A program made the position numbers and the translations under genes. From contig JACMZG010001913.1 in NCBI GenBank assembly GCA_018340805.1, forward strand, positions 13,388,348-13,452,347: 64,000 nt of DNA, read 5' to 3'. The notes beneath the pieces are model-generated. The model was given only the letters and a program-made list of their open reading frames with translations. It did not search any database and was not told the DNA's origin. Positions 1-64,000 of this stretch are shown one piece after another; positions within the stretch are counted from its first letter, which is position 1, and every line of letters begins with the position of its first letter. Source of the stretch: Microvelia longipes (Eukaryota; Arthropoda; Insecta; Hemiptera; Veliidae).

Positions 1-177
1 ATGATGATAAAACACGCACACATACACAGGCAGATAACTTAATCAAAACTACTCCGGTGGTCTTAAAAACACCTAAATGGGATACTTCAGGTTAAATTTC
101 GATTTGAGGTTTTGGTCGATTGTGCTAACACGATACTTTTCCTATATACATTAAGTATAAACGAGGAAAAGTAATAA
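1..177 (+). repeat. Dispersed family A, 3' part
   Basis: Matches the last ~180 bp of the family (ATACTTTTCCTATATAC..GAGGAAAAGTA). The rest lies outside the window. Confidence 0.8.
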
Positions 178-199
178 AAATATAATAAATTAAGAAATC

Positions 200-1017
200 G
201 GGTACAGGGTGCCTCGGAACATTTCCTCGTCACATCGGATTCACTACGCTCATCCTCCCTGCTTCGAACTCGCTTTGCTCGTCCTCAGAATATACATCTC
301 GCCAAATTTATTCTGCAACATGTCTTCGACACGCTTCGCTCGTCCTCAGATAGTAAATGCATCTGTCTCAATTAAAGCGATCACCTACACAGCCCTGACC
401 ACGCTCAATGCTACTTAAGTTTTATGATACAACAAAAATTATGGATATGCTTGCCGTATTGAAACGAAACTTAGTGTACTTATTTATTACATAATTGTAG
501 TACCAAATTTCAACTCAATTGAACAATTTTCTGATTTTTTACAATTTTTTAAAAAAACGTACACAAGTCATTCGATAAAAATTGAACTAATACTGATAAT
601 GAGATGAAACTTAGCGCATATGTTAGTCTTATAAATGGCTACATGCCTACCAAATATTAATTAGATCTCATAGTTTTTCCGCGTTTTATGATTTTTTAAA
701 ATTTTCGGTGAGTCATTATTGCGAGTTAATAACGCCATAAAAAAAATTATTTTTATTATTAAATTATTTTATTTTATTATTTTCCGAATAGCACAATAAC
801 AGCGGTAGACTGAATTTTGTACAAAAATTTAACTCTCTAGTATAAATACACTGAGCTCTATGATGATAACAGACACACACACACATACAGACAGACAACT
901 TTGCAAAAACCACTCAGAAGGCCTTAAAAACACCTGAAACGGATAATTCCGGTTTCAGATTTTTTTGCAAACACAATACTTCTTCTATATACCTATGGTA
1001 TAAATGAGGAAAAGTAA
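200..1017 (+). repeat. Dispersed family A, near-full copy (~820 bp)
   Basis: Begins GGTACAGGGTGCCTCGGAAC, contains two copies of a CGCTTCGCTCGTCCTCAGA-type motif, and ends CTATATACCTATGGTATAAA then TGAGGAAAAGTA. The last ~45 bases can form a hairpin (ACTTTTCCT.. / ..GAGGAAAAGT in better copies). No long ORF. Confidence 0.88.
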
Positions 1018-1079
1018 AAATACACAAGAAACATATAAAATAAAAATGTTTTTAATAAAATAAAAATGTTTTTAATAAA

Positions 1080-1545
1080 ATAAGAATGAACAATATTAAT
1101 GAACTAAAAACATGCATACTATAACATACCTTTAATGTTTAAATGTGTTTAATAATTTAAACAAATAAATTTAATGATCACTGAACCCGTAATAATATTA
1201 ATCCTTTAATTAAGAATTAATCTTACTGTTTAAGAATGAAATTGACACAAATCCGTTGTTATAACGTATAAGGGAAAACCGGTTTTGTTATTAATAGTTC
1301 GTAAAATATTCGGAAAAAGTGCAAGATTAATGTACGTCTGATGACATTCAACGTAGACTGGATACTAAGTTGAAGTACCGTATTGAAGGTAGAGTAATTC
1401 TAGAGGAATGGGTCGGTTATGTAACAGGATAGATTTGTATTGGGTTTAAATCTATGAAATAAAGTGAAGTATAAGTTAAACGAGTTGTCGCTAGATGTCG
1501 CTGTGATTTAAAGTATTCGAAGGAGTTACGTAACTAACAGAAGGG
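1080..1545. other. AT-rich sequence, nothing recognised
   Basis: Only a short direct repeat (ATAAAATAAAAATGTTTTTA) at its left edge. No gene signal. Confidence 0.6.
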
Positions 1546-1549
1546 CGTT

Positions 1550-1745
1550 GGAAGTATTTTATCTCCAAACGGTGTTTAATGTGCTGTTGATTGACTGGTT
1601 TTTAGGGAGTAATGAAGCACTTTCCACTCTCAAGAGAGGAAAAAGCAACTTTTTCTCCCTTGGGAGTGAAAAGTGCTTCATTGCTCTTTAAAAAACATTC
1701 AATAAACAGCACATTAAACACCGTTTGGAGATAAAATACTTTTCA
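1550..1745. repeat. ~195-bp foldback (arms ~95 bp)
   Basis: GAAGTATTTTATCTCCAAAC .. AGTAATGAAGCACTTT is inverted at 1650-1745 (AAAGTGCTTCATTGCTCTTT .. GTTTGGAGATAAAATACTT). The motif CTCCCTTGGGAGTGAAAAG recurs just downstream. Confidence 0.85.
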
Positions 1746-1783
1746 CTCCCAAGGGAGAAAAAGTAGCTTTTCACTCTCTTGGG

Positions 1784-1968
1784 ATTTTGTCTGTATTTTT
1801 CAAAGGAAATGCGCATAATTATCCAGTCGGTTATACAAATCTATGCCTCTAAAATTAGAAGTAAGCACTATTATTTGTACTAGTTTAAACCTTAGTAACT
1901 TATCTTTAAGCTTAGTCAGTTATCTTTAAAGGTTTTAGCGCATTTCCTTTGAAAAATACAGACAAAAT
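1784..1968. repeat. Perfect 30-bp inverted repeat, 125-bp spacer
   Basis: 1784-1813 (ATTTTGTCTGTATTTTTCAA..) is perfectly inverted at 1939-1968. The same motif occurs at about 7748 and 7978-8005, so it marks the ends of a repeated element. Confidence 0.8.
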
Positions 1969-2055
1969 GAGTTACGAGCTGACAATGAGTTGCTTGACAA
2001 TTTAGTAACTGCTCAGGTTCTACAGCATGAACCGGAACCTTAAGCAAGAAATGGG

Positions 2056-2270
2056 TTGTTAAGCACGGAAACACGCAGTCTAAATGAAATTCGCCCGACA
2101 GCGGACTACCGCGTCGGAATTATTTATTTAGTAGTTGTAAACATATATTATGTAAAAAATTATAAAAATTATCATTCCAACCAGGATTGTTGTTAAGCAC
2201 GGAAACACGCATCCAAAGGAAATTCGCCCAACATGCGGACCACCGCGCCAAATTTTTTTTTATTAAACAT
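2056..2270 (+). repeat. Direct repeat, two copies 134 bp apart
   Basis: TTGTTAAGCACGGAAACACG starts at 2056 and 2190; each is followed by AAATTCGCCC and a GCGGAC-ACCGCG hairpin. A diverged third copy is at 22512-22575. Confidence 0.75.
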
Positions 2271-2779
2271 CATGCTGAGTCTATACCACAAAATCTCCGT
2301 CAAAACTACTAATGATTCAGATTGTATCATTAACCCTGTAACCGATTTTTTTGAAATCACTTTACATTAAATACTGATTGTTACTACATTGCTGTCTGTT
2401 GTTTTGATTGTCATAAACTATATTTTTCTGCAAAATTGTCGTCACCATTTCAAGCAAAAGCAATACGAAGGTTTTGGAATTATATTAAAGGTTGTAATTT
2501 CTTACTCTTATATACAAAGTATAATCTGATACTTTAGAAGTATTTTTTCTAAGGTTTCAAAAGAATCATAAGTATAGGCATAAGTTGTATATCAAACCGC
2601 AGAAGTAGAGTTCGAACCCAAGTACAACGTATTAAGTTACCTCTTTTAAATGTCAATTATGTAAAATAGTATAAAACTTTTCTTCCTTTTCTCGTCGAAT
2701 GAGGGATGTATTTATTTTGCAATAACGAAGCTATATAATATATTAAAATCAAACTTCATAATTTTGAATTATTATGAAG

Positions 2780-3350
2780 GGCAGAAGCATGGGCGTCCGC
2801 AGGATTTTTTTCCAGGGAGGGCAAGGATCTTGAATAAAGGGAATGACGCATTAAGGAACATTTCTGACCCCATGGAAGTTGTATGGGATAGAGAAATAGG
2901 AGCATTTACCTTCCCCTTGGTTATAATGAAAAAAGGCGCCAAACACAGGTTATGTAGCAAGGTTGTCGAGTTTGCTTCTAAACTTTCTTCTGTGCTTCTC
3001 GTGATTGTTACATTTGTGGTGCTTGTTAAGTCATTTGTGCTTATTTAACTTTAAAATTTGGACTATACTTTGCCACTTTAGTGAGTGATAAGTTAGGCGT
3101 GTTTTGTTATAACCTTCTCAAGCAATAAACAATAGAAAACCATTGAGAGGTAAGTTTGCCTCTAAAATTTAAGACCTGCGCTGTTATAAGAATTGTAAGC
3201 ATGCGCAGTTTGTACCAAGCATGTGTAGTTGGTTTTTGACGTGTATTTCGTGTTGAATTCTCTCTATTTTTTGGTTTTCGGTGGGGTCACTCATTTGTAT
3301 GGTAAATCGACTTATTGCGTCATCCCCATTATTCAAGATCCTTGAGGGGG
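2780..3350. repeat. Inverted-repeat element with ~40-bp arms
   Basis: AAGGATCTTGAATAAAGGGA then ATGACGCATTAAGG (2822-2858) is inverted at 3310-3345. A third copy of the arm is at 6680-6722. Ends not defined. The small open frames here are not gene-like. Confidence 0.55.
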
Positions 3351-4018
3351 GATCAAAGCTGTCAAGTTCAGTCATCAATAATGAGCTGTGGGTTTAGTTT
3401 TCAGCACCCTCTGCAAAAGTCAAAGATAGTTCAGTAAATCACAGGAGTGCGGATTTGCTAAACTAAATTTTAATTCATTAAACAATTATGTAATATTTTA
3501 TTTATTGTGAGGATAATGAGATCAGATTAGTTAGTGGGACAGGAGAAAATATACTAGACAAACTATGAACCTGATCACAGATACAGTGCCACATTCAATG
3601 ATCAGGCCCCTAATTGAGTTCAAAGGGGCCCTAAAGATTAACATTTTTAAATTACTTAAAATATTATCAAGTCGCTACCTAAATCTACGATTTTTAAATC
3701 CCCTGTTCTTATACCTATATCTAGACCTTTAAGGGCCAAATGCATAGACTATGCATACGTTAAGATCAGATAAATACCAGTACATGTTAAATTTGACGAG
3801 GTTTTATATCAATTTTGTATCTTTTGAAATGCACAATAATTAGTCAAAATATAAACTACTTTTCACTTCATCATAAAAAAACTAAATATTAACAAATATA
3901 ATATAATTTCATTAAATATAATTAAATCATAAATATATTAAAATTAATAAACTAAAGTTTTACTTGATTTAAACAAAATAATTACATTTGATTTAATGTT
4001 ATTATAAATATTAAGAAA

Positions 4019-4847
4019 TCAGGTACGGGGTACCTCGGAACTTTTTCTCATCACATCAGATACGCTACCCTCATCATCCCTGCTTCGGACTCGCTTCGCT
4101 CGTCCTCAGAATATAAAATTTACCAAATTTAAACTGCAACATGCCTCCGGATTTGCTTCGGACTCATTCGAAGCAAATGAGTCCGGACTCATACTTTCTT
4201 CAGACTCGCTTCGCTCGTCCTCAGATAGTAAATGCATCCGTTTCATTCTCAGCGATCACCCATACAGCACTGATCACGCTCAATGCTGCTTAATTTTTAT
4301 GATGGATATTCTTGTCGTATTGAAACGAAACTTAGTGTACTTATTTAATAAGTAAAGGTATACACTTATATTAAATGTTAACTCGATTGAATAATTTTCT
4401 TATTTTTTAAAACCTATACACAAGTCATTAAATAAAAATGTAAATAATGCTTATAATGAGATGAAACTAAGCACATATATTAGTCTTATACATGGTTACA
4501 TGCGTGTCAAATCTCAACCCGATCGCTTTACTTTTCCGCGTTTTCTGATTTTTCGAAATTTTTGTTGAGTCATTATTTTGGGTTAATGACGTCATAAATC
4601 ACTTTTTCCGAATAGCACAACTACAGCGGTAGACTGATTTTTTTACAAGTTTCAACTCTCTAGCACAAATACACTGGGCGCTACGATGATAACAGACACA
4701 CTCATATACAGACAGACAACTTTGTGAAACCACTAAGGAGGCCTTTAAAACACCTGAAACGGATAATTCCGTTGACACCCTGGTTTCGAATTTTTTTTGC
4801 AAACACAATACTTTTCCCATATACCTACGGTAATAATGAGGAAAAGT
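4019..4847 (+). repeat. Dispersed family A, near-full copy
   Basis: GGTACGGGGTACCTCGGAAC to AATGAGGAAAAGTA, with an expanded head (GACTCATTCGAAGCAAATGA repeats). Confidence 0.88.
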
Positions 4848-5027
4848 AAAAAGTTAGGCTTAAAATTAATATAGGATATAAATTAGGGTTAAAATCCCTA
4901 AAGGATTTTAAACAACTCTTATAGGGGGCCCCGCGACTTTTTGATGTTAAGACAGACTATAATAATCTCTACTGTGGCATGGACCCATTTTATTAGTAGG
5001 TTTATTTTTTTTCCTTTACTTATACAG

Positions 5028-5912
5028 GGTGGTACATTTCATATACATCACCCCAACTAACTCAGCTTCTAATGAAGCAATCGCGGTAAAATTGGTATCT
5101 ACCCCCACTAAATGGACTGCCAGGTTTGAATAAGCAATCATTTTTTTTGGTAATCGTCTTGCAAGTATGGTAATCAGATTGCCTATTTGTGTTTTTCGAC
5201 GATAACTTTTGAATTTAAAATTTGAGCATACCATGATATGGACATTTTCTAAAAGTACACTACAAACTTAACAATTTGGTACCCATAACACAAAATTCCG
5301 GCAAATTGTCATTGGAGATTTCGTTTGACATACATAACTACTTTTACTTATTTTTGATTTCCGAAATTTGGTACACCAGAATACATCACCCCGACTCGAA
5401 AAACTCATATAGGCAATCTGATTACCATACTTGCAAGACGATTACTAAAAAAATGATTGCTTATTTAACCTCTTGGTAGTCGATTTAGTGGGGGTAGATA
5501 CCAATTTTACGCCTATTGCTCCAGTAGAAGCTGAATTAGTCGGGGTGATGTATTCCGGTGTACCAAATTTCGGTGATCAAAAATAAGTAAAAGTAGTTAT
5601 GTATGTCAAACGATTTCTCCAACGACAAATTGCCGGAATTTTGTGATATGGGTACCAAATTGTTAAGTTTGTAGTGTACTTTTAGAAAATGTCCATATCA
5701 TGGTATGCTCAACTTTTAAATTCAAAAGTTATCGTCGAAAAACACAAATAGGCAATCTGATTACCATACTTGCAAGACGGTTACCAAAAATATGATTGCT
5801 TATTTAAACTCCTGGTAGTCGATTTAGTGGGGGTAGATACCAATTTTACGGTGATTGCTTCATTAGAAGCTGAGTTAGTCGGGATGATGTATATGAAATG
5901 AACCAACCTATA
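5028..5912. mobile_element. ~885-bp near-perfect palindromic element
   Basis: Left arm 5028-5395 returns as reverse complement at about 5525-5912 (TACAGGGTGGTACATTTCAT vs ATATGAAATGAACCAACCTA; GGTACCCATAACACAAAATT vs TTTTGTGATATGGGTACC). The middle, about 5396-5525, holds another piece of the same sequence. Ends begin CAGGGTGGT and are flanked by TATA-like sequence. No coding content. Confidence 0.85.
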
Positions 5913-5939
5913 TATTTTTACTTTATATGGTATATTTTT

Positions 5940-6004
5940 TTTATTGGGGGCCCTAACCGCTGTGGGCCCCCCCGCATTGCGGGCCCATAGTTACGCCACT
6001 GGCG
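5940..6004. mobile_element. End of an unidentified DNA element
   Basis: Read on the minus strand: CCAGTGGCGTAACTATGGGC then a G-rich run. CAGTGGCGTAACTA is a common terminus of DNA transposons in animals. Only one end was found. Confidence 0.45.
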
Positions 6005-6140
6005 CAATCATATGAAGGGCTCCCATCTGGATAGGCAGACTATGCTTTTCCTTTATAATTAAAGGTATTTTTTCAGAAAAATTTGGTTTGAAGTAGTACA
6101 AAATGAGTCACATTTTTTCAGGTCTGGCTCTCGAACTATA
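6003..6140. mobile_element. MITE family E, right half only
   Basis: GAAGGGCTCC..GGATAGGCAGACTATG through GGTCTGGCTCTCGAACTAT. The left half is missing; it abuts the end of another element. Confidence 0.7.
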
Positions 6141-6224
6141 ATACATTTAAGAATTTGCTAATAACTTGGCAGCATTCCACTTATATAAACTAGTAATATG
6201 ATAAACTGATAAAAGTACAGCAAC

Positions 6225-6557
6225 CATAGAGATATATTACTAGAGGGGCCCTATTGGTTTAATTTTGAAACATCGAAAAAGTAACCTGACCACATTCGAT
6301 TATCATTATCATCAAATAAACAGAACAAAAAACAGTAAATTATATAGTAGAATGTTTAAAATACAAATCACAACACAAACAATCTGCAGGAACCCGAAAA
6401 CAATTGATTAATTATAACCTTAACTCCCTCTTAGAGGAGGTTTCAATTCAATGATTCAATGAGATTACACAGAGCCCCTGAGGGCCCCACTAAAAATGTT
6501 TCTGGCCTCTCAATGTATTAAGATAGGCTTATGCCCCCTCTAGTATATATCTCTATG
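6225..6557. mobile_element. MITE family B copy 1 (333 bp), exact 8-bp target duplication
   Basis: Terminal inverted repeats CATAGAGATATATTACTAG and its counterpart CTAGTATATATCTCTATG; flanked by ACAGCAAC at 6217-6224 and 6558-6565. The 8-bp duplication and CA..TG ends suggest the hAT superfamily. No coding capacity. Confidence 0.92.
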
Positions 6558-6564
6558 ACAGCAA

Positions 6565-9500
6565 CCATGTAGACGCGAAGCGGCTCCCAGCGTGACGCCG
6601 AGGAGCGGCTAAGACGCTGAAGGCCTCTTTTTTTTGCTATAATCATGGGAAGGTAAGTTTGCTCCTATTTCTCTATGCATAAGGTTCCTTAATGCGTCAT
6701 CCTCTTTATTCAAGATCCTTGGTAACTACTAGCGCTACCTACTGAATAGTTTAGGAACTTCACCAGCGACAGTAAAAAAATACGAAAAGTTATTACCCCC
6801 CTTAATATTTTTTCAATCATCGAGAAGAGTTAATATTTTGGTTAATATAATGTTAAAATAATTACTTTATAAATTGCTTACTTTTTTGTAACACCTGTGT
6901 TTGCATTCAACTAAGCACACTATTTATCAGTCTTTTTTGGGCCTACGAAATTTAAAGATCATTAGAATTACTTTAATAACACATATTTTTTAAATAAGTT
7001 CTTCAATGGCATAAGTTTTTTGGGTCGAAGGTTCTACTTACTTTTACGAAGGTACCTATTACTTCTTCAAAACTGTTGTAATTATTACAAAAAAGATAAA
7101 TATTCGAACATAAGACAACAAGAAGAAAAAGCTAAAACTGAAAGGATAAAAAATATGAAAACTTATCAGGCTTTCCAAATGACTACATAAAAAATGCAAC
7201 TAAAACCCAGGTTAGCCAACTTAGTAGCGATAACAAATTTCGAATTTCTTTAAAAACATTTCGAATGCTATACACAAACACGAAACATTTCTGCTATAAA
7301 TCAAATACACGAACATTTCACTCATTATATCTAACCGATTCAGGCAAACTATTAAGGCTCTTGTCTCAGTTTCCTCAACCAATATTATTGGAAAATGTCA
7401 TGTGGGCAATGTCGCAATACAAGTTCGTTATGCGGGCTAGTATACCTAAAAAATTCAGGTGCAGAGATCCGCAAGCTGGGCGAATTTTCTTTGAAATGCC
7501 TGGTTTCTTGTTTATCAATCCAATTTTGCTTAATTTTTCGGTATATATTTAGTAACTGAGCATTAGCGTCATATCTTGTTATTTAAATTTTTCGAAATTT
7601 TATCTCTTAGATAAACAACACACAACACAACATTATTTACACTTATTTGAAGCCAAGTTTATGTTACTTTCAAAGATTATGTAGTATACCACATAACTAA
7701 TCATATCTACATAATCGGTATACTACATAATCTTTGGTTACTTTTTAGCGCATTTTCTTCAATCGCTTCAAAAAACATCGAAAATGACACACAACTCGAA
7801 AATTATTTATCAATATAAAGGTTTGTGTGCACTTATCGATCAATATAAAGTCGATACATGTACTCAAAGCCAGGATACCTGGGTGTTGAATGAATCAATT
7901 TCTTGCTTGAGGTTCCGGTTTATCTTTTAGAACCTAAGTATTCAATCAATTATCAAGCACTGTTCGTAACTCATTTTTTCTGTATTTTTCAAAGGAAACG
8001 CGCATAACTATCCAGTTGTTTCCATAAAATTATTTTTATATCTTAGAACAGAAAAGAATAAAAAATCAATATAATGAAAATTGCATGATAATTTATTTAT
8101 TTATTTGAATGTTCTATTATAGTATACATAAATAGGTTCAAGGTAATATATCAAATTAGGACGGAGTAAAAAAAAACAAAAAATAATTTTTAAATTTGTT
8201 TAAAAATTAAATACATAAAAGATATGAATCATTAGAAATAACTCTAATGGTATGTTAGAAAATAGGTCAGCTATTAGAGTGATATAAATTATTACTCTAT
8301 TTATACTCAATGGGTTTATCAGAAAGAGATACTACTGGAAGATACATGGGATCTTATCGTTACCTGGGTAGCTTGGTAATATAAATGTACATTAGTGACA
8401 TCATTTTTTGATTTTTTATAATAATTACGATTTCACATAAATATTATATTATTTTTAGACTATTTTGTCTTAAATGAAGTAAAATGAATTTAAAATAAGT
8501 TGCAATTACCTGTGTTTTATAAAGTGATTTTATGTGACATCAAAAAATTCCCACTGTTCGTAGGGTGCATTATATACTCCGATAGAGGTTGTAGACGGGT
8601 GGGGAGTCTTTAGTCTCCCTAGATAAGGAGTAAATACAAATTAGGGTACCTAATAGATATTGATACACTACCAGATCACTTTGCTATTCAATCCTAGTCC
8701 TCCCTCTAATAGTATAAGTCTCTTTGGTCTGTCATTAAATATTAAACTCAAATTATAGCAATTTTTTTAGAGTTTGGACCATTTTCAACAATATTTTTTG
8801 ACTCTAAAACAGACACTGTAACATTGTTACTACCACTTGCTAAAATTAACACCCACACACAAAGTTATTTTTTTGTAAATTTTTTACTTTTTAGGGTCAG
8901 CGATAATTTTTAGCTACTAAAATTAACCAGTAATAATTTGAAAATACATGATAAATAATTATACAAAAAGGTTATTACTAATTTATTGTGGTAATCATTT
9001 GTAACTAATGATTAGTATTGTAAACTTAAGGTTAACAATAATAATAAGTGTTGGTTTCTTCAACACCTGAAGTTAAAATATACCTAAAACAAAATTTTTA
9101 CGTGGGGGCCAGAAGAGACTATTTTATTTACCATGGTAACTTACATTTTTCCTTTGTGTCAAGAATTTCATCTCTTAAGCTCTAAATTAAAAGTTTACAA
9201 ATAGTAGGTATTTTTCTTTTTCTTAATTTACCATAACAGTCGCCCTGCTATGGCTCTTTATTTTCTAAACATGCACCGCTTTCGCATAACATGATGATCT
9301 TTTATCTTCTTTTTTACTTTTTCTTTTTTGTATTTTATTTTTGTTTTAGTTTAAGCATTTGTTCAAGAATAATTGTGATTCTTTTTTCTTTTTTTTTTCT
9401 AGGTATTAGTAGGTATTAACACAGATATATTTCAGCTCTAGTTAAAACAAAAATGAATAGTAAACAAAACTGAGAGAGCTACTGTATACAATTCTTTCCA

Positions 9501-9740
9501 AGGATTGGATTTGTAGCTTATTTACTATCTTAACTGTATCTAACTACAATAAATAATTTGGACGACTTCTACACTCAGACTGATTATGGCATGTCCACAT
9601 CCTATATGTCATGACGTATAGGATTTGGACATGCCACAGATTTTAAAGCTGATTTCTGTTGTAAACATTTACAATCATTGTTTCAAAATAGTTAAGGATT
9701 TATTGCCACTAATAAAAAAAAACTATACAATATGCAAAAA
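6565..9740. other. Intergenic, no gene found
   Basis: Contains the third arm of the 2.8-kb repeat (6680-6722), the 7.7-kb hairpin and pieces of the 1.8-kb inverted-repeat family (7748 and 7978-8005). The 95-codon open frame at 7265-7552 has no recognisable motif. 8010-9740 shows nothing. Confidence 0.6.
7671..7736. repeat. Perfect 20-bp hairpin
   Basis: CAAAGATTATGTAGTATACC (7671-7690) is inverted at 7717-7736 around a 26-nt loop. Confidence 0.8.
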
Positions 9741-9758
9741 AAATGCAAGAAAAAAAAT

Positions 9759-9942
9759 TGGATACAAGGTACCTCGGAACTTTTCCTCATCACATTGGAT
9801 TAGCTGGCTCATCCTACCTGCTTTGGGCTCGCTTCGCTTGTCCTCAGAATATACAATTCATCAAATTTATACAGCAACATGTCGGACTCACTTCCGAAGA
9901 CATGCTATACCTTCTCATTAAGGTAAAATGAGGAAAAGTAAA
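9759..9942 (+). repeat. Dispersed family A, internally deleted (~185 bp)
   Basis: Head (GGTACCTCGGAACTTTTCCT) joined directly to the tail (AATGAGGAAAAGTA). Confidence 0.82.
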
Positions 9943-10139
9943 AATTAGCATAAAACTATTATTAAAACAATTTATTGAAGACTGCAGTCCTTTAAAAAAA
10001 ATAAAATATATATAACACAATATAATTGTGCGAGAGACACCTAGGAAATGTAACAAGTAAAATGCAATGCTACATCTGGGAACTGTTCCATCATTCGACA
10101 TTCGTCATCATTGATGGCTCGACATAATGTCATGTCCCA

Positions 10140-10180
10140 CTCTGTTTCGTTACGTCTAACTCATCAGGGCGCCGACAGAG
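10140..10180 (-). ncRNA. Hammerhead ribozyme motif, inverted unit
   Basis: Reverse-complement copy of the same 41-nt motif with all core bases kept. Confidence 0.72.
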
Positions 10181-10508
10181 CCTGAACTCACTCTGACCTT
10201 CAATTAATTCCGAAGAATATAATGTGAAGTACTTACCAGAGACGAGCGGTGCTCTCTTACCGCCATCATGCATGGCAAGCAAAACATATATCATTTGATA
10301 CTACCGAGTACTTTGCTTGTTACATTTCCTAGGTGTCTCTCGCACAATTATATTGTGTCAACTATTCATGTTTTGCAAAACTCGGTAGTATCAAATGATA
10401 TATGTTTTGCTTGCCATGCATGATGGCGGTAAGAGAGCACCGCTCGTCTCTGGTAAGTACTTCACATTATATTCTTCGGAATTAATTGAAGGTCAGAGTG
10501 AGTTCAGG

Positions 10509-10549
10509 CTCTGTCGGCGCCCTGATGAGTTAGACGTAACGAAACAGAG
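10509..10549 (+). ncRNA. Hammerhead ribozyme motif, tandem unit 1
   Basis: In order: CTCTG (stem III), TC (U16.1 and cleavage-site C17), GGCGCC (stem I segment), CTGATGA core, GTTA-GACG-TAAC (stem II), GAAA core, CAGAG (stem III partner). All invariant positions are present and G10.1-C11.1 pair. The stem I segment is a loopless self-complementary hexamer, so it can only pair between two units or two molecules. Folding and activity are inferred. Confidence 0.75.
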
Positions 10550-10824
10550 TGGGACATGACATTATGTCGAGCCATCAATGATGACGAATGTCGAATGATG
10601 GAACAGTTCCCAGATGTAGCATTGCATTTTGCTTGTTACATTTCCTAGGTGTCTCTCGCACAATTATATTGTGTCAACTATTCATGTTTTGCAAAACTCG
10701 GTAGTATCAAATGATATATGTTTTGCTTGCCATGCATGATGGCGGTAAGAGAGCACCGCTCGTCTCTGGTAAGTACTTCACATTATATTCTTCGGAATTA
10801 ATTGAAGGTCAGAGTGAGTTCAGG

Positions 10825-10865
10825 CTCTGTCGGCGCCCTGATGAGTTAGACGTAACGAAACAGAG
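10825..10865 (+). ncRNA. Hammerhead ribozyme motif, tandem unit 2
   Basis: Identical to the first motif, displaced by exactly 316 bp. A transcript crossing both sites would release a 316-nt monomer if both cleave. Confidence 0.75.
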
Positions 10866-11034
10866 TGGGACATGACATTATGTCGAGCCATCAATGATGA
10901 CGAATGTCGAATGATGGAACAGTTCCCAGATGTAGCATTGCATTTTGCTTGTTACATTTCCTAGGTGTCTCTCGCACAATTATATTGTGTCAACATTCAT
11001 GTTTTGCAAAACTCGGTAGTATCAAATGATAAAA

Positions 11035-11185
11035 TATATATAAACTAAACGTTTTGCAGAGTGAAACTCAGCATCATCAAAAGTAGGATATAAAACTTTG
11101 TTATTCTGGTGCTGGAATAGTTTTAATTATGTGCTACTACTGATTATCCAGATTTTCACCCTGCAAGACGTTAAGTTTATATATA
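11035..11185. mobile_element. 150-bp MITE with ~30-bp terminal inverted repeats
   Basis: Left end TATATATAAACTAAACG..GCAGAGTGAAA and right end TTTCACCCTGCAAG..TTTATATATA are inverted copies with a few mismatches. Flanks are A/T only, so the target duplication cannot be read. It abuts the end of the 316-bp array. Confidence 0.7.
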
Positions 11186-11614
11186 AATAAATAAATTTAT
11201 TTATTTTCGTCACACACAATGAGTTTTATAATTTACAATGAATAAAATATAATTTTATATTCTTAAAATCAATTTCTGAATATTTATCTTTAATATAATT
11301 TGGTGATGAGAGCTCTCAGTAGATGTTGAACAGAGCGGGAGCTCCGTATTTCTCTTGTCAGATTTAAGATAAAGAAAATACATTGATAAGATATAGAAAG
11401 ATAAGAAGATACAAATTACATAAGAGGATATAATAATGTAAACATAAACATGATTTTAGATTTTGCTATACTTACATTTCTATCAAAGTTATTATTAAGA
11501 TAATTTACATAAAGGAAAATCTTTGTCACAATCATGAGAGAAAAAGGCAAAGTTAAGTACCAACTAAACTATTTTCATTTCTGTTTTACTAGGGAGTAGA
11601 AGTGTTAATATATA

Positions 11615-12418
11615 ATGAAAGAAAAGAAGTCTCTCCACAAAATAAAACTTTATTGGCAAAACGGTTTCAACCTAATTAGAGGCCATCATTATTGCAAAAC
11701 CTAACAAACAAGCAAATAAAATAAGTAAAACACAAAAAATCTTAACAAATGATGAGGAAAAGTATGAAAAGGAGACAAAAATAAAAATACAAAAACGTAA
11801 TGAATAAGGAAAAATAACTACCGTTGAGATGTAAAGAATAAGAGAAGTGAGTCTATGTTTTTTTTATTAGATATGAGAGTCAAACTGACAGTAGGAGGCG
11901 ATGGTGCTTATGGCATAGCTCTCAGAAGGGGGGATGATTCTCCTCTCCCATTTATGTTTAGATCCCCAACTCTATTCTAACTCCTTTAAATCTCCAATTT
12001 TTCCAAAAAGTCCATTTTCCAACCTTTGTTCACAAAATGAAGTCAACCGATTTTATGAGGACCATTAAAATGATCAGCTAACAAATGTTAAAATATAAAA
12101 TTTGTTGTTCACTCTAGATTGGTGTTTCCTCACCCTCGTGATTATGTTCCTCCCTGTTTGACCTAAATATTCCACTTGGCATATGCCACATTGCACCATG
12201 TAAATACCACTTCTGTATAAAGGTGGCAGGGTCTTTACTTTTTTTGTATTTTTGTCTCCTTTTCATACTTTTGCTCATTATTTGTTAAGTAATTTTTTAT
12301 TTTACTTATTTTATTTGCTTGTTTGTTAGGATTTGCACTGATGATGACCTCTAGTTAGGTTGAAAGCACTTTGCCAATAAAGTTTTATTTTGTAGAGAGA
12401 CTTCTTTTCTTTCATTAT
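11615..12418 (-). mobile_element. Penelope-like element remnant with GIY-YIG endonuclease between inverted terminal repeats
   Basis: About 190-bp inverted repeats (11620-11810 and 12235-12415, sharing CTTTATTGGCAAA and GAAAAGTATGAAAAGGAGAC) flank a broken coding region. On the minus strand, 12238-12116 reads GIYMVQCGICQVEYLG then QTGRNIITRVRKH: the GIY..YxG core, the CxxC pair and the catalytic Arg region typical of Penelope-like element endonucleases. Further down, after stops and frameshifts, GPHKIG and FLEKLEI fit the end of the domain. No reverse transcriptase part is present, so this is an internally deleted copy. The right repeat carries a hammerhead-like core. Confidence 0.85.
12338..12380 (+). 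ncRNA. Degenerate hammerhead-like motif in Penelope-type terminal repeat
   Basis: CTGATGA, stem II GACCT/AGGTT, GAAA, then GCACTT. Other copies have a palindrome GCGC here, so stem III is damaged in this copy. Confidence 0.5.
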
Positions 12419-12924
12419 TTATAATGGACTCCATTCACGCTCACTCTAAGGATAAAGTGTTTATATGTTTTAAATAAAATTTATTTTAGAAGCCTTCAAT
12501 AAATTGTTTTAATATTACTATCCGCATTCAACTAAACTCTTCACTTGAACCATTATCCTTAGAATTTTATTTTAAACTAATAAATAATTATAAAAAATGT
12601 AAAATAAATATTTATAATTTAACGGCTTCTATAGATCTAAAAGTGAATTATTTTTCTTAAAGTTGCATTCATATTTGTACTGAATTTTATGCTTGTCTAT
12701 GGTACGACTAAGAATCTATGAGTGAGATGTTTTTACTACTTATGAATAGTCTATCAATGTAAAGTGAAAGAATGAGAAACAGTAAAAATAATGTTAGAGT
12801 CCATCTCTTGATTTCCTGAGAACAGAAAAAATGATAAAAAGCAGATTTTACACAAATAAATTAAAGTTCAATCATGCTTGGTTCTGTTTAAGTAGAGGTT
12901 CCGCTGAATAAGGGGAATAATTAA

Positions 12925-13000
12925 AGGCGTTAGAATAATGCTATATAGAGAAGGAGCATTACTGATATTAGAGAAGTTGGTCTGGTGATTAGTCGCAACC
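12925..13000. mobile_element. MITE family C, solo end
   Basis: TTAGAATAATGCTATATAGA then GAAGGAGCATTACTGATATTAG resembles one terminus of the family; no opposite end was found. Confidence 0.5.
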
Positions 13001-13319
13001 TTCCTAGAAAACTAAAAACTATTTCAAGCATTGTCATTGTATATCATAATTTAGTAGTAATATAGTATAGTAGTAGTAATATAGGGGGTGGGGGAGTGGT
13101 AGTAGTAACTACCAGGCAAGTAGGCCACGTTGTTGTGCCCTTTTTGCCAGCTCCCTAAGATAGTGTTCTACTCCTTTTAATTTCAAGTGTAGGTATATTT
13201 CATCTAATCTAGACAGAAGAGCCGTGGATTTCTATGGTTCTACTCATGCTTTTTTTCAAGCAATCATACATATTTTCACTGACTCTTATAGTCTAGTGAA
13301 AACTAGGAACAACACGTGC

Positions 13320-13652
13320 CCTCGCTGTTAAACCAAACCTCCATACACTTTAAACTACATGACAGACACACTGTAGTATTATAATGAATCTAGTGTGAGA
13401 GTCCTAAATTTTGCCTATACCAAGTTTCTATTTAGGGTAAGGGATCTTTAACGAGTACCTGACAATGCACAGGCTCGAGACTACCGGCTTTATTTCCCTT
13501 CTGAAGGACGTGGTATGCAGATTTTTTATCCCTCTTATAAAAATCCCAGAGTCCCGTGCTGGGATTGCACCCATGACTAAATAAACTCAGAAGTTTAAAG
13601 TCCATTCATTCTGTGTATTGGCCGTGGACCTTAACTACTACACCACGGGTTA
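13320..13652 (-). mobile_element. tRNA-derived SINE family 2
   Basis: Minus strand: A box TGGTGTAGTAGTTAAGG, B box GGGTGCAATCCC (13572-13561), and the same body (GGCAAAATTTAGGACTCTC, GTACTCGTTAAAGATCCC). Confidence 0.78.
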
Positions 13653-13659
13653 TTCCCAG

Positions 13660-13985
13660 TAATATAGTATAGTATAATTTAATATAAATATAAAAAGTAT
13701 AATTTAGTATAAATATAGAATATTTTAAAATAATTAGAATTGAATAATTTAGAAAAAAAGGAATCATTTAGAATAAATATAGTATAGTATAATTTAATAT
13801 AAATATAGTAAAGTATAATTTAGTATAAATATAGAATACTTTAAAATAATTAGAATTGAATAATAATAATTTAAAATAAATATAGTATAATTCAGTATTA
13901 ATATAGTATAGTATAATTTAATATAAAAATATTACAGTATAATTTAGTATAAGTATAGAATAGTATAATTTTGTAGTATTTTGTA
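13660..13985 (+). repeat. AT-rich imperfect tandem repeat
   Basis: Repeated AGTATAATTTAATATAAATA blocks with variation. Confidence 0.7.
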
Positions 13986-14689
13986 AAAAAAACAATGAAG
14001 TGTATATTTATTTTGTATTTCACAAGTATTTTACCTACTAATGACACTTCTCAGCCCATCACTAAATTTATCAATGCAATAGATTTTGAAAAATTAATTA
14101 ATCCTTAAAACATAAGTACTGAAGATTGTTTTAAATTATAACAAGTTTAAAAAAAATGGAAAAACATTTTCAATAATTAAATAATGTTGGTTCCAAAACC
14201 AATTAAAAGAAGCAAATTGTGTTTTTAAAATTAAAACAAAATTAATTTTAATTTGTAAAATTCAGAAGACTGAATATGCATGTAGTGTTTGGAAAAACAG
14301 AACATGCAGATGATTTTCTTTACATGCTAAATAAGCTTTAGTAGTAAACACTGATCAAAATAGATAGTTTAGAATTGTTAGATTGGCAATGATAAGTCTC
14401 TAGCCTAACATCTCTGTTATCAGAGGATTACAAGTGGTATGCTAAAAGAACACCTAATAAATAACTGTTCTTTATAAGCTAATAAAGAATTTTCTTTATA
14501 AGCTTTAGTAAGTAGGAAACATTGATCAAAATATATAATATATATTTTTTATAATGTATATATAAATATTTTTTTTGTTACAATTGTTATAAAATGTATT
14601 TAAACTAGTTATTTTTATGATTTCTGATTTCATATTTTTACTATAACGTCGAGTTTAATTTCTATTGTGCATACTTTATGTTAACTCCC

Positions 14690-14742
14690 AAGACCCCCTT
14701 GAATTCTATGCCCCCCCCTCCTCCCCAGGTTGAGAACCACTG
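14690..14742. mobile_element. hAT-type right end
   Basis: CCCCAGGTTGAGAACCACTG followed by ATCTAAAT. The inverse, CAGTGGTTCTCAACC, is a typical hAT terminus. No left end located. Confidence 0.55.
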
Positions 14743-14744
14743 AT

Positions 14745-16010
14745 CTAAATGGTTTTCATTAATGAACAACTTAATCATCCTAAGTACTCTTTTTTCAGAG
14801 TTTAAGAAAAATTAATAATATCGAGAGGGCTTTTATTATAAATAATGGCATTCTCAATATTGAAATATATCTACATTAAAAGAAGGGTTATTTATTATAT
14901 AAAGAATTTTTTACTGAAGATATAGCTAATGTCAGCTCTTTTTAATTCTGTAGGTTACTGAACCCTTTTTAAATAAATTACATAATCTTTTAAAATAAAC
15001 GTGCTTAAGGTTATAAGTAGCACCATTGATAAAGGATAAGCTACTAATTTTTATAACAATAAAATGTAACAATGTAATATTACAAATCTAGAAGTTAACG
15101 TATTACATGCTTTGATGAATTATAAAATAAAGTCAATATACTCCACAAAGTAGTACCAGTCTATGAGACATAAGTTTTACTATGCATGGAGGGAAATAAT
15201 GTCCCAATCAAAGGGTTAATAATAAAACACTATTAATGAAAACATCAGGTTTCATTAATACAGCTAAGGAATTGTTCATTTGCTTTTTTATTATGACGTT
15301 CTTTTCATGTAAGCAGCAAGAAAAAAACAGAAAATTGAATCTTATCATCAGGGAAAAATCATAGAGCATCAATAATAAATGTAAACAATATTTACAAAAA
15401 AAAACTGTACAGAACTTTTTAAAACATTCTAAAACGATTTTAGGACCACCCAGAAGTTCTGAAAACGTTCAGCAACCAAAATGATTGTTAATTTAGCAAA
15501 ATTTGTGAAAAATGTAATAATATTGTATAATAAGTGTCAGAAAAAGTGAGTTGAATTCAGAGTGGATAAAAAAAATCTGGTGAACTAATAAAATAAAATA
15601 CTTTACAACAAAATCAGGCTATAAATATACATGTATAATTTAAACATAATGCGCCCAAAAATACTTTTGCATTCAGGGTGTCATAGAAAATAACTACTTA
15701 TTAAACAAATTGTTAAGAAAGCCTTATAGCAAACAAAAACAATCTAAATATTGTAAAAAGCATCAGAATAGAATAAGGGAGAAATAAAGAAATTTAGACA
15801 GACAAAAAATAGATTTAAAATACAATATTATTACAGCAAGATGAAATATTTTAGAAACATTCACAATTCATGCTCTATGTAAATCACAAAAAGAGTATTT
15901 GTACTATTTTTCTATTGCTTTATTGCAGAATATGATAAATAAGATAACAGAAATAAATGTTTATCACCACATGGTATATAATGTGAGGTTTATTGACTAG
16001 TTTTTTGGAA
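14745..16010. other. Intergenic, nothing recognised
   Basis: AT-rich, no open frame of note, no repeat shared with the rest of the window. Confidence 0.6.
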
Positions 16011-16017
16011 CAAATAA

Positions 16018-16018
<1 letters not shown>

Positions 16019-16098
<80 letters not shown>
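16019..16098. repeat. (TA)n followed by a T run
   Basis: About 22 TA units, then roughly 30 T. Confidence 0.95.
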
Positions 16099-16100
<2 letters not shown>

Positions 16101-16399
16101 AGCACCCCCTTATGAGTGGGGTCCAACCTACAAAAATTAGAATAAAATACAACATAAAGTATGCAAATAAGAATATCACAATAATTAAATGACGTCAACA
16201 TCTGGAGATAAAATATTGTATGCACCTCAGGGTAAAATGCCATCTTTCCTCTTGCAATAATAACCTCCCTCGACTTTCCCTCGGGAGTTAAACAAATAAA
16301 ACCTCAGCTTCGCCTCAGGAGTAAAATTCATTGGTTCCTTTGGCTTTGGCCATAAAAACAAACTAACAGCTCAAGGAAATAATATCATTCTTTACTCTC

Positions 16400-17175
16400 T
16401 TAGCACATATATCCCCCTCATTTAACCAACCCTCTTCTTTTATATAACATCATCCAACAGGTGCTAAATAAATTAAAACAGTACCATAATCTTAGAATAC
16501 TACTATATATAGAAGGAGCACTACTGATAACATGAAAGGCGGTTCACTGGTGCACCTGAGTAATGCTGCCACCCTAACAATATACAATTTTCTAAAAAAA
16601 AAGTTGGCAATACCTCTGGTTGCTGAATTATTATGTTCTATTATAAATTAATGATTGATTATTCGTAAAATACTAACATAAATATCGGTGTACTACAACA
16701 TTTAAAGCATTTTAAATTGTAGTTTAACGTATTTATTAAAATTATATATAAAAATTAGTCCTCGTTAACTAAATGTAGATTCTTGTATTCCGCCACCCTT
16801 TTGCCATCTAAGACCAGTTTTATTAAATACTCAGCAGGTGTTTTAAGTTATGATATTTGTTTATTACGATCTTTCTTCATTAATAGATATTTATGACAAA
16901 TATTTAAAATAATGTTTTGTTGTCAGGTTGGCAGCATTACTTAGGTGCACCAGTCAACCGGCTTTCGTGTTATCAGTGGAATTACATTGTGTTGACGGTC
17001 CTGTACTCCTTCTATATATAGTATTATTCTAAGACCATAATATTCATCACCCTTCTTTAACCAATCACTTTCTTTTATATAACATCATCCAACAGGTGCT
17101 AAATAAATTAAAACAGTACCATAATATTCTTCACCTTCATTAAACCAACACTTTTCTTTTATATAACATTAACCT
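16400..17175 (+). repeat. ~90-bp direct repeat, three copies, split by a MITE
   Basis: The unit contains CTTTTATATAACATCATCC and GGTGCTAAATAAATTAAAAC. Copies lie at about 16400-16490, 17041-17125 and (partial) 17126-17175. Confidence 0.8.
16491..17033. mobile_element. MITE family C copy 1 (543 bp), exact 8-bp target duplication
   Basis: Ends CTTAGAATACTACTATATAT / ATATATAGTATTATTCTAAG, flanked by ACCATAAT at 16483-16490 and 17034-17041. It interrupts a ~90-bp direct repeat. hAT-like by target size. Confidence 0.92.
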
Positions 17176-17814
17176 AAAAGCTATTAAGGAATTTAAAATA
17201 ATATAAAATTGTATACCCTTTAATTAAAATTTTTATTAACATATAATAATATATAATAATCCATAAAAACACTCACTTTTTTCACATGAATTTTAAACAC
17301 TCATACAAAACAAATTCTTATAATTATTTAGTTTTAAATTTATAAACTAATTAAATTAAAATCATTTGATGTAGTTTTTAAATTAATTAATAATAAACGG
17401 TTAATTGTACAAATAATAATGAGATAAACATCAGAGGTTAATATAAAAATAATGTTATTAGTTAGAGAGGTTTAAATCATGGAATAATTGAAAATATTCA
17501 GATCTACATGACTTAAAATTAAAAAAAAACTTTTTGTCAAGCTAAATTTATTATCATATATTAAGAGATACTGTTACAGCAAGAAAAATACCTGTCTACA
17601 ACTATAGCCATAAATTGTATTTTTATAAGTGGCCCTACACACATTTTAGATCACTAGGGATGTAAAATGCACTTTTAAAAAAAAAGAAAAGGAGGATTTC
17701 AACTCTTGGTTTATTTCGGCTATGCTTCGGTTGCCAAAACTGTGGTTACCCATTTACAAAAATTACAAATTTCCTTGGACTGGCAACCTTTAGAATCTAA
17801 TAAATAAAAAAATA

Positions 17815-18036
17815 AAATGCCCGTTTTAGGGCCTTTCGGCACATCAGGGTATTCACCCTGCGGGAACCACCTCAGGTGGGTAGCATCTACTAAACTCTAA
17901 GAATTAATTAAAGTTGGCGAAATTTTTTTTAATACAAATACTATTCATAAAAATCTTAGAGCATAGCCCGGGCTGCGAACCCCGGACCTCCGGTGCCGAA
18001 ATCGAACGCCTTTACGATCACGGCCACGGAGGCAGA
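17815..18036 (-). mobile_element. tRNA-derived SINE family 1, full copy
   Basis: B box GGTTCGCAGCCC at 17981-17970, A-box region TGGCCGTGATCGTAAAGGCG, same body as the 29.1-kb copy. Confidence 0.82.
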
Positions 18037-18095
18037 TAGAATCTAATAAAACAACACAAAATAATGAAAACTTTCTTTCCTCACTTTGAAATAAA

Positions 18096-18133
<38 letters not shown>

Positions 18134-18189
18134 TGATTCTAAAGTATCAAATCTGTACCAAACATATTCCATAATAACTTAAGAAGGAA

Positions 18190-18245
18190 CGAAGAAAATA
18201 GTCTCTTCACAAAACATTAATAAAATAAAGCCATCATCAGTACCA
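18190..18245 (-). repeat. Truncated Penelope-type terminal repeat
   Basis: Read on the minus strand it has ACTGATGATGGC followed by an AT-rich tail ending GTGAAGAGACT. The GAAA half of the core is missing. Confidence 0.4.
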
Positions 18246-18584
18246 GAGATAGTTAAAAGAACAAACAGACAAGAGAAAAACATTAAAAGCCATAAATTTG
18301 GAGTTTTATTTTTATCTTCTTTCAGCCTTGACTATATAGGTGAGTCATGGCAGATTCAATTTGAACTTCTCGTGAAAACTTAAGAAGAATGCAAGTAACA
18401 TGTACAATAGATTTCCAAAGGACAGAAGAACTACTCATTTGAGCTCTTGTATGTACTCTACTTATTTAGGGCCTTATTTACTACCTCTCTTATAACTTAA
18501 TTTATGGTTAACCCTGATATAGTTTATTAATTTTTCTTTTCATATCATACCTTATAATTTAATAAAAAATCACAGTAAGTAAGT

Positions 18585-19003
18585 AGGAATCCCATAGGGG
18601 TATCTTTCCATTTAATTTAAGTTCTTAAAAACAAATAAAAATCCCATAGGAGTATCTATCCTATGAATTTAAATTCTTTGAAATAAATAAGAATCCCATA
18701 GGGTATATCCTATAATTTATTCTATCCCATATAAATCCTATGAATTTAAATTCTTTGAAATAAATAAGAATCCCATAGGGTATCTATCCTATGAATTTAA
18801 ATTCTTTGAAATAAATAAGAATCCCATAGGGGTATCTATCCTATGAATTTAAATTCTTTGAAATACATAAGAATCCCATAGGGGTATCTATCCTATGAAT
18901 TTAAGTTCTTTAATACAAATAGATATCCCATAGGGGAATCTTTCCTTTGAATTTAAGTTCTTTAATACAAATAGAAATCCCATAGGGGTATCTTTCCTCG
19001 TTT
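18585..19003 (+). repeat. Minisatellite, ~55-60 bp unit, ~8 copies
   Basis: Repeated block AATCCCATAGGGGTATC..CTATGAATTTAAATTCTTT. Confidence 0.9.
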
Positions 19004-19542
19004 TATGTTCTTTAAAACAAGTCAATATACACATAAGACTGACTTAATAAAAATAATATTTTAGTAAATGAATTTCAATATTACATACGATTAGTAAATT
19101 GGTATATATAAATATATACCAATATATTAATACATTTATTTTAATTTTATTGTATTTTAACTCTATTAATATTTATCTTCCTTAAACAATCAATAAAAAA
19201 TATAAAACCCAATTTTTTTCATTTATAAAATTGTATTATTACGTTTGTAACCCTGCAACATGCATAAGTGAACTAATATAAGCAAAAGAAAAATTAATAA
19301 GAAATAAATAAACATTTATGATACAGTATTAAAGATTTTTATAATTATTAACATTAATTAGAATGGAATGGGACAATAATGCTAAAAATAAATTTAATAC
19401 CTAGCTAGAAGCATACGACAAATCATCTTTTCGAAAAGGAAGATAAAAATACGAAGGAAAGAGAGGTGAAAAGTATTTTAAATAGTCTCCAATGTCATTT
19501 TTTCATAAACAATATTGATAAATGATTTAAAAAATATACATT

Positions 19543-20219
19543 ATAGTCCAAGAGCCCCAGACCTGAATAAATGTGACTCATTTTGTACTACTTCAAACCA
19601 AATTTTTCTGAAAATATACATTAAATTATGAAGAAAAAACATAGTCAGCCTATCCAGAGTGGAGCCTATCAAAATAGTTTAAAACCGCACAAATTTCAGT
19701 TTTTCTTAAATAAGTGATTCCCTGTGGGTTGTGTGCAAAACATGAAGAGTACATTTTTTAAAGGTGGTAAAATTGTCTATAAATCAAGTTTTTAATCATC
19801 AAAATAAACACAACTACAACTAAAGTTATGGCTCTTTCAAAAACACCAAAAAATGGTTAATTTATGCAAAGTCAGCGAATTTATTGGAAAAATATTGGCT
19901 TTTTGTGTATTTTTTTTGCTACTTTTGTTGTAGTTATCCGATTTTGACGTAAAAACACTCGTTTCATAGAAAATTTTATGAACTTTAAAAAATGTTCTCT
20001 CCATGATTTGCACAAGACCTACAGGAAACCATTTATTGCAAGAAAACTGGAATTTGTGCGATTTTCTAACATTTTGAGCGAGCACATTCATACGAAGGGC
20101 TCCACTCTGGATAGGCAGACTATGGTTTTCATTCATAATTTAAGGTATATTTTCAGAAAATGTTGGTTTGTCGTAGTAAAAAATGAGTCACTTTATTTAG
20201 GCCTGGCTTTTCGACTATT
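19543..20219. mobile_element. MITE family E copy 1 (~680 bp)
   Basis: Begins ATAGTCCAAGAGCC and ends GGCCTGGCTTTTCGACTAT in inverted orientation; long subterminal inverted repeats include TACTACTTCAAACCAAATTT and GCCTATCCAGAGTGGAGCC. TA flanks fit a TA-targeting (Tc1/mariner-like) element. Confidence 0.82.
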
Positions 20220-20417
20220 GGTTAACAGAAAGAAATATTAGGAGTGGACTGGTGCAGGTAGATTGTTCAATTGTGGTATAATAGTTTAGTTTTTAACGGT
20301 TGAGTAGGTTTTATTCAGTCTAAATTGATATAATTTATTAATTAAATAAATAAATAAACAACATTCTGAATTGTCTCAAAAACTAAGTTACATTAAACAA
20401 AAGGAGTGATTTACATG

Positions 20418-21002
20418 TTGGGAATAATACTATATATAGAAGGAGCACTACTAATAATATAAAAGCCGATATCCTGGTGGTCATAACTAAGGCTACGATC
20501 AATTGGATTTAAACAATCCTAATAAGGAATATGTTATACGTGCATTATCAAGATGGCTGTTTGTATGCAAGTCATTTACAAATGGATTACTTTATGTATT
20601 ATTCTAGTGTTTACATATCATTGTTTTCTTTGACATGTTTATGAAATATTAATGGTTTGCTTATTTTTAAATTTGATTTTCTCCCAGTTTGTTTCAATGA
20701 TAAACTTTTAAAAATATTTTTTTAAATGTGGTGGTTTGTACTACTGTTGAAGTATGTCACTATGAGTGAAATATGATAGGAGAAACAGTAGGAGAGGTAA
20801 AATATTCAAATAAGTAAATATTGTATGGCAGAATACTAGAAAAAAAAATAAGAATGACAAGCAGGGATGCCAAATATATAAAGACACTATCATAAAAACA
20901 AAAAAATGTTTTTTTTTAAGATGGTACCCTAGCTTAAGTCCACCAGTGCAATTCCATTGTGTTTACAGCCCTATGCTCCATCAATACTAGTATTATTCTA
21001 AG
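20418..21002. mobile_element. MITE family C copy 2 (585 bp)
   Basis: Same ends (AATAATACTATATATAGAAG / AGTATTATTCTAAG). Flanks TTTACATG and TTTACAAG match at 7 of 8 positions. Confidence 0.85.
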
Positions 21003-21239
21003 TTTACAAGCATGCTTTGTGATGTTTGCTGATTATTTTAGTTCAAATATTCAGTAGCAGCAAGTATTAAAGGCTAGTAATTAGGTTTCAACAGGTAGGG
21101 TAAAAGCAACCTAAATAGTAACTTGTTATTACAAAAAAATTACCTACCTTCTGTTAATAATTCTAAGTTTAAAGCAATAAATTGTAAACTTGGTTTTCCA
21201 AGTCAGATCCAGATTATATATTTTGTATAATCTGTATTT

Positions 21240-21244
21240 AAGTA

Positions 21245-21285
<41 letters not shown>

Positions 21286-21318
21286 TATATAATATATATA
21301 TATATATATAATATATAG
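21240..21318. repeat. (TA)n microsatellite, interrupted
   Basis: TA tract with AATATT breaks. Confidence 0.9.
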
Positions 21319-21319
21319 G

Positions 21320-23170
21320 TTGAGGAAACTTCCTTAACTTTTAAGTTAAGAAACTTCGGAGCTACGGTTACACATATGAAGAAGTTAGCTTACTATCACA
21401 GAAAGAATATTAAGGCCTTTAACATATATAAACAAAATATAGGGTTGTTAACAAACAGGAATTAAAAAACAACTCTGAAATATACTTAATCTTTTCTTTT
21501 TTATAAATTTTAAACAAACAAAGATTGTATGATTGTTTACAGACTGGAGTTTGGAACACAATCTTAAATATATTTATTCTTTGTATTATTAATTTTTCAG
21601 ATTTCAAAAGCTCAGATTTTTTGTATTTACACTGTATGACTTGTGTCTTCTAGTTTATCTATTAGCTTTATATATCAGCTTTTTCACTTCAGCCTTTACC
21701 ACTACGGTGTCGTAACCATACCTGGTGAAACCTTCACTAATAGTAGGGTAAAATTTTCTATGGGACGGTGGAAAAAATAAGACTTACTCGTTTAATTTTA
21801 ATAATTTCTGAATAACCTAAAAACTGTTAAGTTATAAGGGAAGACTTTGTGACTTATAGAGATTATTAAGAGATATTAAAGATAATAGGATAGATAAACT
21901 AATTAGAGAGAAAGAAGAAAAATATATATAACTATATGTATATCATAAATTAAAGGTTGTCAAGTTTAATATCACTAATTACGTTAGGAAAGAATGAGAC
22001 TAGTTTATGGGTTAGCTTATAGGTTATTTTGTGTTATTATATTGAGACTAATAACTTAGAGTATGTTCAGCATATTCTTAAATAGGAGTTAATAAAAAAA
22101 ATATTAAAAACCGCAGAGTTAAAGATATAGAGAAAAGTCTACAGTGGGATATTTGATTAGAAATTAAACACGTTTGATAGGCTCGATGTGGCCTATATTG
22201 GTATATCAATTTTTGGTAAAACATTTCAAATGTTAGCATAAACTGAGCTGGGAAAGTTGTAAGTGAGCATAGTTTGGTTAAAACCATGAGGCAAACATGT
22301 GCATTTCCCTTTAAAAAATCAAAGAAAGTTGACAAACAAGATGTAGTAATTTGTTTTTCTGTTTTTAAGGACAGACAACTTTTTGAAATCCATTCAGGAG
22401 GTTTTATAACACCTTGTACGGATAATTCCGGCAAAATCCCGATTACAGATTTTTTTTGCAAACAATAATTTTTCTACATACCTGCAGTGTGAGGAAAAGT
22501 AAAAATGTATTGTTGAGCAAAGAAATACGCATTCCTAAGGGAATTAGCCCAGCTTGTAAACCACCAGGCAACTTTAACTGGCAACGAAACTAAACTTATT
22601 ATAGAAGGATTTATAATGATTTATTTCTACTAAAAAAGTCCCTGAGGGGTTACAACTTTTCTGCTGTCTCATCTAAGTTATTAAAATCATATACAAACAA
22701 CATACTTTATCTACTCATAGAAATAGAACTACTTGATAACAAAGACTAGATCTTATAGAGGAAAATTACTTTTTTATCAACTTAAAGTTATCGGTTTTAC
22801 CATACTAATGCTTTACAAACACTATAATAATAATAATAGATACTAATTTCAGTCAGTCATACTCAGATATAGGCTCAACAGAAGCTTAACAAATACAATT
22901 TGAAAGATGTGTTGACTTTAACCCTTTCAATATATGAACAAAATTACATCAAATTCTCATTTTTGATGTATTGACGTTTATTTATTTTGGGGTCTACTCC
23001 TCCTAACTTTGATAAGGTAATGAGTTATATGTTAAAAATTAAGTAATGAGATATAATATTTTAGCAATTTTAACTGTTAAATTAGTATATATATCAGAGT
23101 AAAAAAAAAGTAAACAAATATATTTAAAAAAATAAAAATCAATTGTATTTCAAAGCATTAGCACAGAGTC
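21320..23170. other. Intergenic, no gene found
   Basis: Apart from the family A tail (22340-22503) and a direct-repeat fragment (22512-22575), nothing was recognised. The 127-codon minus-strand frame at 22078-22461 overlaps the repeat and is not gene-like. Confidence 0.6.
22340..22503 (+). repeat. Dispersed family A, 3' part
   Basis: AGACAACTTTTTGAAATCCA through GTGTGAGGAAAAGTA. Confidence 0.75.
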
Positions 23171-23179
23171 AAATAAAAA

Positions 23180-23258
<79 letters not shown>
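23180..23258. repeat. (TA)n microsatellite
   Basis: Almost pure, about 39 units. Confidence 0.95.
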
Positions 23259-23259
<1 letters not shown>

Positions 23260-23504
23260 TACATTCTTAAAAAGCATGAAAACCAACTTAAAAGCTGGTA
23301 TTATAATGGCAAAGTACTGACAACTAATTAAAAAAGTATAATGACAAGATCAGGGGTTCTCAAAGTGTGGTGTGCGTGTCACTGATAGTACGCAAATAAA
23401 TCTAATACCATTTGTACAAGTAAAAAAGGTTATGGTCAAAAATGATAATAAAACTATAAGAATATTTTTTGGTTCTTTTTTCTCATGTTTAGAATATATA
23501 GAAT

Positions 23505-24292
23505 GTAATATAACCTCATTTATTATTGATATTTATTTAATTGGGTAATGTGAAATAACCACATTTATTATTGATAATGATTCAATTGGGTAATGTGAAA
23601 TAACCACATTTATTATTGATAATTATTCTATTGGGGAATGTGAAATAATCCCATTTATTATTGATAATTATTCAATTGGGGAATGTGAAATAACCACATT
23701 TATTATTGATAATGATTCAATTGGGTAATGTGATAATGGAGAATGAACCACATTTATTATTGATAATTATTCAATTGGAGAATGTGCAATAACCACATTT
23801 ATTAGGATAATTTTATTCATTAATGTGCAATAACCACATTTATTATTGATAATTATTCAATTGGAGAATGTGCAATAACCACATTTATTATTGATAATTA
23901 TTCAATTGGGGAATGTGCAATAACCACATTTATTATTGATAATTATTCAATTGGGGAATGTGCAATAACCTCATTTATTATTGATAATTATTCAATTGGG
24001 GAATGTGCAATAACCTCATTTATTATTGATAAATATTCAATTGGGGAATGTGCAATAACCACATATATTATTGATAATTATTCATTTGGGGAAAGTGAAA
24101 TAACCACATTTATTATTGATAATTATTCAATTGGAGAAAGTAAAATAACTACATTTATTATTGATATTAATTTAATTGGAGAAAGTGAAATAAACACATT
24201 TATAATTGATAATTATTCAATTGGAGAATGTGCAATAACCACATTTATTATTGATATTTATTTTATTGGAAAATGTGAAATAACCACATATC
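23505..24292 (+). repeat. Minisatellite, ~45-bp unit, ~17 copies
   Basis: Repeated block TTATTATTGATAATTATTCA then ATTGGGGAATGTGCAATAACC, with subtypes (GTGAAA vs GTGCAA) clustered along the array. Confidence 0.92.
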
Positions 24293-24387
24293 TAACCTGA
24301 TAACTATACCGAAATAATAACAGTTGCTATTAGATAAAAAATAGTTGCTCTTTTATATTTTTCTGGTTCTGTCTTATAAGTGGTATG

Positions 24388-24540
24388 AATAGATGATCGT
24401 TTAGAGCCTTGCGGCCAATCAGGGATAACCTCAGTGGGAATCACCTAAAGTGGTAGGTGCAAGCGTTATGCTCCAAGTGTATTTTAAAGTTGACGATATT
24501 TTATTTGAAAAATATTCTAATATAAATAGAGAGCATAGTG
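24388..24540 (-). mobile_element. SINE family 1, 3' body only
   Basis: Shares AGAGCCTTGCGGCC.. ATCAGGGATAACC and the following block with the full copies; the tRNA head is missing. Confidence 0.7.
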
Positions 24541-24953
24541 TCATTAAGTATCAGTACAAATACAATACTGATGCTTTATGTATATCAGGGGGAATTTTAT
24601 TTACCTCTGTGGTGAGGGAAAATAGAGAGGGATCCCAGATTCATGTTTATAAGGGTATTATAACGCATGGCGGTGTGCCAAATATTATTTTGGATGGTAC
24701 TTTCACAACACCCGTCAGAGTGCAATCACTGGATTGTTTCTCTTACGAGCCTCTCAAGTCAACGAAACTATGCTAACCCTAATACTTGTAACAATAATTG
24801 TTGTTGTATTACTCAATATAAGGTGTCACACAAAAAGGATGGTACCGAGAAACAAAAAAGTCAAAGAACCCCTGATCTAGATTAAAAAAGAAATAAATAA
24901 AAAATATTAACATATTAAAAATTAATAGGAAAATGATTAGAATGAGCAAATAA

Positions 24954-25125
24954 TGAAAACTACGAAGTCTCCCCACAAAACAAAACTTTATTGGCAAAGC
25001 GCTTTCAACCTACAAAGAGGCCATCATCAGCATCATGAAATATACATAAGCAAAACCTATTGTAGGGTGAAAGTGCTTTGCCAATAAAGTTTTGTTTTCT
25101 GGAGAGACTTCGTAGTTTCCATCAT
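24954..25125. mobile_element. Foldback of two Penelope-type terminal repeats
   Basis: Two inverted arms of about 65 bp (GAAGTCTC..CTTTATTGGCAAAGC and its reverse near 25065-25125) surround a short middle. The left arm, read on the minus strand, carries CTGATGA (25030-25024), a G/C-rich stem II, GAAA (25006-25003), palindrome GCGC and TT: a small hammerhead-like motif. Confidence 0.7.
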
Positions 25126-25232
25126 TTAATTGGAAAAAAGTTGATTTTTTTTAATTATTGTACTTTATAGGTGCAAAATAAAATATGTACTTAAAATTTT
25201 TTTGAATTTCTTTTGTGTATAAATGGGGGAAA

Positions 25233-26291
25233 ATCGGGTACAGTGTACCTCGGAATTTTTCCTTGCATAGGATTCTCTACGCTCCTCCTCACTCAAACTT
25301 GCTTCGCTAACAGTGCAAATCCAGGGACACACTTCGTTCGATGTTGTTTGAAATTTATGATCCAACAAAAACCAAAGATATACTTGCCATATTGAAACTA
25401 AACTTAGTTATAACTATTTATTCCGTAAAGGTAGAACTCTCGTACCAAATTACAACTCAATTTAATTATTTTACATTTTTTAATTTTTTTCAAAAACCAA
25501 ACGATTCATTTGTTAACAATTTAACTAAAGCTGATAATGAGATTGAACTTGGCACATTTTTGGTGTTATATATGACTAGATGCAAATTTCAAATCGATCA
25601 AAACATTTCATTTTTTATGAATTTTAATTTTTTTATAAGTCCTAACTGCCAGGACATAATGAAAAACAACCACCGACATGAATACGAAACCAGAAATAAA
25701 TACGACCTCATGATACCATCTCATCGACTAACAAGATCTAGAACTGGAACCAATGTGTTGGGCATTAAATTTTTCAACTTATTAGAAAAAGAAACCAAAG
25801 AGTTAGAGATGAACTCGTTCTGCACTTAAGTGCTGGATTTTCTAATAAAGAATCCAAGCTATTCTATCGAGGCATTTCTAAATTTAAAAATATTTTGTTA
25901 AATATTGTTTTAATTACTCACTATTTTGACGATTGTACACCATTATACATTGTATATAGATTTATTAGTATATATCTCTGTATGGGTTATAACAATAAAT
26001 TATTCATTCATTCATTCATCCAGTTAATGACATCATTAAAAAAAATTATGGAGATAGTACAATTAGACCTAAAGATTGATTTTTGTACTAAGTTCAAACT
26101 CTCCAGCAAAAACACACTGGACCCTACAATGATGATAGACACACACATATAGATAGAAAACTTTTATAAAAACCACTCAAGGGGTCTTAAAAACACCTGA
26201 AATGGATAATTCAGGTGAAATCCCAGTTTTGAATTTATTTGCAAACACAATACTTTTCCTATATACCTACGGTATAAATGAGGAAAAGAAA
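25233..26291 (+). repeat. Dispersed family A with a LINE 3' end inserted
   Basis: Head GGTACAGTGTACCTCGGAAT, tail ACGGTATAAATGAGGAAAAG. The family sequence is interrupted between about 25645 and 26020. Confidence 0.82.
25645..26020 (+). mobile_element. LINE 3' terminal fragment with (ATTC)n tail
   Basis: Frame reads RHEYETRNKYDLMIPSHRLT then GTNVLGIKFFNLLEKE, the usual C-terminal segment of Jockey/CR1/RTE-like reverse transcriptases. It then has a short 3' UTR and ends in four ATTC repeats, typical of target-primed insertion. 5'-truncated. Confidence 0.75.
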
Positions 26292-26599
26292 AAGAATTAA
26301 CTAAATAATTTTGAATTTAATAAAAGTGCAAATAATTATACACAGTTAAAACTATTAAATTGGTTATTAATGCAAATGGAACATGCATTTACTAGTAGTG
26401 CAACTGAAATATGCACTAAAAATGTTCAGAATAAATACTATTCAAATTATTTGGAACCACTAGAGCCATAAGAAGTAATATACAATGTTAAATAATTAAC
26501 GTTTATGAACAGAAGTAGCATAGTATAATCAAACAAGGGCAACAAATTAATCCTAGAAACAATATATTTTGTCCTGTTATTTTATCTTTTGACTTTGTT

Positions 26600-26735
26600 T
26601 TATTTAACTTTGTACTTAGTTTATGTTTTTACATTGTTGGTAGGCACTGATGATGGCTGTTAACAGTTGAAAGCCGGCTTTGTAAATATAGTTTTACATT
26701 TGTGGAGAGACTGTCGCTTTATTTATTTAATATAT
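26600..26735 (+). repeat. Solo Penelope-type terminal repeat with hammerhead-like motif
   Basis: CTGATGA at 26647-26653, stem II GGCTG/CAGTT with G-U pairs, GAAA at 26669-26672, palindromic stem III GCCGGC, then TT and TGT pairing GCA/ACA upstream. It is followed by the family tail GTGGAGAGACT. Confidence 0.6.
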
Positions 26736-26801
26736 TTGAATTTAATTTGATTTTAAAATTTAATTGGACTGGAGTTTTTTTTTCATTTTACAAATTAAGT
26801 T

Positions 26802-26807
26802 TTTATT
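26802..26807 (-). promoter_or_regulatory. Candidate DDHD phospholipase polyadenylation signal
   Basis: AATAAA on the minus strand about 220 nt past the stop codon. It is a weak call because such hexamers are common in sequence this AT-rich. Confidence 0.3.
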
Positions 26808-27025
26808 ATCAATAAACTTAAATAAATATTATTTTGAAATAGAACAGCTGTCAATAATTTGTTGCCCATGTTTAATATACAATATCTACAATATCTATAG
26901 CATAAAGTTGTCATTGCTTTACCATGCATAAATTGGTAATATAAAAATTATGAGCCTTTTCTTAAAAAATAAAAAAAAAACATTTAATAAAAATTGTATC
27001 TATTATGATTTTATAAAATTTGAAT

Positions 27026-27231
27026 TCAGGTAGTTACTGTGGGTGTCTCGTCTGGTGTTTCCTGTAGTGATGTCACGTGGGGTGGCTCCAATTCGGGGAA
27101 TATCCTTGTTAATATAAAAAATGCTACATCTAAACTACTCCAATATGCTGTGTGACTGGTGAATACTGAGTGTATCATGAGTGGACCAGCAGCACCAGTG
27201 GTCTGCACGTAGTCCAATCTGTGCTCTAAAC
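27026..27231 (-). CDS. PAPLA1: DDHD phospholipase exon 10 (D-H-D, C-terminus)
   Basis: Encodes residues 574-640 and TGA. Contains LEHRLDY (D579), VFTSHTAYWSSLDVAFF (H599, D607). It lies 4.4 kb from exon 9 across an intron packed with repeats, but phase and homology both support the join. Confidence 0.94.
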
Positions 27232-30200
27232 CTATCAAAATTAACCAAATATCATGAGGATAATATAATAATATACAGTTCATTTTATATTAGAAAAAAA
27301 AATGAGTATGGGGTACATCGAAACTAAAGTGATGTAGAAATTCATACAGTAGGGGTGGGGGCGTGGGACACAGTGGTCCAACTCCCCCGGAATAAGGTGT
27401 TTTAGATGGGCCTGCTTTAAGTTCACTGTTTCTCCACTAGAGGCAGGTCCGTTCACCTTGTACGGCATATAAAAAATAATTATTTCTAAATTTTCAAGAT
27501 TAAAATTATTTAAAAGGATCTTTAACAATGTAAAAAATCATATTAATTATTTTAAATGTAAAATTTTCATAAAATGTTATAAAAATATAAACGCTGTGTT
27601 ATTTTTAACTAGACCTGATATCATGATAACCAAGACGTGCAGAAATGGAATTTTATTTGCGTGTTTATTGCTATTTTATTTGTTCTTTTAATGGAAAAAA
27701 TGCTAAATTTATTTTATTTTCTAAACAAAAAATCTTATAAACAACTAAAAATGTTCAGAAAATTTGTCTTGTTTACATTCTAGCTTATAGGCGTCTTGAT
27801 TTAAAACTGATAACAATATTGATAACAGTTGTACAAGGTAAAAACTAGCGCTCGGTGCGGTAGTTGATGCAACAAGCCCCTGTTTTTAGGACCACCTCAA
27901 ACCAGGGAGTTAGACCACTGTGTCCCACGCCCCCACCCCTACTGTATGAATTTCTACATTACTTTAATCGAAACTTTACCTCACCACATCGGATTCACTG
28001 CCCTTATTCTCCCTACTTCAAATTCCCTTTGCTCATCCTGAGAATATACAAATAGCCAAATTTATACTACAACACATCTATCGACTCGCTTTACTTGTCC
28101 TCAGTTAATAAATACATTAGTTCTATACCCAGCGGCCACCCATCCACGCACTGAGCTCGCTTGATGCTGCTTAACTCTTATGATCCAACAAAAACTAGAT
28201 ATTCTTGCCGTATTGAAACAAAATTTATTGTATTTATTTATTACAAAAAGGATACACTTGTACCAAATTTCAATTCATTTTAATTATTTTCTGATTTTTA
28301 CAATTTTTTTAAACATATACATGTCATTTGATCAAAAATTAACTAATGCTGATAATAAAATAAAACTTAGCACATATTTTGCACTTATATAAAGTTATTT
28401 GCAGGCTAAATCTCAAACAATTATTTTTACACATGAATTTTTAAAATTGTAGCCAATATAAATTGCTAGTTAATGACATCATAAAAAAAAATATTTTCGG
28501 GATATTAAAAGACCTAAAGATTGATTTTTGTGCCAAGTTACAACTTTCTATCATAAATACCCTGGGAGCTACAGTGATAACAGACACATACACACACAAC
28601 TTTATGAAAACCAATCAGGAGGTCTTAAAACCCCTGAAACGGAAAATTCGGTTGAAATCACAATACTTTCTCTTATATACCTAACATATAATGAGGAAAA
28701 GTACAATTAAAAATTATACAAAAAAATTTTAACAAGTAAGAAAATTTTATTTAATTTTAGATGTTATAAGAATTTTTCTTGATATTCTATTTATGAAAGT
28801 ATTAAATTAAGGAACGTATCAGTGTTCTGCCCCACCAAGTCAAAAAAAAAGTAAAAATACCCCGCTTAGTCAGTAAAAAAGTCAAAACCTATTAAAGCTG
28901 CTATACAGTATATTATACTGTACGCAACAAAGTAGGGTTTTTGAGGGTCTGTAGCGTGTAAACGGCTATATGCACATAAATAGAGAGAAACACTTTATTT
29001 ACAAAAATAAATATAAATACAGTGAGGCTGTCCTTATAATAAGGATTGCTTTATAATACACAGCATACTGATCAATCTTATAGACAACTTTAAAATTTAA
29101 ATTAATTTTTAACCATAAAAGTAATATAATAATAATAATAATGCCCGTTTAGAGCCTTGCGGCTCATCAGGGATAACCCCTGCGAGAACCACCTCGGGTG
29201 GTAGTAGCTACCGTTACGCTCAAAGTTTTTTTCTAAAGCTGGCGATAATTTATCTAAACAATAATTTTCTACAAACTGAGAGCGTAACCTGGGATGCGAA
29301 CCCCAGACCTCCGTAGGTGTCAAAGGTCAGTGAAAAGACTAACGCCTTAACGACCTCGGCCACGGAGGTGGCCAAAAGTAATATATACACTAAAAATATG
29401 TACTGCTCACTAGAATTAAACAATAGAAAAACTAATTTAAAAAAAAAATAAAAAAATAATATTATAATATCTTTAAAGGACGTGCCTTGTAGATCAAAAA
29501 TTATAAAAATAATCTAAATAAGCCTAGCAAAAGTGGAGAAAAAGAGGTTTGAAGTTGTGGGAACTTTTTGAATGTCTTATGTCCGTGTGTAGTCCTACCT
29601 GATAAAATCTCAAATTCGACTTTACTATGCTAAAAAACGGAGCAAGAAACTAAGCAAGTGAGCGCTACATTTATATAAATTGACCCACCTGTACTCTTTA
29701 CTAATGAATGGATTTTGATGTTTGAGGACTTTTGGATTTGTCTGATGCCTTTTAACATTCTTGAATCAATACATCCCAAATTCATGATTCCTATGCTACC
29801 TTAACACTCTTTACAGCTTTATCTACAATACGTATCTTGTTTACTTCTGTTTTTACATAAAACAGGAGCTGTACAAAAAATCATGAAATCTTATCAAAAA
29901 CCACTTACGTGGTAAAAAACTCCCTGCCAAGTCTTTGGTCCAAAAAAGTAGGGACATCAACTTTTCTGTCCCGCCAAGTCATGTCCCTTTTGGGTGGAGA
30001 TGGTCATTGGCGTTTCAAAGTGAAGTTGCTAGGTTGTCAATACTAAAGGGCCTTATTCAAACTGTGATGAGACACTTATTCAAAATGTGACAGTTTGAAT
30101 AAGGCCCTTTAGTATTGACAACCTAGCAACTTCACTTTGAAACGCAAATGACCGTCTCCGATTACGGATATGACAAGGCGGGACAGAAACATTGATTTTC

Positions 30201-33200
30201 CGGTGTCATCCCCGTTTAATATACCCCCCCTTGTAAACTCAATACTCTTCCTATATACCCACGATATGAATGAGTAAAAGTAAAATGATTTTTGTTGCAA
30301 TACCTTCCACAGGAGACTCCATCTGAGGGGAATTACTCCCTTCCACACTCTTGGTTCCTCTCATGAAATCCCACAGTCTCCATTTCTTTTCTAAAATAGC
30401 AGAGTTATGTTGAACAAAATTTAAAAAAAATAGGTATAGGGTATCTCAGAACTTTATTCACTGTATCTAATTTGCTATTCTCATCCTCAACCCTTTAGTA
30501 TCCATTTGCTGGTCTTCAGACAGAAAATAGAATTGTCTAAACAAAAGGTTTCCAGGTGCTTATAGAAATCCACTCGTTATAAATTTCGAAATGAAAAAAC
30601 AGTTGTTTTAATAGAAGCTGCAGGAAGTCCAACTTCAGGAAAACAAATACCTAGAGGTAGAGAATAGTTGTGCGAGAGGCACCTAGGAAATGTAACATGC
30701 AAAAGTCAATGCTGCATCTGGGAACTGTTCCATGAATAACCTGACTCACCCCCACATACACATCCCCCCCCCTCCCTCCCCCCAGCAATAGGGACTCTTC
30801 TCTTTACTGTGTGACGAGTATTACGTTTTCTACCATCTGGCTGATTTTTAATCATGTGACCATGTCGAACGTTATAACGCAATTAATGTTATTACGACTC
30901 TGCCTTCCTGACATAGGGGTAAGAGCCAAAAAAAGAATAAAAAATAATTAGGAACTAATAATAAAACTCTTGATCACTCTAGGACTGATCAAGCATCATA
31001 AAACCGCCAGAAGACGTAGTCTTTAAGAAATTGCTCCCACACACGGGTTTATCCTTGTGGGATTCACATAAAACTTATCATATAAAATATGTCTATGCGC
31101 ATTAAATATTTATATTTGTATATTATGTGTAATAAAAGCTTTTTGAAAAAAAAAAAAAGCACCTCAGGGACTTATTGGGTTGCTGAAAGCAAACACGATG
31201 CAGAATTTTTTATAAAAGATAACAGAAAATTACAGATCTCTGCAATATTAAAAGAAATAAATTGAACAAAAGAAATAAATAAAATGGTGCACCTTACGCG
31301 GGTAAAACGAAATAATTGTTAAAACCGATAGTACAAATTATACGATAAATTACGCGAATCTTCGGATTCGTTCGAAATAATATGAGAATAGCAAGTAGCC
31401 AGGCCCTTAATGACGGTGTCCTAACGACTGATCTTTTCTAGGCCTAGCATACATGTAGATACGCCCCTCTCTCACTCACACCTTATCAACCAAAGGTAGA
31501 AACAATAAACATGACCTTTACAATGTAGACTAGTAATGTTAAGGATTTAATACAGGAACGTCTGACATGTCACACCCGTATATAAGTAGAAAAGGGTAAC
31601 AGGGTACAAAAAAAATCAGGGAGTACCTCTATGTGTTGGAGTATCAGTAGGAGAGGCAGTTTGTTGCTCATTATCAGGTCTAGCGGCAGGGTGAGGGACG
31701 GCAGCCTCGGGATCCAAAGGTTCCAGGGGCATATCACAATACGGTATAGGATTTATAGCATCATATGCATGGATTTCTAACGGAGATATACGTGCATAGT
31801 CTCGAACTATAAGTGGCTCCAATCTGAACAAAAATAATCACATCCATTAAATATTTATTTTTAATGTATTTATGACAAAAATTAATAGTCCAAGAGCCTT
31901 GAAAAACTGTGACTAATTTGGTACTACTTTAAACCAAATTTTTCTGAAAATATACCTTAAATTATAAAGAAAAAAAAGTCTGCCAATCCAGTATGGAGCC
32001 CTTCATGTGATTGCACATGCTAAAAATTTTATAAAATCACACACATTTTAGTTTTCTTGAAATAAGTGGTTCCCTGTGTGTCGTGTGCAAAACATAAAGA
32101 GGACATTTATTAAAGGTGATAAAATGTTCTATATAACGAGTGTTTAATCATCAAAATTGGATGACTACAACCAAAGTTATGGCTCTTTCAAAAACACCAA
32201 AAAATTGTTAATTTATGCTGTCAGTGAATTTCTTAGAAAAAAATATTGACTTTTTGTGCATTTTTTTGGCCATTTAACAATTGTAATGACTTTAGTTGTA
32301 GTTATCAGATTTTGACTAAAAAACACTTGTTGCATAGGAAATTTTATCAGCTTTAAAAAATGTCCATTCTTTATGTTTTGCACTTGACCTACAAAGAATA
32401 ACTTATTGCAAGAAAACTGAAATTTGGGTAATTTTCTAATAATTTGAGCAAGCGTATTTATATAACTATACTTTTCCTTCATAATTTAAGGTATATTTTT
32501 AGAAAAATTTGGTTTCAAGTACTACAAAATAAGTCACATTTTATAAACCTGGCTCTTAGAGTTTCATGATACAGTTAAACAATAGACTACTATAAAGTAA
32601 TCAATGTTTATAAGGTATTTTATTACAATACAAAATTTTTAGATTGCATACAACTTTGAATGGCACTTAAAATAATCTTTTTACTGAACACAAGTTCATT
32701 ATTCAAATTAAATAAAAATCATGTACGGGTCACCAGGGAAAATTTCTTCACTTCCTTGCTTCACTAAAATTGCATAATTTATATGGCAACGTCTTCTAAC
32801 TCACTTTGCTTGTCAAGCAGCCACCCATCCAGGCACTGAACTCACCCGATGTTACTTAACATAAGTTATCTAACAAAACCCCGTAGATATACTTGCCATA
32901 TTGAAACAAAAATTAGTATACTTAATTGTTACTTATAAAAAGAAACATTTATTTTATTTAATTATAAGTACATTACTTGTACTTCTAATTGTGTATAATG
33001 TACTTATAATTGTGTATAATGTACTTATAATTGTGTATTATGTACTTATAATTGTGTATTACTGTGACCTATAGTAATAGGTCACAGTAAAATTAATTAA
33101 AAATTAAAATCACAAAACATCTGAGCACTAAAGAGTAAAAGAGATAACTGGATAGTATACATTTATATACAATGACGTCATTAACCCACAATAATGACTC

Positions 33201-35368
33201 ATCAAAAATTTTGAAAAATTATGAAACATGGAAAAAATAATGCGATCCGATTGAAATTTAGCACGCATGTGGTTATTTAAAAGACTAACACATGTGCCAA
33301 GTTTAATCTTATTAAGTTTGTACGTTTTACGTAAGTAAAGTGTAAACCTTTACTTAATAAATAAGTACACTAAGTTTCGTTTCAATGTGACAAGTATATC
33401 CATAATTTTTGTTGGATCATAAAAGTTAAGTAGCATTGAGCATGGTCAGTGCTGTATGGTTGACCACTTAAAATGAAACAGATGCATTTATTATCTGAGG
33501 ACGAGTGAAGAGAGTCCGAAAACATGTTGCAGTTTAAATTTGGCGAATTGTATATTCTGAGGACGAGCGAAGCGAGTCAGAAGCAGGGAGGATGAGAGTA
33601 GCGAATCTGATGTAATGAGAAAAAGTTCCGAGATACCCCGAACCCAATTTTTTTCATTAGTTTGGGATAATTTGTGCCTTTTTTATATTTTGTTGGTATG
33701 AATTTTGGTTATCTATTGGGCTGAGGGTATATGTTTGAGTTAAGCATAATTTTTTATTTTTTGGTTAGTGTATTTTATTTTTTATTATCTTTTGCAGGAT
33801 TGTCAATCCTAGCCTTGAGGCTAAGGAGAATAGTTTATTTTATTTACCAATTTAAATGAATTTATTATATTTTTATTTTGAGAAGAGTAGTCTTGATTTT
33901 TTTCAGTTTTGCTTTGGGTATCTTGAATTTTAACTTCTTGGTATCATTTTGAGCGTTCTGTCTTGTATTTGGGGCAGTCTAGTAGAATACGTTTAACTGT
34001 TTCGTCTATTTTGTTGCAGGTGTGGCATACTGGGGAATCGCTTCATCCAACCTTGTAGTGATATTGAATGCATCTCGCACGATGACTTCTTAATCAGTTT
34101 ACCTTGACAATTACTATACAGATAAATATTAGAACTGAAATCAATAATACAGACCTATAAGCAACTGGATCAGTGAGATGATAGATATTATACAATCTGT
34201 TACATAATGAGGGTGGAAACAAATGATAGCCATGCTCTCCCTTAGGAACCCTCATAGCAAGAAACACCGACAGTGGAGATCCAATACAAAAGAAATTGTC
34301 CAACTGAAACATTTATTTATTATTATTCAATTTAAAACCAATCTTTTACTAGGGTAATCTGGGGTAGTGCACTAGTTAGCATGTCCGCCTGCCACACAGA
34401 CAGTCCGGGTTCAATCCCAGTCAGGACCTCTATGATTTTCTTGTGAGGGTTGGAAATCCTTTCACTATAAAAGACTATAAGCTAGAGGTTCTGAGACTGT
34501 GCGATGTCAGGTACTCATAAACGATACCTAACCCTAAATGAACCTGGGTTTAGGCAAAATATAGGACCCTCAATATCAGTGATAAATAGCTTTTAGAGAT
34601 GAAACTAAGAGTTGTGGAGGCTCTAAGTAGCATGTAAATGCCCGGGGAGAGTTAACTGTGGAGTTGATTTAGATGAGATAATTTCCCACATTATTTTACA
34701 GTTAATATGAACCCCTAAGAATATTACAGATTTACTGAAACTTCGGATTGTAGATCTTCTAGTAGCTCAGTAAAATCAGCCCATAATAATACCACACTGA
34801 AAATCATCAGAAAAGAGAAACGACCCCACTCTCCTACAGTTAATAGATACTGGCATATCATTATTATAGATCTGGAATATCAGGTCCCAAAACTATGTTT
34901 AGTTAACATAGTCTAAAGAACATTTCAGCAATAGTAAATTATCTGTTACCTTACAGATGATAATTTAATGTAATTTATTAATTATAATAATGATAATTTA
35001 CAGAAAGAACTGTCTCACTCTTCTCATGCTTACCATTGTTAATAAAAGCCCTAGTTCTCTATAAGTATCTAAGTATATAAGAATATAAGTATTTAGTTCA
35101 TTTTATCATTTAAAATTTCATTATTGCACACATTACCTCAAAGTTAAGTCTTGATTTACCAGGAATAAAATTTCCATCCCCACTTGAACCCTGAAATTAA
35201 TGGAAATACATTTATTAAAAAGTCAAATCATATCTGATAAGCAGAAATTTTGTAAAATTTCCTGCATTTGTAAAATCAACTTGGCTGGAGATGAAAAACT
35301 AGCAAATTTATTTTAATAAATTATACAATACCAACCACACTATAGTTCATCTACTAAAGAAGATCTAG

Positions 35369-35430
<62 letters not shown>

Positions 35431-38400
35431 AAAAATAAATTTAAATTCTTCATTAGTAGGTCCTCTCTTCTAAAAAAACAACCCCCACCCCAACACCCTC
35501 CATGACCCCATCCTTATAAGCTCATTTTTTCTTCAAAAATTGGCTAATAAGTAAAATACCAAACGGGTTAAAATAATTGAGTCTGCATTGGCAAATAGTA
35601 AACATGGTTGATTTTCTTAATGATTAAATCCACTTGTTCTTTAAACCTTACATCTATAATACAACACACGGCTAAAATCAGTTGACAGCACAGGAAATAA
35701 TGCGAGGGAGCCAATGAGGTTAGTCCTGGATTTTAAACCACACCCTCAATTTAAAATCAGGCCACCCTAATTGGTTCCTCAACACTATTTTCCCACGTGT
35801 GTCAACTTATTTTAGCGTCATACTAAACTTATTGTTGAGCCTAATAATTTGGTTAAAGAAACTATTTAAAATGAATATAAAATAATAGGATTTCTGCCTT
35901 TCAACACTTACCATAGGGAGCCATCCAGTTATAATATCATAAACAATAACAGCTCCCAAAGAGTGAGCTATTACAGACACTTTAGGCACTTTACGAGGAT
36001 TCCTTTCTCTAAACATTGAATATAATCTGTTTATTTCAGTAGTAAGTCCGTCTTGAACTTCAGCACAGAATATTGGGCTTGTGTAGTACATTATGTCCAT
36101 GGCTGATGTGTTGAGAAGTTGGCGTAACATTTTCACATGTAATGGTGTTATTGCATCAACAGTGCCTATCAAACATATTTAAGTTTAAATTAAAACTGTA
36201 TTCATAAAAAAAATATTAACAGTAGGGATAACTACGTTCAATAATTTATAAGAAACAAATAAAGCTACTTGTCTTTGGCACAAGATTTATTTTAAATTTA
36301 AAAACAGGGGCTTTCGGCCTCTTTGCCACTCCGCATCCTCAGAAATAGGGGCTGCTTCACCCCCCCCCCAGCGCCTCATCATGGCAACTTTGTGGCCACA
36401 TGGTTGTTGCACTATATCAGTTTGTCATATTACTGGTTTAAATAAGTGGCATACTACCACGATATAAGTGCATTTTCAAATGTAATAGAGAAAAAACTTG
36501 ATTTGTTACATTATGTCAATTTATGACATATTGTTTGACATATGTAACAATTATGTATTGTTTTGTTTACATATATCAATTAATGACATATTGTTTTGTT
36601 CACATTATATCAATTAATGACATATTGTTTTGTTTACATTATATCAATTAATGACATATTGTTTTGTTACATTATATCAATTAATGACATATGTTTTGTT
36701 CACATTGACATACATTATATCAATTAATGACATATTGTTTTGTTTACATTATATCAATTAATGACATATTGTTTTGTTTGACATATAGGTCAATCAACAA
36801 AACTAAAATTAAAATGAAACTTAGTATTTTTGTGATTCATACATAGTAGTATATCTGTAACAATTTCAGCCCAATCTAAACACTATATAAAGATTAGTGA
36901 TTTTTTGAAATGTTTGTGCAATTACTGTTTCGGTGAGGAAAAGTTCCAAGATATCCGGCAAGGTTCGGGTAACTGGAACTGGATCCAAAAAACCTTAGGC
37001 GGATGTAAAAAGATACGTTATTATCACCTTAGCAATAAAATTGTTCTCTACTGACAATTTTAAGGCCCTAAAAAGAATAGTTGACAAAAAGCAAATGTAT
37101 ATTAATCAAATAGATAAATAGAGCCACTATACCTCCGTCAAGAGTTAAATTACTTCTCCATTCTACAGGAAAAAATTCAACTCTTTTATCAAAATCAGAA
37201 AAATATTTCTCTTTCAATAAAGTTACTCTTTCTCTAATTCTGAAAACAAAATTAAAAAGATAAATAAAAATATTAATTACATAGTCTAGAATAGTGTAGA
37301 CTGCATTCCCTTATTGTTAATTTGTTTAGCAATCATACTTAATAAAACGTTTAGCCAAGCAAAGCAAATTTCTTTGATTGAAAGAAAATTTTGTATAATA
37401 AATAAAACATTATAATTTAAAAAAATGTTTTAATAATACTTGGTCTAATATCACAATAAAATAAAATAAATCAGACGCGTTTCGGGAAGTATCCCATCAT
37501 CAGTGTGTGTATAAACTAAACTTAAATTTCTTATTGCTATGTTTAGGAGGTAAAATTAGAAGGATGGGAGAAATCTAAGATCTAGGGAACAAAAGAAATG
37601 GAGTGTTTTTACCTGTACCACCTGTTCTAAGTATTTAACAAGTTCCTAAAGTAATTACACATACATATTATGACTTCTATTTCACTTAGTATTAATATTA
37701 TTATTATTTAGTTTAAATACAAAACATTTTTATTTATTTATTATATGCTTATTTAATTAAAACGCGTCTGATTTATTTTATTCTGATATTAGACCAAGTA
37801 TGATTAAACAATTTTTTTAAATTATAGTGTTTTATTTATTATATAAAATGTGCAATTATCACAAAATTTCAGTTGAAACAACAATTTTGAAATAAAATAG
37901 CAATGGGCACATTCGCTATTTTATACATCACATCAAGAACAAGAACTTTATTGATTTCATTAAGACACAAAAAATTGCACAATAGAAAAAAGTCAGAAAA
38001 TTGCATAAAAAATAATATTAAAGAAAAGAAATATACTTATTTATGTTTTTTTACAAAAATCAAACCACTCTTTGAGTGGTTTGTGTTTTATAATAACAAG
38101 GATTATATTTCTTTTCGAACAATTTATATAATAAAATTAATAATAAAATTGTTTATTTCCACCAAAATAAAATACAAATTACAAAAATATTTTTTTACAA
38201 TATTTGATTATTTAAAAACATATTGTACAAATATATTTATTTTTAATTAATAATTTGGCGAGGGCCCTCAGTAGGAGTTATAACTCCTAGAGCAAGAGTA
38301 TATAAACACAGATAATTTTAAAAAGAAAAATCATTTTTTTCAACTAAAATGATACTAATGGGATCGTCTGCATAAAAGTGGCAAAGAGAAGGGGATGATT

Positions 38401-41193
38401 CCACACATATATACATCAAATACAAATGTGTATGTATATGCAAATTGAATGACGGAATCGATCCCTCCTACCTGCCCCTCCATATCTTTCAATTCAAAGT
38501 TTAATTTTATTTTTAATCCGCAAAAAAATAAGCCAAAGTAAAATTGAAACTTACAGTGATGTATTCCTAAATATTTGAGCTCCAATATTCATTTTCTGTC
38601 CAATACCGTGAACTACAAACACTAAGTGTTCTATATCTGTTTGCTTGTCTTCGTCTGTAGCTAAATATTTATATCCTCGAACTAATTTTGAACCAGTAGC
38701 TATAGAAAATAGAATTATAATTAAAAGAATATGAAAAGCAGAGTTAACCTAATAGAAATATTTTTAATTTTAATTTGGAATATTGTAACATGAAATAATA
38801 GTACGGAATAGCAGATTTTATTATTTTAATCCATGAATTTCTAATTATTAATATCTTTTTATGTCTCTCTATCTCTACCTACTATTAATTATTTATTTTT
38901 ATTATAGATTCCTACTTATTTAATATTATAAATAAGATAACTTATAATTTTAGTTTTATCCATATATTCAAATGAAATTGCTATCTAATTTGATCCTCAA
39001 TAGCTCCGTCAGTTTATTTTCCTCATTAAAGCACTCTTTGTGGTAAAATTGAAAAAGTTCAAAAGAAATTCCTTAGAATAATGGCTAATAAAGAGAAATT
39101 TCAAATAAATAATGGTTCTGATTACAATAGTTGCCTGAACTCACTAAATATGGCATAGAAATATATACTAGAGGGAGCATAGTCTATCTCAATACATTGA
39201 AAGGCCTGAACCATTGTATTGGGGCTCTGTGAAGCCCCATTGAAACCTCCTTTAAGAGTGGGTTAAGGTTATAATAAATCAATTGTTTTCGGCTTCCTGT
39301 ACATAGTTTGTGTTTAGATTTGTATTTTTAACATTCTTCTATATAAGTTACTGTAATTTTGTACTGATTATTTGATTATATTTTAAGGGAAGGTGGTCAG
39401 GTTACTTTTTCAATGTTTCAAAATTCAACTAATAGGGCCCTCTATGAAATATGGTGTCTATATAAAAGAGAAGAATTTCTCATGATCTGATACTCTTAGT
39501 TAAGATTATTAACAGCAAAATAGACTCTTCATATCTATTAAACTGTGTTAATTCCAATGTGCCCACTAAAGTAATATATAAACCAAGTAGGGAAACAAAG
39601 GTGATTTCAGTCAGATCAGGCATGTAGTTCACATTTTGTCCACCAGGGAATTGGCTCAAATTTTCCTATGGGCGCGGCCATTTTGTTTTACCCTAGTAAA
39701 TGTAATCAAACTATTTACGGTACTCAAAATTTTTGCATTTTTTTTACATTTTAGAATAAAATGTTAAAATTTGTGTAAGAAATACATTTTGCCACATCCA
39801 ATAGAGGTTCAAGAGCAAATTTTTAAATACTAGATTTGTTTAAATTACTTAAAACATGCAGCTAATTAACATTTTTATCGATTGCACTATTTAACTCAGT
39901 ACATTTTTGTGAGTGATGTTTGATTTTCCTCTTAAAATATTGATTGTAACTGGTAAGTTAACCACTATAACCTAAAATTACCGAATATAATAAAAGCAAT
40001 CATAATTTTAAGTTATATAAGCCAATACAATGTTGTCTGTATGTCCTTCAAAATCCTAATAAAACACGTGGTTTACCTTTACTGTAGTTTCAATACAAAA
40101 TCATTAAATTATCACGTACATATTACAGTACGAAAACACAATAAAAAGTAAAACTCACCTAATGTTATCATGGTTGCCTATAAAATTAAGTTAAAAAAGA
40201 TGTAAATCCTTAAAGGCTCATCCGCAGCTATTTCAATTTTAGCTATTCTTTATTTTTTGAACCAGCAATCAGCTGATCACGTAAGTCTGAATTTTTTTAC
40301 ACAGGTTAGTGTATAGGAGTTTCCCTACTTGGTTTATATATTACTTTAGTACTTACTTATACTACCAGGTCACCATGGACTAAATAGTCCTTTAAAAAGA
40401 ATGGCTAAACTTCAAATACTCTTCCACAGCTTCAATTTTTTGCATATCCTCTAAACAATTCAAATTCCAAACTAAAATATATGTTTTATTTCTTGCTATA
40501 ATCTCCAATTTGTTTAATATTTGCATTTTCGCCTTTTTGCTAAACTTTTTATTCTAACTTCCTAAATATTGCAACCATTTAATTTATAATAATTATAATT
40601 AATTTATATTTGCATTACTTAATATTTGCATGCACTTTTTTATTTATTTATGTTAATTGTTTCATGTCTTGTAACTCATTATTTTTTTGTATGATATGGT
40701 TTATATAAAAGTATAATTTATTTATCATTATTTCATCCATTAACTTATTTGTTATTAAATAAAATAAATTATATACTCACATTTTTGAAAAATACCAATT
40801 TTTTGAGCAAAAGATCTCACTATTTTGGATGGCGTTGCTTGGCTGTATAGATACACCTCATGAGGCGAATACCAGTCAATATGAAAGTCAGATATTATTT
40901 CACTATGAATAGCTGCAAACAAAATTATTGTTTTATCAAATTAATTATTTAGCCACTTAGAATAATAATAATATAGAAAGAGCATAGGACTGTAAATACA
41001 ATGAAATTCCACTGATAACAAGAGAGCCAGTTTACTGGTGGTATAAGTAGGGGTACCACCCTAACAACAAAAAATTATTTTATGAACATGTCATAAATAT
41101 TCACTAATGAAGAAAGATCAAAGAAAACAAATATAATAATAATAAAAAACCAGCTAAGTTTATAATAAAAAAAGTCTTGAATAGCAAAATATA

Positions 41194-41244
<51 letters not shown>

Positions 41245-43742
41245 ATATAAAAATTAATACAAAATTACCTTTGGCAGTAGAATCAGAAAAGATCTCAGAT
41301 GGTTTCTTGCCTTCAAACAAGGAAAGATGGACACCCTCTAAGAAATCAGCTTGATCCTCTTCAAGAGGTTGCCATGTCTCGTAGAACCATGACCCTCGAG
41401 TTATTATAAATTCCTCACCTAAATAGTTAAATTCATATTTTAAATTCTTTCTTTGTACTTACATTTTCATAATGTATAAAAATATTTGTCTGTGTGTGCA
41501 ATTTTATTTAATTAAAATTTTTTTTAATAATTATTTTTGCATATAGGGTAATTTTGCCCTTTTATGAATTTATTTAATTAATAAATAAATACATACATTT
41601 TGTTGGTTTTCCAAAATAATAGAATATCAATGGTTTGAAAAACTGAGAACTCCACATACCCCCTTTATATTTTAAGTCTTTTTTTATATAAATTAATTTA
41701 AATTTTACATAAACTTTTCAAATGAAATTAATACATGGATATATGGAAGGATAAATTAATTATTCAGTAGGCCTTCTGTCTACAAATTAGGCAGAAATTT
41801 CTCCAAGCTGTGATCCCAATAGTTGTTTTAAGAGCGCGTGCTCCAGTAGTTAACACTACATGCGCTCTACGGAATAAGTTTGTTGTTAGTATGGCAAAAC
41901 TACAGTTATTTCCCTACTCCCATAACCCCTGTAGGGAAATAACCTCCTTCCCAGCATTCGTTCACTTCGTTTGTGGTTCTTCTTGTGTTTACATCGTTTT
42001 GTGTTGTGTGTGTTTTGTGAATTGTGTTTGTGTTGGACTGTTAACATTATTATTGCACTCAAATATTCTTTTTTATAACTTAAATAAATAAAAGCATAAC
42101 TGAAACTTTTATTTCAAGGCAGCCTTTTATGTAGCAATTTTTAAGAGCTGTCAAAACTAGTAAACATACAATTCTTTTTTAATGTAAAAACATATGAGTA
42201 CACTTATTATTTCCCTTCACAATTCATTTTTTTCCACATTTGCATACTTCCTAAATAATAAAACTACACAAAAGAAATGTAGAAACATCGCCAAGAAAAC
42301 ACGGGTAACATAACCTGATTTGTTTACAAAGTTTTTTCCCCGCTGCCTTTTTGTAGGGATTTTTTTTTAGAATCGGTGGTGCCTAAACTGAGCTGTCAAG
42401 ATTTTTAAAGTAATCGATACACTGTACTTAGGAGCATTGCTGTATTGGGGTAATCTTTATTAAATAAAAACAACTAACAATATTTAGTAATCACTATAAC
42501 TTACTTCTAATTATAAAATAATGCAAACAACATGGCAGCTCTATTTATATCTTTGTCTTAAAGTTTGACTTTTTAAGTAATTTGTTTCTGTGGATAGGAC
42601 CGCATCCAGGAGGCCCACCTTCTGAGTATAATTATCTAATCTTGATGCTCGTAATAAATACTAAACCTGTAGCAATCCTGAACAAGTTCCCTTGGGTGTA
42701 GGGACCATGTGAAATGTGTTGTGTATTGCTGAGGAACGGGACAAATAAAATGTGACATATACTATTTTTTTTAAAGTTCCAAATGAAGAGAAAACGAAGA
42801 AATAACAATATATACAACAATATAAAAAAACTATAAAACATGTAAAAAATTAAATTAAATAAATATAAGATGAATATATATAAGAATAAATTTATATTGT
42901 CAAGGTATTAAAATATAATAAGAATAATATATAAGAGTAAATGTATTTTACTAAAGTATTTACAATATATGAAGAAATATACAAGAAGAGATGAGATATA
43001 AGAAATATATATAAATTTAAGAACGAAGAAATATGTACAAAGGGAGAAAAAAAAAAATAAAACCTTAAAAGAGTGGGAAAACAAAAAAAGTCTTAAAAGA
43101 GTGGGAAAACAAAAAAAGTCTTATTAGAGTGGGAAAACACTTCCCTTCTAAAAGACACAACTTCTTTGAATGTCAATAAGCCTAGGATTCAATACAAGAA
43201 AGAGCGAACATACCTGGCCAATAAATGGAGGCACATTTTCTGGATTTTATATCAGCTTCATATAATCCACCTCTAACTATTATGTGTTTACTAGACTGAC
43301 CACTATCTCTTCTACTAGACGGTATTTGACTCAGACTGCCTCTTCTATCTTCATTCTCCTGTCTGTCGTTATTCAAGGCACTATCACAACTTTGTTCTTC
43401 AGAACTGTTCTCCGTCAGAAACTCATCCTTGATCCTTCTAAAAGCGTTTTCTAACTGTAATGAATCATACCCACTAAATTCGATCCATGTTTTCCCTGTA
43501 TTTTTATAAAACCATCTGACCTCGCAAGGTATTAAAGCTTCGATTATTTTATTGTCGTGGTCGAAACTTTCATTTTTAGTCTTATGATGAATATTATCTT
43601 CATCTAATAAACTAGACGTGTTTTCGGCTGCATCGGCTTCTAAATTAAAATTTCCACTATTGAACGACAAACTATTGAGTTGCTCTTCAATAATATTAAC
43701 TAATGAGAACGGTTTATTGTCGTTACCTGCAGAATTTAACAT
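27026..43742 (-). CDS. PAPLA1: DDHD-domain phospholipase A1 (phosphatidic-acid-preferring, DDHD1/PAPLA1 type), 10 exons
   Basis: Exons on the minus strand are 43742-43214, 41418-41269, 40912-40781, 38699-38555, 37239-37133, 36165-35912, 35190-35137, 34303-34155, 31823-31627 and 27231-27026. They total 1923 nt, 640 residues, all GT-AG with matching phases. The family hydrolyses the sn-1 acyl chain of phospholipids, preferring phosphatidic acid, at cytosolic/ER-Golgi membranes. Visible parts: WWE-like region around residues 74-105 (EVRWFYKNTGKTW), an RRGSL site near 133, the HGIGQ loop at 301-305, the nucleophile elbow AHSLG at 421-425 with Ser423, and the DDHD residues D502, D579, H599 and D607. 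There is no SAM domain between elbow and DDHD domain, unlike DDHD2. It is shorter than mammalian DDHD1, and extra alternative exons inside intron 9 cannot be excluded. Confidence 0.93.
27303..28704 (+). repeat. Dispersed family A, split by MITE D
   Basis: Head 27303-27324, MITE, then 27967-28704 (TTTACCTCACCACATCGGAT to AATGAGGAAAAGTA). Lies in phospholipase intron 9. Confidence 0.85.
27325..27966. mobile_element. MITE family D copy 1 (642 bp), exact 8-bp target duplication, inside family A
   Basis: Ends TAAAGTGATGTAGAAATTCA / TGAATTTCTACATTACTTTA, flanked by ATCGAAAC at 27317-27324 and 27967-27974. Subterminal G-rich and C-rich tracts (GGGGTGGGGGCGTGGGACAC) pair. It is inserted in the head of a family A repeat, in phospholipase intron 9. 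Confidence 0.92.
29130..29373 (-). mobile_element. tRNA-derived SINE family 1, full copy
   Basis: On the minus strand it starts with a Leu/Ser-type tRNA-like head: A box TGGCCGAGGTCGTTAAGGCG and B box GGTTCGCATCCC (29302-29291). Its body contains GGGTTATCCCTGATGAGCCG and it ends in (ATT)n. Not a working tRNA gene. In phospholipase intron 9, sense orientation. Confidence 0.85.
29946..30205. repeat. ~260-bp foldback, arms ~115 bp, phospholipase intron 9
   Basis: Arms share CTGTCCCGCC, CGTTTCAAAGTGAAGTTGCT and AAGGGCCTTATTCAAACTG with their inverse at 30091-30205. The inner ~63 bp is nearly perfect, with a 26-nt loop. Confidence 0.85.
30225..30520. repeat. Dispersed family A pieces
   Basis: Tail piece at 30225-30286 (CTATATACCCACGATATGAA) and head piece at 30428-30520 (GGTATAGGGTATCTCAGAAC). 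Confidence 0.6.
30664..30735 (-). repeat. Fragment of the 316-bp hammerhead repeat
   Basis: About 70 bp matching 10028-10093 with scattered changes (shared GGAACTGTTCCAT and CACCTAGGAAATGTAACA). The ribozyme part is absent. It lies in intron 9 of the phospholipase gene. Confidence 0.75.
31627..31823 (-). CDS. PAPLA1: DDHD phospholipase exon 9
   Basis: Encodes residues 508-572. Starts LEPLIVRDYARISPLEIHAY and ends in a Pro/Ala/Thr-rich linker. The donor GAG|GTACTC is used here; reading through instead gives GTP and a stop, a possible truncated isoform lacking three of the four DDHD residues. Confidence 0.9.
31885..32562. mobile_element. MITE family E copy 2, phospholipase intron 8
   Basis: Same ends and interior as the 19.5-kb copy, with substitutions. 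Confidence 0.82.
32720..32935 (+). repeat. Dispersed family A, head part
   Basis: GTACGGGTCACCAGGG through TATACTTGCCATATTGAAAC. Faces the inverted copy to its right within intron 8. Confidence 0.7.
32970..33062 (+). repeat. Minisatellite, ~21-bp unit, 4-5 copies
   Basis: Unit GTACTTATAATTGTGTATAAT. In phospholipase intron 8, next to family A copies. Confidence 0.85.
33165..33652 (-). repeat. Dispersed family A, inverted copy lacking the 3' end
   Basis: Minus strand reads GGGTTCGGGGTATCTCGGAA, CGCTTCGCTCGTCCTCAGAA, then the middle of the family to the ATGACGTCAT block. Confidence 0.85.
33656..34090 (-). mobile_element. LINE 3' fragment with CxxC zinc-knuckle segment, phospholipase intron 8
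   Basis: Minus strand reads DSPVCHTCNKIDETVKRILL then DCPKYKTER, as found at the C-terminus of I/Jockey-type ORF2 proteins (CxxC..E.HILL.C). The AT-rich part at 33656-33830 resembles 61852-62040 and is probably its 3' UTR. Confidence 0.7.
34155..34303 (-). CDS. PAPLA1: DDHD phospholipase exon 8 (first D of DDHD)
   Basis: Encodes residues 458-506: LDNFFCIGSPLSVFLAMR and LCNRLYNIYHLTDPVAY. This begins the DDHD domain, with D502. Confidence 0.97.
34355..34660 (+). mobile_element. tRNA-derived SINE family 2
   Basis: A box GGGGTAGTGCACTAGTTAGC (34361-34380), B box GGGTTCAATCCC (34408-34419), then a body with GTACTCATAAACGATACC and GGCAAAATATAGGACCCTC. In phospholipase intron 7, antisense. Confidence 0.8.
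35137..35190 (-). CDS. PAPLA1: DDHD phospholipase exon 7
   Basis: Short 54-nt exon, residues 440-457 (GSSGDGNFIPGKSRLNFE). Phase 0 on both sides, so it could be skipped without a frameshift. Confidence 0.8.
35370..35428. repeat. (TA)n microsatellite, phospholipase intron 6
   Basis: Pure TA tract about 180 nt before exon 7 on the minus strand. Confidence 0.95.
35912..36165 (-). CDS. PAPLA1: DDHD phospholipase exon 6 (catalytic Ser)
   Basis: Encodes residues 356-439. Contains MDIMYYTSPIF and VSVIAHSLGAVIVYDIITGW. The GxSxG-type elbow has Ala in the first position, as seen in this family. Donor ATG|GTAAGT. Confidence 0.97.
36520..36785 (+). repeat. Minisatellite, ~38-bp unit, ~7 copies
   Basis: Unit ATTATATCAATTAATGACAT then ATTGTTTTGTT. 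In phospholipase intron 5. Confidence 0.88.
37133..37239 (-). CDS. PAPLA1: DDHD phospholipase exon 5
   Basis: Encodes residues 320-354 (RVEFFPVEWRSNLTLDG), the conserved FxPVEWR block. Confidence 0.95.
37434..37806. mobile_element. Foldback element with sense hammerhead motif, phospholipase intron 4
   Basis: Inverted arms of about 48 bp at 37434-37482 and 37760-37806 (TTGGTCTAATATCA.. and ..GATATTAGACCAA) both contain the ACGCGTCTGATTTATTTTAT end. The left arm extends into a complete hammerhead core on the minus strand. Confidence 0.7.
37466..37510 (-). ncRNA. Type I hammerhead-like motif with palindromic mini stem III
   Basis: Minus strand: CTGATGA (37503-37497), stem II GGGA-TACT-TCCC, GAAA (37483-37480), CGCG palindrome (37479-37476), U16.1 (37475), C17 (37474), then TG pairing CA ahead of the core. 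One extra T sits between core and stem II, as in the other copies. Mini stem III motifs of this sort are known from Penelope-like elements and are thought to work as dimers. Confidence 0.65.
38555..38699 (-). CDS. PAPLA1: DDHD phospholipase exon 4 (HGIGQ)
   Basis: Encodes residues 272-318. Contains HLVFVVHGIGQKMN, the start of the alpha/beta-hydrolase core. Donor CT|GTAAGT. Confidence 0.95.
39030..39563 (+). mobile_element. LINE reverse-transcriptase C-terminal fragment, interrupted by a MITE
   Basis: Plus-strand frame IEKVQKKFLRIMANKE ... LNSLNM, then after the MITE (39154-39446) VSI*KRRISHDLILLVKI and IINSKIDSSYLLNCV. This matches the region after the polymerase core in Jockey/CR1/RTE-like elements. 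It carries one internal stop and no active site, and is antisense to the phospholipase gene (intron 3). Confidence 0.75.
39154..39446. mobile_element. MITE family B copy 2 (293 bp), inserted in a LINE fragment
   Basis: Same ends and interior as the 6.2-kb copy, in the opposite orientation. Flanked by AAATATGG at 39146-39153 and 39447-39454. Removing it restores a continuous LINE reading frame. Confidence 0.92.
39565..40350. mobile_element. 786-bp DNA element with perfect 32-bp terminal inverted repeats
   Basis: 39565-39596 (starting ACTAAAGTAATATATAAACC) is perfectly inverted at 40319-40350. There is no obvious target duplication. The interior has no convincing ORF. It directly follows the LINE fragment in intron 3. 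Confidence 0.85.
40781..40912 (-). CDS. PAPLA1: DDHD phospholipase exon 3
   Basis: Encodes residues 228-270 (HIDWYSPHEVYLYSQATPSK). Acceptor TTTGCAG. The donor AAAT|GTGAGT was chosen over an upstream TTG|GTATTT because it fits the consensus and keeps frame with exon 4. Confidence 0.88.
40956..41150. mobile_element. MITE family C, one end only
   Basis: Begins CTTAGAATAATAATAATATA and follows the 16.5-kb copy read inward (AATGAAGAAAGATC shared). The other end is missing beside the TA microsatellite. Lies in phospholipase intron 2. Confidence 0.7.
41190..41250. repeat. (TA)n microsatellite, phospholipase intron 2
   Basis: Lies 19 nt past the exon 2 donor. Confidence 0.95.
41269..41418 (-). CDS. 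PAPLA1: DDHD phospholipase exon 2
   Basis: Encodes residues 178-226, including RGSWFYETWQPLEEDQADFL, a conserved family block. A TA microsatellite starts 19 nt into the following intron. Confidence 0.92.
41810..42430. mobile_element. Diverged relative of the 52.5-kb element, phospholipase intron 1
   Basis: Shares several blocks with 52514-52928 (CCCTGTAGGGAAATAACCTC, ATAACCTGATTTGTTTACA, GGTGCCTAAACTGAGCTGTC) but lacks intact terminal repeats. Confidence 0.55.
43060..43140 (+). repeat. ~27-bp tandem repeat, 3 copies
   Basis: Unit AAAAGAGTGGGAAAACAAAA. About 75 bp beyond the exon 1 donor of the phospholipase gene, within intron 1. Confidence 0.8.
43214..43742 (-). CDS. PAPLA1: DDHD phospholipase exon 1 (N-terminus, WWE-like)
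   Basis: Encodes residues 1-176 plus one base. Acidic, Ser/Asn-rich start, then EVRWFYKNTGKTWIEFSGYD and VRGGLYEADIKSRKCASIYW. Donor CAG|GTATGT at 43213. Confidence 0.92.
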
Positions 43743-44289
43743 CCTGTTTTGTTATTTTATCAAATTTTTTATAAAAAAATATTTAAAAAATTACTTACGA
43801 TACCACTAACTCTTAAAACTTAGATCCTAATTATAATAAAATGTCATAAACTCTAAATTAAGTTAAGCTTAAATTAATTAGGTATAAAATCAGGGACATT
43901 ATATAAAAACGTTTGAGAAAAATTTTGAGGAAACTGCGGAAAAATCGAACTTTGAGATGATCTCATGCTTGCTTTAAGATGGATTAAAAAATTCAATAAT
44001 TTTATTATTTTATTTATACTCAGATTCATTCACTTGCAAATAATTAAAATTTATTTTTTATAATTGTATCAAATAATATTGTAATCACCATCAGTAATCA
44101 GTCTCCTAAAAGAAATTAACTTTAAGTTATAAATAATTACAAGTTTATTAATGAAATTATCACCTAACATTAAATTAATTTAAGGCATAACTTGAACCTC
44201 AATACTAACAGTATTTGTACAACCAAACCTGGGTATTAAAAATCGAAAGTTTTTGGAAATTTTGTCGAAAATTTTCCGCAGTTTCAAAA
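43743..44289. promoter_or_regulatory. Shared intergenic region between the divergent DDHD phospholipase and SdhB genes
   Basis: The 547 bp between the two start codons must hold both 5' UTRs and promoters, unless there are unseen upstream non-coding exons. On the minus side an in-frame TAA lies nine bases upstream of the phospholipase ATG, fixing that start. No convincing TATA box could be singled out in the AT-rich sequence. Confidence 0.6.
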
Positions 44290-44346
44290 ATGGCAGCTGT
44301 TAGCGAAGTCCTACTTTTTCGTGTGGCCAAACTTTCATTGAATCCG
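44290..44346 (+). CDS. SdhB: SdhB exon 1
   Basis: Encodes residues 1-19 ([19 protein letters not shown]), the start of the targeting peptide, and ends in phase 0 at CCG|GTAATT. The ATG is inferred from its position, the leader-like composition and the clean donor. Confidence 0.85.
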
Positions 44347-46490
44347 GTAATTATTTTGTTTCATATTTTGAATTCATCTTTTACCTAATAGCGTTACTAT
44401 TGTCGCAGCACCTCGCAGATTAATCTTCTCTAATAATTAGTTGTGAATTATGGATAGGTAGAGTTTTGGCAAAGTTGTCACCTTGACCACTTTCTCAGAG
44501 GTTCAAGATGTTAATTTTGCCAAATTTTGCTTCAATTCGCTTAAAATTGCGTTGAAATAATTTTGGGCGTTGAAAGGAAAAAAGTATTTTATAATATTTC
44601 TATTTTTATAATTACTTTCTTCACTCTTAATTGTCGTCTAATATTACGTAATTAGTCAATTTCTCGGCGTAAGAAAACGGTTGATTCTTAAGCAAATGTA
44701 TGTGTAGTAAAATTTAAGCTGACGTGTTTATTTAACTCAGAAGATTTGGTTTATATGTCTTCTTTGTCAAGATATAACTAGAATTCATTCATTACCAATT
44801 AAATTTTAAAACTATATATGTCAATTACTTAGTACGTTCACACACTCTTCTAAATCCGTGGATTGTATAGAATTCAATATCTCAATACGGAAATATTAGC
44901 TGTATGAATTCTATGCGTATGAAAACGATCACCTGTTAAATACGCTGTGTGCACATAGTAACTATGTACACACAGGGTATTTAACAGGTGATTGTATTTA
45001 ATACAATCTGGACCTTGCACCGTAAGAATTAATATTTGAAAAATTATTTGATGGAAAATACATTAATATTTAAATGAAATAATATTTTGTGGAGAATACT
45101 GTGTGATCGTACCAGAAGGTTTTTGAAACACATTTGGGCTAAGTTATAAGCCATGCAAGCATATCTGTACAATTGCTATGCATACACTGGGTAACAAGAC
45201 TGCTGATCGTACTCAATTCACTAGTTAAACTCCCTGTATGAACTATGTTCCTCTTCATAGTTCATACTATATCCAATCTCATATGCTAGAACAAGAATTA
45301 TTGAATCCAGTCTACTCCACCAATAGGATGTTTAGGCAATAGGCTGAGAGGCAATTTTATTTGACGTATAGCCTTCACTTAAATAAAATTTAGTTTTTCT
45401 GTATACATTTTTAATATATATTTATTTTTATTATTTATCATTATTATGCAAAGGAGTCAGATTTTTTAAAGATATATTTTATAACCTGAGTTTTACCTTC
45501 AATCTTAAAGACGTGTTGTATTGGTGGGTTTTGCTATGACGTCTGAACTAATTGGATCAACTGAACCAATACCAAACCGCAACTTATTAAATGCGATACA
45601 ATCACCTGTTGAATATGCTGTGTGTATGTAGCAAATGTAAGATCAACTAGTTATTTTACTCATGTATTCTAATTTTTCCAGCATGAAAAAATTATTAACT
45701 GCAGGGGTATAAATTAAAAAGTTGATTTGACCTTTCATTCAAAGTTTGATAAGGGTTACTTTTTATCACTCATTGCCCCCCCCCCCTCTCCATAAAAATA
45801 ACTACAGTTAATTTTCCTTTTTGACTGTGTGACTAACAAATACAACAAATGCTTTTTCAACGTACTCAAGTATTTGCCAAGTCTATAGTAGAGGTGGAAA
45901 TCATGAGCTAGTGTTTTATTTATTGGCCCAAATAAAAAAAAACAGATAGCGTTTCTCAGGGGCTTTTATTAAAGAAGCAAGTACCTGGAGAAGCCCCAAA
46001 ATTTTATTGATTCTTTTATTTTAGACTTTAGGACACTGAATGGGACACAAACAAGTTGGTTTGTTGTTTGTTTCCTTCCAATTATGACATTTGTTGTTCT
46101 TTCAGAGTCGAGTGATTCACACAGCAGTCGCACCATGTGCTTCAGCAGCAACAGCAACGCAGTCCAAACCACAGAAAATTAAAACATTTACCATCTATAG
46201 GTGGAACCCTGATAATCCTAAGGATAAGCCTCGCATGCAGGATTATGATGTGGATCTCAATAAGTCAGTGAACATATTTTAGCAAATTTTCAAATAAAAA
46301 ATGAGCTTATGAGATTGGGGGAGTGGGAGGAGGTAGATTTTTGGAGGGGGCACCCTGATCTAGAATATATTTATATATATACATACATACATATATATAT
46401 ATATATTATATATATATATATATAATATATATATATATTAATATTATTTATTTATTTATATATATATATTATATATATATATATATATAT

Positions 46491-46541
<51 letters not shown>

Positions 46542-46554
46542 TATATATTTATAT

Positions 46555-46613
<59 letters not shown>

Positions 46614-49600
46614 GGGTGTGTGTATGTATGTATGTTTGAGATTTTTGTTCCTAGGATACGATTACTTTCTAATGCTTTCTCAGATCGAAATGAAACTTAG
46701 TGCAAAAATCTACCTTGTTAATTCCCTGAATCCTATTGTTTATGAAATATGTGTGATGTCATTAACCCACAAATATTTCAAAAAATTATGAATCTTTCTG
46801 GCTGAAATTTTTTATGCATATCTTACTATGTATGATATGCTACACATGTATGATATGTATGGTTAACAAAGCTACTATGTTTCATTTTATTATTAGTGAT
46901 TGACATATATGTCAATCAAGACATTATGTCATTGATTGACATTGCTGCTGCTTACTGAAGTTATGATAAGGTTTTCCTTATCACAGACCTGATTGTTACC
47001 TTTTTTCTAATCCTTTGACAATTTGAAACAACCGCCCAAAAAATAAAGAACCAGGAGTCTAATTATTTTTTTTAAATGTATATAATATAATTAATTTATA
47101 TTAATATAATATATATAATTCATATAATAATAATTATTATTGTAAATAATTATTTATAATATAATATTAATTATTTTATATAAATTGTATGATTGACCAA
47201 AAACTTAATACACTGATATAAGACGGTTACAAATAGTTGACAAACTGATATAAGACGGGTACAAACAGCTGACAAACTGATATAAGACGGTTACAAACAG
47301 CTAACAAACTGATATAAGACGGTTACAAACAGCTAACAAACTGATATAAGACGGTTACAAACAGTCAAACTGATATGATACAAACAGTTGATGATAAGAC
47401 TGTGGCAAACTGATATAAGAAGGTGAAAAATTGATATAAGATGTTGACAAACTGATATAAGATGGTTACAAACAGTGGACAAACTGTGATATAAGAAGGT
47501 TTTTCAGTTCAGAAGATGTGTAGCATCCTAAGTGTTAATGCTGAGGTCATGTAGCGGCCAAAAAGTCGAAGCCCTCTTGTTTTTAAATGCCATGATTACC
47601 TAGTAGATTATTTTATTATTATACTTTATTTTAAATTTCTATTATTTTGTTTTTAGCTGTGGTCCCATGGTGCTAGATGCATTAATTAAAATTAAGAACG
47701 AGATTGATCCCACTCTAACTTTTAGACGATCATGCCGTGAAGGAATTTGTGGATCATGTGCCATGAATATTGGTGGCACTAATACACTTGCATGTATCAG
47801 GTATGTTATCAGCTGCTATATATGTTGCTTATTGTTTATTTACTCTTAAAATGAAATAGAAAAATACTCTAATACTTTTTCCTATGAATGTCAAGTACTC
47901 AATTTTAAAAGAAGTTGTCCAGCCGTTTTAAGGTGCGTATTTCCTAACTAATATGGATTTAGAAATGAAAGATGTACTTTTGACAACAAATCTTGGTCCT
48001 AATAAGGATTCTTAAAAAGATTTCTAGAAAAGACATGGATACATACATTGCGTTTGAGGGTCTAGAGAAGGTGTTTAAGTTTGAATGGCACAATATCTTT
48101 CAGAAAGTGTAAGCTATTGTAATCTAGTACCCAATACTAAATGGAATCTAGTATATCATTTGTTGGAAATACTGTCGGATATCTTTTGTTTCCAACAAAA
48201 GTTATCCAATATCTTTTGGATATCTTCTAGGCTAAGGTCTCGAGGACTTGTCCGGGCAAGGTCAGTGCCTGGGCGGGTGACTGCTAGGAATAAAACTCAT
48301 GTATTTCCTTTTTGAGGAGAAGCGATGCTAGTCTAAACACTTGTTGCAGTATAAATCTGGCAATTTGTATATTCTGAGTACCAGTGAGAAAGTCCGAAGT
48401 AGTTGAGAATGAAGGGTGGGGGGAATGAGGATGAAAAGGAGGGGTGGGGGTTATGAATCCAATGTCAGGGAAAGTTCGGAGTCATCACATTTTTATAACA
48501 TTGAATCAACATTAAACTGATAAGTTGATTGTTTGCAGCAAGATCGATACTGATGGTAAAACCAAGATATACCCCCTACCTCACATGTATGTTGTCAAGG
48601 ATTTGATTCCCGACATGACTCATTTCTACGCCCAATACAAATCAATACAACCTTATCTCCAGAAGAAAGAAGAGAAGCCTCCTGGAGAGATACAAAATCT
48701 ACAGTCTGTCGAGGATAGAAAGAAATTGGTATGTATTTAAATAGTCTTTAAACACTTTCCATTCTAGTGAATTTCATACGAAAAAATGTTGATTGGATGG
48801 CGGGGGGGGGGGTATGATGACAGTTGGACATGGGAGTGTGACCCAAATCTGATCACAAAAAGTTGTATTTGTGACATTTTGTTAATAGTCCAAGAGGCGG
48901 TAGACACTGTCTCCTGAGACTAATCAATACCAAAACAGGTGATAGTATGAAAGTAGTAGAAACTGTCTCCTGTCATTGATAATTACTAAAACAACTGATA
49001 GTAAGGAGATAGACCATTTCTCCTAAGACTAATAGTCCAAGAGCCGGACCTGAAAAAATTTGACTCATTTTGTACTACTTCAAACCAAATTTTTCTGAAA
49101 ATATACCTTAAATTATGAAGGAAAAACATAGTCTGCCTATCCAGAGTAAAGCCTTTCATTTGACGGTGCATGCTCAAAATTTTTTAAAACTGCAACAACA
49201 AATTTCAGTTTTTCTTTAATAAGTGGTTCCCTGTGGGTCGTGTGCAAAACATGAAAAGAACGTGTTTTAAAGGTGATAAAATGTTCTATAAAATGAGTGT
49301 TTAATCATCAAAATCAGATAATTGCAACCAAAGTTATGGCTCTTTCAAAAACACTAAAAAACGGATAATTTATGTCATCAATGTTTTTTTGAAAAAAATA
49401 TTGGCTTTTAGTGCATTTTTTTTGTGAATTTTTTTTTGTATTTTTTTAGTGCCTCCACTCTGGATAGGCAGACTATGTTTTTTCTTCATAATTTAAAGTT
49501 TATTTTCAGAAAAATTTGGTTTGAAGTAGTACAAAATGAGTTACATTTTTAGGCCTGGCTCTTGGACTATAACATTGTACCTACGTGTATGTATATATAA

Positions 49601-52600
49601 ATATTGTTAATCAAGTTATAAGGATTTGGTCCTACATAAACATAATACTTCTTTTACTAGGTAATCTAGTGATGAATTCTTGGCTTTTGTGCTCATTAAG
49701 AGATTTAGAATTTACATATCCATGTTATAAGTATACATTAACTTATACCTTTAACATGAATAGGCTCAGTTTTGTGCAAAATACAGTTTTATAGAAACAA
49801 CATCACATTGTCTCATTTCTACCTACTCCATTGCTACTAAACTAATATGGAGACCCATCATACAAATCAAATAATTTGTATTTTATCTATTTTTAGGATG
49901 GCCTTTATGAATGCATATTGTGTGCTTGCTGCAGCACATCCTGTCCGTCATACTGGTGGAATGGAGATAAGTATTTAGGTCCTGCAGTCCTTATGCAAGC
50001 TTATCGATGGGTCATTGATTCCAGAGATGAACTAACTAAGGAAAGATTAGACAAATTAAAAGACCCTTTTTCAGTGTTCAGGTGTCATACTATTCTGAAC
50101 TGCACTAAAACTTGTCCTAAGGTAAGTCCTTTTTATGGTGCCGTTTAAAGTGATGTAGAAATTCATACAGTGGTCAGGTGGCACAGGACACAGTGGTCCA
50201 ACTCCCTGGTTTGAGGTGGTCCTAAAAAAACAGGGGCATCAACCACCGCACCAAGCGCTAGTTTTCACCTTGTACAATTGTTATCAGTGTAAATCGAGAT
50301 GTCTATAAACTAGAATGTAAACAAGACAAATTTTCTGAACATTTTTGTTGTTTATAAGATTATTTGTTTAGAAAATAAGATAAATTTAGCATTTTTTCCA
50401 TTAGAAGAACAAATAAAAAAGCAATAAACACACAAATTAATTTCCATTTCTGCATGTCATAGTTATCATGATATCAGCTCTAGTTAAAAATAACACAGCG
50501 TTTATATTTTTATAACATTTTATGAAAATTATACATTTAACACACATCTAAACATACATCTTGAATAAGATTTCTAACATTGTTAAAGATCTCTTTAAAT
50601 AATTTAAATCCTGGAAATGAAGAACTAATTATGTTATATATGTCGTACAAGGTGAACCGACCTGCCTCTAGTGAAGAAATGGTGAACTTAAAGCAGGCCC
50701 ATCTAAAACAGCTGTGTCCCGTGCCCCCACCCCTACTGTATGAATTTCTACATCACTTGAGTGCTGTTATTTCATGAAATAACTAAAGGCTTATTAAAAA
50801 ATTGTCTCTCTACTGATAATTAATCATATAAACAGCTTTCAATCTTAACTATCAGTGTCCAACCAACAAAGTACCAAAACAAAAAAATGGGGTACAGGGT
50901 ACCTCGGAACCTTTCTTTCCTACTTCGGATTAATGTGCTCATCTTCAGAATATAAAAATCTCGCTTCTCTCGTTGGCAGATAGTAAATATATTTGTTTCA
51001 ATCCTAGTGGTCACCAATCCAGGCACTGATCACGCTTCATACTACTTAACTTTTATTATCCAATAAAAACCATAGATATACTTTTCATATTATAATGTAA
51101 CTTAGTATACTTAATTATTATTTAACACTTTCGCTGAATTTCTTCTCAATTAGATTATATTCCGATATAATACATTTTTTTTTAAACACATAAACAAGTC
51201 TTTTAATAAAAATTAAACATTTTTATTGACAATGTGATGTGACTTGGCACATATGTTAAACTTATATAGTGTGTCCCCAAATGGGGTTGCCTATACGTGG
51301 AAATGACAAAAAATTTTATTTGTCGAAAAAAATCGTTCTTGATAAAAGCTCCTGCATGTTTTTAAACAACATTTTTAATTTTTTTTTATTTTTAATGGTA
51401 GACTCAAAAACTGCAATTTTTGAAAAATTGACGAAGAGTAAAGTAGGCTTAATTTTGACTTTTCGAAAAAAGTATTCTTCATAAAATTGTTTAATTGTCC
51501 CCCTGAAACAATTTTACCATAAAAAAATTAAAATAAAAATGTTCAAAATTTACCCATTTTACCAAATTTTTGAAAAATTAAAAGTTGTTCAATCTGGATA
51601 AATGATACATCGTTTTAAAGGTCTTGACTAGTGGAACAAAAATGGTAGTACTGTAAACTTCAATTTTTACTTTTCCTTTATACCTACGGTATTAATGAGG
51701 AAAAATTCAAATAAAATTCAATAATTTTTGAATGTACCATTTATTATCAATTAAAAGTATTTATACCTTTTTATTGTGTTTATATTGATTTATAAGGTCA
51801 GGTTAAGTTAATAAGTATATTAACAACCTAGGGGCAAAGACATTGGAAGTACACATCCACAAAATTGTACAATGAACTACCAGATAACATAAATTTTAAT
51901 ATAACTAAAGAAAATTACAAAAACAAAATTAAAATTATTCTTATTGATAGACAATACAATGCATATTTAAAATCCGTATAAGTAAAAAATTAACAAAAAA
52001 TTATTTTAGTGGGAAATTGAAATATTTCTTATGTAGATATATATATTTAAAAGAAAATAGTACTGAAAGATAGATGACTAGATATTTCTTTACATTAGTA
52101 TAAGAAAACAACAGGCTCTTTGCAACACAAGACTAATGTCTTACAGCAGAGAGTATTTTCCTATATGCTGATTGTAACTGATCTGCAATATTTATTTAAT
52201 AAATGGATAATTTTGCATATTTCATATGTTTTTGTGTCATCATCACACCTACCAGTGTATTTTTGCTAGAGGTTAAAAATTGGGAAGAAAAATCTCTAAA
52301 AAATAGAAAACTTGTTTTGATTAATGCGGAATACAGAGAATACTCTGTACACTGAGTACAATGTATACTCTGTACATGAAGTAAAAGCAGTTCTAACTTT
52401 ATCCTAAGCCTGTGTCACTTATCTTTTGTTTATAGAGAAATAAACTAATCTTAATATCGATTTGGTATGAATTTACACGTTTTCACATTTGACAAATGAC
52501 TGTTTCATTTTATCACTACAGTCTATCGTTTAGTTTAAAAATCCCCAAGGTCATAAGTATTTTGGGGATTGACCAATCAGAGAAGCCTCTGCCAACCTCT

Positions 52601-53081
52601 CACTTAAAAAGAGAAAAAAATCCCTACCACAATAACCGCTGTAGGAAAAAAACCTTCTTCTCGGCAATCATTCACTTTGTTTGTGTTTCTTCTTTTGATT
52701 ACATCGTTTTCAAAACTATATTCTAATTAATCTTAAAAATGATATTTTAAAATAAAACTACACAAAAGAAATGTAAAAAAACATCTCCAAGAAAATACGG
52801 GTAAAATAACCTGATTTGTTTACATAGTTTTTTCCCGCTCCCTTCTTGCAGGGATTTTTTTTCTTAAGAATCAGTGGTGTCTAAACTGACCTGTTAAGAT
52901 TTTTAAACTAAACGATTGACTGTAGTATGACCTATGAAATGATAAGAGCTGTATTGTTATATTTCAACTCATATAATTTGATTCTCAGGGGTTGAATCCA
53001 GCAAGAGCCATTGCCGAAATGAAGAAACTAATATCTGGAGTTCAGTCCAAGGATGAGCCTCAACTTAAAGCCACCGTTTAA
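44290..53081 (+). CDS. SdhB: Succinate dehydrogenase iron-sulfur subunit, mitochondrial (SdhB), 6 exons
   Basis: Joined exons are 44290-44346, 46106-46263, 47657-47800, 48539-48728, 49897-50121 and 52989-53081. All introns are GT-AG, and the 867 nt give 288 residues plus TAA, a normal length for the family. SdhB passes electrons from SdhA flavin to ubiquinone in complex II of the mitochondrial inner membrane. Residues 1 to about 35 look like a mitochondrial targeting peptide (Arg/Ala/Ser rich). The [2Fe-2S] ligands are C98, C103, C106 ([10 protein letters not shown]) and C118. The [4Fe-4S] ligands are C189, C192, C195 (CILCACC) and C256. The [3Fe-4S] ligands are C199, C246 and C252. Spacing equals human SDHB plus three residues. 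Codon 72, split by intron 2, reads Asn where many homologues have Lys. The gene is divergent from the phospholipase gene. Confidence 0.97.
44347..46105 (+). other. SdhB intron 1
   Basis: 1759 bp. Holds the 44.9-kb hairpin and a C run at 45777-45786; otherwise nothing recognised. Confidence 0.85.
44926..44995. repeat. 33-bp hairpin almost without loop, SdhB intron 1
   Basis: ATCACCTGTTAAATACGCTG then TGTGCACATAG is followed at once by its near-perfect inverse. A related single arm lies at 45600-45632. Confidence 0.75.
46106..46263 (+). CDS. SdhB: SdhB exon 2
   Basis: Encodes residues 20-71 plus two bases of codon 72. Contains the rest of the presequence and the start of the mature protein ([12 protein letters not shown]). 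Acceptor TTCTTTCAG, donor AA|GTCAGT. Confidence 0.93.
46370..46607. repeat. Long (TA)n region, SdhB intron 2
   Basis: About 240 bp of TA with TTTATA interruptions; it begins about 105 nt after the exon 2 donor. Confidence 0.95.
47205..47495 (+). repeat. Minisatellite, ~32-bp unit, ~9 copies
   Basis: Unit AACTGATATAAGACGGTTAC then AAACAGCTGAC. In SdhB intron 2, shortly before exon 3. Confidence 0.88.
47657..47800 (+). CDS. SdhB: SdhB exon 3 ([2Fe-2S] domain)
   Basis: Encodes residues 73-119 with split codons at both ends. Holds [17 protein letters not shown] and the 2Fe-2S loop [13 protein letters not shown]. Acceptor TTTTTAG, donor CAG|GTATGT. Confidence 0.97.
48225..48490 (-). repeat. Dispersed family A, diverged inverted head
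   Basis: GCAGTATAAATCTGGCAATT, TATTCTGAGTACCAGTGAG and GAAAGTTCGGAGTCATC resemble the inverted 33.5-kb copy. In SdhB intron 3. Confidence 0.5.
48539..48728 (+). CDS. SdhB: SdhB exon 4
   Basis: Encodes residues 121-183 ([20 protein letters not shown] onward), ending at RKKL in phase 0. Acceptor GTTTGCAG, donor TTG|GTATGT. Confidence 0.97.
49032..49570. mobile_element. MITE family E copy 3 (~540 bp), SdhB intron 4
   Basis: Best-preserved ends: ATAGTCCAAGAGCC / GGCTCTTGGACTAT. Shortened interior. A second piece of the left end (TAGTCCAAGAGGCGG) lies upstream at 48887. Confidence 0.85.
49897..50121 (+). CDS. SdhB: SdhB exon 5 ([4Fe-4S]/[3Fe-4S] domain)
   Basis: Seventy-five codons, residues 184-258, phase 0 at both ends. 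Contains [16 protein letters not shown] and the C-x5-C-x3-C segment ending CPK. Donor AAG|GTAAGT is a perfect consensus. Confidence 0.98.
50146..50760. mobile_element. MITE family D copy 2 (615 bp), SdhB intron 5
   Basis: Same ends; flanks GTGCCGTT and GTGCTGTT match at 7 of 8. Interior about the same length, in the opposite orientation to the other copy. It starts only 25 nt beyond the exon 5 splice site. Confidence 0.88.
50886..51713 (+). repeat. Dispersed family A, near-full copy, SdhB intron 5
   Basis: GGGGTACAGGGTACCTCGGA to ACGGTATTAATGAGGAAAAA; the middle is diverged. Confidence 0.8.
51830..52010 (+). mobile_element. LINE reverse-transcriptase C-terminal fragment, SdhB intron 5
   Basis: Frame reads [20 protein letters not shown] then [20 protein letters not shown] and a stop, the usual ...LYN.LP... 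ending of non-LTR reverse transcriptases. Confidence 0.6.
52514..52928. mobile_element. ~415-bp inverted-repeat element, SdhB intron 5
   Basis: Left end CACTACAGTCTATCGTTTAG and right end CTAAACGATTGACTGTAGT are inverted, each followed inward by TTTAAAAATC. A relative without clear ends lies at about 41810-42430 (shared CAGCATTCGTTCACTTCGTT region and ACAAAAGAAATGTA..ACATCG). Confidence 0.7.
52989..53081 (+). CDS. SdhB: SdhB exon 6 (C-terminus)
   Basis: Thirty codons plus TAA ([17 protein letters not shown] and a short tail). The acceptor ATTCTCAG follows a MITE by about 60 bp. Confidence 0.95.
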   Translation, partial: GLNPARAIAEMKKLISGVQSKDEPQLKATV

Positions 53082-53317
53082 GCACATCGTCATAAACTTA
53101 GTCAAAAATATTACCAGGCTTTGAATATTTAAACAACTCAATTTTAATAATATTTTTCATCTGTTTAGATTCGCATTTTATTAAATGACCCAACAAAATA
53201 TTTTTGAAGATCTGTTCTCATTAAATTTAGGTGCTAATCTGTCACTTGGTACTTATTTAGATTGTTCGGCACTATTATATTTTTTCATGTTTATAAACTA
53301 GAGTAAATGCAATAAGC

Positions 53318-53403
53318 AATAAAAATTATATTTTTCTTTTGAAAATTTTAAAGATTTCCATAGATTGTTCAACTCTGTTGTGTGTGATTTTATGAATAAT
53401 AAA
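53318..53403 (+). promoter_or_regulatory. Candidate SdhB polyadenylation signals
   Basis: AATAAA at 53318-53323 and again at 53398-53403, 237 and 317 nt past the stop, with T-rich sequence after the first. Either could end the transcript. Confidence 0.5.
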
Positions 53404-54650
53404 TGTATACTTATATATTACTTTTGCTTGGGTACTTCAAATATACTTGAAGTAGATTAAAAAAACAACATGTTATTATGTGAACAAAGTTTGAGATAGA
53501 TTTGAGTCGGAAGTAGATTTAAAAAAAATTTATTGTTTAAACAAGGCTTGAAGATTTGACTTTAAATAAATTTAAAAAAGCATATCTTTTAAACAAGGTT
53601 TGAGATACATCTAGAAAAACAATCAGGATTTTACGATCCATATTGATATTGCCTTTTTTCTAATGTGATGAAATAATTAAATTTAAAAGTTATTTAAGTT
53701 AAAAGTTCATCAAAACAGATTATTTTATTTTATCTAAAAATAGATCTGCTTGTGGTAGATTTCAGATAAATTTAAAAGAGAGTGTGTAAACAGGTCTTCA
53801 GATAGATTAGGTTTGAGATTGCCTTGTCTTCAAGTAGATTTGAAGTAACCTTGGAATAAAAACATCCATACATCATACATATATAAATTATTTACAAATT
53901 TTTCATATAATAAACATTTATTACTGTGGAAGTCTTTATTCACAAGCAATGCCAGCCCTGTGTAAATTTGAAATTCATCAATACTGTTCGTTATCATCCC
54001 TCTACATTTTATTCTATCCAATCTACTGTATAGCTGTTACACTCTTAAGTTTCCGTAAAATAAATATTTAATTCAGTATTGTTTTTATTTTCCTATTATT
54101 AAATTTGTAAAGTTTTAGTTCATTATTTAAATTAATTAGTTTAAATTTCTAAATTTAAGTTATAATTAAAATTTATTTCCTCCTATTATTTAATAATTTT
54201 CAGAACTACTTGATATTTCTAATTTAAGTACTGCTTTTTGAAAGAGAGTTTAATGGTTCTAAAATATTGGTTTTTGAAGATTGTTGTAAAGAAGTTAAAA
54301 ATATTTACCTCTATGATTTACCTGTTAAAACAGTGAATTATTTAAATTCACCGTATGCTGTACCTGATGTACAATATTTAATTTATTTGTTATTTCTGAT
54401 TTAACTTTTTGTGTTTTGAGTTTAGCTCTTTTTAATTATGATTTGCTATGATTTAATGTTGCTAAACTTGTTATAAGTTCTATCTGAAAATTGTTTATTA
54501 TTGAATTGTATTCTGTAATAAATAACTGTGTTTTACAAAATTTTAAAATTTCTGTCTTATTCTGATATTTGTGAGACCATTTACATTACTAACATCGTTA
54601 TAGCCGCCTCTGTTATCTATGTTGTTATAAGTTTCAATATTTTTACTAAC
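53404..54650. other. Downstream of SdhB, nothing recognised
   Basis: AT-rich, with loose repeats of AAGTAGATTTAAAAA-type sequence near 53440-53830. No gene signal. Confidence 0.6.
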
Positions 54651-54654
54651 CTTT

Positions 54655-54802
54655 AACACCACTGAGGTCTGGGGTTCACAGCCCAGGTTACACTCTCAGT
54701 TTATACAAGATAATGTCTCATAAATATCACCGACTTTAGATTAAACTTTGATCGTAACGGTAACCACAACCGCTTGAGGCTGTCCCTGTAGGCATTATCA
54801 TC
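54655..54802 (+). mobile_element. SINE family 1, 5'-truncated copy
   Basis: GGTCTGGGGTTCACAGCCC (B-box region) through CCCTGTAGGCATTATCATC; the A box is missing. Confidence 0.72.
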
Positions 54803-55797
54803 AGATATAGTTATAATCAATCAACAATAGACATGGTTATGATTTGCATACATTCAAATCATGAAGGGGGAATAATTGATTAGTTTATTTTGATTCTTCT
54901 TATGGACAATGCTGTGATGGACCAAAAGAATTTCTTCTCTCCCTGATTTTTGGGAGGGAATATTTGGTGTGCTTTAAATTGATCTTAACCATGAACATCA
55001 CTGTGAGAGATGAGGTTATAATTAGTTAGCAGCTCCACAAAATCATTGGAGAAACAGTATTATTATGAATGCCAAGGTCCAATAAAATTGCTTGCCTCAA
55101 TGATTTTTTGAAGGCTTTTAACTGATCATAACCAAGTCTATTACTGTGATAGATAATGTTGTATTCAGTTGAAGCCCCCACAAACCTAGAGAGGGAAAGA
55201 ATTCTGTTGGTTTATTTTGGTTCTTCTAAAGGGGATGGCTGGGAGTTCTAATATTGCTTCTTTAACTGATTTTTTGGGGGGGTTTTATTGTAATATAAAC
55301 ATATTTTAGCCCCCTATTATTTATTTGGTTAAAATATACACAAAAAAACATTTCTTCAAGCTAAACCAGTTTACTAAAATAAATAGTGTATATGATAAAA
55401 TATGTAAAATCATCAGTATGTGATTAGAATTCAAAATATTAGCATTGAAGTATTTCATCATAATTATGATAAAATACTCTAGTGCTCTTTTGTTATTCTG
55501 GATCTGTGTTTAGGATTAAGATCTAAGGAGGAGTTGATCAGGATTGGGTTTCCTCTGGAATCAACTTTTTTCCAGCAGGAAGGAAATACATAATGTATTA
55601 AATCTTATACATCCAAATATACATATTTCAAGCTAAAAAAGAATTATTTTATAGTCACATGGTATTATTGACATAAATTGAATAAAATCTCTCGATTAAA
55701 TGAAACAAACAATTTTTTAAAAGAAAATAGCTGATTCCAAAAACATATTTTAAATAAATATATAAATGAAAAAAAATATATATGTATGTATTGTTTA

Positions 55798-55801
55798 CAT
55801 A

Positions 55802-55886
<85 letters not shown>

Positions 55887-55923
55887 CATACACAACACAC
55901 ACACACATATATATATATAATTA

Positions 55924-55985
<62 letters not shown>
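55798..55985. repeat. Compound (CA)n/(TA)n microsatellite
   Basis: CA tract, TA tract, CA, TA. The open frames across it are only repeat translations. Confidence 0.95.
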
Positions 55986-56716
55986 CTGCTAGGTAGGTCT
56001 ATCATCAAGGAGTCATGAAGAATCAGCTTCGTTATGTAGCTTAAGTAATGGCCTATTTGCTATAAGGTCTATCCCCTTGGAGTCAAGAGGATTTAGTTTA
56101 TTGTCTATCTTAAGAAATTACATTTAAGGGATAGCTTACATGCTTTGTGGTCATTTTAAAGGTCCTTACTGGGGCAATAGAAAGAATATGTATGGGCAAG
56201 TTATTATATAGTCTAGGAGCTGTGAAAGCACAGTGGCTACATGCAGCTGATGTTCTGCAGTTGGGCTCAACTATATTCTCATCATCTCAGGTTCATGTCT
56301 TGCTTTAATGTGGTTTTTCTTAAGTGTGAAGAAGAATTTTATTGCTTAAGAAATTAATTTTAAAGAAAGTCTCACATGCTGTATTTTTTTTCTTATAGGT
56401 GTCACAATGAATTATGTTTTTTAAGGAATGGCTTTCATGGTTTATTGTATTCTATTAGTAGGTGTTATGAGGAATTATCTTATCATCTTTCTTAAGAAAT
56501 TACTTTTAAGGAATAGCTTACATGCTTTTTGGTCTATCACCTTGGAGTCATTAGGAATTAGTCTATTATGTAATATGGCCTAGTTATCTATCATCTTGGA
56601 ATTAGCTCTTATTATCTATCTTAAGGAATGGTCTATTCTGTTAAGTGGTTTATTACTGCTCCCAGGGAGAAAAAATATGATGGAGACTGATTATCTATTT
56701 AAACTTTAATTTAGAT

Positions 56717-57335
56717 TACTGAAGCTGACTAACTATACTTTAAGGGGCTACAGTGTAGATAGAACTATAACAGGTTTAGACTCTTCAGCTGATAACTATA
56801 CATTAAGGGGCTACAGTGTAGAACTATAACAGGTTTAGACTCTTCAGCTGATAACTATACATTAAGGGGCTACAGCGTAGAACTATAACAGGTTTAGACT
56901 CTTCAGCTGATAACTATACTTTAAGGGACTACAGTGTAGAACTATAACAGGTTTAGACTCTTCAGCTGATAACTCTACATTAAGGAGCTACAGTGTAGAA
57001 CTATAACAGGTTTAGACTCTTCAGCTGATAACTATACATTAAGGAGCTACAGTGTAGAACTATAACAGGTTTGACTCTTCAGCTGATAACTACTTAAGGA
57101 GCTACAGTGTAGAACTATAACAGGTTTAGACTCTTCAGCTGATAACTCTACATTAAGGAGCTACAGTGTAGAACTATAACAGGTTTAGACTCTTCAGCTG
57201 ATAACTATACATTAAGGGCTACAGCTACAGCTGATACTACATTAAGGACAGTGTAGAACTATAACAGGTTTAGACTCTTCAGCTGATAACTATACTTTAA
57301 GGGATTACAGTGTTGAACTATAACAGGCTTACTCT
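56717..57335 (+). repeat. Minisatellite, ~60-bp unit, ~11 copies
   Basis: Unit TTAAGGGGCTACAGTGTAGA then ACTATAACAGGTTTAGACTC and TTCAGCTGATAACTATACA. Some units are short or truncated. Confidence 0.92.
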
Positions 57336-57599
57336 TCGGCTAATAAGGATGCAAATTAATTCAATTAGAAATACTTAAAGTAAAAACATTTTCAAAGAAG
57401 TAGAATTATTTTTATGTAGGTTTTAGAGATTTATGAATGAAATTTATTGTAAGAGGTCACACATAGATATATACAATAATAAATATGTACAATGTTTTTG
57501 GTATATACAATAGTCCGGTTGAACACTAATCATTTAAATAATATTAAGTAACCGACAAAAAACTATTAAAGTTTTTAATAGTTTTTAACAAATTTTTAC

Positions 57600-57800
57600 T
57601 TTGTTGTAAAGAGAAGACTTCATCTTCAGGCTTCAAATAACACAGTGTTAAAAATTGTTTAACAAATACAAAGAATGTATTGTTTTTGTTAAAAATTGTT
57701 TAGCACTGTGTTATTTTAAGCTTGAATATGACCCAATTGGGATCGAAATAATTATTGCTTTATAAATTATTCTATTTATAGAACTGAAGTCTTCTTTTTT
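57600..57800 (+). repeat. Diverged Penelope-type terminal repeat
   Basis: Inverted segments around AACACAGTGTTAAAAATTGTT, a decayed core-like stretch (ATGACCCAATTGGGATCGAAA), and GAACTGAAGTCTTC at the end as in the 63.6-kb copy. The assignment rests on that ending only. Confidence 0.35.
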
Positions 57801-57809
57801 TCTTTAATT

Positions 57810-59088
57810 AAAAAATTATCTATATATGCTGGTACGTCTGAAATGTTGCAGTCATGTGCCGGTTAAATATGACGGGCCTAGTTACATAAGATGAAGTATT
57901 GTTTAGGCTTTTTGCATAGAGGTTAAAACAAATGATTCTAGCTCTGTTGTTTAACTTTCATGAATAAAAGGTTTAAAATATCTAAATCTTCAGTAAAAAA
58001 GGGACTCCAGTATTTCTAAAGTCATTTGTATTATTTAACTATGATAGCATGCTTCATAACAGTTGTTATTATATTAAGTCAATGTTAAGGGGGAGGTGGA
58101 TTTACAGTGCTGAAATCTTGACTCATGAAGTGGGTAAAACTACAGAAAAGTAGAAAGAACTTTCTATGTGACCTTGGGATAGATTTTTGTAAAAGATAAA
58201 ACCCTTTTATGAAATAACTGGAAAAGCTCTGTGAGGAAGGGCGTCTACAGACTTTTATACTGTGATATTTCTTAACATTAAACATTTATTTTATTAAATC
58301 ATCAGTTTCAAAGTAATGTTATTTAAAAATCCTCCTTAAATAGATATAGCATTGAACTAAATTCGTATTTTAAAGTAGATCACAAAATAGTGCATTCTCA
58401 TTTCACAGGAAAATGTATTTTTAATCCCTTTGGAAGCTTTTTTTTTGCAAGGAACTTAATTAATTTCCTTTTATTAGGTAAGTAATAAATGTAACAACAG
58501 ATAAATTTATAAAAAATGCAATGACCCTCAAAAAATATTGTGACCTAGGTCAACTTGTTAAATGTCCCTTAAATCATAGATCTATGTTTAAATTCATTAA
58601 TTTGGCATAAATATATGCCTATTTATGAATTTAAAAATTATTATTCAACACATAAATACTTATTTATTTAATTAAATAATAAAAATGTAATGTAATTATT
58701 GAAAATATAAATTTTATTATTAAGTTGCGCGGGATATTTTTTGTTTAACCTGAATAATGTTGGTAAGTTTGTTTTGCCCTTCAAAACAAAGCATGCGCAT
58801 CTTATCAATGGACAGGCTGTGCGAATATGGCTGTCAAGTTAAATCCATCTAAGCTTATTTATTTTATACATTTCGTTTTAAAATAAAACTTATTAAATTA
58901 GTCAATAATTTTAAACGATTAATTAATCTATTTTCTTTTATTGCGTTGAGATTAGTATTATTATCAATAATTATACTCGTCTTGTGATCTCTCGTGAGTT
59001 CTTTTCGAATCTTTATCTCTGTAGAAGTGAAACTTGTTTTTTAAATTATCTTTTTATCGTATTTATAATTAATGATTAATTAATAATT
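57810..59088. other. Intergenic, possible promoter region at right end
   Basis: No repeats shared with the window. 58725-58860 has CG-containing blocks (GTTGCGCGGGATA, GCATGCGCATC) unlike the surroundings, consistent with a promoter for the candidate exon at 59089. Confidence 0.4.
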
Positions 59089-59138
59089 ATGCTTGAAGAT
59101 ATTTATACCGAATCCATCTTATCAAATTTTACTGAAAG
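59089..59138 (+). CDS. Possible first coding exon of an unidentified gene
   Basis: ATG followed by MLEDIYTESILSNFTE and a split Arg codon, ending at a good donor AAAG|GTAAGAA. The 350 bp upstream are less repetitive and locally richer in CG (around 58725-58860), as at a promoter. No downstream exon could be joined within the window, and the peptide was not recognised. Confidence 0.3.
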
Positions 59139-60755
59139 GTAAGAATTCCATCTTTGCAAGATTTTTATAAGATGTCCAAAAAAAGTCTTATTCCAAAGAC
59201 CCGGTTTCCATGGAACTTGTATTGATTTTTATTTTGAAAACATCTAATTATGTATTCATATTTGTTTTTTATTGTTTATTTTAATTACCTATTTAAATAC
59301 TCACTGACAGGTTTCTTTGTTTAAATCACTGACTTTATCGTTAAGTGATTTGAATTTAAAAAAATATCTGTTATCAATTTTTTCCACTTGGAAATACCTT
59401 CAATGGCATTAATTTGTTTATTAATTGAACCACTATAATAAATTAACGAAATACTCTGTTACTAATAAATTGTTATACTTAATCGAGTCAAAATGTTATT
59501 ATTTTTGATCAAATAATTGTAAATATTTGAATGATAAGGGATTGTATCTCGTAGCTGAGTATAACTTTAGCTGAGTACTTAAATTTTATGTTGAACACGC
59601 ATTATTTTGTTGTATTAAATGAAATAATACCTGTCATCGTTTCTGTATTTAATTATATTTCATTTTTGTTTATTTTATTTCACCTCTGCCAGATCAAATT
59701 ACATTTTTCTTTGGCTTAAAATCGTTGTTTAAGTTTATAAAATGAAAAAACAAAAAAGATTTATGATAGTTTGGTCATAATTAATAAAAACAACATATCT
59801 ACAATTGATACGTAATATTGACATTATATATATGTCAATATGCACCAAAATACGTCTTGACTTTATTTTTGGCCCTAATGCTGAAAGTATTTGTTTCTAG
59901 GGGAGGGGGGAAGGAAAATAAGAAGTCTTATCGTTTTCTAAAAACTTGGGGCCAAACAAAACACTATCGAGCACACCTTTTTTCTGTCAATCTGTCAAAT
60001 TTTTGTGAAATCATACACAAATTATTTAATATTTATGTTATTATTTCTTAAAAATGAATCAAATTTATTAATTCTGACGGATAAAAACAGCTGAGAGCAC
60101 TTGTCTAATATAAAAACAAAAGATATAAGGTCCCCTTTTATTTACACAGGAACCCTCTAAAGTGAGTAGACCTCCCCTTCTTTCACCTCCCTTAAAATGA
60201 CTTTAACGGAATGAAAGAAGAATTCTTATTACTTGTGAATTCCAGAAGTACACTATCAAAAGAATTCTAGTAGAATTTTTGGGGACGTGTCAAAAATAAA
60301 AGGAAATTATATTTTTTACATTATATACGCTTTAATTTTTTTTTAGTTTTTATTAAAGTAGATAACTATTTAAAAGATAAATTATAGTAAGAGTTGATAT
60401 GAAGAAAATACAGTTCTAAAATGTCACAAAACATTAAATTCCAGAAGATCAAAAAGCGGTTAATAATGTAATTAATTATTGTTATTTATATTTTTTAAAA
60501 CCTGACAGTTGTTGATAAAGTACGGAACATAATGTACAAATAAAATATCCTTGCCTTGCTTGTGTGGACACAAGCAAGGCACATTACTACACGTAATGTG
60601 CTATTAAGCTTTCAACCATATGTTAAGGTCTTCATCTAAAAAAATTTTTTTTAATTGAAAAGTTTAAAACAAGATGCCACATAAGCAGGTAGCATGCCAC
60701 AGATAGCATGCTTAATCAGGCCATCCCAAATGGTGGAAACGGCATACACTCAAAC
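59139..60755. other. No gene found
   Basis: AT-rich. A hairpin CTTGCTTGTGT/ACACAAGCAAG near 60557-60580 is the only structure noted. If the 59089 exon is real, this would be intron. Confidence 0.5.
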
Positions 60756-60771
60756 ACACACACACACATTT

Positions 60772-60825
<54 letters not shown>

Positions 60826-60837
60826 TATAATATATAT

Positions 60838-60889
<52 letters not shown>

Positions 60890-60898
60890 ATATATATC
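60756..60898. repeat. (CA)n/(TA)n microsatellite
   Basis: Short CA tract followed by a long TA tract with breaks. Confidence 0.95.
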
Positions 60899-61851
60899 GA
60901 GGAGGTCGATGAATTTCATGATGACTCTAGTGGGTTAAGTAGTGCTATGTAGGAGGGTAATAAGGGTGGTTAGTAAATAAATAAATATATAAATAAATAA
61001 ATAAATAAATCAACACCTCTTGTTCCATCCTGGTTAGCTTGCTATCCTGTAACCATTAGTCTGTACAAAAATGACTCACAAGGAGCCAAGCAGGCCCACA
61101 AAACAGAAGGCCCTTGAATTGGTCTCCATAAAGTTGTAGGTATTCTGACGGATGGAGACCCAGTTCTAAGCTCAAGCAGACCATCCTAAGTGGAAAATAA
61201 CTAATGATGTCACTAATAAGTAAAAAAAAAGATTTGTTTTAGTACAAAGTGGGTTAAAATAATTGTTGAATGCTAAATATTATTGTATGTATGTCTCTAT
61301 GGCCCTAAAGAAGCCATAGTGAACCTGAAAGATTCACAGAGCAGGACTGTAAAGGGAGGAGATAAAAATATGCTAAATACACGCCAAAATGTCATGTATA
61401 ATAATAAAACAACAAATAATACAAAACAACAACAATATGGCTGTGAAGTGACCTCACAGTGGCCCCTGGGCCGCCAAGTGTTGTATTTAATTTTAGCTTC
61501 TACCTGTCCGGATTGTTTTTCCTTTCTTCTTTTGCATTTTCAATTAATTTAATTTTTTAAAAACCCCAAGAATACAGCCTCTCCTGGATAAGTGAATGAT
61601 TCAAGAAATAGCTCGTGACTATCTTTAGAACATATCTATGACACAAGTTAAGTTTTTTTCAAATCAACATAGAAATAAAAATTTCTATTAGAATCAAAAA
61701 CATTGTATTCTGAATGTTGATAAGATTATTACATTAGTAAATGCAAATTAGTCTATAACTATGCTAACAATGTAGTTTTTTTAACAAGTTCTTTACTGGC
61801 AAAAGTATACAATATTTATTTTGTGTAAACCGGAGCCATATTTTATTTATT

Positions 61852-62040
61852 CATTTGGGGTAATTTGTGCCTCTTTATTTTTATTTTATTTATTTATTTG
61901 TTATTTTTGTGGTATAAATTTTGATTATTTTTTGGGGTGTGAGGGGGGTTTTGTTTGGGTTAAGGATAATTTTATATTTTTGGTTTGGGTGTTTTTTTTT
62001 ATATTATTATTATTTTTTTTATTTTTTATTGTCAAAAGAT
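61852..62040 (-). repeat. Copy of the putative LINE 3' UTR
   Basis: T-rich, matching 33656-33830 (TGGGGTAATTTGTGCCTCTT, GGTTTGGGTGTTTTTT). The adjoining 62050-63100 may be the rest of the same element, but no diagnostic motif could be read in it. Confidence 0.5.
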
Positions 62041-62049
62041 ATTTTTGAT

Positions 62050-63110
62050 GGTGTTTTATATTGTAAAGGTAAAGGATAGGTTTATATTGTAAAGGTAGTT
62101 TGCAGGAGATTCAAAAAGAGTTGCCTATGCAATCTGTGGACTGACTTTTAATGATTCAACCTGTCATTTGCCTGTAAAATTGAGGGAAACCACAGAAAAA
62201 CCTCTATCAGGTTGATCGGACACGATCAACCAAAACGAAAACAAAAAACGAAAGATTTCGTTAATGAATTTCTTATGGAATTTATCGATGTTATCCGGGG
62301 CATTTTCAGTGTGGTAGTCATGAACTTAGGTTTTAAAGGTATTTAGATTTTGTTTACGGGGTTCTAAGCGAGGCAGTTATAAATTTTAATAGCTAGGATT
62401 GATAGGCTTTTAGCAGATAACTGGACTCTATGCTACACAACTACGGAAGCGTAGTTATGTTTGGTTTTGAGCGGGGTATAGATGCTGGGGAACTGTTGAA
62501 ATTGAATTATTATGGGCCAGCCCATAAGAGATTGTATGCTCATGTTGGGAAAAGTTAAGATTTTTTTGCTGGATGTTCTAGGTGGAATATATTCCTTTTT
62601 TAAGGAACTCCCGAAGGAAAAAGGATGGCTAGCTGTCCAGAGCTTAGTGCTGTGGGTATGGGTTATGCGAAGTGTGGTCCGCGGACCCCTGGAGCGCTGC
62701 CTTGGTTGCTCCTGTATCTTGAACTCGGCATTAGAATGCCCTCTTTTTTCTGAAAGTCGTTCTAGACTCGCCAGATTGCTGAATGTCTCTGGATCATTTG
62801 AGTGATCTAAAACAATCTGGCAGGTTTTGGTGGCATGAGTCCGCCATTGCGTCTTCAGAAGCCTGCGGTTATTCTCTGTTGGAGGAAGAGGTTTCCACCA
62901 TCATTCGGCCATAATGCTTGTACGGTTTTGACATGGCTCCATGTACAGATATCGTTGTATATTTGAGAAGTATTCGATATCTGTGGAGCTGATCCAAGTA
63001 CTGTTTCCATATAGTCATTTTTAGATTGACAGTCTTTGGATCCATGAGCATCTGCACTGGTTAGATGTCCAGGAGCAGTCGTGCCACACGTGGAAGAACT
63101 ATTGGAAAAA
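62050..63110. other. Higher-GC stretch, origin unclear
   Basis: Base composition is clearly richer in GC than its surroundings. It has open frames on both strands (62512-62805 plus, 62869-63057 minus), none recognised. AAGTGTGGTCCGCGGACCCC at 62675 resembles the subterminal part of hAT elements. Probably a decayed transposon. Confidence 0.4.
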
Positions 63111-63329
63111 ATACTATAACAAATATTTAAACATTTATTAATTAATTTTAATTTTGCTTTTGTAGTTAATAATTATAACAGTTACCAATTCTAATATCCT
63201 TTCCCTGAATTTCCAGAGGAAAAGTGGGTTTATGAGATAAATGTTTTAGATAAATCTCAAAAAATTGAGACTTGATTGATAAAAAAATCACTGAGAGTTG
63301 ATAAATCAAGAAATTATGAACTAAGTTTT

Positions 63330-63650
63330 TATTGGCAAACATAAACGTCTATTCTATTATGTACATATATTCTATATGTTTGCCATAAACATAAAAAATA
63401 GCAAGTTTTTTAACTTGCTATTGTGTTTTTTCCTTTCATTTCAAATTTATTTGTTTAAACTGTGGTAAAGTTTTTGTGATGTTCTTTTGGTCTTGGTATG
63501 CTTTACTAAATTTTTTGGTGTTGGTTGTTTGTTTTGTTTTATTGTTTACACTGAAGATGCCTGGCTTCGCCATGCGAAACGTCTGTTATTAATGTTTATA
63601 TAAATAAAATTTCTAAAGGACTGAAGTCTTCATTAATTAACTTAGAATTT
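63330..63650 (+). repeat. Penelope-type terminal repeat with hammerhead motif
   Basis: Contains an inverted stretch (TTTTTATTGGCAAACATAAA and TATGTTTGCCATAAA), a hairpin AATAGCAAGTT/AACTTGCTATT at 63390-63416, then the core CTGAAGA (63551-63557), stem II GC..GGC/GCC..GC, GAAA (63576-63579), CG, T, C and TGT pairing with ACA upstream. It ends with GGACTGAAGTCTTC. Confidence 0.65.
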
Positions 63651-64000
63651 AATTTTTAACAGTCCAATAACTATTTTGTCAATAACATAAACATCTATTT
63701 TTTGTTTTTATTGCGATGACCAAAAAATGTGCGTCTAAATATTAATTACAGAGATTCTAATTGTTTGAAATACAATTTAGGACGTTTTACCTACATATTT
63801 TATGGAATCAGACAAAACGAAGGTTTAAAAAGAAGAAGTTTTCTTCAAGTGGTTGTGATTTATCAGGAAATTAAAAAAGTTTAAGAATTTACTGCCAATT
63901 ATTCCAGTTTATTAAAGCGATTTGATTATAAATTGTTGAATCAGATTAAGGTTGATATAAACAACCTTAATTTTCAACCAGATAAGATTAAAAGTATGAT

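Follow-up and report, generated by a model that had tools for sequence, protein, structure and literature searches.

The array at positions 10014–11031 of the window (the whole 64,000-nucleotide stretch of Microvelia longipes DNA analysed here) is likely a single insertion of a retrozyme-like, non-coding retroelement of high copy number, which would have been moved by Penelope-type machinery through the steps proposed below. The original prediction had called this array retrozyme-like. The part of that claim that stands is a dispersed, non-autonomous retroelement with a hammerhead, as indicated by 3,876 genome matches, target-site duplications and fixed starts of reverse transcription; the part that does not fit is the form, since the ribozyme is of type III and 8 of 13 sampled insertions are head to head.

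Architecture of the insertion and its family

The array is a single insertion made of an inverted 295-bp arm followed by 2.3 direct units of 316 bp. With positions in the unit (u) numbered from u1 = 10312, its parts, and an older copy elsewhere in the window, are as follows.

10001–10015, flanking direct repeat, left copy: ATAAAATATATATAA, an exact match to 11029–11043; its last bases overlap the element
10015–10309, minus strand, inverted arm: u69–316 plus u1–47, sense on minus, with its outer sense 3′ end at u47
10310–10316, head-to-head junction: 2 extra bases plus TTTGC/GCAAA microhomology, from the alignment
10312–10627, plus strand, direct unit 1: 316 bp
10343–10357, plus strand, hairpin u32–u46: immediately ahead of the first group of arm ends, most of them at u47–u51
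10389–10400, plus strand, hairpin u78–u89: immediately ahead of the second group of arm ends, most of them at u88–u92
10628–10943, plus strand, direct unit 2: 100% identical to unit 1
10944–11031, plus strand, partial direct unit 3: ends at u89, its outer sense 3′ end, with the tail; one base deleted relative to the unit
11029–11043, flanking direct repeat, right copy: ATAAAATATATATAA
30664–30733, minus strand, older shortened family copy: u287–316 plus u1–40, 70 bp, 91% identical, without the hammerhead

Much of what the original prediction said about the repeat itself held up. Its two complete direct units do follow an exact 316-bp period, and their complete identity bears out the near-identity of copies that it described; a partial third copy is also present downstream of them. 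The inverted unit is there, 99–100% complementary to the direct units, and the diverged fragment placed about 20 kb away is the older copy listed above. The unit was said to have no open reading frame, and no frame of at least 85 aa lies inside it; an 86-aa frame (9844–10104, minus strand) overlaps the element's left edge and continues into the flank. The G+C content of the unit is 0.42, u51–u92 forms a tail-like extension of it, and the fold energy of the circular unit is mildly low (z −1.9), a value that we do not use as evidence. Matches of the array to Rfam microRNA-type models were set aside, as we read them as the inverted repeat. Two other hairpins in the window (30011–30144 and 44913–45007) match microRNA models on both strands, below the family cut-offs, and are possibly inverted-repeat elements. 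Exons of a DDHD/WWE phospholipase-like gene lie at 27026–27289 and 43182–43751 (minus strand), the 316-bp element being about 16 kb past the DDHD exon.

Both the flanking direct repeat and the geometry of the insertion were absent from that earlier description. Up to three bases of the 15-bp repeat ATAAAATATATATAA are shared with the element, which makes the target-site duplication 12–15 bp long. A 15-bp run at the same spacing occurred in 1 of 20,000 random pairs of sites; when both sites were AT-rich, the figure was 65 of 5,000.

The wider family was sampled in 364 kb of contiguous DNA, consisting of the window plus 300 kb, with 24,612 masked bases. This stretch holds 13 insertions, eight of which have two opposed (head-to-head) arms. 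Nineteen of the 20 measured arms end at u38–56 (n = 9) or u88–97 (n = 10), two zones that together span 9% of the unit; the alignment of the remaining arm is broken. Arm 347077, whose second piece ends at u93, was left out of the end clusters, the split copy at 50435–50572 (pieces ending at u61 and u95) was left out of the measurement, and the ends read as u38 and u56 are probably u50, judged by their flanks. The commonest ends in the family are u50 and u92, about 42 nt apart. Seven of the eight opposed pairs have one end of each kind, and the remaining pair has two late ends. In the window element, both outer ends and the stop of the inverted arm coincide with the 3′ feet of small hairpins (u32–46, u78–89 and u59–70), which cover 5% of positions. 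We rejected this coincidence as a rule for the family, as it is confined to the window element and the commonest ends, u50 and u92, lie 3–4 nt past the feet.

Target-site duplications of 9–15 bp directly abut the ends in five of the seven head-to-head pairs that were scored, a length of 9 bp being reached in 37 of 5,000 random placements. Of the other two scored pairs, one has 11 bp a few bases off and one has no duplication; the eighth pair (insertion 349794), left out of the scored test and viewed alone, has 8 bp. Copies in the family sit between short target-site duplications of 8–15 bp, mostly AT-rich; each arm starts, in terms of the sense RNA, within either of two narrow zones, and in most sampled insertions both target ends have been extended, giving two head-to-head arms. 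One insertion has its two arms separated by a foreign segment that carries inverted ends (L266:7258–7605); the translation of this segment resembles, by eye, an open reading frame at 2665–3048 of the window, and the segment may be a captured or nested element.

Searches of the window's own genome (664.6 Mb) show how far the family extends. The hammerhead motif with any six bases in helix I has 3,876 matches (1,878 and 1,998 on the two strands), the motif with GGCGCC exactly in helix I has 3,275, and a 24-mer from the tail (u58–81, up to two mismatches) has 11,162; the controls for the first and last searches gave 0. Among the first 100 motif matches listed, 59 of 70 loci hold a single match, as scattered insertions would. 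Opposed neighbours within 1.2 kb run minus-then-plus in 9 of 9 cases for the ribozyme and in 7 of 8 for the tail, each among the first 100 matches listed; the exception (C505:2619377/2619787) runs plus-then-minus. Longer arrays also occur. At C505:5932901–5938082, nine listed motifs on the minus strand are followed by five on the plus strand, mostly at a spacing of about 316 bp, and at C505:7031832 thirteen motifs on the minus strand are spaced by 309–316. These two arrays suggest many laps around a template, with later array growth also possible.

A type III hammerhead with a palindromic helix I

The original prediction stated that each unit carries every invariant base of the hammerhead. This is so: the core occurs three times in the array, and each occurrence keeps all of the invariant bases examined (CUGANGA…GAAA, A15.1–U16.1 and H17).

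10508–10550, plus strand, hammerhead of unit 1: helix III 10509–10514/10544–10549, predicted cut after C10515
within it, plus strand: helix I GGCGCC 10516–10521, core 10522–10528, helix II 10529–10540
10824–10866, plus strand, hammerhead of unit 2: predicted cut after C10831
10139–10181, minus strand, hammerhead (type III) of the inverted arm: predicted cut between 10174 and 10173, RF00008 37.0 bits

In unit 1 the order is CTCTGT (helix III), C17, GGCGCC, CTGATGA, GTTA-GACG-TAAC (helix II), GAA and ACAGAG (helix III). Helix III, at 6–7 bp, and helix II, at 4 bp with the loop GACG, are both sound, and because the open helix is III the hammerhead is of type III. The claim of three base-paired arms, however, fails for a single copy: helix I is a GGCGCC without a loop and cannot close within one copy. 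Since this hexamer is its own complement, two copies can close helix I, and only if they pair is the core surrounded by three helices.

The covariance-model check proposed with the original prediction gave a divided answer. The Rfam model Hammerhead_3 aligns with the motif over its whole length (E 2.4e-4 for the 64-kb window), but its 37.0 bits fall below the gathering score of 48.5, so that a default Rfam scan lists nothing. By chance, 0.007 motifs are expected per copy of the window, counting both strands, as estimated from 300 first-order Markov copies of the 64-kb sequence. Relatives were also sought in sequence databases with a looser pattern (six bases between the cut site and CTGATGA), which gave 90 stretches in viral_contigs and at least 117 in genome_contigs. 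None of these 207 listed matches to a core with a six-base helix I has at least three further pairs in helix III plus at least three pairs in helix II, and two have two further pairs in helix III. The exact 16-mer GTCGGCGCCCTGATGA was considered as a marker of relatives and rejected: of its 38 stretches in viral_contigs, the 36 viewed in context, 7 of them with GAAA nearby, look by eye like coding coincidences. In the same database a conserved 17-mer of the unit occurs in 14 stretches and a conserved 18-mer in none.

The palindrome is not peculiar to the window. Of the 15 rows aligned from the sampled DNA, to which the window element contributes three, ten keep GGCGCC, three differ and two are truncated there. 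Together with the genome-wide counts of GGCGCC, this indicates that the loopless palindrome characterises the family and did not arise by a local deletion. Divergence among dispersed copies is as high inside the hammerhead as in the rest of the unit (22/454 versus 150/3,060), and hence we see no selection on the ribozyme after insertion.

We calculated folds to ask what a two-copy hammerhead would involve. In an RNA of two units, the double hammerhead with a shared helix I is nested and has an energy of −192.6 kcal/mol, compared with −188.2 kcal/mol when helix I is open and −183.8 when each copy has a one-pair helix I. The hammerhead is not the best fold, as the unconstrained RNA reaches −196.6, and the isolated 46-nt motifs likewise have best folds that are not hammerheads (−33.6 versus −27.7 for two, −12.0 versus −6.1 for one). 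In the free ensemble of the two-unit RNA, the probability that the two helix I hexamers pair is about 0.001, whereas that of helix III of the first copy pairing inside this copy is about 0.8, which counts against the dimer. Because standard energies ignore the tertiary core, these calculations speak to feasibility only. We predict that the hammerhead of the 316-bp family is probably dimer-dependent.

Template, mechanism and alternative explanations

The arms carry information about the RNA that was copied. Among 19 of the 20 measured arms, 12 cross the predicted cut, whereas the other seven stop short of it and are silent on the template; five are longer than one unit, and none starts within 5 nt of the cut. 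Because no arm stops at the cut and five exceed one unit, the usual template was circular or multimeric, and a linear cut monomer is unlikely. A circle would be the simpler source of such a template, with uncut multimers as a possible one.

These observations fit a scheme in which tandem transcripts would be cut by the hammerhead into 316-nt monomers, two ribozyme copies having to pair GGCGCC with GGCGCC for their cores to be active. A cellular ligase would close the monomers into circles, which, having one ribozyme each, would be hard to cut a second time. Supplied in trans, a Penelope-like reverse transcriptase/endonuclease would nick both strands of AT-rich DNA and copy the circle, or else an uncut multimer, from both 3′ ends, starting beside the two small hairpins. 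The Penelope-like scars of the insertions suggest that this is the type of machinery that spreads the 316-bp element. We tentatively propose a more specific version, to which we give somewhat less than an even chance: two-way rolling-circle reverse transcription, in which the Penelope-type protein nicks both strands and the 316-nt circle is copied for many laps, giving arms of up to nine-plus units, while a ribozyme active only when two units meet acts as a one-way valve by which multimers are cut and circles are spared. Counting against the scheme, a transcript of the locus that includes the inverted arm would also fold into a long hairpin.

The nearest competitor dispenses with the circle. 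Uncut linear multimer transcripts could have been the template, leaving the hammerhead idle or only trimming 5′ ends, and we regard this as unlikely, though a serious alternative. In its favour, mutating the ribozyme of the Penelope element PAc does not abolish insertion, and in vitro the template used is predominantly unprocessed RNA (PMC11167929, in the part available). The arms that cross the cut site are as expected from such a template, as are the varied spacing within one array (309–316, as if copied from a mixed source) and the lack of constraint on the ribozyme in dispersed copies. However, the arms of nine-plus units at C505:5932901 and C505:7031832 would need equally long transcripts that stayed uncut despite the kept motif, unless unequal crossing-over later lengthened them, which could explain these arms as well. 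If tandem growth by unequal crossing-over, or a transposase, accounted for the whole family, the element would be ordinary satellite DNA or a DNA fold-back transposon with a hitchhiking hammerhead. The tandem period and long inverted arms are what this predicts, and DNA fold-back elements also have opposed arms; we nevertheless consider it highly improbable, given the target-site duplications, the scattered insertions with one motif match at most of the loci listed, and outer ends that differ (about u50 versus about u92 in seven of eight pairs), unlike terminal inverted repeats. LINE twin priming also yields inverted 5′ segments and duplications of similar length, and reverse transcriptase reading frames matching RVT_1 are present in L282 and L284. 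That LINE machinery made these insertions in place of Penelope-type machinery is nonetheless a poor prospect: no poly-A or simple tail was seen at the insertion ends viewed, and only Penelope-like elements are said to have a tail between two internal start sites (PMC11167929, in the part available).

Sequences of the Penelope type, our preferred mover, also lie close by. By our reading, the window contains five minimal type I hammerhead motifs of Penelope type.

12338, plus strand: CTGANGATG…GAAA with a decayed palindrome
25030, minus strand: CTGANGATG…GAAA with the perfect palindrome AGCGCT
26647, plus strand: CTGANGATG…GAAA with the perfect palindrome AGCCGGCT
37503, minus strand: CTGANGATG…GAAA with the perfect palindrome ACGCGT
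63551, plus strand: CTGANGATG…GAAA with the perfect palindrome ACGT

A palindrome scan of the window gave six matches (63551, 37503, 26647, 25030, 33495 and 58305) versus 0.34 expected; inverted repeats contain or flank the sites at 12338, 25030 and 37503. Across the 364 kb, the regular expression for the Penelope-type motif has 14 matches. Another Penelope-type family, with the hammerhead CTGAAGATGC…GAAACGTCGGAT, is found at 294527 (minus), 294578 (plus) and 172498 (minus) of the 364-kb stretch and is also arranged head to head. A broken reverse transcriptase occupies several frames of L285:2407–4233 (minus strand); a grasshopper (Schistocerca) protein is among its relatives, and a Pfam search of it found no domain. 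A separate protein search had one named hit, from Apolygus lucorum, at 36% identity.

Such neighbours raise the question of whether the unit is itself the pseudo-LTR (pLTR) of an autonomous Penelope-like element of this genome, its copies being solo pLTR insertions and not an independent retrozyme. The broken frames in L285 carry what we take to be a Penelope-like motif, and the insertion geometry and the tail are as reported for Penelope-like elements in the accounts available in part. We still judge this improbable. The hammerheads reported for Penelope-like elements are minimal and of type I, and the PAc reading frame begins at stem II (PMC11167929, in the part available), whereas the motif of the unit is of type III and no ATG follows its core. 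Moreover, the 316-bp unit shares no sequence beyond 13-nt matches with 13 Penelope-type motif regions, and the motif spacing of about 316 in the arrays is too tight to leave room for a reading frame.

Comparison with known systems

The published accounts compared here were available in part, and the likenesses drawn are to what those parts describe. The animal retrozymes described in PMC7229834 have hammerheads of type I, and those of plants have type III within LTRs; the Methods of the same paper include type III motifs in its search of metazoan genomes, and the available part reports none in retrozymes (PMC7229834). Like the animal non-LTR retrozymes described there, the family has a non-coding unit within 150–450 bp (316) with G+C below 50% (42%), dispersed tandem copies with a hammerhead in each, target-site duplications longer than 4 bp (though one of the eight head-to-head pairs has none) and co-existence with Penelope-type hammerheads. 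It differs from them in its type III hammerhead with a loopless, palindromic helix I and in that 8 of 13 insertions are head to head (PMC7229834). With the plant LTR retrozymes (PMC4918200) it shares a type III hammerhead in a non-coding retroelement (PMC7761336); in contrast to them, no LTR arrangement is seen, the target-site duplications are 8–15 bp and not 4, and the unit is 316 bp and not 600–1000 bp (PMC7761336).

A parallel to the ribozyme exists in amphibians. In the axolotl, a weak helix III bearing a palindromic tetraloop is linked with the activity of the dimer (PMC7229834). The newt and axolotl hammerheads resemble ours in having a weak helix closed by a palindrome, and dimers are the more active form there, as is predicted here; however, they are type I motifs with the palindrome in helix III, and ours is a type III motif with the palindrome in helix I (PMC7229834, PMC6155905). 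The family is a candidate for a natural hammerhead whose dimerising palindrome has shifted out of helix III into helix I. Type III topology is known in animals from delta-like agents, termites and dipterans, but those motifs have longer-than-usual helices I and II plus a pseudoknot, whereas here helix I has no loop (PMC7936874). In the literature searched we found no description of an animal type III hammerhead with a loopless palindromic helix I; because unpublished type III work in insects is mentioned (PMC7761336, PMC7936874), we cannot claim priority.

The insertions have their parallel in Penelope-like elements, which are named as no more than a strong candidate for moving animal retrozymes, because the two share type I motifs, both form tandem copies and they co-exist (PMC7229834). 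Reverse transcription of these elements starts internally at two adjacent sites, most often at an AC-rich stem-loop, and a tail of 30–40 bp between the two start sites occurs in a fraction of genomic copies; cleavage is at AT-rich targets, and both strands are cut and extended (PMC11167929). Direct pLTRs are joined head to head to an inverted pLTR, with target-site duplications of 8–10 bp in the cases shown (PMC3846280). The 316-bp family has the same direct and inverted copies, duplications of similar length and two start sites about 40 nt apart (PMC3846280, PMC11167929), as well as the 30–40 bp tail, a stem-loop at the start site, AT-rich targets and extension of both strands (PMC11167929). 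Unlike Penelope-like elements, its unit has no reading frame for a reverse transcriptase (with or without GIY-YIG) or an endonuclease, and in place of a minimal type I motif in the pLTR it has a type III motif with the palindrome in helix I (PMC11167929).

Judged by its sequence, the 316-bp family looks like a retrozyme and appears to have been inserted like a Penelope-like element, while failing one published feature of each. In most sampled copies it bears the reported Penelope signature of two starts, a tail and both target ends extended, and this makes the question of what moves retrozymes directly testable.
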